A DNA stretch of 64,000 bases from contig KZ627158.1 of NCBI GenBank assembly GCA_002917775.1, forward strand, positions 1 through 64,000. Direction: 5' to 3'. The first letter of the stretch is position 1; each line of letters opens with the position of its first letter. This DNA comes from Glaciozyma antarctica PI12 (lineage: Eukaryota; Basidiomycota; Microbotryomycetes; Kriegeriales; Camptobasidiaceae). The notes under the pieces are model-generated. The model worked only from the letters and a program-made list of their open reading frames with translations. It ran no database searches and was not told the origin of the DNA. Made by a program: the position numbers and the translations under genes. Shown here piece after piece: positions 1 to 64,000 of this stretch.

Positions 1-118
1 CCTAACCTAACCCTAACCCTAACCCTAACCCTAACCCTAACCCTAACCCTAACCCTAACCCTAACCCTAACCCTAACCCTAACCCTAACCCTAACCCTAA
101 CCCTAACGTAACCCTAAC
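1..118. repeat. Telomere repeat array, chromosome end
   Basis: About 19 tandem CCCTAA units (TTAGGG read outwards) start at base 1. The first two units are CCTAA and the last two are degenerate, containing ACGTAACC. This is the common eukaryotic telomere motif in the orientation expected at the left end of a chromosome, so the window begins at a true end. Confidence 0.97.
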
Positions 119-224
119 GCCGTTCCAAGAGCAGCTGACTTGCTCGGAGCCCATCTTTGCCTAACCTCTTCGGTCTTTGCAACCGACCCATTCGTCTCAG
201 CAGAAACACTCGATTATCACCACT

Positions 225-1832
225 CTACGCCGCCTCCTTGTCCACCTCGACTCCCGCACCTGCCGTAGGTCCATGGAGCTCCTTGACCCCAGCCGCCCTT
301 GCCAGCTCCTTCAACAGACTGACCCCCGTCTCTCCTCCCTTCCTCCCCTCGCCATCCTTCTTACTACTCTCCATAATTGCCTCAATAAACTTTGCCACTC
401 CCATCTCCCCAATCTCAACCTCGGCGCGCGCACCCCACCTCCACTCAACGGTTGGGTCTCCCGAGTCCTCGGTTGGCTGCATCTGCTGCGTCGCGCCGAC
501 GGTGGCGGCGGAGGACTTGGAGCGCTTGAGGTAGTTCTGGCGAGCGAGGAGGGTGAGGTAGGAGGAGAGGGTGGTGGGGTGAGGGGTGGAGATGGAGACG
601 GGGAGAAAGTTGGTCGGGGAAAGGGAGGTACGCTTGAGGTACGAGACGAGCTGGTCTAGATGGGGTTGAGAGGGTTAGCTTGCGCGATTGAGAAGACTGA
701 CGGCAGGGAGAAGGCGTCGCGAGCAGGAAATGGACTCACTCTCGCCCAAAACCTTGCCGTTCACCAGAATGAGGGCCAACACGATAGCCAGGACACCGTA
801 CGCAGCTCCCTCTTCCTTATCCCAGGCCCTCGGCACACCTGCGTCGACTGCGAATTCGCGCATCTCCTTGACCAGAGCAATCGAAGACTCGTCCCCCTCC
901 GGAACCGGCGACACGACGAGTTCCTTGACGGGTTGAGTGGCGATGGAGGTGAGAAGGGCAGCGGGAAGCGTTGTGCGAAGGACGTAGGACTTGGGAGGGT
1001 CTGCGCGGCGGGAGAGGACGTCAGCACGGAGATACGGTCGGCTGGAGGCTGGAGAACTGGTGAGGAGAGGACGAGGGGGAGAGTACGCAGCACCAAGGAG
1101 CAGCACGGTGAATGGGGTGAAGACAGGAGAGAGGACGCACTCTTGCCAGCAGCTCCTTCTTTCGCGCGAAGCTGAACGAGCTCCATCCCGAACGTGTTGC
1201 GGAGGATCTTTTGGGCGCGGTTGAGGAGGTCGGGAAAGTGCTTCCCCCTTCCATCCTTGAGGACTGCGTGGCGAGAGTTAGCACGCCTGCGACTCTAGAG
1301 AGCAAGGAGGACGCGACTGACTGGTCTTGACGACGTCCTCGCGCTTGAGCGGCTTGCGCGTGTACTCGGAGAAGAGCGCGTGGCGGACGAGCTGCTGAAC
1401 AAGCACATCCCTCTCCTGTACATCTCGTCAGCTCCCTTACCCCCGTCCTAACGACAAATGTACGCACCTCCTCGCCCAACGCGCCCTTCTTCTTCGCGCC
1501 CTGCCCCTCGTCGTCCTCGTCCTCGTCGTCCTCATCGTCGTTCGCAACAGCCTTCTTCTTTCCCTTCCCCTTCGCCTTGCCCTTCTTGCCGGCCGCCTTC
1601 TTCTGCGTCGCGTCCTCGTAGTCGGTAGCTGGTTCGTCGTCCGAGTCGGAGCGGTTAGCAGCGGAGGGGCGTCCACGCTTCTTGGAGCCAGCGGGAGGGG
1701 TATTCTGCGGGAATGGGAGGTCAGCTGTGTGGTTCTGAGAGAGTGGGAGTGCCTCGAGAGTCCTAGGAAGCACGATGGCGGAGGGAAGAGCGGAGTGGCG
1801 CGTTTGCTCGACCCAGCTCCACAAAGGCGCAT
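225..1832 (-). CDS. NSE3: NSE3-like (MAGE-domain) subunit of the Smc5/6 complex
   Basis: Nse3 pairs with the RING protein Nse1 and the kleisin Nse4 in the Smc5/6 DNA-repair complex in the nucleus. The N-terminal exon (about 1710-1470) is disordered: KKRGRPSAANRSDSDDE, then lysine runs and an acidic DDEDDEDEDDEG stretch. The MAGE domain follows over several exons: LVRHALFSEYTRKPLKRED, then LLNRAQKILRNTFGMELVQL, then SYVLRTTLPAALL, then YGVLAIVLALILVNGKVLGE, then NQLVSYLKRTSL and LTLLARQNYLKR of the second winged helix. Junction phases agree at 1000 and at 655/740. The last exon (655-225) ends in VEVDKEAA and a TAG. The first exon and the start codon are uncertain: the sequence before NTPPAGSKK has a good acceptor at about 1704, but no clear ATG exon joins in frame. 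The stop lies only 107 bp from the telomere array. Confidence 0.8.
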
Positions 1833-2354
1833 GCGCTTGCACAGCTAGTTCCCCCTACTCCTCGGTAACCATACAGAAGCCCCAGTATGGAGAGCGGTAG
1901 TCTCCTGTCGCCCTCAGCGGGAGGGAGGCAGCAGCCCAAGTCGCGTAGCTGATGAGGCCCTCCCCCGCCTCCGTTCCTTGCCAGGGCTCCTGCTCCCACC
2001 GGTGCAGAGTCAATCCTGAGATCTTACCCGAGTCTGAGTCAATTTGCGAGAAGCCATCTTGAGTGAGCAAGTCTGAGCCAACCTCGAACGCGTTCTCTCC
2101 TCCAAGGCCAAGTTTGTCGAGTTGGCGTTCCCTTTTCTTTCACGACGACGACGACGCTTCTTTCCTCAAGACGACTCACGGTCGATGGCGACAGTGCGTA
2201 CGCGGGCACAAGCAAGCGACACGAAACTAGGCGAAGATCCGCCTCGCAGGAGCAGACGCAGTGACCCGCCCAACACGCCTCCGCACGCACTTCGTTCCGT
2301 AATGACGGAGTTGCAGAGACGAGTACGACATGTATGAATACTCTCCAGCCCCTT
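1833..2354. other. Intergenic, NSE3 upstream region and JHD1 3' flank
   Basis: About 520 bp between two minus-strand genes. It should hold the NSE3 promoter and possibly its unplaced first exon. I see no conserved reading frame or repeat in it. Confidence 0.4.
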
Positions 2355-5300
2355 CTATACCGTCGTCCTGGTGTGCTCGCCCGCAGGATTCGAAAGAGCC
2401 ACCGGGCTGTCGACGCTCGCGGCATCGCATAAGGTGCTGGTCGCGAGGTCGAGTGATGCTGGAGGAGGCGGAAGAGGGAGGGAGAATGGCGAGGGTGGTA
2501 AGGATGCTGGTGGAGGTGGAAGGGAGGCGCCAATCGCGTTGAGGATTGAGAAATCCATCATCGCCGAGAGGTCGGTGGGGGTTGTCGAGGAGGGGTTGAG
2601 GACGGTCGCCGAGTTGAGCGGGAGGGAAGGAGGATGAGGAGGGAAAGGAAAGGGTGTTGGGACTGGCGAATGGTCGTTGACCGCAGGAGGAGGCGTGTTG
2701 ACCAAAGCGGCGTGCCCGTTCAACGTCGGTCGAGGCGGCAGGCGGATCTTGAGAACCGAGGTATCGACCTCCATCGGCGACTCCTCCTTTATATCCCACC
2801 GCACCCGCTCGACCGTAGTTGCCACCGTCCTCGTCTCCACCACCATCACTCCATCCTCGTCCATCAAGCTCCTCACGACCGTCGTAGTACTCGCCGTAGT
2901 CTTGACGTCCGCCATGCGCGCTCCCAGCTCCTCCGCCGTCGGATCGATCCTCGACTCGCGCGTGAGCAGCACCGACACCGGTACCGTAGTGCGCGAGAGG
3001 ATCTCGCCATCGTCGCGCTTCGTCGCCAACTTGGACGACTTGGGAGGCTCGCTCGTCCAGTGCTTGAACTTGCTCTTCGGAGCGTCCTCGACCTGCTCGC
3101 TCGCTTTCCGCTTCGCTGGCGTAGGCACCGGCGAGGAACGGGAGGAGGATTTCGATCGTTGGCCCTTCTCCTCGTGGGCGTCAACCTCCTCCTTGACGTT
3201 CGGCGGGGGAGTCGAGCACTCGAAATCGGCCTCCTCTCCTAGCGCAGCGAGCACGAGCACGCGCAGCTCTCGCGCCAGCTTTGCCGGCTCAGCGACCGTC
3301 TCCCACGGGACGTTCTCCCTCGCGATCCGTCGGCGTTCGGGAGAGACGGGAGCGTGCTTGGCGAAGCGCGAGACTTGGTCGATGAGGAAGGTGGAGAGCG
3401 TCTTGAGGCCTTGGAGGATGGAGGGCGTGATGCCGAGGGGGAGGGGGTCGGAGGGCGGGAGGAGGCGAAGGATTGAGGCGTAGTGGTTCGCGACGTACCA
3501 CAAGAGGCGAACAAAGTGAGGGAAGCGGAACTTGCGAGGGACCTTGGTGGCGAGCTCGATTTGGTAAACGCGGAGCTGAGTGGGGATGTTGAGGGAGTGG
3601 AGAAAGTTGCCGCCGAAGACGAGGGTGTCGCAAGGGGTGTACTGAGGACGAGAGGTCAGCTGGCGCGCGCAACGAAGAGCGAGAGGGAACGTACGACGGC
3701 GTGAATCCAGCCAGTAGGAATGATCATCGTGTTGCCCGCCGTAAGGTCGACCTGCGAGGCGAAGGGTGAGCGAAGTCGCCGTGGGCAGCCGATTGAACGC
3801 ACCTTGTACACGACATCGACATCGTCGCCGAGCCACGTCGTCTCTTGCCGCTCCGCGCTCCCACTCCACTGCTCGTACGCCACTAGGTTCGCAGGCGTGG
3901 GTCGAATGAAGAAGAAGGTCTTTGCACCGCGAAGTACGTGACTGCGAGGGAGGTCAGCGATTGAAAGCGCAGGTATCGTGCGACGCACTAGAAGACCGAG
4001 CTCCCAGCAAAGTCAATGTGCCAGTCCTGCAGAGGGAGGATGTCAGTCAGTGATCCCACTCGAGCTCACGCGCGACTCACAGTCCAGCAACGGGCAACCG
4101 ACATCAAGCAGTACTTCTGAACGCGAGGGTACATCCCCGGCTGCTTCTGGTCCTCAGGCCAAATCATCTCAACCCAATCGAGTTTCCTGCGCCGCCCTGT
4201 CAGCTGCCTTCCTGCCCCGAGATGTCTCGCGACTCACCGAACGATCTCAGGCGCGACAACCCGTGGAGCGAGGCTGCTCTCGCTCACTTCCAGAGAAATG
4301 ACGTTCCGAACCTTGTCGCGATGGGGGTCGGTGTAGTAGGCCGCCCATTGCGCGAGAGTCCAGTGCGCAAGGGAGGATTGAGAGGCGACGTCTGCGAGCG
4401 AGAGTCAGCTCGCGAGCGAGGTTCCTTTGCTGAACTGAGCGACTCGCCGATAACCTCGATAGGCGTCTTGGGACCTGTGAGGATGAGTCAGCTCCCTCTC
4501 CGCACCACGGTCGCAAACGTGGAACGCACCGACAGCCTGCGCAATCTCGCCAATCGTCATCTCCCTCGGTGGCATCTTCATCCCCAGTCCCTCCTCCTCG
4601 TCCACCACAAACGGTTCATCCCAATTCCCCTCTCCATAGAGCCACTCGTCCGTCAATACCTGCGCCTTGAAGTGTCGGAACGTTCCTTCGACGACCTGTC
4701 TAGTCGCGAGAACGCGTAGCCATCGATCAGCGTCGGCGGGGAGATGCGCGTCGAGGTTCGCATAGTCGAGTTGACGTGCTCCGCGAGAGGACTTTCGTGG
4801 AGGGACTTTGTAGGTCGTCGCGACGGGTTTGGTGGAGGTCGAGGAAGTAGAGGTGCAGGCGGTGCAGTACCACTGTGGACAGCTGAGTGAGCGGAGATTC
4901 GCTGGTCGTAGGAAGCGGGATGCACCTTGTCGATCAGATCAACGGCTGGGAAGGAGAGCGTCAGCAAAGAGACTGAGGGGGGCGAAGGAGTGGAGCTCAC
5001 GGTCGAGCGCGTTGGGAGCTACGCAGGCCCAGTGGCTGCAGAAGAGCAGTCAGCGATTGCCTCGCCAGTTACCCACACGGCACAGAAGGCTTACTACCAC
5101 GTCTCACAGCTGTACGAGAGAGAAAACAAGTCAGCTTGCGTTCAGAAAAGTGCGGGGTGAGTCGAGTGAGGCTGGCGGGCTGAGACGAGTCCTGTTCAGC
5201 TCGACACCTCCAGCTCTGACTGCCCAGGAGCTGTAGGACGAGTCTCTTAGTCCTCGAAAGTGCTGGACGCCTCCGAGACGCAGCTGCAGCAACGATCGTC

Positions 5301-5767
5301 GCCAGGTCGTGCCGCAGCGACAGACGTCCCTGAGCTGGTCCTGAGCTGCCCGTGCTACGTTGGGGGCTACCATACAGACCCGCCAAAGCTGTGCAAAGCT
5401 CCCCGCAGGCACGGCACTCCTCCAGCTCAGCTCCCATCTCCAGCCACCTTCGCCAACATTCCCATTCAGAGGAGAGGGGACTCACGCATCGCATTCGACC
5501 CAGACGACTCCTACATCCCGCTTGCGCTTGTAGGCCAACTTGATGCACACAGGGCACATCTCGCTGCTAGTGGCGTCCCGGCGTTCGCCTCCGTTGGCGT
5601 CGAGGGAGGCTGCTGATCGACTGGGGCGAAGGGGCCGACGAGGCGCGATGCCGGGGGCGGTGGCCGGGGGGGAGTGAGGTCTCCAGCTTTGTGAGGGTAC
5701 TGTCAGGACTCTTGAAGCCTAAGCTGAGCTGGGGTGAGGCTGGTTGAGGTCGGAGCGAGGGAGTCAT
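2355..5767 (-). CDS. JHD1: Jhd1/KDM2-like JmjC histone lysine demethylase with PHD finger
   Basis: A Fe(II)/2-oxoglutarate demethylase of the KDM2 family, which acts on methylated H3K36 in chromatin. Reading down the minus strand, a PHD finger begins at about 5560 ([24 protein letters not shown]) and ends at [10 protein letters not shown] near 4870. A linker, then the JmjC core follow: [11 protein letters not shown], then [19 protein letters not shown] (iron ligands His and Asp in HID) at about 4030-3930, [14 protein letters not shown], and [19 protein letters not shown] with the distal His. [19 protein letters not shown] and LLWYVANHY belong to the KDM2 helical extension. The C-terminal 300 residues (3200-2355) are Pro/Ser/Thr-rich and disordered. 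Acidic [16 protein letters not shown] precedes the JmjC part as in other fungal Jhd1 proteins. The first exon is unresolved: the ATG at 5767 opens a frame that differs from the PHD frame, so an intron or a base error lies at about 5590-5640. Confidence 0.78.
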
Positions 5768-6207
5768 AGTTCGCCTGCCCCTTGCCCTCTCCCTCCCGCC
5801 TCGGATCGTTGCTCTCGCTCTCCCTCCGTTCAGGCAGCTTAGTGGTGAGTTACGAAACACCTGGGAGACCCTGGAGAACGTTTAACTGACCTTGCGGTGG
5901 TCCTCCAGCTCGAACCGCCTCTCTTCTTTCGCCAGGCACCAGCCCCTGCGCTCCTCTGTCGTTCCAGGGTGAGCTCTTTGTTCCGCTGTTCATCGAGGAC
6001 TATACTAATACCATCCTCCGGCTTTCAAGACCACTCGACAAGCGCCAGCGAGACCGCCGCCAGGATCCTTCTTCCTCAGCTCCTGTGCGCTCTCCCTCCC
6101 TGCCGCTTCGGCACCGTCCCAAGGGTTGGAGAGCTGACTGGAGCACACACAGTACCCCACCTCTCTCCACCACATCCCCGTCGTCGGCGCATCACCCTCT
6201 CCCCATC
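5768..6207. other. Divergent intergenic region, JHD1 and F-box promoters
   Basis: About 440 bp between divergent starts, pyrimidine-rich on the + strand just before the F-box ATG. No repeat or RNA gene is visible. Confidence 0.4.
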
Positions 6208-7392
6208 ATGGACCCTCCCACCTCCGAGTCCGACAAACCCCTCCCCACGCTCCCTCCCGAAATCCTCGCCATGATCTTCGAACAGCATTTCCTCAACGAT
6301 CTCGGTGAGAGGGACCTCGCAGAGCTCGCCCTCGTCTCGCCCGACTCCCTCGAAGCGGCGAGAGACTCCCTCTACTCGCGCCTTTCCCTCCGACACCACG
6401 CTTCGGTCCAGTTCGTCTACGGGCCCTACTCCGAACTCTCCGGCGATGCGTTGGAAAGAACGTTGATCAACAGTCCTAGCCTGGCGGCACGCTGCAAGGA
6501 GATGCACGTCTTCCTTCACGCGCGCCGACGGAGCTCGACGCTGGCCGACGCCGAAAGGCTTTGGAGGGTGATCGACGTTTGCGAGCGGCTGGAGTCGTTG
6601 GAGTTCACCACCCATGGGAACTTTGACCTGCAGGTCCCATTGGGTATCGGGCGATCACTGGCAGGACTGCGCTCCCTGTCCCTGGAGTCGATCGACGGTG
6701 GAGCCAGCAACTCGGCTCTGTTAGCAGGGTGCTGTAGGGAGCTCGTCCACCTCCGCCATCTCACCGTCAATCTCACCAATCTCCGCAACTCTGCCAGCTT
6801 CCCTCCTCCCTCTTTCGCCCTCGCCCTTTTTACGCTCAAGATCAACAGCAGCAGCTCGTTCCTGGCCCGAAGGCTCACGTACTCGTCACAGGAGACGCTG
6901 GAGGAGCTTGACATAAGTGGTGGAGTTTATGGCGATATCGGCCTCTTCAATTTCGGACGCCTCGCCAAGCTCTCCATCAAGACCGACATTGACGACCTGT
7001 CCGTCGAGGAGTTTCTGGACGGATTCGAGCTTCCCGTCTGCGCCGCTCTGCGAAACCTCTCGATCACCACCTCCAAGCGGTCCCACTCTCCCGGCGGCGA
7101 CCTCATCCGCCTGCCGATAACGTCCCTTCCTCCCTCCCTCGATTCTCTTCACCTCGACATCCCCCAACTGGACCCCGTATCCCTCACCGCCTACCTCGAT
7201 TCGCCGTCTGCGTCGGAGCTACATAGCCTCGGGCTGTGCGAGGATGGTATACCCTTTAGGGCCGTCAACGAGCTGGAGAGACTGTGCAAGGGGAGGGGTA
7301 TCGTTTTCAGCGCGTGGTCGGATTGGCGCCCGCAGTCAAAGCCGGCGAGAGCAAAGGTGGATTACTCCATTTTTCCTCTCGAGCGGGAGTAG
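6208..7392 (+). CDS. F-box-like / leucine-rich-repeat protein, intact copy
   Basis: A single-exon gene of 394 codons. Residues 10-60 form an F-box-like motif (LPTLPPEILAMIFEQHF, then LAELALVSPDSLEAARDSLY). A leucine-rich region follows (LESLEFTTH, LRSLSLESI, LRHLTVNL, LEELDISGG, LAKLSI, LRNLSITT, LDSLHLDIPQLDP), typical of fungal F-box/LRR substrate adaptors for SCF ubiquitin ligases. The ATG at 6208 follows a pyrimidine-rich leader; the frame is open upstream but has no ATG there. The N-terminus closely matches the gene at 31209 (LTLPPELLAMIFEQHLL), so the two are paralogues. The substrate cannot be inferred. Confidence 0.82.
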   Translation: MDPPTSESDKPLPTLPPEILAMIFEQHFLNDLGERDLAELALVSPDSLEAARDSLYSRLSLRHHASVQFVYGPYSELSGDALERTLINSPSLAARCKEMHVFLHARRRSSTLADAERLWRVIDVCERLESLEFTTHGNFDLQVPLGIGRSLAGLRSLSLESIDGGASNSALLAGCCRELVHLRHLTVNLTNLRNSASFPPPSFALALFTLKINSSSSFLARRLTYSSQETLEELDISGGVYGDIGLFNFGRLAKLSIKTDIDDLSVEEFLDGFELPVCAALRNLSITTSKRSHSPGGDLIRLPITSLPPSLDSLHLDIPQLDPVSLTAYLDSPSASELHSLGLCEDGIPFRAVNELERLCKGRGIVFSAWSDWRPQSKPARAKVDYSIFPLERE

Positions 7393-7776
7393 GACTCGAG
7401 CGGAGGAGGGGTGGGAGCAGCTAGCAGCTGGAGAGAATGATTGCTCGTTGGAATTTCGTTTCTTCGGACGAGAGCAGCTGATTTAAGAGCCAAAAGAGCT
7501 CTTGGTAGCTCCTTCTAAAGAGGTTTAGCGTCAGCGAACGCTGGACAGCACGAAGCCTCGAAGGAGAGTCCAAAATTAGTGCGAAGGGAGAAAGGCGTTC
7601 GTTCACTCGGCCGCTGTACTCTCGCCTCCTCTCCTCTCCTCCACTCCCGGACTCATTCACCGCTAGAGCTTATCACCAGCTCCAGCAGCATCAGCTCCAC
7701 CGTCCGACTCAGCTCGCACAGCTCCCGCACCACTCCTGTCTTCCCTTTCAACGCGACGCGCCCCGTGCTCTCGACC
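7393..7776. other. Intergenic, MVD1 promoter region
   Basis: About 380 bp between tandem + strand genes, with a C/T-rich tract (7610-7740) close to the MVD1 start. No other feature is seen. Confidence 0.4.
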
Positions 7777-9741
7777 ATGGCTGAAGCAACCTGCACAGCA
7801 CCCGTACGCTCTCTCTCTCTCTAACGCCGTAGCACGCTAGCTGACGCCTTCGCCCAGGTCAACATCGCCGTAGTCAAGTAGTACGTCTGCAGCGCCTCCC
7901 CAAGTAGTCCTCCCGCTAACTCGTGGGCGCAGCTGGGGCAAACGCGACACCTCCCTCATCCTCCCCACCAACTCGTCCCTCTCCGTCACCCTCAGCCAAG
8001 ATCACCTCAGGAGTTTGACGAGCGCCAAAGTCATCGAGGGCGGGCAGCGAGGAGACCGCCTGTGGCTCAACGGCGAGGAGGAGCTCATTGGCGCTGGAGG
8101 ACGCACAGCGAGGTGCTTGGAGGAGATCCGTGGGCTGAGGAAGACAATCGAGGTGAGTGCGGGTCTATGGGTTTGCTCATGAGGGCTGCGAGGAAGGTGT
8201 GAGGGAGATTGGGAGGAGCTCAAGGCAGTTCAGCTGAGGTGCTCTGGCGGTTGCGGCGTGCTGGGCCTAGAGAGAGAGCCAAACCTCTCTCCGACTAAGT
8301 CTAGTAGGCTATGCGGTCAAGCTCTTGGGCTGCGTTTCAGAGGGGACGAGGGGGAGGGCTAGCAGTCCAGCAACTCCCAGGGTCAAGCAGCGAGCAACGG
8401 CTTGCTGCCAGTCCTGGATGGGAGTCTTGTTGAAGCCTTCCTTGCGCTATCACTGTGCGCTTACGGAGCAGTTTAAGATTACTGGCCTTTTCCTGGAGCT
8501 CCTTCGGGGCCAGCGTGGAGTAAATCCACGACACGCCTGCTGCGCGCTCTGCTCTCCTAGCAGCTTCGTGCGACAAGGACGAGACAAGCACGAGCCAAGC
8601 ACGAGCCAAATGGAAGTCAACACCGCTGTTGATTCGTTGGTGGAGCTGAGAACGTGCTTTAGTGCAAGCTTTCGAACCTGCCGTCGAGCTCGCTGGCCAG
8701 TCTCGTTGCCTTAGGCTCCCCTTCGCCTGCGCTTCGCCAGTATTAACGAACGGCGAACACCGCGCTGACCACTGCCCTTTACAGGCCGCGAACCCCTCCC
8801 TCCCTAAACTCTCCGCCTCTCCCATCCACATCGCGTCCGAGAACAACTTCCCCACCGCCGCCGGTCTCGCCTCCTCCGCATCAGGCCTCTCCGCCCTCAT
8901 CGCCACCCTCTCCACCCTCTACGACCTCCCCGCACACGGCGTCACCACGTCCGATCTCTCTCGCATCGCTCGCCAGGGCAGTGGCTCGGCCTGCAGGTCG
9001 ATGTTTGGCGGGTTCGTCTCGTGGGAGATGGGATCGCTCGCGAACGGCGAGGACTCGGTTGCGGTACTGGTCGCCGAGAAGGAGCACTGGCCCGAGATGC
9101 AGGCGCTCATTCTCGTCGTGTCGGACAAGAAGAAGGGAACTCCCTCGACCGCAGGCATGCAGCGCACCGTCGCCACGTCCGAGCTTCTCCGGCACCGCAT
9201 CAAGCACGTCGTTCCCGCCCGCATGGCTGCGATGGAGACGGCGATTAAGGCGCGCGATTTCGACGCGTTCGCCAAGCACACGATGGCCGACTCGAACCAG
9301 TTCCACGCCGTCTGCCTCGACACGGAGCCCCCCATCTTCTACCTCAACGACGTTAGTCGCTCCATCATCGCCCTCGTCACCGAGTACAACCGTGCGTCTG
9401 TCGCCGCCTCGGGTCACGTGAAGGCAGCGTACACGTTCGACGCCGGACCCAACGCCGTCATCTACGCGCTCAAGGACGACGTCAAGCCCATCCTCGACCT
9501 CGTCCTCCGGTACTTTCCCCAGTCGACCCCCTTCCCCGACCCCTTTGGCCTCAAGCCCGACGCGACGACCCCGCTCGTCGAGGGATTCAACGCGGCCGTC
9601 ATTCCCGTCTTTGCGGAGGGGAGCGTCTCGCGCATCATCCACACCGAAGTTGGAGATGGACCTCGCGTGCTGGCGAAGGAGGACAGCTTGTTGGGAGCCG
9701 ATGGATTCCCCAAGTCGCTACTCAAGTCGCTCAAGCAGTAG
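7777..9741 (+). CDS. MVD1: Diphosphomevalonate decarboxylase
   Basis: Converts mevalonate 5-diphosphate to isopentenyl diphosphate with ATP, the last step of the mevalonate pathway that feeds sterols and carotenoids. Four exons join in frame: 7777-7803, 7858-7880 (23 nt), 7933-8152 and 8785-9741, giving about 408 aa against about 396 in yeast. APVNIAVVKYWGKRD at the N-terminus, SENNFPTAAGLASSASG (the GHMP ATP loop) and GSACRSMFGGFVSWEMG are diagnostic, as are GPNAVIYALKDD and the C-terminal substrate-binding segments. Splice signals are canonical (GTACGC, GTACGT and GTGAGT donors). Intron 3 is 632 bp, about ten times the local norm, yet ends in a normal CTGAC...ACAG. It converges on ILV1, 203 bp apart. 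Confidence 0.95.
8153..8784 (+). other. Unusually long intron 3 of MVD1 (632 bp)
   Basis: Starts GTGAGTGC and ends CTGACCACTGCCCTTTACAG. It falls between EIRGLRKTIE and AANPSLPKLS, where the protein family is continuous. The interior has stops in all frames and no recognised element; a short direct repeat of CACGAGCCAA lies near 8590-8610. Confidence 0.75.
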
Positions 9742-9944
9742 ACGGTGGGTGGGGATGCACCTGGCGGGGAGGAGAATTCGAGGGAGGGAGGGGGATGGCG
9801 AAGAGTCGTAGGGTCGGGAACGAGGGTCGAATGAAGGAGCGGAACGCGTTGAATAGAACCAAAAAGTAATCAAGTTCATTGAACGAACGAACGAGACCTC
9901 TCGAGAGCTTGCGAACGACAACGCGGCAACGATAAAACACCTCT

Positions 9945-12688
9945 CTAAGCTTCGTTGTCATCGTCCAGGAAGTCGCGATACACCTGGTTGTCGGTCTCCT
10001 CGACGAACGGGTACGACAGCACCTGCAGCCACTCATCGAACGCTTCCGACTCGGCCTTGGGCACCTGCATCCCGCACAAGATCTTGCCGACATCTGCGCG
10101 ACCGGTCATCATCAGCTGGCGTTCTCCACGACGAGCGAAACAACGCACCTCCCCCCTGGTTCCGGTAATGGAAGAGCGAGATGTTGAACCTGGTTCCGAC
10201 GCCCTCGAGGAACTTTCTCAACGCTCCCGGTCGCTCGGGGAACTCGAAGCGGAACATTCGCTCGTCGGGGACCTTGCTCCTCCCGCCACTGAGGTACCTC
10301 GCATGACTCTTGGCCATCTCGTTGTCCGAGATATCGAGCGGCTTCATGCCTCCGGCGGTGAGCTCGCCGAGGATGGTCGAGAGCTCTTCTTGTCGGAGTG
10401 CTTGAGGGGTGGGGAGGGGAGTCGAGGTGCCGTTGAGGGAGGCGCCGGGGAGGGCGGGGGAGGAGAGGTAAAAGGAGAGGAAGATGAAGGCGCGTGAGGT
10501 GGACGAGTAGCGGTAGACGAATTCGGTGACGGCGCGAGGGTGGATGATGGTGTGGAGAGCGAGGAATCTGCGCGAACAGCGGGTCAGCTCTTCTGACGGC
10601 GCGAAGACAGAGGAGGGGAGAACGCACGCGCCAGGTCGTTCGGGGATGATGACTCGGAGCATCGCTTCCTTGCCCTCGCCGACTTCTGCGCGATCGGCGA
10701 TGAAGCGCAGACGACTGAAGTTGAGGTTGGCGCCGCTGACGGTGGCGACGAAGCGCTTTCCCTTGCCGATGAGGTTGTTCTGCTGGATGTACTTCTTCAT
10801 CCCAGCGACAGCGAGAGCTCCAGACGGTTCCGGTACCGAACGAGTATCTGCGCGATTCGTCAGCTTCTCCCTCGCTCCGACGAAGAGGAACGAAGCGCAC
10901 CCTCGAAGACGTCCTTGATCGCCGCGCACACCTCATCGTTGCTCACGAGCACGATCTCGTCGACCAACCCCGCGCATAGGCGGAACGTCTCCTCCCCAAT
11001 CTGCCTCACCGCCGTCCCATCCGCAAACAAGCCGACCTCCTTGAGCGTAAGGCGCTGTCCCGCACGCAAGCTCTGGTTGAGCGCATCGGCGTCGTACGTC
11101 TCGACGCCAATAACCTTGACGAGAGGAGCGATCGCCTTGATGTACGTCAAGATGCCCGCCAGCAGTCCTCCTCCTCCCACGCAAACGAAGATGGCGTCCA
11201 GCGCCGCAGCGTCCGTCTGCCTCAGGATCTCCACCGCGACGGTTCCCTGTCCTGCGATGACATACGGGTCGTCGAACGGCGGAATGTTGGTGAGACCATG
11301 AAGCGTCGCCAGTCGTGCGCACTCGCGCTTCGCTTCGTCGAAATCGGATCCGAAAAGGACGACCTTGGCTCCGAGACGGTCGACGTTGAGGTACTTGATC
11401 GAGGGCGTGTTGAGGGGCATCACGATGGTGCAGGCGATTCCGAGCTCGTGGCCGGCCAGCGCGACGCCTTGGGCGTGGTTGCCTGCGGAGAAGGAGTTAG
11501 TGGGGGTTCGCGGCAGAACTGCGAAGTGGGGGTTCGCGGCAGAACTGCGAAGCTGAAGGCGGCTCCTCTCAAATCACTTCTTCTCGAACTTGAGACGCAC
11601 AGAAGCTGGCCAACTACCCTGCCAGGCAATCGACTTCATCCCAGCAGCCCTGGATGGCAGGCAGGCTACCTTCGCAGCTTCCATCGGAATCCGCTGAGCG
11701 AGCGACGGCCTGGGAAAGACGAGGTGCGTCTTACAAAAGCCGTAGCTTTCCAGGACGGACGTGAATCCGCCTGTCCTGGCGAAACTCGAGAGAGTGGAGC
11801 GAAGCGGCCTGTCTCGAGACGACCCGCTCAAGCTTCCCATTCCGACCGAGTCGATGTTCCGATCAGGCATTCTTCCCGAATCCGTCCTCTACCTCGCTAG
11901 CCACTCCATAGCTGCACACTCGCAAGAGCAAGCACGCGGCCGCAGGGTGAGCTGGAAGATGCGAAGACGGGACGTGGGCTCGTCCAGTCTGGAGACGGGG
12001 CGAGGGCGCGGCGCCGACAGGTGAAGCTCTCCACGTAGGCGCACACCAAAGCCTTCAAAGGCTTCAGCGAGACGTCGAAGAGGAGCTCCGTCCCTGCGGC
12101 CGCACCCCCATTCCGTGCCCTTCTCTCCCTCGTTCGCCGTTCCTCCGCCTGCGCCCTACGCATCGCGCATGTGCAGCTCTCCCCGCCGTGTGCGCAGTAC
12201 CTCTTGACGCAATCCAGCCGACCCCAGCCACTCACCAGCACTGCAAGCAATCACTCCCCTCCACCTCTCGTCCGCCGTCAACTGCTTCATCAAGTTGAAC
12301 GCTCCCCGAATCTTGAAGCTAAAAAACGGGCGTAAGGTCCTCCCTCTTGAACAGCAGTTGAGATCCCAGCCGCGCGGAGAGCTGCGTTCGAACATCAGTC
12401 CGAGCTGTTCGGAAGAAGGATGAGTCGGAGAGCGTACTTGGACGGCGGGAGTGAGAGGGGTGCCTGCTGCTGGGAGGATCGAGTAGACTGAGGAGGTAAG
12501 GAGGAGAGGGAGGTAGTGGGGAGTTCCATCGGGTTGGAGGAGGTGAGCTGTTCGCGTCGGAGAGAGATGAGCTCGAGCGCGAGGTTGAGAGGACGAGAGA
12601 GCGTACGAGGAAGACGAGTAAAGAGGGAAGGGTTGGGCGCCACGACTGGCCTAGTAACAGGCCCTCCTGGCAGAAGAATCGTTGACAT
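9945..12688 (-). CDS. ILV1: Threonine deaminase (biosynthetic), one apparent frame break
   Basis: PLP enzyme that deaminates threonine to 2-oxobutanoate, the first step of isoleucine synthesis, in mitochondria. The exon model from ATG 12688 reads [16 protein letters not shown], then [20 protein letters not shown], then [20 protein letters not shown]. Next come [14 protein letters not shown] (PLP lysine in SFK), [19 protein letters not shown] (phosphate-binding glycine loop) and [19 protein letters not shown]. Two ACT-like regulatory domains follow ([17 protein letters not shown] and [17 protein letters not shown]), and the protein ends in [12 protein letters not shown]. Both ACT repeats imply feedback control by isoleucine and valine. 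Between LTPVF and SFKIRG the + strand has six A (12321-12326) where five would keep the frame. The intron at 11483-12235 is 753 bp. ILV1 and exportin-T are divergent with 120 bp between their ATGs. Confidence 0.9.
11483..12235 (-). other. Unusually long intron of ILV1 (753 bp)
   Basis: Donor GGTGAGTGGCTG and acceptor CTCCGCAG join CSAG to [11 protein letters not shown], a contiguous family motif. It contains the 26-bp tandem duplication at 11501-11552 and a perfect short hairpin (AAGCCTT-CA-AAGGCTT) near 12050. No coding frame is recognised. Confidence 0.75.
11501..11552. repeat. Perfect 26-bp tandem duplication (two copies)
   Basis: The 26-bp unit beginning TGGGGGTTCGCGG and ending CAGAACTGCGAAG occurs twice head to tail with no mismatch (11501-11526 and 11527-11552), inside the long ILV1 intron near its acceptor. 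Confidence 0.97.
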
Positions 12689-12808
12689 GGCTGAGGGAGA
12701 AGAAGGAAGGAAGAGGAGGAAGAGCCCGGCCAGCGAGAACGTCGGCCGCTTGAGAGCTTGAGCCCCGCTGCTCTTGCTCCCTCCCTCCATTTCCTTCCGC
12801 GCTCAGAA

Positions 12809-15800
12809 ATGAGCCTCCCTTCCCAAATCTCAGCCGCCATCGCCTCAGCCCTCTCCGCCTCCCCGTCCATCCCTCAATCGCAGCGCCACGACGCCCACCT
12901 CTTCCTCTCCCAAGTCAAGGACGCCCACAGCGAGACCTGGCAAGCGTGCCTCGAGCTGTTCCTAGAAGAGGGGCCAGCAGGGAAGCGGTGGGGAGCAGAG
13001 GAGCGCATGTTTGGAGTCCAGGTCGTTGGTGAGAGGTGAGTCGTCCGACCAGGTTGAACGAGGTTTTTTTCGGTCCACCTGTCGCGTGGGGGTGCGGATG
13101 GGAGCGTTAGGGACAGCGTAGATGGTGCAGGAAGTCAGGGGAAGCTTGTCTGAGCTGAGCGAGTCCTCGTCGTCGCTCGACAATGGTCTTTGTTGGCCCA
13201 CCGAGCATCTACCTCGCCAGCTATTCGAGCTCCTCCGGCTGGCTCAGAGCATCTACGACGCGCCAGATATCCACGTGGGTACAGTAGCATGGCTCTACGC
13301 GAGAGTGCCGTTGGATCGAAGGTGGACGGCGCGAGGGATTGAGAGGGCAAAGGTTGCGCGACAGGCATCGACGAGCTGAGCGGCTAGCTATGGCTTAGCT
13401 GCTGGCTACCGATACGTTGTGTGTGCGATCGCGCTCTTTTGCGACCACCTTAAGCTCTTGTCGTTTCTCAGGACGAGGAGCCACCTGCCTAAGCTGCTTT
13501 CAGAGCTTCTGGAGCTTTCCAGCGGGGTAGCAAGTCCACGCCGCCCAGACTACGCCAGCTGAGCCAGGCTACCAGAGTTTGAGCTTCAAATAGAGTATTG
13601 AGTCCCCGAGGGGCGTCTCAACCAACGTCGTGATGCGGCGCTGGAACACGCCGCTCCCTCGACTTCGTACTCTCCGAAGCCAAGGGGATGAGGTCTTCCC
13701 GATTCCCTGCATTCCATAGCTGGGAGGAATGTGGCAATCTTCCTGTAGCTGTGGGAGATGCGACGCATCCGCCACGGAGGTTGAGCAGCGAGCAGGCCTT
13801 GCGAAACCCTCCTTCCGTCCAGTTCGACTGGTCGCGAACCGGCTGCACATAAAATGGACATTTCTGGAAGACTTCGCTTCGGGTTGAAGACGTGTAGAAT
13901 GGCCAGGCGAGGCAAGCGACCCCGCCTTCGATAGTCAAGCAGCGAGGTCTACTCGCTGCGAGACCTTTGATACGGGCGGGGAATTGGTCCTCAGCCACGC
14001 AAAGCCCCACTCGAAATCGTTCCCTGTGTCTCGCCGTACTGGTCTCTGTCCCTACTTACCAACACGTCTCTCCCTCTTGCTACTCGCTGACCCCTTCAAT
14101 CCTCCGCAGTTTATCCAGCCTCGCTCCAGAAGCACTCGCCTTTGTGCAATCCTCCCTTTTCGATTACTTTGCGCGGGAATACGTCAATGGAGGTGCCGAA
14201 AACGGCGTCGTTTGTGCGTCCTTCACGCCCCTGCGCGATCTGAGCTGACGGTCCCCGATTTCGGCAGACCTCAAGAACGCCTCACTCCACTTGACGACTC
14301 TCCTCTTCCTCCGCGTTTACCCTACCGCCTGCCCGACCTTCTTCACCTCCTTCCTCTCTCTCCTCCGCACCTACCCTTCGACCGTCACCGTCCCCTCTCC
14401 CGCCCCTCTCAACCCTCAAACGACCGACCTCTTCCTCCGACTACTGCACGAGGTGGCCAGCGAAATCTCGGACGCCCAGCTACGGCTCAACAAGCCCGTC
14501 GTGCGGCTAACACGAGACTCGGAGCTCCGAGACGCCGTGCGGGAGGCAGACGCCCCGAAACTAGCGGAGGCGCTGTGGGAGATAGTGAGGGAGTCGTTGG
14601 ATGGGATCGACAAGGTGGAGGACGGAAAGGTTGGATTGAAGGGAAAGGCGGCGCGAGAGATTGCAGAGATGGTGATTCGAGTTGTCGGAGACTACGTCTG
14701 TGCGTGCTTTCGCTCCTCCCTCGTCTATCAGAGGTGCTGATGCCTCCGCAACGCAGCTTGGATCGACATCAATCTCATGGTCACCCCTATGTCCATCCCC
14801 CTCCTCCTTCGCGCTCTCCACCTTCCCTCCCCCACCGACATCGGGATCCGAACCGCCACTGCCGACGCGCTCCTCGAAACCGTCACCAAAGGCATGCCCG
14901 CGGCCGACAAGCTTGCTCTCCTCAACGTCCTCGATATCGGTCAGGTCCTCGGCCGGCTCATTACGATCGGGCGCGAGGATGGCACCAAGCCGAGTGAGGA
15001 GGTGGAGCGGTTCCGTGAGAAGCTCGGAAAGCTCCTCAACGGCGTCGGGACTGAGCTTTGCAAGATCTGCGAGGACGCAAGTTTTTTTGCTGGCCCCGAT
15101 TCGCCTTGCTGATCTCGACAGTGCAAACAGAACATCAACCCTCCCGAGACTCGCATCGCCGCTCTCGCCGTCGCCACCTCCCTCCTCGCCGTCGCCATCC
15201 GGTTTCTCGGCGACTCTTTCGACGACACCTCCGCCTCTGTCTTCGGCTTCGCCACCGCTCTTCTCTCCGTCTACAAGAAGGAGAAGAAGCGCGCTTCGGT
15301 CGACCCCAACGCCCGCCTCGACCCCGAGAAGCGCGCGTTCCTCACCGAGCTCCTCAAGGTCACGCTGCAGAAGATGGAGTACTCTGCCGACGCAGAGTGG
15401 TCGATGAGCATCGAGGGAGAAGAGGATGAGGACGCGTTGCTGTTTGCCGAGATGCGCAAGGTGCGTCGCTGCGGTTCAAGCTTGTGGGGGTTGAAAGCTG
15501 ACCTGTGATCGCAGAATCTCCGTGTTATTGGCGACGCTATCGCTACGCTCGACCTGGAGCTTTACGCCGACGCTGTGCGGTCCATCGTCATTGCCACCAT
15601 CGACGCCTACGAGACTGGAGGAGCCGTCGCTGCCTCGCTCTCCTGGCAGCGTCTCGAGCTCGCCATGTACCTTCTCTACGGATTTGGTGAGTCCCTTCTC
15701 TGGTCTCGTACCTGCTCTCGCTGATGCTACCGCGCAGGCCAAGCAGCGAGCGCGACTGGGCCGGGGGCCTTCGTACAAGTCCCCGTCGCCGAGCTTCAGA

Positions 15801-17797
15801 AGGGCAAGCGCGAGGCCGACTACCGCATCGACTACACGCGGTTCCCCCTCTCTCAGCTCGGCGAGATGATGCTCCGGGCCTGCCGCGCCAAGATCGTCGC
15901 CTACCCTCACGCAGCGGTATCGATGCAGTTCTTCGAGCTCGTCGTGCGGTACCACGACTTTTTCAAGCTCTGCCCCGAGTACATCTCCGAGATTCTGCCG
16001 AGCTTCCTCGACGAACAGTGCGTTATCTTTGGTCGCCCTCTTGGTGCGTTGCTGACGATCGCATTCACAGCGGCTTGCACCAGGACGACGAGGCGGTTCA
16101 GGCGCGCGTCTTCTACCTCTTCAGCCGGTTCATCTACCAGGCCAAGAACCTCGTTCAAGCTCAAGTCTCGGGCGAGCTCATCAGCAACATCCTGGGACGG
16201 ATGCAGGTGCGTTGCTACTCTCTAGCCGCAGAAACTCAAGCGCTGATCCAGAGCTCTCGCACAGGATCTTCTCGACATCAAGGCCGAGCTCTCGACCCTC
16301 GAGCCTCCTACGAACGACGCCCTCACTAAGGCCGCCGGTACTCCCTCCTTCTTCGACTCGCAGCTTTACCTCTTCGAAGCTGTCGGCACCCTCATCTCGA
16401 TCCTCAACCAAGTCTCCGACCAGCAAGTCTCCCTCCTCCGCGCCGTCCTCACGCCCCTCCCCGCCGGGCTCCAGGCGAATGTTCGGACGACGGCCACGAC
16501 GCACGAAGACTTCACTGCGGTCCTGCAGGCTCATCACCTCATGATGGCGGCCGGGAACGTCGCGAAGGGCTTCCCTGATCTTTCGGCACGCTCTCCCACC
16601 GCCGTCGGGCAGTGGGTCGACGTGTTCAAGGAGGCGACTGAGTCCATCCTGATGGTCGCCAAGTCGATGGGAAGTTTCGTCGTTATTCGCGATGCGGTTC
16701 GTCTTCCTTCGAGCTGCCTTCGTACCTCCGTGCTGACGGACTTCGCAGGCTCGCTTCTCGTTCAATCGCATCGTCGCTACGACTGGCGAAGCCATTCTTC
16801 CCCTCATCCCTGCCCTTATCGACTGCCTCATCGGTCAAATCACCTTCCCCGAGCTCGCGGAGCTACTTGGCTTCCTCGGCCTCCTCAACGCCAAGTACAA
16901 GGTGCGTTCCGCCTTCCTACCGTCAACGACGAGGTTGCTGACTATCCGCCTCCCAGCTCGCCTTCGTGGAGATCCTCGACACTCTCCTGATGCCCGTCAT
17001 CAACCGCGTCTTCTTCTTCCTCAAGCTCCCGGTCACCGGCACCGACGACACCGTTCAGCACTCCGTCCTCCGCCGCGCATACTTCTCCCTCCTCCTCTCC
17101 ATCACCGGCGCGAACCTCCAGCAGGTCTTCTACTCGGACAGTGCGTCGTCTTGTGCTCGGCTCTCTCGACCTCGCTGACGTCCCATCGCAGAGAACAAGG
17201 AGCACCTCGAAAGCATCCTTCAGAGCGTCACGCACTACATTGCGAACGACTCGCTCGCCCCCGACCAGCGGTTCGGATTCATCGTCCTCAACAAGCTCCT
17301 CAACCTCTGGGTAACCCCCTTCCGCCCAGCGACGGCGCCCGCACCCGCTGTTCCCCTCCCTCCTTCGCCGATTCCTGGATTCGAGCAGTTCCTTTACAAC
17401 AACGCCGTCAAGCTTTGCTTCGAGGTTCCTCTCAAGCCGAGCTTCGACTACAGTGATGCGCAGAGCTACCAGGTTTGTCGCGCGTTTGCTCGCTTGCTCG
17501 TCAACGATTGCTGATCGGATTGCCGCAGGTCATCGGGGAGATTGCCAACTTCCTCAAGGGCCTTCTGCAGAAGCGAGGCGTTGAGTTTGTCTCGTTCATG
17601 ACCGACTCGCTCCTCCCTTCCATCCAATGCCCGCCCGACGCCGCGCAAGCCTTCATGACGGCTCTTCAAGAAGCTCCAGAGTGCGTTCTTTTCGGCGCTC
17701 CGTGTTTCATTACTGACCTTCGCGCCTTCGCAGCGGCAAGCAATTCAAGAAGTTCGCATCCGAGTGGCTTCGACAAAGTCGCGGCCCCGCCCAGTGA
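12809..17797 (+). CDS. LOS1: Exportin-T (nuclear tRNA export receptor)
   Basis: Karyopherin-beta that exports mature tRNA with Ran-GTP through the nuclear pore. ATG 12809 opens MSLPSQISAAIASALSAS, then TWQACLELFLEE. After a 1,074-bp intron (13036-14109) the frame resumes in phase with SLSSLAPEALAFVQSSLFDY, then TTLLFLRVYPTACPTFF, the XpoI-like domain typical of Los1/XPOT. More than twelve helical exons follow (for example SWIDINLMVTPMSIPLLLRA, PADKLALLNVLDIGQVLGRL, SWQRLELAMYLLYGFG, FGRPLGALL), ending KKFASEWLRQSRGPAQ and a TGA at 17795. The predicted length of over 1,000 aa fits the family. Other introns are 50-80 bp. It is divergent from ILV1. Confidence 0.9.
13036..14109 (+). other. Unusually long intron 1 of exportin-T (1,074 bp)
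   Basis: Donor GAGAG/GTGAGTCG and acceptor CTGACCCCTTCAATCCTCCGCAG. Joining the exons restores VVGESLSSLAPEALAF in frame. The interior holds no recognised gene, element or long repeat. Confidence 0.78.
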
Positions 17798-18582
17798 TCC
17801 AGTGATCCTTCTCTCCGCCTCTCGCATCTCTTAGTCGACACTCTCAACCACAATACCACCCTCTGCATCTCAACATCGTCCTTAGCATCCTTACCCTCTC
17901 AAAACTGCCGACTCGCCGTCGCACCCTCTTTTGGAAATAAAGACAGGCCATGATACACCACCATTGCGAACCCACTGCGAGCAATCTGCTTCCGCAACAC
18001 GCTCTCTCCTCTCGGTCCAGTATTCCCGGCGCGTTCACTCGTCCTCCTTCTTTCCTTCGAGGATCGCGCCCAAGACTGACGCCTCAACCGGCGGCACGCC
18101 CGACGTGAGCTGGAACGGTATCGACACGATGTAGCAATCCGTAAGGCCACTTAGCAGGCGAATCGATACCGTGATCGTGTACTGAGGAGCAGCGCGAGCT
18201 TGCGATGGGAAGGTGCGGCTGACCTCTCGCTCGACAGTTGGCTCTTGCAGCTCGGAATGAGGAAGTGCGAGGGCGTCCCGTCTTGTGAATCACGCATGTT
18301 GGCGGGCATTTGAATCTTCCCAGCTCCTGTGCGAGAGCGGGAGGCGAGAGGGACGACATCAAAGAGATTGGTGCGATTGAAGAACAAGAGACGAAAGACG
18401 ACGCCTTCAATCTTGCGCGACCAGCTTGTCGCTCTCTCCTCCTCCTTCACCTGAGCTTCATGCGAGCGTGTGCGGATTCCAAGGGAGACACCCAGCTTGT
18501 CCAGCAATTCAGCAGGTGGGCCAACTTTTCGCTCGCTCGCTCGCTCTCTAGAGCGCGACAAATCTAAACGCTACATATCATG
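17798..18582. other. Intergenic region between convergent exportin-T and tRNase Z genes
   Basis: About 785 bp. Apart from the coding-like minus-strand segment at 18035-18284, I see only 3' flanks and short open frames without family motifs. GCTCGCTCGCTCGC is a small simple repeat near 18530. Confidence 0.4.
18035..18284 (-). CDS. Possible 3' exon of an unrecognised small gene
   Basis: On the minus strand a stop-free frame of about 80 codons ends in TGA at 18035. It has typical local codon usage and includes YTITVSIRLLSGL, CYIVSIPFQLTSG and VEASVLGAILEGKKEDE. The alternating hydrophobic strands look like a beta-sandwich. It opens just after an AAG that could be a splice acceptor, so earlier exons may lie at 18300-18560, but I could not join them in frame. 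No family recognised. Confidence 0.3.
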
Positions 18583-20067
18583 CTACTCCCCCTCTTTGAC
18601 GGCGACCGCCTTCCTCTTCAGCACCTCTATCTCCATGAAATCCGCCGCAACGATCGCCTCGACCCCAGCAACCTCGCTCGCAAGCCTCTCAATCTCCCTC
18701 AACATCGCCCTCTTCTTCCCAACCCCCTCGCTCTCCCCCTCCTTCCACTCCCCGACATCCGGGTACTTGATACTAAGATGGTTCATCACCAACTTCTTCG
18801 CTCCGACCCTCTTCGCAAACTCCCCCGCCACCTCGGGCGTCGAATGCCCATGCTCCTTTGCTTTCTCCCGCACGCTCTCGACCGTAGCCCCCTTCGCAGG
18901 CGCCTGGCTCTCATCCAGCGTCGGGAGAAAGGCGTTCGTAGACTCATGAACGAGCAGATCCGCTCCTTGCGCCAATTCGGCGCACCCACTCGCGTCGTAC
19001 GTATCCCCCAGCACGACGATCTTGCGCCCTGGCCCACCGAGAGGAGGGGGGTGGAGGATCGTTCCGTCGGGGAGGGTGAGGGGGAGGCGCTTGGAGGTGA
19101 GAGTGGATAGGAGAGAGAGCGGGTTGCGGATGCCTTGAGAGCGCAGGGCGGCGACGTTGGAGGGGGATTGGAGGTGCGGGAGGAGGGAGGGGAGGTCGAG
19201 GGGGAGGGGACGGGGGAGCTCGTGAAAGATGTATCCAAGGCAATTGACTGCGATGAGGTTTAGTTGAGTAGATGGGAGGAGGAAAAGGGACGGACTGGTG
19301 TGAAGGATTGGGCCGGCGCTGATTTGGATCCCTTCGCTCGTGACGAAATCTTTCCAGATGCCTGAGGATTGGCGGATGTTGGAGCCCGTTCGCTCGCTCT
19401 CATGCAGGTTCGTCGCCGTTTCTGCCTCTTCGCCGTCGAAGAGTAGCTCGTGGACGACGTACGGGCGCGTAAGGATCGATTGGGTGAGGCGGAGATTCAT
19501 GCGAAGGAATTCTCGCAGGCCAGAGGGGCCGTAGATCTCTGTTGCGGGCTGTGATATAATCAGCAAGACTCAATTGGCGTAGAGCCAGGACGTACGGCGG
19601 TCGCGGGCTTCTTCGTGCGAGGATCGATCATTCCGGGGAGGACTCCGCCTTCTCCTGCGCTGATGGTGCAGAGCAGTCCAGCGAGACCGTTGATGTGATC
19701 ACCTGTAATTCAGCGAAAAAATTAGAAGGAGCTGCGAAGGCCTGCAGTGGAGCAGCTTACCGTGCATATGCGTTACGAAGATCTTCGAGACGGCGCTCAT
19801 CTTCAGGTTGCTCTTCATGAACTGATGCTGTGTTCCTTCGCCGACGTCCACGACCCAGCTGTATAACCAGCCGTCAGTTTTTTTGTTCGCCCACTACTGA
19901 AACGAAAGGCGCACATGCGAGAGTCCAGCTTGAGCGCGAGCGAGGAGACGTTGCGGCTTTCGCAAGGCCTTCCTGCGGCCGTTCCGAGAAACTACCAGCG
20001 TCTAGAGTCGGCACTTGGCCACGGACCGAGTGATTGCACTCACTGTGAGAGAGATATGGCCGGGCAT
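18583..20067 (-). CDS. tRNase Z, short ELAC1-type
   Basis: Metallo-beta-lactamase endonuclease that cuts the 3' trailer from tRNA precursors. Exon 1 (ATG 20067) gives MPGHISLT, joined to FLGTAAGRPCESRNVSSLAL, the family start. WVVDVGEGTQHQFMKSNL and THMHGDHINGLAGLL follow, carrying the HxHxDH zinc motif. EIYGPSGLREFLRM, VVLGDTYDASGCAELAQGAD, LLVHESTNAFL (motif IV) and KKLVMNHLSIKYPD complete the fold. The protein ends VKRKA-type residues and EGE at 18583. At about 400 aa it is the short form rather than the fused long form; most fungi rely on the long one, so a second gene elsewhere is likely. It is convergent with exportin-T. Confidence 0.88.
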
Positions 20068-21025
20068 AAGCGAGCGGCGGGGAGGTCGATGCTCTGGCGC
20101 AGGTGGAGAAGAGGAGAGTCGTGAGGTGGACGAGACACTACGCCGAACGATACGGGAACGTAGAGCGTGCTGTGGAGAGTATTGGCGAGTCGATCGAAGT
20201 GGTTGGAGGGAGTGGATCGGCGGGAGAACTGAACGAGCGAAGAGCATGCACCGTCGAATCGAGTCAAGCGAAGAAGGGCTGAGGCAGACCCAGGGCTGGC
20301 TCCTTGCCTTTTTTGAGCTTGGCCTGCGTTGCTCTCGGGCAGATACGAGCAGTCTTCTTCGAGGGGAGGTGGGGGAAGGAGAGGAAGAGCACCTCCACTC
20401 GAGATTGTTGTTGAGCGACTCGACGACGCCAACTCTCCGACTCCTCCCAACCACCTTCTCCGAGCGAACACCCGCCTACGAAGTCCTACACTCCTAACTA
20501 CCGCCTGGACGACTACGCGTGAGCAGCAGCTTGCCCCAGAGCCGCCTGCATCGGTCAACACGGCAACGGGTCCACTCAGCAACTCCTCCTTCTCTCAGCG
20601 CGCACGCCTCTATCCAACGCTCGCCAATCTCTGCAGAAGGCTCTGAGCTATATCGGCTTGAAGGAGGAACTTTGTGGTAGACCTAGGCAGCCAGAGCTAG
20701 GTGAGTGCGTGCGGGCCTCTTCTTAGCTGCCGCGTGGTCGTCCTGCTCGACGCCGGAGCTCGACGCCTTCAAGGGCGAGAACAGCTGATGGATATTCAAA
20801 GCTCAGCGACTGGTGCAGCTCAGGCAGCTAGCTGCTCCGGTTGCGGCTTCCACGCTTCGCCTGCGCAACGCAGCTGGACGAGAGCTCCAGCGTGGTGCGG
20901 CAGGCCTACCTGGGGCTGAGCAAGACCCGAAGACGATCCTGAGCAACGCTGACTCTATTTCCAACCCTTCGTAGGCACCAGCTAGCCTTCGAGCGAGCGA
21001 GTCGCCTCGAACCCTCTACCCAGCC
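20068..21025. other. Divergent intergenic region, tRNase Z and CLIP-170-like promoters
   Basis: About 960 bp with no recognised gene. The right-hand third contains a probable intron in the 5' leader of the CLIP-170-like gene. Confidence 0.4.
20701..20974 (+). other. Probable 5'-leader intron of the CLIP-170-like gene
   Basis: Donor GAGCTAG/GTGAGTGCGTGC and acceptor GCTGACTCTATTTCCAACCCTTCGTAG (listed as signals only) lie 50-320 bp before the ATG at 21026. The branch point, pyrimidine tract and spacing match the coding introns of this window. Confidence 0.45.
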
Positions 21026-24000
21026 ATGTCCCTCCGACCTCCTACCACCCCCCGCCAACCCTCCTCGCTCCCCACTCCGCGCCGTAAATCCATGGTCGGC
21101 CAGGCTCTTCTCCCTGGCTCCCTCCTCTTCCCTCGCTCGACCGACGAGCTCGACGCCCTCTCCGAAGCGATGCGCAAGAACAACCCGGCGCGGTACGACT
21201 CTCCCGACCCCTACGCACCAGGGCACAGTCGCGGGAGCTCCGACACACCCAGCCCGGTGACTGGTCTGCGCGAAGGGATCGGAGCGTCCGGAGCAGGCGC
21301 AGCTTCGCCGGTCGAGGAGAGGAAGAGGGCGGCGTTGCGTCGGCCCAGCATGATGAACCTTCGCGCTTCGATGGCGAAGAGCGTTTCAAGACCAGGCACT
21401 CCGTCGTCTGGAAGCACGCCGAGGACGCCGCAGCTCCCGGCGAGAAGCAAGACTCCCACCGGATTCGGGAGCTCCATCTCGAGCAGGGTCGCACCTGCAA
21501 CGCCCAAGACGGCGCCACCTCCAAGAGCACCCAAGCTCGGGGTAGGAGATGTAGTGCTGCTGGAGGTGGGAGGAGCCGCGATGGAGGGGACAGTGAGATT
21601 CTTGGGCGAGGTGGACGGGAAGGAGGGCAACTGGGGTGGCGTCGAGCTGGACGAGGCGTGGACTGGGAAGGGGAAGAACGATGGTAGCGTCAAGGGGTGC
21701 GTCCGTTCGAGCTGAAGGTGCAGGTACAGCGACGGGAGCTAACGATTGCACGATTCGCAGAACGCAGTATTTCGCCTGCCCACCTCTCTGCGGCCTCTTC
21801 CTCCCCATCTCTAAAATCATGCTCAAACCCATGCCCCCTCCTGCACGACCCTCCTCCTCCATCGACGCCGCGTCTCGCATCACGGCCGGCTCCCGCGCGT
21901 CCAAGTACCTCGGCATGACCGCCAAAGAGCTCGCCAGCAGACGCCTCGCAACCTCCACCTCCTCGCCCTCGAAAACGACTCCCAAGCGCGCTGCAAGCCC
22001 CGAGAAGCTCGCACTAGGCAGCTCGACGCCTGCGTCCCTCTCCACCCCTCGTGCCGCTCGAGCTCCTCGACCCACCGGTACTCCCTCCTACGCCACTCCG
22101 CGCAAGTCTATCGCCACGCCACGCGCATCTCTTGGCGCATCACTCAAACGACCACCTTCCTCCCTCCGCAGTCACCCAACCGACGTCCCTCCCGTCCCCA
22201 TCGCCTTCCAAGCTCGCAGCATGACTCCCTCTTCCATCTCTGGCCGAGGAACTCCTTCAATCTCTGGCCGCGGGACTCCATCCATCTCCGGCTGTGGGAC
22301 TCCCTCCATTTCCAGCCGTCGGATGAGCATCGCGACCGACTCGTCGCTCATCAGTCGACCAGCGACGCCGAGTGCGCGGAGCATCTCGCGGCAGTCGTTC
22401 GCGTCGAGCATTTCGAGGCAGTCGCACAAGTCGTATGGCGACGAGGGAGAGGACTTGCGCAAGGCGTTGGAGGAGGCGAGGGAGGCGAGGAAGAAGGAGG
22501 GAGAGGTGCGGAGGTTGCTGGAGGGAAGCGAGCGGGTGGGGAGGGAGATGGAGGATAAACTGGGGGAAAGGGAGCACGAGCTCAAGGAGGTGCAGGAGAG
22601 GTTGGCGGGGTTGGAGCGGGAGAAGGAGAGGGAAAAGGAGAGGGAGCTCGAGCGCGTCGCAGGGATTGGAGATGCGGAGGGAGCGAAGGAGCGAGAGCAG
22701 TTGCGACTGAGGGAACTGGAGGACCGCGTCGAGGAGCTGGCGAGGAGCGAGGCGAGCGTCAAGACAGCGGCGGAGAAGCAGGCGCGCGAGTGGGAGAACA
22801 AGTTTGCGGCGCGGCAGAGCGAGCTCGAGGCCCTGAGGGAGCGGATGGCGCAGGCGACGAAGGAGGCGGACGAGGAGCGAGTCGACCTCAACTCTCAGAT
22901 CGAAAAGCTACGCGCAGCTGGACAGGCGCTGTGCGAGACGTACGAGGATCGGGTCGCCGAAGCCGAGGATCGTCGCCTCGAGAGCGTCGAGCTCGTCGAC
23001 TCGCTTTCGGCTCAGCTTGCTCGACTGCAGGCCGACCGCCCGGCGACTCCTCCTTCGCCTTCAATGCGCCTCCGGTCGTCGCACTCGTCGGCGCACACCT
23101 CCGCCGCGGACGTGATCGATGCGGAGAACGCGCTGGCCGACTTGGAGCACATGCGCAAGCAGATTGCGACGTTGGAGGAGCAGCTCGAGGAGACCAGGAT
23201 GCATCTCGATTCAGAGGTCACCGACGCGCGGAGGAGGAGGCAGAAGAGCGGCGAGGTCGAGACGATCCTCAAGAAGGAGGTCAAGACGCTTCGCGAGACG
23301 ATTGGTGCGCTCGTCTGTTCCTTCGTGCGTGTCGAGAGCTCGCTAACCGGCGTCTACTCCACCAGAACGATCTACTCAGGCCGAATTGCGAGCCGCCGCC
23401 CGTATCGAAGAGCTCGAGGAGGCCCTCATCGAGTCCCAGACGGCGTTGGAGAACGAACGGTCCGAGGTCGAAGGTCTCCGGCACGACGCCTCTGGTACCT
23501 CGAGCAACGAGCTCGCCGACGAGATCAAGCGCGCCAACAAGCAGCTCGCGACGCTCAAAGCCGAGCGCCAGGCCTCTCTACGCGAGCTCGAGGACGCTCG
23601 TCGGGAGGCTACGAGGAACGCCGACCTTGTCAACGAGCTTCGCGTGGACTTGCGCGCCGCCGAGAAGGAGATCGACAAGTACCACCGCTCTCCAGGACGC
23701 TCAGGCTCGATTACCAGCGAGTTGGACGCCTACACCGGCTCTCCCACCACCGGCGCTATCGAGGTCCGCACCGATCGGCTTTCGGTGCTCAGACTCAACG
23801 CCGCTACTCCCATTCAGCAGACCTCCCAGGACACGCCTTCATCGTTCTCGTCGCCTACGACACGTCGGGACTCGGCTACGAGCCTCTCGAGCAGGCGGTC
23901 TGCGTCGGGCAAGGACGAGCTCACTGCGATGCGCGAGCAGATCGTCGGGCTGAAGGTCATTATCGCGACGTTGACGGAGGAGAACCAGAAGATGATGGAC

Positions 24001-24858
24001 CGCAACACGTCTCTTATGAGCGAGTCGCAGGAGCTCAAGTGCGTTCTGTCCTGTTCGACTAAGACTCGCCGCTGACTTTGATTCGCAGGGACGCTCAACG
24101 ATCGCTCGAAGCTACCGTGAACAAGTGCGCTCAACTTTCTCAGTCTCGCTTACTCTCTGCTGACGTCTCTGTTCCGCAGCTTGATGGCCGAGATGGCTTC
24201 TAGATCGAACGTTCCCAGCGCTGTCGTCAACGAGCGCGCACAGCTCCTCGGCGCCGCCCCTCTCCAGCGCGAAATCGACGAGCTCAAGACGAAGCTCAAG
24301 GAGGCGGAGAAGCGTTCAGAACGCGAGATCAAGGCGCTCAACCAGGAGGTACGTCGCTGCGTCGAAAGGTCGCGAGAAGAAGGAGCTGACATGGCTTCTC
24401 GCAGGTCACCGAGCTCGAATCGCTCGTCGAATCCAAGATCTACCGCGAGGACGAACTCGAGTCGGAGCTGGAGAAGTACAAGAATCTTGCGGCGAAAGCG
24501 CCGGCTGCGCCGGCTGCGTCGAGCAAGACGAATGGCTCCACCGCGGTCGCCGACGACGTTTGCGACATGTGCGGTGAGTCGGGTCATGACCTCGACTCCT
24601 GCCCGATCTGTACGTCTTCTTCTCGCGCTCTAAGACTCGCTATTCACCTTCCTCTCCGCAGTCGGGAACTTGGCGGCGAGCCCGACGAAGGGGAAGAAGT
24701 CGCCGGTCTCGATTCCGCAGAACGGAGCCGACTTCTGTGACGATTGCGAGGTGAGCTCGCGTTCTCTGGCTACCAGAGCATCGTACTGATTAGCTCACCG
24801 CGTACAGGAGTACGGCCACTCGCTCGAAGATTGCCCCCTCGCCAACGAGATCTTTTAG
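21026..24858 (+). CDS. CLIP-170-like microtubule plus-end protein
   Basis: Tracks growing microtubule ends; fungal relatives are Bik1 and Tip1. A Ser/Pro/Arg-rich head is followed at about residues 165-240 by a CAP-Gly domain (VGDVVLLEVGG, GNWGGVELDEAWTGKGKNDG, then after an intron TQYFACPPLCGLFLPISKI). A second Ser/Pro region contains a short tandem repeat. A long coiled coil (22440-24400) is rich in E, K, R and L heptads. The C-terminus has two zinc knuckles, CDMCGESGHDLDSCP and CDDCEEYGHSLEDCP (the latter split by an intron), as in human CLIP-170, where they bind dynactin and LIS1. The stop is TAG at 24856. Confidence 0.88.
22222..22320 (+). repeat. Coding minisatellite, about 24-nt unit, in the CLIP-170-like gene
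   Basis: Three to four imperfect copies encode SISGRGTP, SISGRGTP, SISGCGTP and SISSRR in the linker after the CAP-Gly domain. The unit is 24 nt and in frame. Confidence 0.8.
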
Positions 24859-25122
24859 ATTCCCTCGACGTCGTTCGATACACCACCCCTCGCATCTTCC
24901 TTCGACTTTCGCTCCCTCCTCCCTTTAATCGAAGTTTGTGTAGTAATCTCCTGCATTTGTGACCACCATTTCGGAATTGGCTCTGCTGGTGCAGCGACTC
25001 GGGCTCTCGTTGTTGGTCTCGAGCGTTAAGCGACGCGCTCGCGACCCGAGCAACATCGCCTTTCTTCTCTTCTCTCTCGAACCGTGGCAGCGACTTTATC
25101 TCTGCGTCTAATCCCAGTGCGT

Positions 25123-26978
25123 TTATTGCGCCGCGACTCCCTGTATCCGAATATCGTGTCCATCCGTCGAAGACTCCGCCGACAGCCTGCAAGTAACGAC
25201 ACTGCGCGCATTCGTCAGCCACCGCTCTCCTCTGCTCGAAACCGACTCACTGATCCCCATGCGGCAGGTCCATTCCCACCACCGCCCACCTGCGCCCGCA
25301 TCAGCCAATCGCGACTTCGAAGAGCGAAAAACACGCACAGCGAACTCCCAATCGGATCATGCTTGTACGCATCAACCATGCTCACCTTCCCCACATTCCC
25401 ATCAATCCAGCACCCCATCCTCCCCGGTGCGATCGCATGCCCCACGCCATTCGAGCTCCACACGAACAACCCCACGCGCGTCCCAACGAAAGGGAACGAG
25501 ATGAGCGCGCCGACTTCGTTGGATTGGTAAGCTGATTTTCCGTTCCATTCGATGATGGACCAGGAGGAGGAAGTGGTTGATGCGATTGGGAGGAGGGGGT
25601 GAGTTTTCGAGGAGGCGAAATCGCATGAGGGAGTGACGGGTGGCGGGACGGAGGGATTCGTGTACTGCTTTCCCATCGTCAGCTCGCGCGCAGGGAGAGA
25701 AAAGAAGGACGTACGGTGTCCCAGAGGAAGATGGCGGGGACTTTACCGAGGATATCGTGCCCTGGCCAGATGCCGACGCGTGCGTGAGGAGGATAGGAAA
25801 GACGTCGTTGGGCTTCGCACGTCTGTTCGCGCATGTACAGCGTGAGCATATCCCCTAGTGCTTTGTGCGAATTAGCAGAGATGTGTCGCTGGTGCCGAAT
25901 CGCGTTAGTGAGGTTTCTGGAGGAGGGGAGGACGGACGAACGAGGTCGGTTCCTCCGGCGTCGTCGGCGGCGAAGAAGTTGGCGGTTTGGTCGCGGTGGA
26001 GGATGAGGTGGGGGAGGAGGAAGTTACGGATGGAGATGACGGGGACGTCAAAGAACTCTGACATGACTCTGCGCATGTTTTCGGGTTAGCAGCGAGACGA
26101 GGGAGGGCGAGCGGGCGACGAGTGAGGTGTAGGCTGGGGCCGCAACGGAGGTAGGAAAGCACGCACAGTGATGATACGAGTCCTCGTGCTAGGTCTGGGA
26201 AGGCCAGCGCGAATACTGAAGCGCGAATGACGGCAGGTTCTTGGGGGAGGTTGAGGAGAAGGCGGAAGAGGGTATCGTCGGCCTTGTACGTCGCGTCGGT
26301 AGCTTCGTTGTTGATGTCCTGCGTTCCAGGCATCAGTACGGCCAGCGAGACGCTGGGGAGAACGTACGAGCTCTACGATGTACATGTCCAGATCGGTCGG
26401 CAATACCGTGTGGAAGCTGGAGGGCAACAAGCGTCAGCGAGCCATTCTCAACGCGCCGCTACTACACGCCGATCTCATCTCTGAGCTGGCACTCACCAGT
26501 AGCCATAGAACTCGCCTGAAAACGCGCGCCATCAGCTGCCTCTCCCCTCCCAGACGAGAAGCCGCGACTCACTATTCATCCCCGCCGAGCTCTCATCAAA
26601 CCTCTTGACCTGCCCCGGAAACAACTGCAACATCCCCTCCAAGAAGTGATCATGGTACGTCGGCTTCCCCCTCAATCCGTGCCCCTGCGTGACGCTAGCC
26701 CCAATCACTCCAATCGTAATCTCCTCTCCCCTCAGCCCCTTCTCGAGCATCTTGCGCACGCGGTACCCACTCCCCTCGTACGCCCTACTAAGCCTAATAT
26801 TGTCGATCCCGTACGAGCAGAGCGGGTCCGAGGGGTCGAGGATACAAGGCTCGCAGGAGGTGGTAGGGGAGATGGAGAGGGTTGGGACGGGCGGGGGGGA
26901 GGAATGAAAGTAGAGGAGGACGAGGGCGTTGAGGATTATGAGAGCGATCAGGGAGAGGGGGAGCTGGCGTGGTGCCAT
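25123..26978 (-). CDS. Membrane-anchored SGNH-hydrolase-like protein
   Basis: Residues 8-24 (LSLIALIILNALVLLYF) form an N-terminal signal anchor, suggesting a Golgi or secretory type II protein. ITIGVIGASVTQGHG is the block I-like GDSL/SGNH segment with its Ser. DPSDPLCSYGIDNIRLSRAY and GKPTYHDHFLEGMLQLFPGQ follow. After short introns come GYCFHTVLPTDLDMYIVEL, DINNEATDATYKADDTLFR, FFDVPVISIRNFLLPHLI, KSAYQSNEVGALISFPFVGT and a final exon with DLPHGDHVVTCRLSAES and DGHDIRIQGVAAQ. This C-terminal beta-domain recurs in fungal polysaccharide O-acetyl-esterase-like proteins, so a role in capsule or wall glycan modification is a reasonable inference, not shown. The ATG at 26978 begins the hydrophobic segment. 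Confidence 0.7.
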
Positions 26979-27510
26979 CTTGGCCGCGTACTGGTCGTGT
27001 GTTGGCGCTGGGAGAGGCGCGTTGAGAGGAGCGGGGGAGGGACGCGGGCGGGGCGGGTGGAGGGGAGGTGTTCCCTCAGCTGTGGCGCGGTGCTGTGCCG
27101 AGCTGGGCTGAGCTGAGTCTGAGGGGAGGAGAGAGACACTTAGGGCCCTTCCGGATCAGGTTCAACAGGCCAATTCCGCGATAATCACTTTTTCTCATCT
27201 CATTGAGTGAACATCCTTAGCAGAATGAACAGCGACAGAAGTGAGAACGAGTCGAGAGAAAGCACCTCGGAGTTGGATCGAGGAGAGAGGACTCCGCACA
27301 CGCTCAGGCCTCGCGCGTTCGGAGTCCGGAAGCAGCGAGATCGTGTCCTGAGACCTCTTCAGAGCGATGTCGACGTCGCTAGCAACGATTCGCTCTCTTC
27401 GAAATAGCTCATCAGGTTTCCAGCATGAGCCACTTCCAAGAGACGGGGTGAACCGACCCAAGCAGTCGAGACCAGCAAGGCGCAAGTATTCAATTCCATC
27501 AGCGAGCCTA
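26979..27510. other. Intergenic, promoter of the SGNH-like gene
   Basis: About 530 bp between two minus-strand genes. Open frames are present but lack family motifs and local codon bias. Nothing else is seen. Confidence 0.4.
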
Positions 27511-28752
27511 CTACAGCTTCGCGCCGAGCTTCTTGAACGTAGGCGGCTTCTTCGTTGCGAATCTGCGTTCAGCCACTGATCAGCTTCGTGCGTCGCAGGA
27601 TCGGGGAACGAGTGGACGTACGCCTGGAACGCAGCGGGCAGGTCGTCGGCTTGGAGCATAGCCTGCGTCCTCGTGAGTCAGTTCTGATCGTGGAGAACGA
27701 GGGGGGAAAAGAGTGTACCATGTTCCTGCGAAAATCCTCGTTAGAAAGCGAGAGAGAGAAGGATGAGAGAGAGGGCTCACCAAATCTTGGTGTACTGCAG
27801 TCCCTCCTCGACGCCATGATCACGCGAATAGTTGAGCAGGTGCTTAGTCCCGAGCGTCGCAATCGGGCTTTTCGCTGTCACCACAACCACATCAGCTCCT
27901 CTCAACTACGTAGCGAAAGCGCACTCACAAGCAATGACCTTGGCCAACTCCAAACTCGCAGCAAGGACTCCCTCCATCCCACCCGCAACGACCTTGGAAA
28001 CCAATCCCAACTGGAGAGCTTCAGTGGTACCAAAGTTGCGAGCGGAGAGAGCGAGTTCGCGCATGAGGGAGTCGTTGCCGATCTTGTTGGGGAGGCGCTG
28101 GAGGGATCCAACGTCTGCAGCGAGTCCGACGTCGACTTCCTTTCGTCAGGTGCGTGGTTAGCTCTTTCATTCGTTCACACGAATCGACAGAAAGACGCAC
28201 TTTGATAGAGAAGGTGCTCCCCTCCGCCGCGTACCTGATATCGCACGCCGAGGTGATATCGATCCCTGCTCCCAAGCACATTCCATGCACGGCCGCGATC
28301 ACAGGTTTATCACACCTCTCAATCGCTGACACGGCATCCTGCAACTCGCCGATGTGCTGTCGCTCCTCATCAGCTCCTTCCTCCACCAGCTGAGGATGAG
28401 ACGAACCTCGCGAAGAACAAGCGCCGTACGCCCTGGATCCGTTCCACTCATGTGTGCGATACTGCTCTCCCTACTCGCACGCATCAGCCTCCCTCCCCGC
28501 GCTGCTCAAAGGAAGAACGCACGTGAGATCCAACCCCGCCGTGAACATCTTGACGAGCCCGCTGGCGAGCACGACGACGCGGACTTCCGGGTCGACGGAA
28601 GCGACGTCAAAGTGGGCGCCGAGCTCGAACCAGAGGGTGTTGTTGAAGGCGTTGACGGGGGACCGCTGCATGGAGAGGAGGAGGACGTAAGGGGATGGGA
28701 AGGAGGCGGCGATGTGCTGGGTTGGGTAGGTGGCGGGAGTGGTAGGGGTCAT
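27511..28752 (-). CDS. ECH1: Delta3,5-delta2,4-dienoyl-CoA isomerase, peroxisomal
   Basis: Crotonase-fold enzyme that moves double bonds during beta-oxidation of unsaturated fatty acids. MQRSPVNAFNNTLWFELG and VVVLASGLVKMFTAGLDL start the fold. CDKPVIAAVHGMCLGAGIDI holds the oxyanion-hole glycines and the first catalytic Asp. After an intron, EVDVGLAADVGSLQRLPNKI supplies the catalytic Glu and second Asp typical of ECH1 rather than of plain enoyl-CoA hydratase. SPIATLGTKHLLNYSRDH and NMAMLQADDLPAAFQA follow. The last exon reads FATKKPPTFKKLGAKL, and the terminal AKL is a PTS1 peroxisome signal. Several short introns are present. Confidence 0.9.
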
Positions 28753-29004
28753 GCTGGGCTGTGCTTGCTGTGGTCGTTGAACTGGCTGAAGGGGCGAGGT
28801 GACGGGAGAAGGGAGAGAAGGGAGGAGGGCCAGCTCGGGTACTTGGCACTCTGAGCCGGCCCAGAGTTGTTTGTTTACTCTCGACTTTCCTGAAGCTCTT
28901 TCAGCCGTTCTGAATCGTCGGACAAACGAGTAATATAGGGAGTATCAACAGCGAAGAAGTCTCTCAGCTCCCAAGCGATCCCCCCCCCGCCCCCTCGGAC
29001 CTCC

Positions 29005-30216
29005 TCACTCGTCGCTCTCGCCCCTTAGCTCCTGTCGCCGAGCAACCCTCAGCACCTCATACCCCGTAGCTGCCACCCCAACCCCCCTCTCCTCGCACGC
29101 ATCCAAAACCAAAACAATCCCCGTTCCCCCATCCTCCCCCTCCCCGTCCCACGCAACAGCAAACACCATGTCCCGCAACTGGTCCGCCTTGTTCGAAAGA
29201 ACGTAGTCGAGGAGAGCGGCAGAGGGGATGGCGTAGGTCGATAAATCGAGAGAGTGGAGAGAGGGAGGCCAGGAGATGGCGCACGCTTCGGCGAGCGAGG
29301 GAGAGGGGTCGGCGACGTCGACCCGGTTCACGAGGCAGAGGTGGCGGAGGGAGGTGCAGTCCGAGAGAGGAAGAGGGTTTCGAGGGCCGGAGCCGAGAGG
29401 GCGACGAATGGTGAGGTCGTGGAGGGAGGTGAAGGCTGCGAAATCAATGTCGGCCGACGCGGGGGATTCCTGGAGTTCGAGCGTGCGGAGGGTCGAGGTC
29501 GAAGAGGCGAGGAGGAAAGCGAGTTTGGCGCGCGAGGCGTGAGTGATGCCGAGGGAGAGGAGGTGGAATGTCGGTGGCGAGCCGAGGAAGTGGAACGATT
29601 CCGAATGAGTTTAGAAGCCGAGATCCTTAAGTTGGTCCTGCGAGCGCAACAGGTCGCCAATCTCGTCCTTCCATTCTCCTTCCATGCTCCCGTCGAGCAC
29701 TTGCAGCTTTCGTAGCTTCGTCCCGCATGCCGCCAATGCCGCAGACGCCGCCCGAAGTTCAGCGCCGTCCAACCCGCGAAGCGCAAGGCTGCTGAGACGC
29801 GGACAGATCCGCAACAGCGTGCCGAGGATCACAGGAGGAGTTTCGACTGCCGAAAAGTTCGAGTACCCTGTCCAGTAGTGGAGTCTGACCTCCTGAACCT
29901 CGTTGTCGAGATGTGGGTAGAGTACCAGCGATCGCAAGAGGTCTCCCGCATCGTTCTCCAACCGGTGGCCCTCAGGAACGTTCGCCGAGTCGACCTCGAT
30001 GCGCTCTCGACGTCCATGATTGTTCCGTTCCCTCGGCTCAAAGCAAATGTCGAGCGAGCGGTACAGGGTGGCTCGCGCCGGTCCGAGAAAGCTTCGCGAG
30101 ACGAGGCAGCAGGCGCAAAGGTCATGGAGTCCGAAGCTCCTCCGGAAGAGCATGTCGAGGATAAGGTAGGAGAATATGTCCGCGAGGATTTCGGTAGGAA
30201 AGACGGGGAGGGACAT
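29005..30216 (-). pseudogene. F-box/LRR gene split by an in-frame TAA
   Basis: ATG 30216 opens MSLPVFPTEILADIFSYLIL, an F-box start, then CCLVSRSFLGPARATLYRSL. LRR-like segments follow (EVQEVRLHYWTG, LSSLALRGLDGAEL, LRKLQVLDGS, DQLKDLGF). A TAA at 29611-29613 stops the frame. The same frame then continues for 201 codons with LRR-like content (LRTLELQESPASADIDF, FTSLHDLTIRRPLG, LRHLCLVNRVDVAD, LHSLDLSTYAIPS) and ends at 29005. No GT-AG intron spans the stop. One CAA-to-TAA change would explain it. It may be a pseudogene, a null allele, a shorter functional protein or a base-call error. Confidence 0.7.
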
Positions 30217-31208
30217 GGCGGAGGAGCGGCGAGTGTCGATGAGAAGGTGGTTCGCGGGGAGGACCGGGGTGAAAAGTAGTAGGTCCGCTATCTCGTGGAA
30301 CGTGAGGACGCCTGCTGTGCAGGGGAACATCATCAGCGCACGGCTTTGGGAGCACCGGTGCGGAAGGTCGAAGGCCGGCGGGGAGAGCAACCCGCCCAGG
30401 TCGCCTCCTTGGTTCCCTCGGGCGCCGCAGCGTCTAGAGTCCAGCTCCAGAGTCAGCCCACCCTCGCAGAGTGCAGAGACCTCTTTGGCTTGAAGCGTAG
30501 CTCCGATTCAGCTGCCCTCCTCCTCTCGTGCTCCCCCGCGCGATCCTTTCCCACGCCCCTTCCTCCAGTTTCGCCAGGTCCTCAACGTACCTCTGAGTTG
30601 TTCTAGGCCACGAAGCACTCCGTTTCCGTAGCTGGGAGCGCTCGCGAAGGTGGAAAGCCCCGCCAAGTTCGCGAGAGTGAGGGAGGTCGGTCGAGCGGTC
30701 GAGCTGCGGGGGGGCCTGAGCGAGCGCGAGGGGTAGCGGAACGACTGAGCAGAGCTAAGTCGTAGAGCTCCGATTGCTCCGGAGGTGGTAGCGAGTGCGC
30801 GGGTTGGCGGAGCGATGTGGCAGAGCATAAGAGGCGAATGGGTCGACGTCCGCCTCTTGTTCATCGACGCTCATCTCGCTCGCTGCTCTCTGCTCGTTCC
30901 TGCTCCCAGAAGAGTAACTGTAAGGGCTGAGCCCTTAATCTACGCCGTTGGAGCGTTCCTACCGACCCCTCCACGCTACCGGAGCTCCGTTCCTGCTTTC
31001 AAGTGGTGTGCAAGTGGTCGCGCTGGCGGCGCGTACGAAGGTGAGTCCTTCGATCGCCCGAGTCCTAGGCACAGCTAAGCAATCGCTCTCCCAGACCACC
31101 GACGAGCTGGCGAACGGCCGACACTCACGCGCAATCCATCCTCCCCGAGTGCGCTCCTTTGAGACCCGCGCAGGAAGGAAGCTGACCACCGCTCGCCTTT
31201 CTATAGCA
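30217..31208. other. Divergent intergenic region between two F-box genes
   Basis: About 990 bp. It holds one Arg/Ser-rich small open frame on the minus strand (30508-30864) but no recognised gene or repeat. Confidence 0.4.
30508..30864 (-). CDS. Small Arg/Ser-rich open frame, possible mitochondrial presequence
   Basis: 118 codons from ATG 30864 (a second ATG lies 12 codons in). The first 85 residues have no Asp or Glu and many Arg, Ser and Thr (for example SFRYPSRSLRPPRSSTARPT), like a mitochondrial targeting sequence. The last 30 are Arg/Lys-rich (RTWRNWRKGRGKGSRGG), reminiscent in composition only of small mitoribosomal proteins such as bL34m. A GTACGT at about 30590 could be a donor that changes the C-terminus. 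No family assigned. Confidence 0.25.
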   Translation of the reverse strand: MNKRRTSTHSPLMLCHIAPPTRALATTSGAIGALRLSSAQSFRYPSRSLRPPRSSTARPTSLTLANLAGLSTFASAPSYGNGVLRGLEQLRGTLRTWRNWRKGRGKGSRGGAREEEGS

Positions 31209-32356
31209 ATGCTTCACGCCAGTACTTCCTCCCACCTTCCTACCCTTCCCCTCCTCGGCCCTCTGCTCTCAGACGAACCCCTCCTCACGCTCCCTCCCGA
31301 ACTCCTCGCCATGATCTTCGAGCAGCATCTCCTCGCCTCCCCGACACAGAAAGATCTCGCCAGCCTCGCCGTCGTCTCTCGTACCTGGCTGGAGGCGGCT
31401 AGGGACGCCCTCTACGGTCGTCTAGACGTCTACGTCTACCTGAATTTCCTGAGCTCCTACGACACTCGCACTGGCGCGACCGACTTTGACGGCCTGAAGC
31501 TTGCTCGAACGCTCGACGAGACCGGTTTCCTCGTCGGTTTGCTCTCTGGCCTTCCCCAACTCGAGCAGCTCTCCCTCAAGTTCTGCCAGGACGTCTCGGA
31601 TTGGGACTTACCCCTTCCACCCTTTTCCCTCAAGTCGTTAGACATTGGAAGCGGGCAGCCCGAGCGGTTTTGGTGGCTGTTAGGATCGTCGACGGAGACA
31701 CTTGAAGACGTTAGGATGGACGCCCACACAACACTTGCCGTCTTCGACATGTCGCCCTTCGTTCGCCTCTCGTCTCTCACTGTCATGTTGCGCGACGACG
31801 AGCCGGGGCCGACCGATGCCTTCGAGATCATGCGGCTCAACGCATGCTTGTCGCTCCGCACTCTCTCCTACACCATCGTCGACGACAACTACCGCAACTT
31901 CCTCCCTATCTTCCCCCTCCATCTCCGCCCTCCCTCCCTCGAAGCCCTCCGCCTCGACATCCCCTTTTTCGATCCGACCTCCGTCATCACCACATCCACT
32001 CGCAGCTCGCAGCGACGCTCAAGGAGCTCACGCTCCGCGGTCGAGGGAAGCAGTGGACGCTTGGGAATGTGGAGGAAAGTAGGATGCCGTGCGGCGCGCG
32101 GGGGATCGTCTTCAAACCTCTCGACTCGCTGTGGGAGTGGCCGGACCTGATCTCGAGAGCCCTTTCGGAGACGACGTGTTCTTTGATGACTAGGATGTGG
32201 ATGGGAATAGTACGTGGCGGCGGGGATGTAGATAAATGGGAGGAGGAGGAGAACGTAGAGCAAAGCAGCTCTGTAAGCGAGTCAAACGAGAGCGAGAGAG
32301 CGAGAGAGCGAAGTCCCGGGCAGCACTGGCAGTACGGCGGGGTGAAAGAAAGCTGA
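31209..32356 (+). CDS. F-box-like/LRR paralogue with a C-terminal frame break
   Basis: ATG 31209 gives an N-terminus that matches the gene at 6208: LLTLPPELLAMIFEQHLL, then LASLAVVSRTWLEAARDALY. LRR-like segments include LEQLSLKFCQDV, LKSLDIGSG, LSSLTVMLRDDE and LEALRLDIPFFDP. In this frame the protein ends at 32150. The C-terminal segment that corresponds to the 6208 protein (LKELTLRG, then CGARGIVFKPLDSLWEW against CKGRGIVFSAWSDW) lies in a different frame that runs to 32356. The switch is needed at about 31979-32003. A GT...CAG of 23 nt there is too short for an intron. This is a frameshift or a base error. Confidence 0.65.
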
Positions 32357-32743
32357 GCCTGCCAGCGTTACACACTCTGGAAAGCTTGTTGAGCACCTGC
32401 ACGCACTACTGGACGGACGAAAGCCGCAGGCGAGAGTCGCTTCGCGAGAATCGGCCCCTCCAGCGCACAGTGCTCTCTTCTGCTCCCCCGAGGTGTTTGC
32501 TACGCTCTCGTCTGGCAAAACGGCAGCCAGAAGCTCGACAAAAGCTCAACGTATTCAGCGAGGAGAAAAGCGGGTGGATGAAGCAGTCCACCTCGCTCGG
32601 CGCTTCGCACGAAACTCGACGACAGCTCTCGCTTCCGCAGCTCTTCTTCTCGCTCGAAAAAGCGGCATAACGCCCTTGTTCCATATCTATCCTCCACCCT
32701 TTTCGGGTCCCCATCCTCACGAAATCTACCTCGCTCCGCCGAT
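32357..32743. other. Convergent intergenic region
   Basis: About 390 bp between the 3' ends of an F-box gene and the permease gene. Nothing is recognised. Confidence 0.4.
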
Positions 32744-35420
32744 CTACTTGTCCTTCTCCGTCTCCCCGACCCCGACCTCGACCTTCTTTCGGCCTTGGCT
32801 ATCTTCCTCGGCGAATTTCCCCTCAGAAGCGTCGATGACCTGCGCGATCCCCCTCCGATTGAGCCACGTCTCCTCGGGGATGACAAAGTACGAAATGACG
32901 GCCATAACGGTCTGGTGTCTGCGTTAGCCCTACGCAAGAGAGGGCGAGAGGAGGACGTACGACGGCGAAGAAGATGACGCAGCTAAAGTTGAAGGTCTGG
33001 GGAGTGACCGGGAACACGTCTGCGCTGCGTTAGGACTCGCTTGCGAGCAGTTCGAGAGGCAGGACCTACAAGGCGAGAAGAGGACGCAGAGAACGAAAGC
33101 TGTGCGAGGAGTCAGCGCCGTTCGTGCGAGAGAGGGAGAGGAGGAGCGCACTGTTCCAGATGGCCGCGACGATGCAGAACGGGACTGAGAAGCGTCCGTT
33201 GCTCCATTTGGCGTTGGCGAAATCTCCGCGCGTAAAGATGAGGCGAAGGACGGGAATGAGAGCATCTGCAGACGTGATCAGCTTCGCTCGCTCCTTCACG
33301 AGAAAGTGAACGTACAGGCCGCAATAGTCGGCACTCCGCCGCACGAAATGAGCGAAAGGAAGGCGACGTTACTCGGCAAGATCGTGCACAGCAAAACAGC
33401 CGCGACCTGCACGTCATCAGTTCCGCTCCAATCTCAGTACAAAGTAGGAGGGAACTCACGATACCGATGAAGATGACGGCGTTCCTGGGCTGCCCGTTGT
33501 GGTCGACCTTTCCGATCCAGTTCGACCCCGGGAGGATTCCGTCGCGCGCGATAGCGGAGACAAGGCGCGAAGCAGCCACGATAGCAATACTCATGTTCTG
33601 TGCGCGAGACGAGTCAGCAAGAACCACGTGCGAAGAAGGACTGGAGGCGCACGATGAAGAGCCCGATAATGGAAATGACGGTCATGAATAATCCTCCGGC
33701 GTGGCCGAGCGCAAGGTCGTAGATGAGGACGAACGGCTGAGGAGCGGCGAGGGTGAACAGGGTGTCCAAGCTCGGGGAGCAGAAGAGGAGGAGGATGAGG
33801 AGGGGCTGGCGCGAGTGAGAAGGTCAGCTGGCGTGCACGAGGGACCGCGAGAGAAGCGACTCACAAAGCCCATAACTGCGCTGACGGCGCAAGACCAGAA
33901 GACGCCCCTCGCAGCAGCCTTGGAAGCATTCTTCGTCTCCTCGGCAATGTGACCCGCGGCGTCGAATCCGGTAAGGACGTACGCAGTAGACAAAAACGAT
34001 AGCGTCCAGTTCCATCCCTCAGACTGTGGAGAAGCGGGGTTAGCTTGCGAACGTGCGGCTCGAAAGGGACGTACGGCGCCGGTACCATTGAACTTCTGCG
34101 TGAAGACCCATTTGGCGCTCTGGAATCCGTACGTCTTCGAGACGCCAATAGGCAGCCAGATGACGAGAAGGAGGTAGTCCAGAGTCATGATGATGAGCGA
34201 GACCTTGAAGATCCATGCGAGTTTGGCGGCTGGGATGCAAAAATCAGTATTCACACTCGAGCCGAAGTAGCGAAAGGAACGCACGCGACATGCAGTTCGA
34301 CAGGATGGCGAAGAAGAGGCACACTTCGGAGCAAATCCACACGACAGCGCGAAACTTGATGTTGGTGTATTCGACGCCGTCGGGGAAGAACGTCTCGAAA
34401 ACGACGAGCTCGCTCATCATGAAGTTGACGGTCGCTTGCGCGGTCGAAGCCACAAAGGATGTCCAGGCGCAAACGACCCACCACGCGACGAGGACGCCGA
34501 AGAAGCGACCGTACTTCTTTCCAGCAGCAGCGGCGGCCCAGAGATCTGTAACGGGCGTTAGCTCGCGAACCAGAAAGGTGCGAACGGGACTCACAGATCG
34601 AGCCCGAGAGAGGAATCGAGGAGCAGATCTCGGCGAGGGAGGCGGCCGTAATAGACATGCAGATGGCAGTGATGATCCAGGAGCTCCACAACGCAGCAGG
34701 TCCTGCCGTACGGGTATCATCAGCTGGGAATGAAGGCGGCGGCGACGCAGGACTAACCTCCGCTGTAAATTCCGGTCGAGAACAAGATCTTGATGCCTCC
34801 GACAAAGTAGAGTCCTCCGAAAGCCGATTGGAAGCTCTCAAACTGTCCCCAGGAGCGGTGGAGGGTCTGCGATGGGGAGCAGAAGGTCAGCTCGGGTTCC
34901 TCCCTAATCCCCCCAGCACCAAATTCTCCCTCCTCCCACAGTCACACAACGGAACGTAACGCACCTGCTTGTAGCCCAGTGCATTCTTCATTCCCCAGAG
35001 ATCGGGTCAGCTCATCCCTCTCTCGAAACACAACCATCGCAGCACTATCCCTTCGCGCCCATTACGGCTGATCAGGTTCGGACGGTTTGATCTCAGCACC
35101 TCGAGCTTCTCCACCTGCACTCTTGCGAGACGCGGGCGGAAGAAGTAAACGAGGGCACCCGTAGTGCGGCGGCGATGCACGCGGTAGTCTCCCTTTCTCT
35201 CGTCGCTCGTGTCCACACAGGACTCGATGCGACAAGAAGAGTGGGAGAGCTGCCGGTGTAGTAGCGCGATAAACACAAGGTACGTTACCTCTGAGGATCG
35301 AGGGGGTGAAGGCTGATTGCGGTTGGGCGGAGAGGACGCTGCTGCGGTTTATCGGTGCGGAGTCCTCACGAGCTGAGCCTCGTCATCGTAGGAAGCGGCG
35401 TCTTCGTTCTTGCTGTCCAT
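32744..35420 (-). CDS. Amino-acid/GABA permease (APC family)
   Basis: A plasma-membrane or vacuolar transporter with about twelve membrane segments. Exon 1 (ATG 35420) encodes MDSKNEDAASYDDEAQL. After a 384-bp intron, NALGYKQTLHRSWGQFESF leads into the first helix. GPAALWSSWIITAICMSITA, SLAEICSSIPLSGSIYFWAA and FGVLVAWWVVCAWTSFVAST are the typical Uga4/choline-permease helices 2-3. Later exons give LSTAYVLTGFDAAGHIAEET, PQPFVLIYDLALG, IAIVAASRLVSAIARDG, LPSNVAFLSLISCGGVPTIA and ISYFVIPEETWLNRRG, then a charged tail ending KDK and a TAG at 32744. Motifs fit the fungal Uga4-like group; the substrate is not predictable. Confidence 0.85.
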
Positions 35421-36237
35421 TCTTGTAGTTGCGGGGCGGGGGGAGGGAGAGAGGAGAGAGAAAGATGAAAAGGGGCAGGGGCCCGAGCCCCAACGAGATC
35501 GAGATTTGGGGGGGCAACCTCCGCGGAGAGGGTTGGCCCTCTCGGCAGGCGAGATCTTTTTCCTCCCCTCCGCCCTCCTCTCGGCTCAAGAAGGGGGTTT
35601 GCTCCTCACTCGAATTCGTATGCTCTTCCATTTTTCTCTCGCTCGAGAGCAAGACGCTGGAAAGCGAGCGACGAGCTGAGCTGGTTCGCCTTCGCAAGCT
35701 CTCCCAGACACGTTCCGATTTCGCTCTCCCTCTGACTGCAATTGTGCGTGGTGAGTTCACCATTCCCTCGTTCACTCTACGCGCAAGTTGCGTTGCTCAC
35801 AGCTCTGCGAGCGCAGTCACTGATTCCCCGGGCGCGAAGCCACTTCTTCCGTCCGTCGCAGTCTCGCTCCGGAGACCCTGAGGAGGCTCGCTGATTATTT
35901 GCCCTCGCAGAGCGCGGGAGCCAGATCAATTTGGCGAGAACAAGAGCCTGATCTCGCAGGATGCGGTGATTCGCGAACATCCCTGATCCGGCGGCGCTCC
36001 GGTGTGGTCTTCGAGCTGCGTTGCATTCCTCCCAACTCCTCCCGCCAAGTTACAGCTCTCAACTCCACCGGCGTACGTTTCTTCTTCCTCCCGAGACGCT
36101 CTTCAATTATGGAGAACTGCTACTAGCCGCGAAGGCGCTTCGCAGCTTCGATCAAACGAAGCTAATTCTTCGACTCCTGAGCTTGCTTGACCTTCACCCG
36201 CTGCCGCTCCTCCCTCTCTCTCTCCCTCTGCACCACC
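35421..36237. other. Divergent intergenic region
   Basis: About 820 bp shared by the permease and the alpha/beta-hydrolase promoters. It contains purine-rich stretches near 35430-35480. No gene or repeat is recognised. Confidence 0.4.
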
Positions 36238-37600
36238 ATGCCCTTCATTGAGCTACCTTCGCGGCGCCTCCGTATCTTCTACGTTGCCAACCCAGTCGAC
36301 CCCACCGCGCTCTCGATCACTGCTCTCTCCCCGCCCGAGTCTGGGGCTCTATTTCCAGGCCGACCAGTCCTCGTCATGCTGCATTCTGGGGGAAGTTCTC
36401 TCGCATGTTTTGGTGCCCAGGTGAGTAGCCGTGTTTGACGTTCGGGGAAGCTTCTGACGCCGTTCAGTTTTCGGATCCGAGGTTGCGAAATGCTTTCAAC
36501 CTCATCGCTTTCGACACCCGGCTTCACGGACGAACAACTGGACAAGACGTGCCTTCTCATACAATTGAGGTGAGATGCACGGCCAAAAGCTGTATTCCCA
36601 GCTGACGAAACGGCGTTGCCAGGAGAACACGGAGGAGCTTCTCGAAGCGCTCGTAAAGTCCTCTTTCGCGTTGCTGCTCCAGGTTCTGATGTTCAGCGCT
36701 CCAGGACCACCTCAATCTTTTATCCTATTCACTTTTCGGCGAGGGTGCCAACGGCTGCAACGGGGCGGCCTGGATAGCAATCAAGAGGCCTGCAAAGGTC
36801 TATTCGGATCTCGCGTCGATTCCGAATTTTGGCTAATTCCTTCTTTGCAGGTCGTCAGTCTAGTCCTAGCTTCACCATGCTGGATGAACGAGTGCGTCTC
36901 TACCTCCACCCTCGCTTACTGCTGAATGCCTCCCCTCAGTCCACCAGAAATTGTCGAACCCTACCTCGCTCTCCCCGAGTGGATCTGTGCCAATAAAGAG
37001 GGGAACGGAGATGGTTCTGGCGAACTTCCTGATGAGGCAGTCGGTGCGATAGAGGACTACTTTGTTGGCGGTCAAGAGCGATGCAGGGAGCAACGGATCT
37101 CGCACGCCGCCGCACTGCAATTTCGCTGTGAGTCCTCTCGCTCGCTCGCTTCTCCATCGACTGATTTTTCTTCTTTCTAAAAAGACGGCAAGGGTCATTC
37201 TTCACACGACGTGAGACACCTTCTCCGCTGGGGATCTCACCGGGTTCGTATTCCGCAGGAGCAGCTCGCCTCGATCACCGCACCTGTCCTCCTGCTTCAA
37301 GGCTCGGTGGATATGATCGTTTCTCCTCTCGCAGCTGTAAAAGAATGGCAGCGGGACCTAACACAAGGTAAGCTGCTTGAGTCGGACTTTCTCTTTGCGC
37401 ACTCATCACCTCGCTTCGACAGTTCCTGGAGGAGCGGAGCTTCATCAAATTTCTGGTGCACCGCATTTGCTTCCATGGACAGATGCGGTGCGTCTTATTC
37501 TCGCCATTGTTATACAATGCTGAACCCGAAAACGCAGAACGTCGTCAATCGAATAGTGCTGGCGTTTGTTGCGAAGAGCGACGCGGAGCGAAAGCTTTGA
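36238..37600 (+). CDS. Alpha/beta-hydrolase-fold protein, copy 1 of an inverted pair
   Basis: Nine short exons join in frame with GT-AG introns of 45-60 bp. The order is MPFIELPSRRLRIFYVANPV, VLVMLHSGGSSLACFGAQ (oxyanion region), FSDPRLRNAFNLIAFDTRLH, SYSLFGEGANG (nucleophile elbow), VVSLVLASPCWMND, EIVEPYLALPEWICANKEG, RIPQEQLASITAPVLLLQGS, VDMIVSPLAAV (acid Asp), GAPHLLPWTDA (His) and NVVNRIVLAFVAKS. At the elbow, where G-x-S-x-G is expected, the sequence is G-E-G-A, so Gly replaces the Ser. The copy at 41549-42921 shares this. It may act without covalent catalysis or may have lost activity. Function unknown. Confidence 0.8.
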
Positions 37601-38154
37601 CGGGGAGGGCAGCCTGGACTTGCAAGGTACATACCGTAATAGACTCGCAGTTCAAGCATATGATATGTTTTCAGTTGTTCGAGAAAGGAGGGCCCGGGTA
37701 GCGACGGTAGAATCGAACGCAAGGTAGCTCTCAAAGGCGAGCGAGCTGGTATCGAGCTTCCTTCCTTCCAGCGCGTGGAGAAGCTCTTTCAAATTGATTT
37801 CTCTGGTGCTTTCCGCCATCGCAATCTCGAAGCACTGGCAGTCGTGGTTACTAATTCGGGAGGACCTGAGAGGACTCTTTCCCTTCTCCCTCTCGCAGCA
37901 AGCTTCAGCTGCGTTCTGTACAGCTCCTTCCGTTCAAGCTAAGTAGATTTTAGAACTACGAAAATCCTCCTGTGCAGCAGCACGAGCAACAACACCTAGA
38001 GAGACGAAGTCAATCGCGACGAGCGCGCGCGTCTCGGCGTGTCGACTTTGGGCCTTTGGCTCACGCGACTTGGCTCCTCCAATCGCCCTCTCGACCCTCT
38101 CTTCGACCAGACGACTCTTCAAGGCCTTGCCGACGAACTCAGCCAGCACCAGCC
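37601..38154. other. Intergenic, KU70 promoter region
   Basis: About 550 bp between tandem + strand genes. Nothing specific is recognised. Confidence 0.4.
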
Positions 38155-41100
38155 ATGGCGTCGCAGTACGGTGAGCAGCCTCCCCCGCCTTGCCACGCGC
38201 GGTGCTAAACCGTCCCCCATCCGCAGACAACTGGAACAAGAACAACGAGTCGGAGGACGAAGACGAGATCGACGAAGAGGTGAGTACTCCCTCCACTCCT
38301 CCTGAAGGCTCTCCTCACCCCGGCGGGAGCAGTACTACAACAACAAGGAAGCGATCCTCTTCTTCATCGAATCCACCCCGACCATGCTCGACCCCGAGTT
38401 CGGCACGCTCTCGCCGCTTGGGACCCAGCTTCGCAGCACGCAGGGAGCCAAGGATACGCACGCGAGAAGCAAGCTCGAGGTGTGCCTGCGGTGCGCGTAC
38501 GCGATGATGAAGCGCAAGGTCATCAGCGCGCCCAAGGACAGTATCGGGATCGTGATCTTCAACACGGTGAGCCTTCATTCTCCTTAGGGCAACAGCAGGC
38601 AGGAGTGGGGAGCGACGAGGGAGGGGAGGCAGCACGGCTGGCGGGGTTGGAGCAGCTGAGGGCGCCAGCTGACGACCGCTTTGTTCAGGCGGAAACTCAG
38701 ATCGTCGAGGACGCGATTATCAAGAACTGCCAGCTCGTCCAGGACCTTCAAGTTACTACCGCCGAGTCCATTAGAGCGCTGCGGGACCTCCTCGCTGGTG
38801 CGCACACTCACCCGTCCACACCTCCTACCGAAGCTCACAGCACTCGCAGAGCTCGACGAGAACCCCTCGCTGCTGCAGGAGAAGTACGCGCCCAACAAGC
38901 AGCAGAACAAAATCTCCGAAGCCTTCACCGTTGCCAGCACGCTCTTCCTCGCTCGGTGCGTCTTCCCCCCTCGTAAGACTCCCAGCAGCTCACCACCCCT
39001 CACAGAGTTCCTAAACAGTCGGGCAAGCGCATCTTCCTCATCACGGACAACGACAACCCGCTCGAGGATAGCGAACAGCTGAACCTAGCGGCAAGGTCCA
39101 GGTTCAAGGTGCGTTCCACCTCGCTCGTTTCTCGCCCTTCCTCACGCGTGCCCGGTCTCGCGTCTCGCAGGATTTCCTGACCAACGGATACACTTTCGAG
39201 CCGTTCTTCATTCCTCCGACTCCTGATCGCGACTTTAACCTCGAAAAGTTCTACACCGTGCGTGCGACCGTCTCCCACTTCCTCCCTCCTGCTAACACCC
39301 GCGCAGACGCTCATCATGGGAGCTGATGGCGACGAGGAAGATGAAGAAGCTCTCCCTCCGACCGTGCATGGAGACTTGAGCGCGTCGATGGACAACTTGG
39401 TCGCAACCTTGCGGACGAAGGAGGCGACGAAGCGGACCGCGTTCTCAGTCCCGTTCCACTTGGCCGGCGCCTTTACGATCTGGGTCAATGGGCTCGTCTG
39501 GCCCTTTCTCATTCGTCGCGCGAGCTGACCTGGACGACGTGCAGGTACAACTTGATCGGAGAGGAGAAGAAGCGGCCTCCGGTTAAGGTCGATCTCCACA
39601 GTGGCGACGGAGAGGAGGTCGTTTCGAAGACCACGTACACGGATACCGTACGTCCTTTGATTCGTATAACGAGTGGGGTTGAGCTAACACGCCATCTTGC
39701 AGGGTCATGGCGCCTCGCTCAACCCGAAGACGGACATCAAGAAGTACTTTCAGGTCGGCAAGGACAAGTACGAGGAAGGAATCAAGGCGACCAGGGTTTT
39801 CTTCGACGAGAACGACGTACGGAAGGTCAAGGTCAGCTGGATGGTCTCGCCCGCGTTGGTCGTGAGCTAATCTCCTTCTCGAGGCTGTCGGTCGCTCCGC
39901 AGGTTCGCCCGCCGCCCGCATTATCTGTTCCTCCTCGCTAACGGCCACACAGGCATCAAGTTGCTTGGCTTTAAGCCCCGCAAGCAGTACCTCAAGTTCA
40001 ACGAGACTATCCGCCACAGCTACTTCATCTTCCCGAACGAGGACGTTCGTCCTATTCCTCTGCCCTTTCTCGCGCTTCATCTGACGTCCGGACAGATGTA
40101 CACGGGCAGCACGCGAACCTTTACCTCTGCGACCTCTGCGACCATGGTCGCCAAAGACGTCGTCGGCCTTGCCTCGTTCCTCTCTCGAGCGAAGTCGCGC
40201 CCTCAGATCGTCCTTCTCCTGCCTCAGGTTCGTCCCATACTTCCTCGCGCGCCGAGTAGCCTCTGATCTCGCTTACAGGAGGAGGAGCTCAGTGAGCAGG
40301 GGCATCAGATTACTCCTCCAGGAATCCACCTCTGCCAACTCCCCTTCGCCGACGACGTGCGCCCTCATGGAATCGAGTCGACTCTCAGCGTCGTCGCTGT
40401 CGCTCCTACGCTTGAAAAAAAACGCGTCGGAGCTCAAACGCTGATGCCGCCGGTACGCTTTGCTCGCAGACCCGGACGTCGACATGGAGGATGACTTGCC
40501 CGAGCAGCCTGCGATCGACACGGTGAAGGAGATCATCAGGAACCTCAACACGCTGTACGACCCCGACAGGAATCCTAATCCTGGTGCATTCTCTCTCGAC
40601 TCGTGCACCTGCTCGGAGCTGACGCCGTTCTGTTCGCGCAGCCCTCAACTACTTCTACGAGGCGAGTGTTTCGCCGCAGAGTGTACGCGCTATCGCTGAC
40701 CACCCTTCCGCCGCAGGCTCTTGCTTCTATCGCTCTCGACGAGCCGATTCCTGAGCCCGAGGATACGACGATTCCGAAGTACGAGACGATCAACCAGGTA
40801 CGTTGCGCCCGCCGCCTCGCAGTATCTCCCTGACTCCCTCCCAGCGCGTCGGCGACTCGATCAGCGACCTCAAGAAACTCGTCAAGGAGGACGCCGTCGA
40901 CCCCAGCGCTCAAGCCGTCTCGAAGCAGAAACGACCCAAAGCGACTCCGCCGCCCGAGTCCGCCGAAGCGATCATCGATTTTGCGCAGGACCTGAGAAGC
41001 CGCGACGGGAAGATGAAGGTCAACGACCTCAAGGAGGGACTCAAGCTTATGAATGAGAAAACGGCGGGCGTCAAGGCGGATTTGTTGGAGAGGGCGATTG

Positions 41101-41210
41101 GGGCGCTGAGGAGGAGGGGGGTCTGGGAGGAGTACGGGCAGGAGGAGGAGGAGGAGGAGGAGGAGGAAGAGAAGCCGAAGAAGAAGAAGAAGAAGGTCAA
41201 GGTGCAGTAG
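38155..41210 (+). CDS. KU70: Ku70 DNA-end-binding protein
   Basis: Ku70 pairs with Ku80, binds DNA ends, starts non-homologous end joining and protects telomeres. MASQYDNWNKNNESEDED starts it. The vWA domain has AILFFIESTPTML and SIGIVIFNT. The beta-barrel core includes RIFLITDNDNP, DFLTNGYTFEPFFIPP, GIKLLGFKPRKQYLKFNE, HSYFIFPNED and MYTGSTRTFTS. SRPQIVLLLPQEEELSEQGH and LPFADDVRPHGIESTLS follow, then NPALNYFYEALASIALDEP. A C-terminal SAP domain (KVNDLKEGLKLM, KADLLERAIGALRRRG) and a Glu/Lys tail end at 41210. A 19-nt microexon (39884-39902) fits at VRKV-KAVGRSAG-IKLLG. The junction at 40410-40475, next to an A8 run, could not be resolved in frame. It is flanked by inverted hydrolase paralogues. 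Confidence 0.93.
39884..39902 (+). other. KU70: 19-nt microexon in KU70
   Basis: Flanked by CTAATCTCCTTCTCGAG and GTTCGCC. It adds AVGRSA plus one base, and is the only way I found to join GAC GTA CGG AAG GTC AAG to the GIKLLGFKPR exon in frame. Confidence 0.6.
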
Positions 41211-41548
41211 GAGGACGAGGAGGAGAGGGCAGCGATGTTGGATTTTGGGAGCGACGATGGGAGAGATGCGTGAGGTGGTCGTCGAGGTGTGGCCTTATTG
41301 TTCTAGTACTTAATCGTTTTGCAAAACTTTAGTGATGTTCTCTCGGGCTGCACGGCTTCGTCGTTCTGCTCGACGTACGCTGGAGACCCCGTCGCTACGC
41401 CCTCGCTCCTCGAATTGGCTGCTCACCGCCGAGGATACTTCTGCTGGTGCTCTCTCGCCGCCGGTACTCTTATAAACACCCCCAATCTGCAATATCTCCA
41501 CGTATCTACCCCTCTCATCCGCCGGCACGCTGAACAGTCACCTCAACT
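41211..41548. other. Convergent intergenic region
   Basis: About 340 bp between KU70 and hydrolase copy 2. Nothing is recognised. Confidence 0.4.
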
Positions 41549-42921
41549 TCAAACCTTTCCCTCCGTAATACTCTTCGTAACGAACGCGAGCAGCATCCGA
41601 TTGACCACGTTCTGCAGTCGTACGCATCAGCAAAGAGCGAAGTCTGAAGACGAAGTACGTACGGAGTCTGTCCACGAGAGCAAATGCGGCGCATCGGTGA
41701 TCTGGCGAAGGTCGGCGCCTCCAGGAACTATTCGCTCGAGAGTAAGGACGGCAGAAGCGAAAAAAAAAAACGTCAGCGACTGACCTCCAGTGAGGCACGC
41801 CTTCCATTCCTCGACGGCGGCAAGAGGAGAAGCGATCGTGTCGGCGGAGCCTTGGAGGAGCAGGACGGGAACGACGATGGTAGCGAGCTGCTCTTGAGGA
41901 ATGCGGTTGCGGTGAGATCCCCAGCGCATGATATGGCGAGCATCGTGAGAGGGATGTCCCGCACCATCTGCGTAAACGGCTCAGCGAGGGTCAAGAAAGC
42001 GAGAGAGAGGGACTCACACCGGACCTTGAGCGCCGCGACGTGCGAAACCCTTCGCTCCTGCACTCGATCCTGCACGCCTACGAAGTAATCTTCGAGCGCG
42101 GTAATCGCCTCCTCGGGAACGTCCCCCGTTCCATCCCCGTTCCCATCCTTGTTGACGCAAACCCAATCGGGCATGATGATAAAGCTCTCGATAAGCTCCG
42201 GCGGACTGAAGAGGCACGAGGTTAGCTGCGCGCCGGAAACTGGACGCAATAGACGTACTCGACCATCCAACAGGGAGAGGCGAGGGTCGCACAGACCACC
42301 TGCGAAGAGATCTCAGCTCGGGAGCGACCGTGCGAGGAGGATGCGGGCTGACCTTCGCAGGCCTCTTGATGGCTATCCACGCTGCCGCATTAGATCCGCT
42401 GGCTCCTTCCCCGAAGACTGAATATGAAGAAAGGTTGAGAGAGTCCTGTGCCGAGCTCGTTAGCGAGGACTGAAGCTAAGCTCAAGCTCAAGGAAGAACG
42501 TACGAGCGCCTCAATTAGCTCGTCCGCGTTGTCCTACCATATTTCCCAAGATCCGTAAGCTAGCAGTCCCTTCCAGCAGTCCCTCCACGAACCTCAATCG
42601 TGTGGGAAGGCACGTCCCCGCCTGCTGTACGCCCGTGGAGGCGCGTGTCGAACGCGATGAGATTGAAGGCGTCCCGCAAGCGTGGATCCAAGAACTGGTA
42701 GTCATCAGCGCCCGTGCTCGTCTGCCCATACGCGCACTCACCTGGGCGGCAAAGCAGGCCAGGGAGCTCGACGCGGAGTGGAGCATGACGAGCGTTGGGC
42801 GGCCATGAACGAGCGGCCCGGATTCTGGCGCAGGGAGCTGGATGGACAGCGCCGTAGGGTCGACCGGGTTGACGACGTAGAACATCTTCAGCCCCCGTGA
42901 GGGCAGCTCGACGAACGGCAT
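41549..42921 (-). CDS. Alpha/beta-hydrolase-fold protein, copy 2 of an inverted pair
   Basis: Same exon order as the gene at 36238: MPFVELPSRGLKMFYVVNPV, TLVMLHSASSSLACFAAQ, LDPRLRDAFNLIAFDTRLHG, SVFGEGASGSNAAAW, VVCATLASPCWMV, ELIESFIIMPDWVCVNKDG, VSHVAALKVR, RIPQEQLATIVVPVLLLQGS, ADTIASPLAAV, DAPHLLSWTDS and NVVNRMLLAFVTKS, ending EGKV and a TGA at 41549. The acid Asp and the His are present, but the elbow again reads G-E-G-A-S-G without Ser at the nucleophile position. Conservation of intron positions shows a duplication of the whole gene; divergence at synonymous sites shows it is old. It is divergent from DPL1 with 223 bp between starts. Confidence 0.82.
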
Positions 42922-43144
42922 GGCGGAGGAGGAGGAGGAGAGAGAGAGAGCCTGGCGGGTCGATCCTGTCGATCAATTCAGGAGTCCAAGTGGCTTTTCT
43001 CGAATTTGTGTGGCTTTTCTGTGGTGTGCTCTGTGCCTGAGGTTGGCCTTTGAAACGATAGGAACAGCGGGAGAGAAACAGACCGAAGAAAGCAGGAGAG
43101 GCCGCTTCAGCTCCTCTCTTGCTGCACCCCCCACCTCCCCCGAC

Positions 43145-45571
43145 ATGGTATCTCAATCCAAGCTGGCTCGACAGGCTAGCCTGTTCACCTCGGTCAAGGA
43201 GACGTTCCTCACCATCGACAACGCCAAAACGGTACGCTCGAAACGCGCTCGGCCTTCCCACCGCGATCCCTGACCTTGGTCCTCTCCATCGCCGTCGTGC
43301 AGGTCGTCTTCTGGTGCGCTACGGTACTGAATCGGATACAGGGAGAGGAGCTGACCCTGGCGTGTGCTTGATTGCAGGTATCTCGTGCAATACTGGGCCC
43401 TCAAACTACTTAGGCATGTGAGAGCGACCGGGCTCACCGCGACTGTCCACGAGGCCTACCTGGCTTTGGTGAAGGTGCGTTCCTTCGACTGGCGTGCTTG
43501 GAAGAGGCGACAGGTGGACCGGAACCGGAGGGAGGACGAAGCTGACCCATCTCGCTGCAGCGCGTCTTCAAGGTGATTCTCCTCGTGCCGTCTGCACGCC
43601 GCAAGGTCGCAGGGGAGCTCGACAAGGCCACCCTAGAGCTTGAAGCCAAGGTAGGATCGCCGCTTGCTCTTCCCGAACCTCCACTAACGCCTCCACAGCT
43701 CGCTCCGAAGCACCCCTCCGTCTCCCAGCAACTTACCCTTCCTACGACCGGCCTCACCTCTGACGAAGTCACCGCGGTTCTCACGGCGCACAGCGAGCTC
43801 CCCAACACGCGTTGGGAGGAAGGGAGGGTCAGCGGAGCGGTGTATCACGGTATGGAGAAGATGTGGCAAGATCTGGAAGGAGGCATTCGGCATGTTCGAG
43901 GTGTCGAACCCGCTGCACGCGGACGTGTTCCCTGGTGCGTTCGCAGGATAGGCTCGAGGGGAAGGAAGCTGACCTGGATTATTGGGCGAAGGCGTGAGGA
44001 AGATGGACGCAGAGGTCGTCTCGATGTGCCTCGCTCTGTTCAACTCTCCCCTCCCGACCTCTGCGATCGACCAGAACGGAGGAGCAGGAACTACCACCTC
44101 GGGCGGGACCGAGTCGATTCTCATGGCCTGCAAGGCGTACCGCGACCGTGCTGCCGCTGAGTACGGCATCACCGAGCCTGAGATGTGCGTCTTTCGCTCG
44201 TCGCTGATCCAGGCGCGAACTTACGCTCTAGGACAGGATCATTCCCATCTCTGCGCACGCGGCTTTTGACAAGGCGGCCAAGTACTTTAAGATCAAGATC
44301 CACCACATCCCAGTCGATCCCATCACGCGCAAGGTCGACATCAAGAAGGTCAAGCGCGCGATCAACCCCAACACAGTCATGCTCGTGGGCAGCGCTCCCA
44401 ACTTCCCTGACGGCATTATCGATGGTGCGTTCTTTCATATCTCCCCTCGTCGCAGAACTGACGCCGTGTCCCCAGATATTACGGCCCTCTCGAAGCTTGC
44501 GATCAAGTACAAGATTGGCCTGCACGTCGACTGCTGCCTCGGCTCCTTCCTCGTTCCCTTCCTCGAGCGCGCTGGCTACGCCTTCGAGCCTTTCGACTTC
44601 CGCGTCCCAGGCGTGACGTCCATCTCCTGCGACACGCACAAGTGTTCGTCCCTCCCTCCTCTTCCGTCTTTTTCGCAAGACTAACGCTGCGAGTGAGGTA
44701 GACGGTTTTGCGCCTAAGGGAAGCTCGGTCATCATGTACCGCTCCAAGGCGATTCGCAAGTACCAATATTCAGTGATTACGACATGGCCCGGCGGCGTCT
44801 ACGCCTCTCCCTCCATGGCCGGCTCTCGGTACGTCCTCTCTCCCATCTGAATGACCTTTGCTGACCCCTCTATAGTCCCGGAGCTCTCATCGCCGGCGCC
44901 TGGGCGTCGATGGTGCACATGGGAGAATCAGGCTACACCGCTTCGTGCCGCGAGATCGTTGGCGCCGCAAAGCGTATCGCGCTCGGGATCCGCAAGGATT
45001 TCCCAGAGTTGTACATCCTCGGAGATCCGCTCGTCAGCGTCGTGGCGTTTGGCAGCAAGTCGTTGGCGGTCTACGAGGTGGGAGATCGGATGAGCAAGGC
45101 GGGGTGGCATTGTGCGTTCGTTTCGTTTCGAGTGCATGCGAGTGCTGATGGGCTGAGACGCAGTGAACGCGTTGCAAAACCCTCCGGCGTTGCATATTGC
45201 TTGCACCAAGTTGACGGTCCCCGTCGTCGACGAGTTCCTGAGGGACCTGAGGATCGCAGTCGACGGTGCCAAGTCGAAGGTTGGCGGGGGAGATGGCTCG
45301 ATGGTGATGATTTGTACGTCGTTCTCTCTCTCTCTGGGGTACTGGAAGCTTGCTGATCGAGCGGCGTAGACGGACTTGGATCGTCGAGCGCGGTCGGCCC
45401 TGGGCTCGTCGAGGAGATGAGCAGTCGCTGTACGTTCTTTTCGCTTCTTCCCTTTTTAGATACTGTCGCTGACTGCTCACCTCTTCTAGACATGGATGTG
45501 GTGAGTTCCTCTCGCCGTTGTTACCTCGGCAGGATCCTCGCTGATCGCGTCTCTCGCAGCTTTACGCTTAG
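43145..45571 (+). CDS. DPL1: Sphingosine-1-phosphate lyase, one apparent frame break
   Basis: PLP enzyme of the ER that cleaves long-chain-base phosphates to phosphoethanolamine and a fatty aldehyde. The N-terminal membrane segment is [17 protein letters not shown], built with an 11-nt exon. The catalytic domain has [80 protein letters not shown] and [20 protein letters not shown] (PLP lysine in THK). [19 protein letters not shown] and [16 protein letters not shown] follow, ending YMDVLYA via another 11-nt exon. Between AVYHG (43850) and KIWKEAF (43866) the frame changes by one base with no intron possible. A single extra base in GATGTGGC would explain it. Confidence 0.92.
43303..43313 (+). 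other. DPL1: 11-nt microexon in DPL1
   Basis: GTCGTCTTCTG lies between a CAG acceptor and a GTGCGC donor and encodes VVF plus two bases, giving T-VVF-W-YLVQYW in frame. Confidence 0.7.
45490..45500 (+). other. DPL1: 11-nt microexon near the 3' end of DPL1
   Basis: ACATGGATGTG, flanked by CTTCTAG and GTGAGT, joins SSR to LYA-stop as SSR-YMDV-LYA in frame. Confidence 0.7.
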
Positions 45572-45776
45572 AAGTCGTTCCTGTTCCGTCCGCTGTTCCC
45601 TGTACCCCTCTGGAATCTACTCCCTCGTTCGTTCGCAAACACCGTACGGGGCTTCAGCTCGTCGTCGTTCAAGAATTAAAACCACACCCACTCAGTCAGA
45701 AATTAAATTGCGCCCTTGCCTTCTCCTCGTCGCGTTGCTGCTCTCCTCCTCTCTCCTCCGCTCCCAACTCTCTAAG

Positions 45777-46661
45777 ATGGCTTCCACTCACACCGAATCA
45801 AGCCTCAAGGCGCTCACAGTTTCCAAGCTCAAGGTACGGCCTTCCCCCTCCGTTGCCCGCACTCTCGCTGACCTCACGCTCCTTACTCCAGGAACTCCTC
45901 GCCAAAGCGTCCCTCCCCCAGTCAGGGAAGAAGGACGAGCTCATCGCGCGTCTCCTCGAGACCCCTTCCTCCCTCGAGACCGACTCTCCCGCTCCCGAGA
46001 CCGCCCCCGCCGCCGAGGAGTCCACTCCCGCCGCCGACGTCGTCGCTGCCCCCGCCGCGCCCGCTGCAGTGGAAGAGGTCGCCGCGCCTGCAGTAGTGGC
46101 GTCTACGGAGGAGGAGAAGAAGGCGGAGGCGGAGGCGGAGGAGGCGAAGCGCAAGGCGCGCAGCGAGCGGTTTGGCGTGACGGAGATGAAGGGCGGTGAC
46201 GAGGCGCTCAACAAGCGTGCGGAGCGATTTGGGCTCAAGAAGGATGACAAGGCTGAGCAGGCTGTGGAGAAGGTGCGTTTCCCTCCTAGGGGCGAGAGCG
46301 CGATGGGCGTTGCTGGCGGACGCGACGGATTGCTGATCTCCTCCTCTCTCCCAGTCTCTCGCGGCTCTCGACCGACCTCTGGGCGAGCGAAAGCCTCGCG
46401 CTACCCCCGCTGCTGTAGCCACCGCCGCTTCAGCCGCTGCCGTCCCCGCCGCCACAAAAGCTGCCCCAGCAGCCGTCGTCAAGGATCCCGAGCTCGCAAA
46501 GAAGATCGAGGAGGAGGAGGAGCGCAAGAGGAAGCGTGCGGCGAGGTTCGCACCAGCGGAGGAGGTGAGTCAAGTTTGCTGCGAGATTGAGAGGGAGCGG
46601 GAAGCTGAGACGGCGTTCGTTCGTGCAGCCCAAGCCCAAGGAGGCGAAGGTCGATGTATGA
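45777..46661 (+). CDS. SAP-domain mRNP protein, Tho1/SARNP-like
   Basis: Tho1/SARNP (CIP29) binds RNA with the TREX/Sub2 machinery and aids mRNP assembly. Residues 12-50 form a SAP domain (LKALTVSKLKELLAKASLP, SGKKDELIARLLE) built from exons 1-2. An Ala/Pro/Glu-rich linker follows. Then come two copies of the SARNP-type motif around KARSERFGVTEMKG and KRAERFGLKKDDKAEQ, and a third weaker one, RKRKRAARFAPAEE. The last exon adds PKPKEAKVDV and ends in TGA at 46659. Length about 220 aa fits the family. Convergent with DBP10. Confidence 0.8.
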
Positions 46662-46890
46662 TTTGCTCCCCCTGTTCTGGACGACCTTGTGTAGCCGCCA
46701 TACGTACTGAAAAGGTGATTGATTTGACGACATGACGGAGCTGCTGGGGGATGCGCGAGAGGACTCGCCGACTGTCCACCTTCGACTTGCTTCCGAACTC
46801 TGCTCTCGCCTCCCGGCCCCAACACCGCCAGCACATCCACTCTCCTCTCGCAAAACTGAACGCGAACGCTCATTGCATGAACAACTCCTC

Positions 46891-49800
46891 TCACTTCTTC
46901 CCCTTCGTCGGCGGTCCCGTCTTCTTGCCCTTCCCAGGCTGCGTCGACCTCTTGACCCTCTTCGCCTTCTGATCCCTGCGCGCGTACAAAGGCATCAGCA
47001 AACGCTCAATCCCTCACCAAGCGAACCGCGCACCTATCCTTCCGAATCTGATCCGCACTCTTGAGTCCTCCAGGCGCCGCTCCCGCCCTCGCAGGCTTGC
47101 CGACGGTCCTCCCCTCCTTCTTCTCCTTGTCGCTCTTCGGCACGCCCGCCTTGTGCCTGTACTTTTTCTCCCCAACGCCGAGCACCGTCTTGCCCTTGAG
47201 CTCCGCCTCTCCATTCTTCGGCACGCTAAGGCGGTTCTTCCTCCTCCACTCGTCGAACACGCCGCTTTTGAACGACGCAGGAAGCTTCTGTCCCGATTCC
47301 GATCGAACGAGCATCTTGTTGTCGGCGCCGACGCCGTCGCCCTTGATGAACTTCTTCGTTCGGCGATCCCAGCGGAGCGAGGAGGCGCGTTGGAGGAGGG
47401 CGTCGGCGGGAGTTCCTTCCGTGTCGCCGCGGCCTGCGATGTCGTACGTTGCTTGAGCGGCTTGCGAGACAAACGAATCGCCGGCGGTGAGAGAGTATCT
47501 GTGAGAGAGGCGTTAGTGGGGAGGAGAGGGGGAGCGAGACGAGCGAAACGTACCCTCGTTCGGTGTCGGCTCCCTCCTGCTCGTAGTTGAGGTAGAACTG
47601 AGGATCCTGGAAGCTCGCGCCAGCACCCGTAGCGCGCTTCCTCTTCCTCGGCGCACCAAAGACCGCCTGCGCCGCGCGGAAAAGCCATCAGCTCCCGCTC
47701 GACCCCGAAACGACGAACGAGAAACGCACCTCAACCTCCTCATCGTCGGCATCGTCGACCGCCATCTTGGGCCTCTTGAGCGCCGCCTGCTCCATCTTCT
47801 CGTCGTCGTCGTCAGGCCTCTCGGGCATCTCCTCCTCGGTCATCCGCCTCGGCCATCGCGCGCGCATGCTCACTCTTCCCCATCGCCTTCCTTCTATCCC
47901 TCATCAACTGCGCCGCGGGCGTCTTCCCCCTCGTACCAATCTCAAACACCGTCTCGGCGGGTCTGAACGCGTTGACGATCGCCATGAGGTCGGCGCGCTT
48001 GACTTCGCTCTTAGCGTCCGATCCGCTGATGGCGACGTACGGCGCAAAGACGGGATGAACTCCCTCGGTCTCTCCCGCGTTCGCAGCGAGGCCTTTGCCC
48101 TTACGCTGAAGCTCCTTGGCGCGTCGGTACGATTCCGGACTCGCTTTCGAGATTCCGCGCTCATACATACGTTGACCCCGACGAGCGACGTTGCCGAGGA
48201 TATCGATGTTCTCGTGGTGCGACATCATCGAGCGGTACGTCTCGAGGTCGAGGTGCGGGGCGGTACCGAGGAGGAGTTACTCGAGGACGAGTTGCTCCGA
48301 GTAGTCGACGTCCTGCGCGTCCTCGATTCCGAGAGGGCACGTCTTGACCGGTCGACCGAGGAAGAGTTCAAGGTCGAGGAGGTGGGGAAGCTCTGCGGCC
48401 GTGACGAACGTGTAGGCCCATCCCTTGCGCCCTGCACGAGCGGTACGACCGACTCGATGGACGAACGCACGCGCGCCGTTGGGGAAGTCGTAGTTTACGA
48501 CGTTCTCGACGCCGGGAATATCGATTCCGCGCGCGGCGAGGTCGGTGACGACGAGGATGGAGGTGCGACCGGCGCGGAAGCGGGCGAGGTGGAGACGACG
48601 GGCGGTTTGGTCCATCGATCCGTAGATGGGGGAGACGGCGTAGCCCGACTGAGCGAGGAGGGCGGCGATGTACTCGACGTGGTGCTTGGTTGAGACGAAG
48701 ACGAGCGTTTGGTGAGCGGTGGGGTCGACCTCGTCCTTCTTGCTCTCGTCGTCGTCGTCCTTGTCGTCCCCCCTCTTGCGCTTCTTCCCTCCGCTCTTTC
48801 CCTTGCCCTTCCACGCAGTTCGTCCTCGACTCTCGTCGTCCGCCTCATCCTCGATGTACTCGTCCTTGAGCGCGCGCTGAGAATCCGTCATAAGCGGGAC
48901 CATGATGACCTCGCGAAGGACCGAAAGGAGGAGCGCCTCCTTCTCGCTCCCCTTGACGGAGAGGTACGCCATCTGCAGCTCTTTGGAGATCTTGCTGTCG
49001 ACGTCAAGACGAATGAGCTTGGGGTTCTGAAGACCGGCTTTGGCGAAGCCGACGAGGGTCGAGGGCAGGGTGGCGGAGAAGAGGAGAGTTTGGCGCGTCG
49101 GGGGCATGCGGTGGAGGATCTCGTGGAGCTGTTCGGCGAATCCGAGTTCGAAGAGGCGATCGGCTTCGTCGAAAACGCAGTACTGGATCGCGCGAAGGTC
49201 GAGCGACATCTCGACGATGAGATGGAGGAGTCGTCCAGGAGTGGCGATGATTCTGCGCATCATACATCAGTGCCTGGCTGCACTAGAGGAAAGAGAACGG
49301 AACGTACACGTCGGGGTTTCCTGCCATCATGTTGAACTGGTCGTCCATTCCCTCTCCTCCAACAACCATCGCCCATCGTAGCTGCTCTCCCTCTCCCTTC
49401 AACCCCCTCGCCAAATCCTTTCCAACCTTGAGCACCTGCAACGCGAGCTCACGCGTTGGCACGAGCACGAGTCCTCGCGCTCCGTACGTCGTCGAATGGC
49501 TCATGAGCTGGGCGAGGAGGGGAAGGAGGTAGCAGAGCGTCTTGCCCGATCCCGTTCGCGCCATACAGAGGTGATCCCTCGCGACGACCATCTTGCGTCC
49601 CGCTACGATCGTCTCCGTGCTGCCGAGGATACTGGGGAGCGCCATACGTTGAATCGGGGTGGGAGTCGTGAATCCGCGTTGGAGGAGGGCTTTGAGGAGG
49701 GAAGGAGGGAGACCGAGCGCCTGGAAGGATCCTCCGCCGGTGAGACCCTTGGTCGTCTTGAGATCCTTGCGGCCCTTGACGACGGCGTTGCCCTCGGCGA

Positions 49801-49987
49801 GGTTGCGAGCGCGGGAGAGGGAGGGGATGGAATCGAAGATGGTGTCCTCTTCGGCATCGGAGAAGACTTCGGGGGCACCGAAGGGAGAGTCGGTGGTGGA
49901 AACTTTGGAAGTGGAGGCGGCACCGCGCTTGGTGCGAGTAGGAGGGAGGAGGGACGAGGTGATGTCGACGTCCGAGTCGGAATCCAT
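46891..49987 (-). CDS. DBP10: DEAD-box RNA helicase Dbp10-like (60S biogenesis), interrupted reading frame
   Basis: Nucleolar ATP-dependent helicase for the large ribosomal subunit. From ATG 49987: Q-motif GSFQALGLPPSLLKALLQRG, motif I ARTGSGKT, VPTRELALQV, DEAD in VFDEADRLFELGF, SAT in LLFSATLPS, LVFVSTKHHVEYIAALLAQS, VTDLAARGIDIPG and HRVGRTARAG. The C-terminal Dbp10 domain has SPESYRRAKELQRKG, FKSGVFDEWRRKNRLSVPKN, KYRHKAG and a basic tail (KRVKRSTQPGKGKK). Two breaks are seen: an in-frame TAA at 48277-48279 inside a 15-nt imperfect duplication, and a one-base shift near 47845 just before an acidic stretch (EEEMPERPDDDDEKM). About 13 extra residues (around GSTETIVAGRKM) precede motif I. 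As Dbp10 is essential in yeast, errors in the sequence are plausible. Confidence 0.88.
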
Positions 49988-50887
49988 CGTGGAGGAGCTG
50001 GGAGAGAGGGCGTCAGCTCGAGTTTGGGTGCGATTCTGGCGCCTGTTTGGCTGAGCTTGAAGCAGCTTAACATCCTCCTCTCCAGCCAGCAGGCCAGGCT
50101 GGCGAAGCTCCAGCCCGACTCCTGAAGTGCTGGCGAGTCTTCAGCTGCCTCTGACCTCCCCTCCCTCGCTCGCCCAGCACCTTCCCTGAGGATCCAGAGA
50201 CTTGACTCCTCCTCCAGCAGTCTTAGTCACCTCCCCCTACCCACAGCCTCTCGCTCCCCACCGTTAGCTGCCCCTCTTCCCTCCAGCTCCCCTCCTGCTC
50301 CGCGAAGCTCCCTCTCCCGTCTAGGATCCCACTCCTTGGCGGGTGCACGTGCGTAGACGTTTGAGACTCACCTGGTGGTGTGGACGGCTGGGTACGACCT
50401 TGGTGTTGTCGACTGAGGAGCGAGTCCTTCGGGGAGAAATTTGGTTTGGCTTGGTCTGGCCGTGGGAACTCTCGCTGCCGAACCTTCCCCCCAAGAAACG
50501 ACCAGCGCGCGCCCAAAAACGACCTCCGGGGCGAAACTTTCGTTTCCAGTCTTTTGAGGGGGAGTTCGAGGATCTGCTACCACAGCTGAGCAGAGCTGAG
50601 AAGGGATGCGAAGCAATTTGAAGGAAATACGAGGAAAGACGAGGCAATCCGATGCTCTCGACTTCTCCAGACGCCCACATCGCGCACGCCTCTTCCGCCT
50701 TTTCTCTCCACTTCAGTAACCTGCGCGTTCCGCCAGCGTCTTACCCAGCCGTATTCCAGTTCCAGGCTCTCTTTCGCAGACTCTCTCCGTTGTGGTCCGT
50801 GGAAGACTCAGGCAAATCAGGGCAAGTCCATTACCGCTCGCCTACAACCCACGATCCCACTACTCTCCCACCCCCCTGCAAAATCAC
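49988..50887. other. Intergenic sequence before the assembly gap
   Basis: About 900 bp. The first 300 bp is probably the DBP10 promoter and leader. I see no family motif in the rest. It may include one edge of the element that carries the Fanzor-like gene. Confidence 0.35.
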
Positions 50888-51242
50888 NCCNCCNCCCCCA
50901 ATCNCGAACCCTTTTTTGAAGGGGGNCAAACCAANAAAANNNNNNNNNNNNNNNNNNNNNNNNNNNNNNNNNNNNNNNNNNNNNNNNNNNNNNNNNNNNN
51001 NNNNNNNNNNNNNNNNNNNNNNNNNNNNNNNNNNNNNNNNNNNNNNNNNNNNNNNNNNNNNNNNNNNNNNNNNNNNNNNNNNNNNNNNNNNNNNNNNNNN
51101 NNNNNNNNNNNNNNNNNNNNNNNNNNNNNNNNNNNNNNNNNNNNNNNNNNNNNNNNNNNNNNNNNNNNNNNNNNNNNNNNNNNNNNNNNNNNNNNNNNNN
51201 NNNNNNNNNNNNNNNNNNNNNNNNNNNNNNNNNNNNNNNNNN
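50888..51242. other. Assembly gap with ambiguous edge
   Basis: Isolated n calls start at 50888 among homopolymer-like C and G runs; unbroken n runs from 50940 to 51242. Sequence next to the left edge is low quality. The gap removes the 3' part of the Fanzor-like gene. Confidence 0.98.
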
Positions 51243-53051
51243 AATGGCGATGTACTCGACGCCGTGCTCGTCGAGGATCTCGAGGACTGCGCGCTCGATG
51301 GGTCCTCCCGATGCCGCTCCGTGAATGCCGAAGCCGCCTTGCCCGCCCTTGTAGTCCTTTCCGAAGACGATGATCTTCGGGAGATCGAAGCTGTTGGCGA
51401 TATCTTTGAAGGAGACCTGCTGCAGCTCAAGCTGGGGTCGAGACTTGGTCGGCGATGGCGGCGCGTTGCTGGAGCAAGTGACGTCGCTGCGTTGGCATGA
51501 TCAGCGCAAGTCCGAGCTCTAGTTATTAGAAGCTCACTGTCGGTGCCGGAGAATGAAGGAGCGTCGTCCTGAGTTGGTGCGGAGATTCGAGAGGAGGATG
51601 CGGAGGGAGGACGGGCGGCAGCTGGCGTACTATCGACGGAATGGGCGGGAGAGGTCGACGAGGAAGTCGCGGGCGAGCTGAGAGGAGGAGCAGAGTTCCC
51701 GTTCGGTTCTGTAGAAAAGCAGAGAATGAGCGTCGTCCCCTCTTCCGAAGTCCGCAAGCTCACCAAATAACCACCCCGCAACGTCAAGCACCTCCCGAGC
51801 GATCTGTTTGCCGAAAGCGGCTCGCTTGCGTTGAAGAGCGGCGACGCGAGCGCGCTCCTTCCTCGTGAGCCTGAAGTAGCCCTGGAGCTCCCTCACTCCT
51901 CGCCCGACCTCCGCCTGCATCGCCGCTTGACGGGCTCTGCTTCGTGCATAGACGCGCTGGACTTGTCGGTCGAGCTCATGAAGTCCTTGACGCCTGACGA
52001 GGACGCGACGCTCGACTCCGTTCCCCGCAGCGTCGCAGGTCTTGACGCGCCCTGCGATCGGGCAGACTTGTCCTCGATCCAAGGAGAGGATAGAGCTGAG
52101 TGCGACGGAGTGCGCGATGTCGCTAGAAGAGTGAGGGAGGCGGTCTTGAGCGGCAAAGTCGTCCAGCTTGAGTGTCGGCAGGGCGTCCTCGAGCGGCGTC
52201 ACCTTCGACCGGTCCCGGAACTCCCTGAACGAAGTCGACGCTCCTCCGAGCTTCTCGAGGGCCTCGACGAAGGAGTCCAGTTGACCGGCATGGAGCCTCG
52301 CCCGAGCTCCCTCGACGACCTGCTCCGCGACGCGCGACCTCGAGAAGTCCTTCACCTCGACGGGTAGGCCTCCCTTGGTAAACCCGCTACGCTTGACCGA
52401 CTGAATCTTCTCCATCGGGCGCTTCTCGAACCGATCTCCGGACGCCGTTCGTTGCGCTCCTTGTCCCGGCGTCGATTCGGCGATCCTTGACCGTGACGAC
52501 GACGACGTCGCTCGCTCGCGCATCGGACGTGCTTTCCTGCTCGCCGTCGCGCGCATCCGGTGCCGCTCGACGCAGGCGCGCGTGAAGGTCGAAGGAGAGC
52601 GAGATGGGCGACCCCACCGTTTTTTTGGTCGCGTTGTCGAAGGAGAACGAGGTTGGCGCCTTGAAGCCGTCGATTCAGGGGAGCTCTAGGGCGTTTGTGT
52701 CGTGGGTGAGGACGGCGGCCGCAAATCGTTTCGCCTTTGCCGCAGACCTCGGAACGATGACATCGAAGGAGTAGGCGTCCTTTGGCGTGTGTTGGAGGAC
52801 GAGAGGGGGCCGCTCCGAGTGCTTGAGGACGAGGTTGGGTGCCACCTTGACGCGAGGAACGACCTTGACCTTGTCGGCGATGCGGTGGGCCCGATCCTTG
52901 GCGATCCACATCCTCCGCTGGGGCCAGTACGCCTTGTCGAAACGCCTCGCCCAGCGATTAATCGTGGGATCCTCCCAGCCCTTGAAGAAGACTCCAGCGT
53001 CCCGCATCTTCTTCATCTCCGCCTGCATATCTCCCGGGTGGGTTAGGGTTA
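51243..53051 (-). CDS. Fanzor-like (eukaryotic TnpB homologue) nuclease gene, interrupted and truncated by gap
   Basis: Minus-strand blocks with normal local codon usage. Block 1 (53051-52680): MQAEMKKMRDAGVFFKGWED, RWARRFDKAYWPQRRMWIAK, KVKVVPRVKVAPNLVLKH. Block 2, in the same frame after a TGA at 52676: IDGFKAPTSFSF, SPISLSFDLHARLRR. Block 3 (about 52480-51725) has RSGFTKGGLPVEVKDFSRSR, then SILSLDRGQVCPIAGRVK, which looks like the RuvC-I strand with catalytic Asp (D-x-G), and a long basic helix region (LDRQVQRVYARSRARQ). Block 4 (about 51440-51243) has PKIIVFGKDYKGGQGG, then GPIERAVLEILDEHGVEYIA, like the RuvC-II strand-and-helix of Fanzor/TnpB. The motif DE-x-x-TS-x-x-C and the zinc finger should follow, inside the gap. 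At least one stop and two frame changes separate the blocks. Fanzors are RNA-guided DNA nucleases carried by eukaryotic transposons. The family call rests on two RuvC blocks. Confidence 0.5.
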
Positions 53052-53053
53052 GG
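53040..53053. repeat. Short interstitial telomere-like repeat
   Basis: GGGTTAGGGTTAGG on the + strand, two TTAGG(G) units, beside the 5' end of the Fanzor-like gene. On the minus strand the same bases (CTAACCCTAACCC) end just before a GGGAG that could be a splice acceptor, so they may simply be tandem CTAAC branch points. Confidence 0.7.
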
Positions 53054-53472
53054 AGTGTCGACCCCGATCTCAGGCTCCAGCGGGGAGCAAAACCTGCGAG
53101 CGCCCTCACTTCTCTTCTTACATAGCCAGAGCTGATGGTCGACGACCTTGCAGAGGCGCTCGCGGTCTCATTTCGCGCCAGAGGGCGACGCACGGGCCGG
53201 CACGGTGAGCCTGCTCCTCGCTGCGAAGCACGCTCTCAGTCGCTGACATTGCAGCTCTCAGGCGCCATGGTGGTCTCCCTTCAGCCCAATAAGCGTTATC
53301 GGGGTCGGGCTTCTATAACTCCTTCAGTGCTCCCGCGTAGGTGCGACTTGGCGTCGGCGCGCGTTTCGGTCAAGGTAGGTCTGCTCCTCTTGTAATCCCG
53401 GACTGCTCTGGCCCTCGCTGATGCTTCGCCTTTGCAGCTACGTTCGTGTCAAGGCCACCTTAAGCGAGTTCG
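53054..53472. other. Sequence between the Fanzor-like and WDR6-like genes
   Basis: About 420 bp. On the minus strand there are short segments with GTAAGA and CAG signals and an ATG at 53268 that could be first exons of the Fanzor-like gene, but none joins convincingly. Terminal repeats are not visible. Confidence 0.3.
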
Positions 53473-56400
53473 TCAAGATGCCATTGCAGTTGCGAAGACC
53501 TCGAATCCAATCCCGACCAGTGCGATCTTCCATCTCTCGCTCCTCTCGCGCACCACGTCCATGGCAGAGCAATCCGCCACGCTCGTGAGGACGCTTTCGA
53601 CCAGCTTCAAACCATCTCCCGATAGGGAGTAGAGGTTTAGGCGCTGATCGACCGAGGAGGAGGCGAGAAGCGTGGGCGTGAGGAAGGCGAGGCCTGCGAT
53701 GACGAGTCAGTCGGTTCAAGATTTGTAGCTGGCGTAGCGGACCTTGTATAGTAGAGGAGTGGGCGAAAAGAAGGGATTTGAGAGCGTCTCGAGATGAGAG
53801 CACGAGCTTCTCGTTCGCGAACGACGTGCCGAAGTGGTGGAGAGCAACGGCGTTGTCGTCGCCGGCCGTGGCGATTGCCAAGGTTCTCGACTCCGCTGCA
53901 GGTCCAGTTAGCTAACTGACTCTGCTGGGAGAAGCAGGACGCACGATCATAGCAGGCATCGAGGCCGTTGACGCCCGACTGGTGAGATGTAAAGGTGATG
54001 ACGGGCGGATCAAGCAGCAGCGAAAACGTCTCGCTGGTGGAGCGGCCGTCAGAAGTGGCGAGTGCGCTTCAGGTCGCAAGTTAGAGTGGTCTCGACGATG
54101 CAAAAAAGGAGAGCGGCACGAACGAGCGCACGGAAGCAGTCAGATCCCACACGGCAACCCTGTAGTCGTAAATCAGCACCGCGCGCGAAGCATGATAGAT
54201 CAAGCAACTCACAGCCCATCCGAAGCTCCAGAAAGGACCCAGGACCGCAGTCCAGCGGTCGTCTCGACCCGAAGAAGCCGCACCGTCAGGATGCACTTAG
54301 TGTGCTCGGCTTTCGAAGCCAGAAAGGCAAAGCTACGCTCGCTATCGTCGTAGAGCCAACTCTGCGACAGCAGGACGTTAAGAAAGGAGGTGGAGCAAGG
54401 CGGAAAGACGCACCCTCAGCACTCCGTCCGAGCAGCCAGCAACGACAAGATGGAGCCCTCGCTCCTTATCGACCACCTCGGCGGCCATATCCATCAAGCG
54501 AATCTCCCCTCCCTCCGTAACCGACACGCTATCTCCCGCAGAAAGAACTCGTAGAGCGACCTGTGGCTCGACTTCTCGCGCTTTTCCTTTCCGAGACGGA
54601 GCGAGTCGTGAGGTCGAAGCTGTCGGCGTGACCTGCCATGCGCGGATCGTCTCACGGGCACCGGACGCAAAGGCGAAGAGGCCGCTCGAGGATTCGGACC
54701 AAGCGACGGACTTGAGGGCGCCTTCGAGAGTTGAATCGGAGAAGAGAGTTCTGGGCTCGTTTGAGGCGTTCACTGGCGTGCGAAGGAGGTCAGTGAGTCG
54801 GTCGAGAAGCTCGCGGTTGTGAGCTGACGCTGAGAGATGCGGAATGAGGCGTTCTCTGCGCCAGTGGCAATGAGGGTCGCCTGCTCGCCGTTCTCGAGGT
54901 TGATTTGGTGGAACTTAACGCAGCGGATCTCGCGACCGTGGAAGCCTGGCAGTACGACTGGTGGAGGCGGATTGAGCGTCGAAGGCATGGTCGATTGTCG
55001 ATGTATCTGGGGGAGACAGAGCTCAGCATAGGGTTGCGCTACAAGCGACGAGGACCGACCTTTTCACCGAGGAGACGGAAGTAGTGAACGCCGCCGAGGC
55101 CATCTTGAACGAGCTGTCTCGTGTTCCTGACCCCAGGACTGACGAGCGAGAGGACCTGCACCGTGGTCAGCAGTACGAAAGAATCGCGCAGGGCGGAGAA
55201 CGAACCTCGTCGCCTCGAGGATTCAGAACCAGCGCTCGCGCGTCGACGAGAGCGAGGTACGTTCTCGCAGAGCCGTGCGACCCCTCCAATATCTGCAAAA
55301 GCGATCAAAAGAGCACTTCCAACTCAGCTACCGAACGTACCTGCTCCAACCGACCCCGCGTAATCCGTGCGCGATCGACCGTCTCCAGACTCCAAACCCC
55401 ATTCTCCTTCTCCAGCCAATGCTTTGCGCGGAAGCCGTCCCGTCCGACCGTCTCAAGCTCCATTCGTGCATCCGTGTCCTCGCCGACCTGAACATCGGAG
55501 ATTGCGTCCTTGTGGAGCACGCTCGTCGCCAACACGGTGCCAGAGGAGATCTCAACGACGACGAGCTGGCCGGCTTCGGTGCCGTAGAGAAGGGAGAGTC
55601 GATCAGAGCTGAGCCTGCAAGCTGTGAGGACTGAGTCGTTCAGTTTGATAGAGGAGACGGTATCGGCGGAGAGCTGCGAAGGGGATCAGCCTTTGAACTG
55701 GCGGCGAAGGGAATGAGACTACGTACGATGTCCGACTCGCCAGCTTCGAGAAATACGATTCGTCTCTCACGGCGATCGTACACCAACAGTTTGTCGCCAT
55801 CTAGCTCGACACTCGCAGCGCAGATCCCCGTCTCTCGCTCCGCGACCTCCCCATTCCGTAAATCAATGCGAGCGACAGTGCCTCGACTGGAGAAGATCCA
55901 TGCGGTTTCGAGGTTGCTGACGATGGTGGGAGAGCGGAACGAGGCAGAGGAGAGGTGGAGCGTCTTGAGCGGTGTCGGAGGTGCGGCGCGCCCGAGTAGG
56001 GAGAGAAGGATGGATCTGAGCTGGCCATTAGCGACGTCTCCTGAATGAGAGGTTGAGACGGACCCGTCGGTGAGGATGAAAATAACGCGCTGCATGCCAT
56101 TTGGAAGTGCGAAGACCGAAAACGCCTTGATTCCGCCAATGTTGCCGAAATGTAGGTCTGCGAGTGTCTTCAGTCGAGGCGAAGCGAGTGCGTTACCGCG
56201 CGACTGACCTTCTGAAGTGATCGTAGAAGTACCGTCGGCTGAGACAACCCAACTCCTGATCCCTCCATCTGCTCCTCCCGTCACGACGACCGAACCACCA
56301 TCCTCCATCAAGCAGCTCGAAACGCTCCACATGCTCCTCCCGTCATGCCCGTGCGCAAAAGTCTGAAGGATCTTGTGCTTGTTGTTGCTGATCTCCGGAA

Positions 56401-57472
56401 CGCCCCAAACAATCGCCTTCATGTCCTGCAAACCCCCATTAGATCAGCAAAATCCTTCGCCGAGGGAACAAAAACGCACCTCCGCGACCGAAACGACCTG
56501 CACTTCGCTAATCCACCTCACGCGCCAGATACGCCCTTCGTGGCCCCACATCCTCCTGCAGGAGCCGCCCGCGAGGTTCCAGATGAACACCGCGCGATCG
56601 TCGCTGACGCTCGCGAGTTGCTGGCCCGAAGGAGAGAAGGCGAGGTTGAATACGCCGCCCTGCACGCCTCGAATGAGTAAGAGTGGAGATAAGTGAGGGG
56701 GGACGTACATTGTGGCCGAGCAGTTTCGTAGGCTCTGCAGCGACATTCGAGTCCGTTGCGAGCTTCCAGAGAAGGATGTCGCCCAGCATACTTCCTCCCG
56801 CTAAAACCACCTCATCTAAGGTCTCGTAGTGCTGCTTTGAGAAGGTTGCACACCAGAGCAGTGGGCGTAAAGGGGAGTCGAGGACGCCGCTCAGGATCGG
56901 AGTTGCGGAGGTGCCGTAGGTGTAGGTGAGAAGCGAGTTGTGCGCCGTGATGAAGAGGACTTGATCGTTCTGCCCCACGTGTTAGTATCGCGTATTCGTA
57001 TCACAGCGGAGGGACAGCGTACGGAGAGGAAGGCTGCGTCGTGGATCCAGTCGGCGAGAGCGAGCCGGTGCAAGATGACGAGCTCTGCGGTGGCCAGTCT
57101 GTGTGCGCCACATGTTAGCTCGACACAGAAACGTCCCAAAGACGCGTACGCACCCGTCACCTCGCCCAGCAGCTCCACAAGCGAGCTCGACAAGCACAAG
57201 CTCCTTCCCTCCCAGCACGAGCACTCTCCAGCTCTCCCTAGCTCCCGCAGCCGGTTTCACAGCAATCCTATGAACCCTCTCCCGCTCCAGCACTCGCCAT
57301 TCCCGTTTAGGCGCGTCCTTTCCCCCGGCGCGCGCGTCCAGAGAGGTCAGGAGTTTAGGGAGATTGAGGAGCCGGCGAGGAGGAGAGATGGGGTGAGGAA
57401 GGCGAGGGCGTGGATGGGCGTGGTCTTTCCTAGGCTTACGAGCTTGTTGCTGAGCTCGGAGCTGAGGGCCAT
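53473..57472 (-). CDS. WDR6/Trm734-like WD40 protein
   Basis: WDR6 (yeast Trm734/Rtt10) partners the methyltransferase FTSJ1/Trm7 in 2'-O-methylation of position 34 in tRNA. ATG 57472 starts MALSSELSNKLVSLGKTTPI, then HALAFLTPSLLLAGSS. Many short exons carry WD repeats: LDEVVLAGGSMLGDILLWKL, GGVFNLAFSPSGQQLASVSD, DRAVFIWNLAGG, MWGHEGRIWRVRWI, DMKAIVWGVPE, AHGHDGRSMWSVSSCLMEDG, VVTGGADGGIRSWVV. Later come VVLPGFHGREIRCVKFHQIN, LATAGDDNAVALHHFG-like and LAFLTPTLLASSSVDQRLNL blades. It ends ERWKIALVGIGFEVFATAMA and a TGA at 53473. The WGHEGRIWRV block is diagnostic of WDR6. A one-base shift is needed near 57350-57362 between AGSSISL and LLTSLDARAGGKD; no intron fits. Confidence 0.82.
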
Positions 57473-58114
57473 TCCCGAGCGCGAGGGGTGGAGGAGAGAG
57501 AGGTTCGCTCCTACCCCTTTGCTTCATGCCGTCACCTCGCCATCGCCGCGCCTTCTCCGTCCTCAGGGGAGATCCGAAGCTGGAGTTTCAGATGTGCGCC
57601 AACTGTCCAGGACGTCCGCTCGACCCGGACCGCTCGAACTCCGCCTGCTCAAAAGCTCCGCTCGTTCTCAGGTTGCGCCTTGCTTTGTCGTTCTCGGGGA
57701 GTGAGTGAGGTCTCCTGGCAACGGTAAGCGTACTGAAGATGTACTAGGAGGCTGGGACGCGGTAGGAAGTACTATGGCACGAGTCGGAGAGCAGCTTGGG
57801 GGCAGGACCAGGAGGAGGAGAGCTGATGTTGGCCGCTTCGTCTGCGCAGAGCTTGGAGCCGTACACTGCGTGTAACAGAACTGCTGGAGTACATCTGCTC
57901 TCTGACTTGACGTGCGTTGGGCGTCAGTTGCTGCTGAACGATCCCCGCGATCGCGAACGCTTTGTTCGACTCCCCCTTCGCGTTGCTGCTCTTCCGTCGA
58001 GTGGGGTATTCCCTTCGCGGGACGACCGTAGCGTTCTCTTCTTGCTCCCGCGTGCCTCTACCCGCTCCCACCTTCTCCTCTCCTCCTTCCGAGCTCATTC
58101 CAAGTTACTTCGCA
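57473..58114. other. Divergent intergenic region
   Basis: About 640 bp between the WDR6-like start and an F-box remnant. Nothing recognised. Confidence 0.4.
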
Positions 58115-58613
58115 ATGTCGATCTCCTGCCTACATGCTGAGATCGTATCCCTCGTCCTCGATTCCCTCCCACGAAGGCTAATATCAGCATCTCCTATGCT
58201 GGCCTTTTCCGCTGCTGTCTCATCAGCCACGCTTTCTCCACCGTGCCGAGACGAGCCCTCTCGTGCGCGATTAAATCCTTCGCACGAACACTTTCCCTCG
58301 AAAAAAGCGAAGCGGCTACCCTCCTGCTCCCAGCAAGCGTTCACCGCCAGCCCTAAATGAACCTTCGCAACGTCGCTTGAGCTTCACCCTCACCTCGCTC
58401 GCCCTTACGACTGTACTGTCTCGCTTGTCCTTGCCGACAATCTCGCTGGACTTCCTCCTGCTCCCCTCCTGCTCCCCATCATCATCTCTTCGCCTAGCAC
58501 GACATCGTCCACTCGATCTCACCCTCCAGGATTCGAAACCCCCCCTCGACCTCTTCGAAAGACTTGCGCTCGAAGACGCGCAGAGGAGGCGTGGGAGATC
58601 AAAAAAAGGGTGA
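58115..58613 (+). pseudogene. F-box-like gene remnant
   Basis: ATG 58115 gives MSISCLHAEIVSLVLDSLPR, an F-box-like start. The usual next segment appears in another frame (YAGLFRCCLISHAFSTVPRR, then LSCAIKSFARTLSLEKS) and ends at about 58352. A further open stretch to 58613 (LTTVLSRLSLPTISLDFLLL, LDLTLQDSKPPLDLFERLAL) has LRR-like composition. The whole is far shorter than a normal F-box/LRR protein of this genome (about 400 aa) and needs at least one frame change, so I read it as a decayed copy. Confidence 0.5.
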
Positions 58614-58668
58614 AGTTCCTTCGAGCCCGCCGCCCTCCCTCTCCGCCAACCTCTCTCGAACGACAGCA

Positions 58669-60164
58669 ATGGGAAACGGCAAGAAGAACAAGATCGGAGG
58701 AGCACCAAAGCAAAAGGGTCGTCTCGTAGCAGGTCCGCTCTCCCCCTCCTCCTTCCGCGCACAGAGCTAACTCCCCAAGCAGCTCTCGCCAACTCGCAGT
58801 TCAACGCCGCTATCCGCGCCAAAGCAGCCTCAGCAGCAGAGGACAAGGAGGAGCGCGCCAAGGCTTCTGCAGCTGGAGCGACGCAGGCGCAGATGAAGAA
58901 GAAGCGGAAGCTCGAACGCGCGGCGGAGAGGGAGCAGGAGAAGGCGGAGGTAGCTGCTGCTGAGGCGGTGACCGAGGTGGAGCTCGTGGATGGCGAGGAG
59001 AAGAAGTTCGTGGCGTCTGAGAGCAAGGGGAAGCGTGCGAGGGAGGAGCGGGAGAGGAAGAGGGGTACGGTGCCGTATGGCCTTGGAGAGAAGATCTTGT
59101 TGGTGGGAGAAGGTGAGCTGGCGTGCCGTGCGGTGTGGAGACTGAGGAAGCTGACGGTACGACTACAGGAAACTTCTCGTTCGCACACTCGCTCCTCCTC
59201 ATGAACCCTCCCGTCGTCACTCCCCATCTCCTCCTCGCGACCTCGTTCGACACTCTCGAAGCTGCACTCGCCAAATACCCCGACCTCATGCTCCACGTCA
59301 ACGCGATTCGCGAGAAGGGCGCCAAGGCCATCTTTGGAGTCGATGCGATGGATCTGAAGAAGTGCAAGGAGGTCAAGGAGGGTCGCGAGTGGGACCGAGT
59401 CGGTTTCAACTTCCCTCATGTCGGTGCGTCCACTCTCTTCCTCCACAACCACACAACAACTCACACACGACGACGCAGGTGCCGGAATCACCGACCAAAA
59501 CCGCAACGTTCGCGCCAACCAAACTCTCATCCTTCGCTTCTTCCGCTCCGTCGCCCCCTTCCTCCCCCGTGGCAAGTCCGCCTCTACCGACGTCCACAAC
59601 GTCAAGAAGAAGGCCCAGCACGCGTCAGTCTGGACCTCGAAAAAGACCAACACGAACAAGAAGCGCAAGCAGGTCAACTCGGACGACGAAGCCGATCGCT
59701 GGGGACCTCTTCCTACGACCAACGAGGATGGCGAGGCCTTTTCCGACGACGAAGAGGACGAGGACGAAGCGAACGTTGCTCTCGCTCTCGCTCCTCCCCC
59801 TCCTACGACCGCCGGAACCGTTCTCGTCACCCTCCGCACCACCGCCCCTTACTCCCTCTGGTCCCTCGCACACCTCGGCACGCGCGGCTCCCTCATCGCC
59901 CCCTCCATCCTCCCCCGCCCTCTTCCCCCGACCGCTCAACCCAATTACAAGGTCCTACGATCCTTCGATTTCCTTCCAGCGGATTACGAAGGGTACGAGC
60001 ACCGCCGCACGATTGGGTTCAAGGAGGGTGTGAGCAGTGGGAAGAACGAGGATTTGAGCCTTAGTGCTCGGGAGAGGGGGGAGAAGAGGAGGGAGGAGAA
60101 GGAGGGGAAGGAGAGGGAGGAGAAGGAGGAGAGGGGGAGAAGAGTATGGGGAAGGGAGCGATGA
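58669..60164 (+). CDS. BMT5: 25S rRNA (uridine-N3)-methyltransferase, Bmt5-like
   Basis: SAM-dependent nucleolar enzyme (DUF2431 family) that makes m3U in 25S rRNA. Exon 1 encodes MGNGKKNKIGGAPKQKG, a basic tail typical of Bmt5. A Lys/Glu/Ala helix (MKKKRKLERAAEREQEKAEV) precedes the Rossmann core: GEKILLVGEGNFSFAHSLLL (SAM-binding), LLATSFDTLEAALAKYP, GAKAIFGVDAMDLKKCKE, WDRVGFNFPHVGAGITDQNR and NQTLILRFFRSVAPFL. VLVTLRTTAPYSLWSLAHLG and YEGYEHRRTIGF are the C-terminal family blocks, separated by an acidic insert (SDDEEDEDEANV). The C-terminal 35 residues are Arg/Glu/Lys-rich low complexity. Introns are short; the GAGITDQ junction is exact. Confidence 0.9.
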
Positions 60165-60620
60165 GGACGTATGAGTTTGAGCTGGCGGAGCAGGGAGATG
60201 CAGACGACTTATACGATTGAGTGCGCGCGGAATGCATTGTGCCTGTTCGTTGTTCGCTGTCGTCGTCGTCCTCGTCGTCGTCGTCGCTTTGCCCTGTTCT
60301 TTCGCGTGCTCCGGTTCGTGGAGCAGGATCTTTCGAGCGAGTGACGCCGAGGTTCAAACGGCTCAACATTCCCACGTCGTCGTTCGGTGGTGTCTCATCC
60401 AGCGGTAGCAGTACACACACACCGTACGCTTCTAGAAGATAGAACTGGTTGCGCCGGAGTCCATGTGCCGAACGTCGTCACTCCGTGGATCTCGCTAAAT
60501 CCGCCTCAGCGCCCCGCCGCCCGGGCCCACTCATCGATCTCTCTCTCCCTGCGCCAAAAAAGATTCTTCGCACTTCGTAGCTCTGTTCACCGACCCGCCG
60601 TCAGCCCCCGCACTTCAAGG
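60165..60620. other. Intergenic, hexose-transporter promoter region
   Basis: About 455 bp. It contains a GTC/CTC trinucleotide microsatellite at 60258-60287 and otherwise nothing recognised. Confidence 0.45.
60258..60287. repeat. (GTC)n microsatellite
   Basis: Ten trinucleotide units of GTC with one CTC-type interruption, in the 3' flank of BMT5. Confidence 0.85.
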
Positions 60621-63167
60621 ATGGATCCTACTCATCCCACTTCAGCTGGAACAACCATCGTACCCTCCCAACCTCCCTCGCGCGCCGCCTCCGTCAAACA
60701 CCCTCAAGCACCTTCGATGCAGCAGCAAGAGGACGAGTTCGATGAGCCGCCCAAGAAGGATCGCGCCCCTCCCTTCGTAGTCATCCTCTGCCTCTTCCAG
60801 TCTCTCGCCGGTTTGCTCTTCGGATGGGAGAGCGGAGGAATCGCCGGAGTCGTCAACCAAGCTGATTGTGCGTCCTAACTTGGTCACCCTCGGCGTTGCG
60901 TGAGCTGATCTCCAGTGGCGTTCGTCTAACAGACCAGATGAGGTTCGGCGAACCTGACCCCAACACCGCGACGGGCTTCATCATCCCCACCACCCGTCTT
61001 TCCATCATCACCTCCTTCCTCGGACTCGGTGCGCTCTTTGGCGCCCTCCTCGCCGGATCGATCTCGTCGCGCGTCGGCATCAAGGTGGCCTTCATGTTCT
61101 CCCTGGTCATCTTCCTTATTGGTATCGCGGTCGAAACGAGCGCGCAGTATCAGTGGGGACAGATCGTTGCGGGACGCCTCATCGCTGGGTACGGAATTGG
61201 GAGTCTGAGCATGCTTGCGCCGCTTTACCAGGCCGAGTGCTCGCCTAGGCATCTTCGTGGGCTCATTACCTGCACGTACCAGCTCTGCGCCACCCTTGGG
61301 TACGTCCTCCTTTCTACGCTGCTGATTCCGCTCGCTGACCCTGCTCTCTCGGCGCAGAATGTACGATGTCGCTTCGATCTTTCGCATCGCGCAACGACCA
61401 CTAACATGTTTCGCACGAACAGCTTCCTCGCTAACGTCGTCAACTACACGTTCCGCAACCGAACCGGCTCCATCACCTGGCGAATCCCCATCGGCGTCCA
61501 GCTCGTCTTCGTACGTCCCTCGGTCGCTCTCCCCTCGCACTCCTAACCCTCTTACGACAGGGAACTCTCCTCCTAATCGGCACCGCCTTATCCCCCGAAT
61601 CTCCTCGCTACTTCATCGCCCGCGGCAACGTCGACCAAGCGCGTACCAACCTCGCCAAACTCCGAGACCTCCCCGTCGACCACCCCGAGTTGGAGCAGGA
61701 GATCCAGACGCTCGTCAAGGCGAACGAGGCGGAGAAGGCGTTGGGAAGCGTTAGTTACCGCGAGTGCTTCTCGAACGAGGGAAGGATGCTTTTGAGGACT
61801 TTGATTGGGATCCTCGTTCAGGCGGGTCAGCAATGGTCTGGAGTCAACTTCTGTGAGTCCTCGCTAAGGTAACAGAAGTGAGTAACAGCACTGACTCGCT
61901 TGCAAGTCTGTGAGTTTCTCTAGCGCGACATCTCCTCGCCACACCGTCTAACCTCTCTCGCAGTCTCCTACGGCGTCAAGTTCTTCGCTTCGGCCGGTAT
62001 CAGCGATTCCTTCCTCATCCAAGTCATCCTCGGAGCCGTCAAGTCCGTTCCCTCCCTCCTCCCCCACTCCCCCGCTAAACATCCTCTTCGCAGCGTCGTC
62101 TCGACATTCCCCGGACTATGGGCCGTCGAGCACCTCGGTCGTCGTCAAACCCTCCTCATCGGATCAGTCATCATGTACGTCTCTCCCTCCTCTTCTCCAT
62201 TGTTTCGAAACTGACCCCGTTGCAGGTTCACCGGACAAGTCGTAGCTGGAGCCGTCGGGACAGCCAGTACGTCCCTCCTCTCCCATTCTCCCTTCCTTCG
62301 CTGACCGAATCTCGCAGGCCCCAACGGAGAGGTGGCAGGAAAAATCCTTATCACTTTCTCCTGCATCTTCATCTTCGGATTCGCCTCCACCTGGGGTCCT
62401 CTCGGTGCGCTCTTCTTCCTTTTTGTGCGCGGGAGCGGAGGCTGATGAGGTTGTGTAGGATGGGTCGTCGCGGCTGAGCAGTTCCCTATCCGCCTTGCTG
62501 CGGCTTGTGTCTCTATGGCTACTGCTTCCAACTGGGGAAACAGTGCGTCTTCATTTTCGCAATCTCATGCGAAGGTGCTGATGGAGTCCTTTTCGGCAGA
62601 CTTTTTGCTTGCGATCATCACGCCTTATATCACCGATGAGGGCTACGTACGCTCTCCCCTCCCTAACGTCGTCGGAACGAGGAACTGATATCGCGTTGCA
62701 GGGAAACCTCCAGGCCAAGATCGTGCGTTTCTCGGAGTCCGCCCGTGCGGACCACCACTGACTCCCTCTCTCTCGCGCAGACCTTTATCTGGGCAGGAGC
62801 CATCGTTGTCTTTGGTCTCTTTGTCCTGTTTTTCGTCCCCGAGGTTCGTCTCTCCCCTCCTCCCCTCTCGCAGCTCGCTCGCTCCCTCTCTCCTCTCGCT
62901 CCCTTCCTCTCCTCATTTCCCTCTACCTTCCAATCAACCTCTCTCCCCTCCAATCAATCACTAACCACTTCCCCCACACAGACCAAAGGACTCTCCCTCC
63001 TCCAAGTCGACGAGATGTACCTTTCCCGCGTCAACGCGCTCCGCTCAGCCTCCTGGGTGCCCTACGGCGGTTCCTCGACCCGTAACGCCGGGATGGGGTT
63101 GAAGCTCGAGACTTCTCACCATGAAGTGGCGCCTAAGAGGGCGCTGGAGGAGGATGTGGTCGCTTGA
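60621..63167 (+). CDS. Hexose/sugar transporter (MFS sugar porter)
   Basis: Plasma-membrane sugar:H+ symporter or facilitator with 12 helices. A polar N-terminus with QQQEDEFDEPPKKD precedes helix 1 (VVILCLFQSLAGLLFGWESG). FLGLGALFGALLAGSISSRV and GRLIAGYGIGSLSMLAPLYQ (GR motif, PLYQAE) follow, then TYQLCATLGIFLANVVNYTF, PESPRYFIARG, QAGQQWSGVNFFFSYGVKFF, WAVEHLGRRQTLLIGSVIMF, STWGPLGWVVAAEQFPIRLA and FVPETKGLSLLQVDEM. About fourteen exons are present, including a 21-nt exon (GNLQAKI) and two 3-nt exons that restore the family spacing in TLGIFLA and NFFFSYG. The stop is TGA at 63165. Substrate is not predictable from sequence alone. Confidence 0.92.
61356..61358 (+). other. 3-nt microexon (AAT) in the hexose transporter
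   Basis: GG/GTACGT... ends CTGACCCTGCTCTCGGCGCAG, then AAT, then GTACGATG... with CACTAACATG and GAACAG/CTTCC. Including it gives CTT GGA ATC TTC CTC, that is LGIFL; skipping it gives LGFL, one residue short of the family. Confidence 0.65.
61907..61909 (+). other. 3-nt microexon (TCT) in the hexose transporter
   Basis: A 54-bp intron ending CTGACTCGCTTGCAAG, then TCT, then a 54-bp intron GTGAGT...CTAACCTCTCTCGCAG. Including it gives AAC TTC TTC TTC TCC TAC (NFFFSY), matching the family spacing N-F-x-F-x-Y-G; skipping it gives NFFSY. Confidence 0.65.
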
Positions 63168-63830
63168 GCGAACCGAAAGTGGACACTCGATAGATTTAAT
63201 GTGTCGGCGCAATAGAATAACCCGCTTCCTCACTCGCTTTGCGCTGAGCTTTCTGCGCTGTATGAGCTTTTCCTCGGAGCAGTGTGGGCTTTATCAGCGA
63301 CGTTCGCTCAGAGCGAGGAGGTACTGCGTCCTCAGCGCAGGCAAGGCAGTCACGACATATCGGGCCGTCTCCTCGGTGCTCAGCGCGCAGTTGTCGTCGT
63401 GACGATAATCCAAGTGAGCTGTGGAGGAAGCTTGGTAAGGGCCACGGCGTCTCACGAGATGTGTTCGGTCGCAGCGAACGCGGGGTAATTAGGAATTAAT
63501 GGGGGTAGGAGGGAGGTAGGATGGGTGGATCTTGAGGGCGATGGTGGCGATCGCAGCTACGGATGGAGGGCGGAGTAGGGCAAGACGCCTTGTAAGTAGC
63601 TTAGGATTCACTGGCTCGCGTCTGAGTAGCTTGGAGCGAGTGAGGAATGAGTCCGGTGGTCAAGTGGAGGGACGCTGAGCCAACTAATTTAATCAAATTG
63701 TTTCAAGGCCGGGGTAACTTGAGCTCCTTCATTCCTCCTCTCTCTCTCTCCTTCACACAACTCACTCGGACTCACCACCGAACACCACTTCACCACCTTC
63801 ACCAACACCACAGCAACTACCTCGAACAAG
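63168..63830. other. Intergenic, formate dehydrogenase promoter region
   Basis: About 660 bp between tandem + strand genes; the last 100 bp before the ATG is rich in CACC and CTC. Nothing else recognised. Confidence 0.4.
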
Positions 63831-64000
63831 ATGGTCAAGGTGAGCAGCACCTCTCCACGACCCAAGCCGAACCGATCGCTGACCCCCACTTCCTCTGCCA
63901 CTCTCCCTGTCCTCCCGCGCACCTGCAACGACACGCAGGTCCTCATGATTCTCTACGATGGAGGCGAGCACGCCGTCCAGCAGCCCAAGCTCCTCGGCAC
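63831..64000 (+). CDS. NAD-dependent formate dehydrogenase, 5' part only
   Basis: ATG 63831 starts a 9-nt first exon (MVK), followed by a 99-bp intron (63840-63938) and VLMILYDGGEHAVQQPKLLG, which matches the N-terminus of fungal formate dehydrogenases (VLVLYDAGKHA-type start, then KLLGT). The enzyme oxidises formate to CO2 with NAD+ in the cytosol. The rest lies beyond the window, so the call rests on about 24 residues. Confidence 0.7.
   Translation, partial: MVKVSSTSPRPKPNRSLTPTSSATLPVLPRTCNDTQVLMILYDGGEHAVQQPKLLG

Follow-up and report, generated by a model that had tools for sequence, protein, structure and literature searches.

In this study, we show that a minus-strand gene near the start of contig C13 of Glaciozyma antarctica PI12 lies in a repeated, probably mobile element, and the reading that we find most likely, and favor with moderate confidence, is that a low-copy mobile element, here in decayed form, carried a Fanzor1-like (TnpB-family) RuvC nuclease as its cargo. 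The Fanzor identity itself is plausible but unproved; what the analysis does establish is that a segment is repeated, that the 3' end is bounded, and that the gene is split and carries three lesions in the sequence as assembled. The window, that is, the whole stretch of 64,000 nucleotides analyzed, is the start of this contig (the assembly has 18 contigs and 19,983,266 bases) and opens at 1-117 with a telomere-type CCCTAA array, so the subtelomeric placement proposed in an earlier sequence-only reading is correct, the gene lying about 51 kb in. It is flanked on one side by a DEAD-box gene (49283-50140; Pfam E 2.5e-17) and on the other by a gene with weak WD40-type matches. An assembly gap of 303 N (50940-51242), adjoined by single ambiguous bases at 50888-50935, would contain the predicted displaced Glu, the TS-x-x-C zinc finger and the last RuvC Asp.

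Two peptides had been singled out before, and both were recovered on the minus strand where they had been placed. The first, SILSLDRGQVCPIAG, lies in a stop-free frame at 51630-52685, with its D codon at 52079-52077 and a D-R-G triplet at 52079-52071 that is preceded by SILSL. The second, KIIVFGKDYKGGQGGFGIHG...VEYIAI, ends at 51243 and continues into the gap. The coding-like N-terminal frame (frame A; 52464-53028, minus strand) starts with MQAEMKKMRDAG, has an in-frame TGA at 52677-52675 and no second copy that we could find in the genome, and differs in frame from the block that follows it. That block (frame B; 51538-52463, minus strand) carries the D-R-G, two long helices predicted at low confidence and one in-frame TAG at 51632-51630. 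It is joined in phase, across a predicted 51-nt intron (GTGAGC...GCAG; 51487-51537, minus strand), to the last visible coding block (51243-51486, minus strand), which reads DVTCSS...KIIVFGKDYKGGQGG...PIERAVLEILDEHGVEYIAI, is proposed to form the RuvC strand-helix-strand ahead of the displaced Glu, and has no other genomic copy that we could find. Both peptides thus appear to be parts of one gene made of frame B from 52463 to 51538, the 51-nt intron and the last block. An alternative 55-nt intron at 51763-51709 is disfavored because it would put the last block out of phase; by eye, the copy on contig C15 retains GT and AG there. A short interstitial telomere-like GGGTTAGGGTTAGG was seen at 53040-53053, immediately before the first Met codon of frame A.

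Codon usage was scored after training on nine long open reading frames from the window, with mononucleotide shuffles as the null. On the minus strand the score follows frame A from about 53.03 to 52.46 kb and then frame B from 52.46 kb down to 51538, with z values against the shuffles of 8.3 for frame A, 9.6 for 52463-51765, 5.1 for 51764-51538 and 5.6 for 51485-51243. The first frame-B block can also be read on the plus strand, in a frame that scores 0.22 but contains two stops; the stop-free minus-strand frame scores 0.20. Since the two score equally, codon usage alone does not settle the strand there, and it is the absence of stops, together with the junction in phase, that favors the minus strand. 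That plus-strand score, the presence of long open frames on both strands, and the fact that between 51764 and 51538 the C15 copy is 8 nt shorter, which is not a multiple of three and does not keep frame B, would suit the view that there is no gene here and that the frames are open by chance in GC-rich DNA. We regard this as highly improbable, given that codon scores stand z 5 to 10 above shuffles, that the splice keeps phase, and that the longest length differences in the first block (6 bp in C15; 38 minus 2 bp in C14) are multiples of three. The coding blocks of the sequence-only reading therefore do exceed chance, but the simplest in-phase model reduces the series to a single intron (51537-51487) and includes an in-frame TAG.

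As assembled, the window copy looks broken: it contains two in-frame stops, the TAG and the TGA given above, and changes frame near 52.45 kb. It should now be inactive, unless the stops and the frame switch prove to be errors of a draft assembly that has ambiguous bases near the gap. A gene copy is present as had been claimed, but its decay had been overlooked.

A DNA search of the genome found element sequence in three places, namely the window and contigs C15 and C14, all of them partial; weak additional matches in the copy search were to loci L005 (E 0.007) and L006 (E 1.6). The segment common to C15 (51612-52172) is 94% identical, and that common to C14 (51863-52193) is 83% identical with a 38-bp deletion at 52065-52102 across the D-x-G, which is retained in C15 and deleted in C14. 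The C14 copy has one further stop and then 2707 N. Between the window and C15, 13 substitutions fall within 51764-52161 (six, four and three at codon positions three, one and two, respectively), which suggests only a slight coding lean. In C15 a few ambiguous bases connect the gene core to the 3' end, so the counterpart of the gap and last block of the window is absent there.

The 3' end is visible in two of the three copies, the window and C15. Its outermost block (50489-50555, minus strand), which may mark where a guide RNA scaffold ends or may be a transposase site, is identical to C15 at 65 of 67 columns, and a second conserved non-coding block (50691-50814, minus strand) at 117 of 124, compared with 90 of 155 columns between the two blocks and 23 of 44 just outside (50445-50488); by BLAST, the non-coding 3' regions of window and C15 match at 79% over 50484-50818. 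The sharp boundary at about 50489, with unrelated flanks beyond it, is the best evidence for what we take to be the element end. A low-copy repeat with a bounded 3' end common to C15 supports a mobile element, and the earlier proposal of a transposon is upheld to the extent that the gene has copies on C15 and C14 and a shared 3' end within a repeated, probably mobile unit. The other end was not located, and no inverted repeat was found for it; upstream of the C14 copy, 12 matching bp (AAGAAACGACCA) were considered as a terminal inverted repeat and rejected: they scored 24, while 200 shuffles averaged 20.6 and reached 29. Nor were empty or ghost copies found in the genome. That there are only three partial copies, no inverted repeat and no empty sites, and that the N-terminal half in C15 is unrelated and in an open frame, would also be in line with a host gene family whose common segment arose by segmental duplication or gene conversion, outside any mobile element. 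This we consider quite unlikely, as the 3' sequence in common does not code for protein and ends abruptly at about 50489, with unrelated flanks, and the copies are spread over three contigs.

The case for a Fanzor1-like cargo, our preferred reading, is made by motif order and spacing. In the proposed layout the gene would run from a D-x-G strand through a hairpin and a long helical stretch to a strand ending in G, a helix and a strand. In Fanzors the displaced Glu lies six residues ahead of the zinc finger, and here its predicted position is just inside the gap, after VEYIAI. Along the spliced model the D stands about 261 residues from the gap, and a Fanzor pattern printed in PMC3627910 reads D-X(125,275)-[TS][TS]; block order and spacing, as predicted from sequence, would fit this published motif. 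In the cited passages of PMC10711439, REC2 of Fanzor1 is a pair of helices and RuvC-I of Fanzors is near-exclusively D-P-G, whereas the second residue here is R; the third RuvC residue of Fanzor and TnpB proteins is RD, with N in GtFz1 (cf. PMC10432273 and PMC11423790). The printed PpFz1 fragment has LKKNGFPLYLIDEFRTSSFC, which by eye is of the same helix-strand type as the local one ending ILDEHGVEYIAI. Set beside Fanzor1 (Parasitella PpFz1, Guillardia GtFz1 and Spizellomyces SpuFz1), the gene is alike in its proposed D-x-G strand, long helices and strand-helix-strand order before the displaced Glu, in being element-borne, and in a D-to-gap length within the published range. It differs in its D-R-G, in the lack of detectable sequence similarity, in a zinc-finger region that is unsequenced, and in its stops. 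With Fanzor2 and bacterial TnpB (IS607, IS200/IS605) it shares the general RuvC order, but it has no PF01385 or PF07282 match, and its D-to-gap distance is longer than the 120-160 residues of the pattern for Fanzor-related TnpBs (as printed in PMC10711439, x(120160)). The zinc finger and displaced Glu are absent from all three copies as assembled, lost to a gap or a bad join. A further D-x-G (DVVVVTVKDRRIDAGTRSATNG) occurs in the upstream frame at 52473, where the distance to the gap exceeds the published spacing.

Sequence searches gave no homology. No TnpB, Fanzor or RuvC match was obtained in Pfam (E up to 1 and then up to 10; an unrelated weak match to PF05014 had E 0.11), in NCBIfam (E up to 1), in PHROGs (E up to 10) or among PDB sequences (E up to 10; weak unrelated matches, the best at E 0.022), and searching the genome with PF07282 (E 0.001) and PF01385 (E 10) returned zero matches. 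The last block aligned to the printed PpFz1 fragment with a score of 17 against a shuffle mean of 18.1, and 64% of 2000 shuffles did at least as well. Profile comparison with TnpB was non-significant (P 0.17, probability 0.4%), and relatives were confirmed neither in viral contigs nor in a first genome-contig scan. Profile A4 was built from four TnpBs, of which one was a typed TnpB and three came from the six loci of a genome-contig scan with a TnpB query, leaving out L031 (stops in its translation), L028 and L030. As a control, its 25 matches up to E 10 include TnpB, several Cas12 chains and L79, the TnpB-like protein of a giant virus, but lack SpuFz1, GtFz1 and PpFz1, all three of which are in the database. 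Because a TnpB profile misses three solved Fanzor1 proteins, the sequence negatives obtained here are weak, and a true Fanzor1, above all one without its zinc finger, is expected to fail such tests.

An AlphaFold single-sequence model of 52463-51765 had a mean pLDDT of 44 and a pTM of 0.24; at this low confidence it places a hairpin and then two long helices after the D-x-G, and with Foldseek it gave no match in the PDB at E 0.001 (best E 2.4). The check by HMM and structure that the sequence-only reading had named thus ended without a match, the HMM part lacking power and the fold model being of low confidence and covering one block. Its assignment to Fanzor keeps the order and spacing of the motifs, but is met by no HMM, profile or fold match, by D-R-G, and by a zinc finger and Glu that are absent as assembled. 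It is possible, if doubtful, that the gene belongs to a DNA transposon but encodes another RNase H-like or unrelated protein, such as a lineage-specific transposase, with a D-x-G that is coincidental. The missing homology signal to TnpB or Fanzor points that way, as does D-R-G in place of D-P-G, and D-x-G is not rare: the three minus-strand frames of 51244-54000 together hold 7, of which the two frames used by the gene account for 4. Against it, two separate motifs stand in Fanzor order and spacing, and no known transposase family was matched either.

If the cargo was a Fanzor1-like nuclease, as we favor, the intact protein would bind RNA transcribed from the 3' end of the element. Such minus-strand RNA would run through 50814-50489, and its guide portion would come from the flanking sequence past 50489; the protein would then use a D-E-D RuvC site to cleave matching DNA, which may favor retention of the element. 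Cleavage of matching DNA by Fanzors is reported in the cited part of PMC10432273. The earlier suggestion of a guide RNA at the 3' end finds conserved non-coding DNA there, but no unusual fold among five stretches (best z -1.19; 27 of 200 shuffles equally good) and no Rfam family at the gathering score.

Confirmation in a basidiomycete would extend Fanzors to that group and show a D-R-G variant. Basidiomycetes are absent from the 2013 Fanzor host table of PMC3627910, and our search of a library of open-access papers found no paper joining Fanzor with basidiomycete or Basidiomycota, although supplementary tables of later surveys may list such hosts; for TnpB and Basidiomycota, PMC12730594 names TnpB, in the portion available, solely in its reference list. 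As assembled, the gene is a damaged remnant whose identity is uncertain, and it would be at most an addition to an already known kind of system.

BLASTP finds no relation between the window and C15 proteins upstream of about 52161, where C15 is still open and codon-like. Either gene conversion of the core or exchange of the N-terminal half would explain this. The 94% identity over 51612-52172, the unrelated sequence upstream of about 52161 and the frames open across the junction in both copies lead to a bolder reading, which we think improbable, in which Fanzor1 proteins with a D-R-G RuvC-I form a lineage of their own that has kept its nuclease core and 3' RNA end and exchanged its N-terminal (RNA- or target-recognition) halves. 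The C15 copy (locus L013, 4900-5840) carries LKDNLLRHLKEVVARRILATLAKD in its unrelated, codon-like N-terminal half and has a frame switch near 5685, and a second gap, of 302 N, lies at 581-882 of the same locus, about 3.1 kb from the end of the C15 element.
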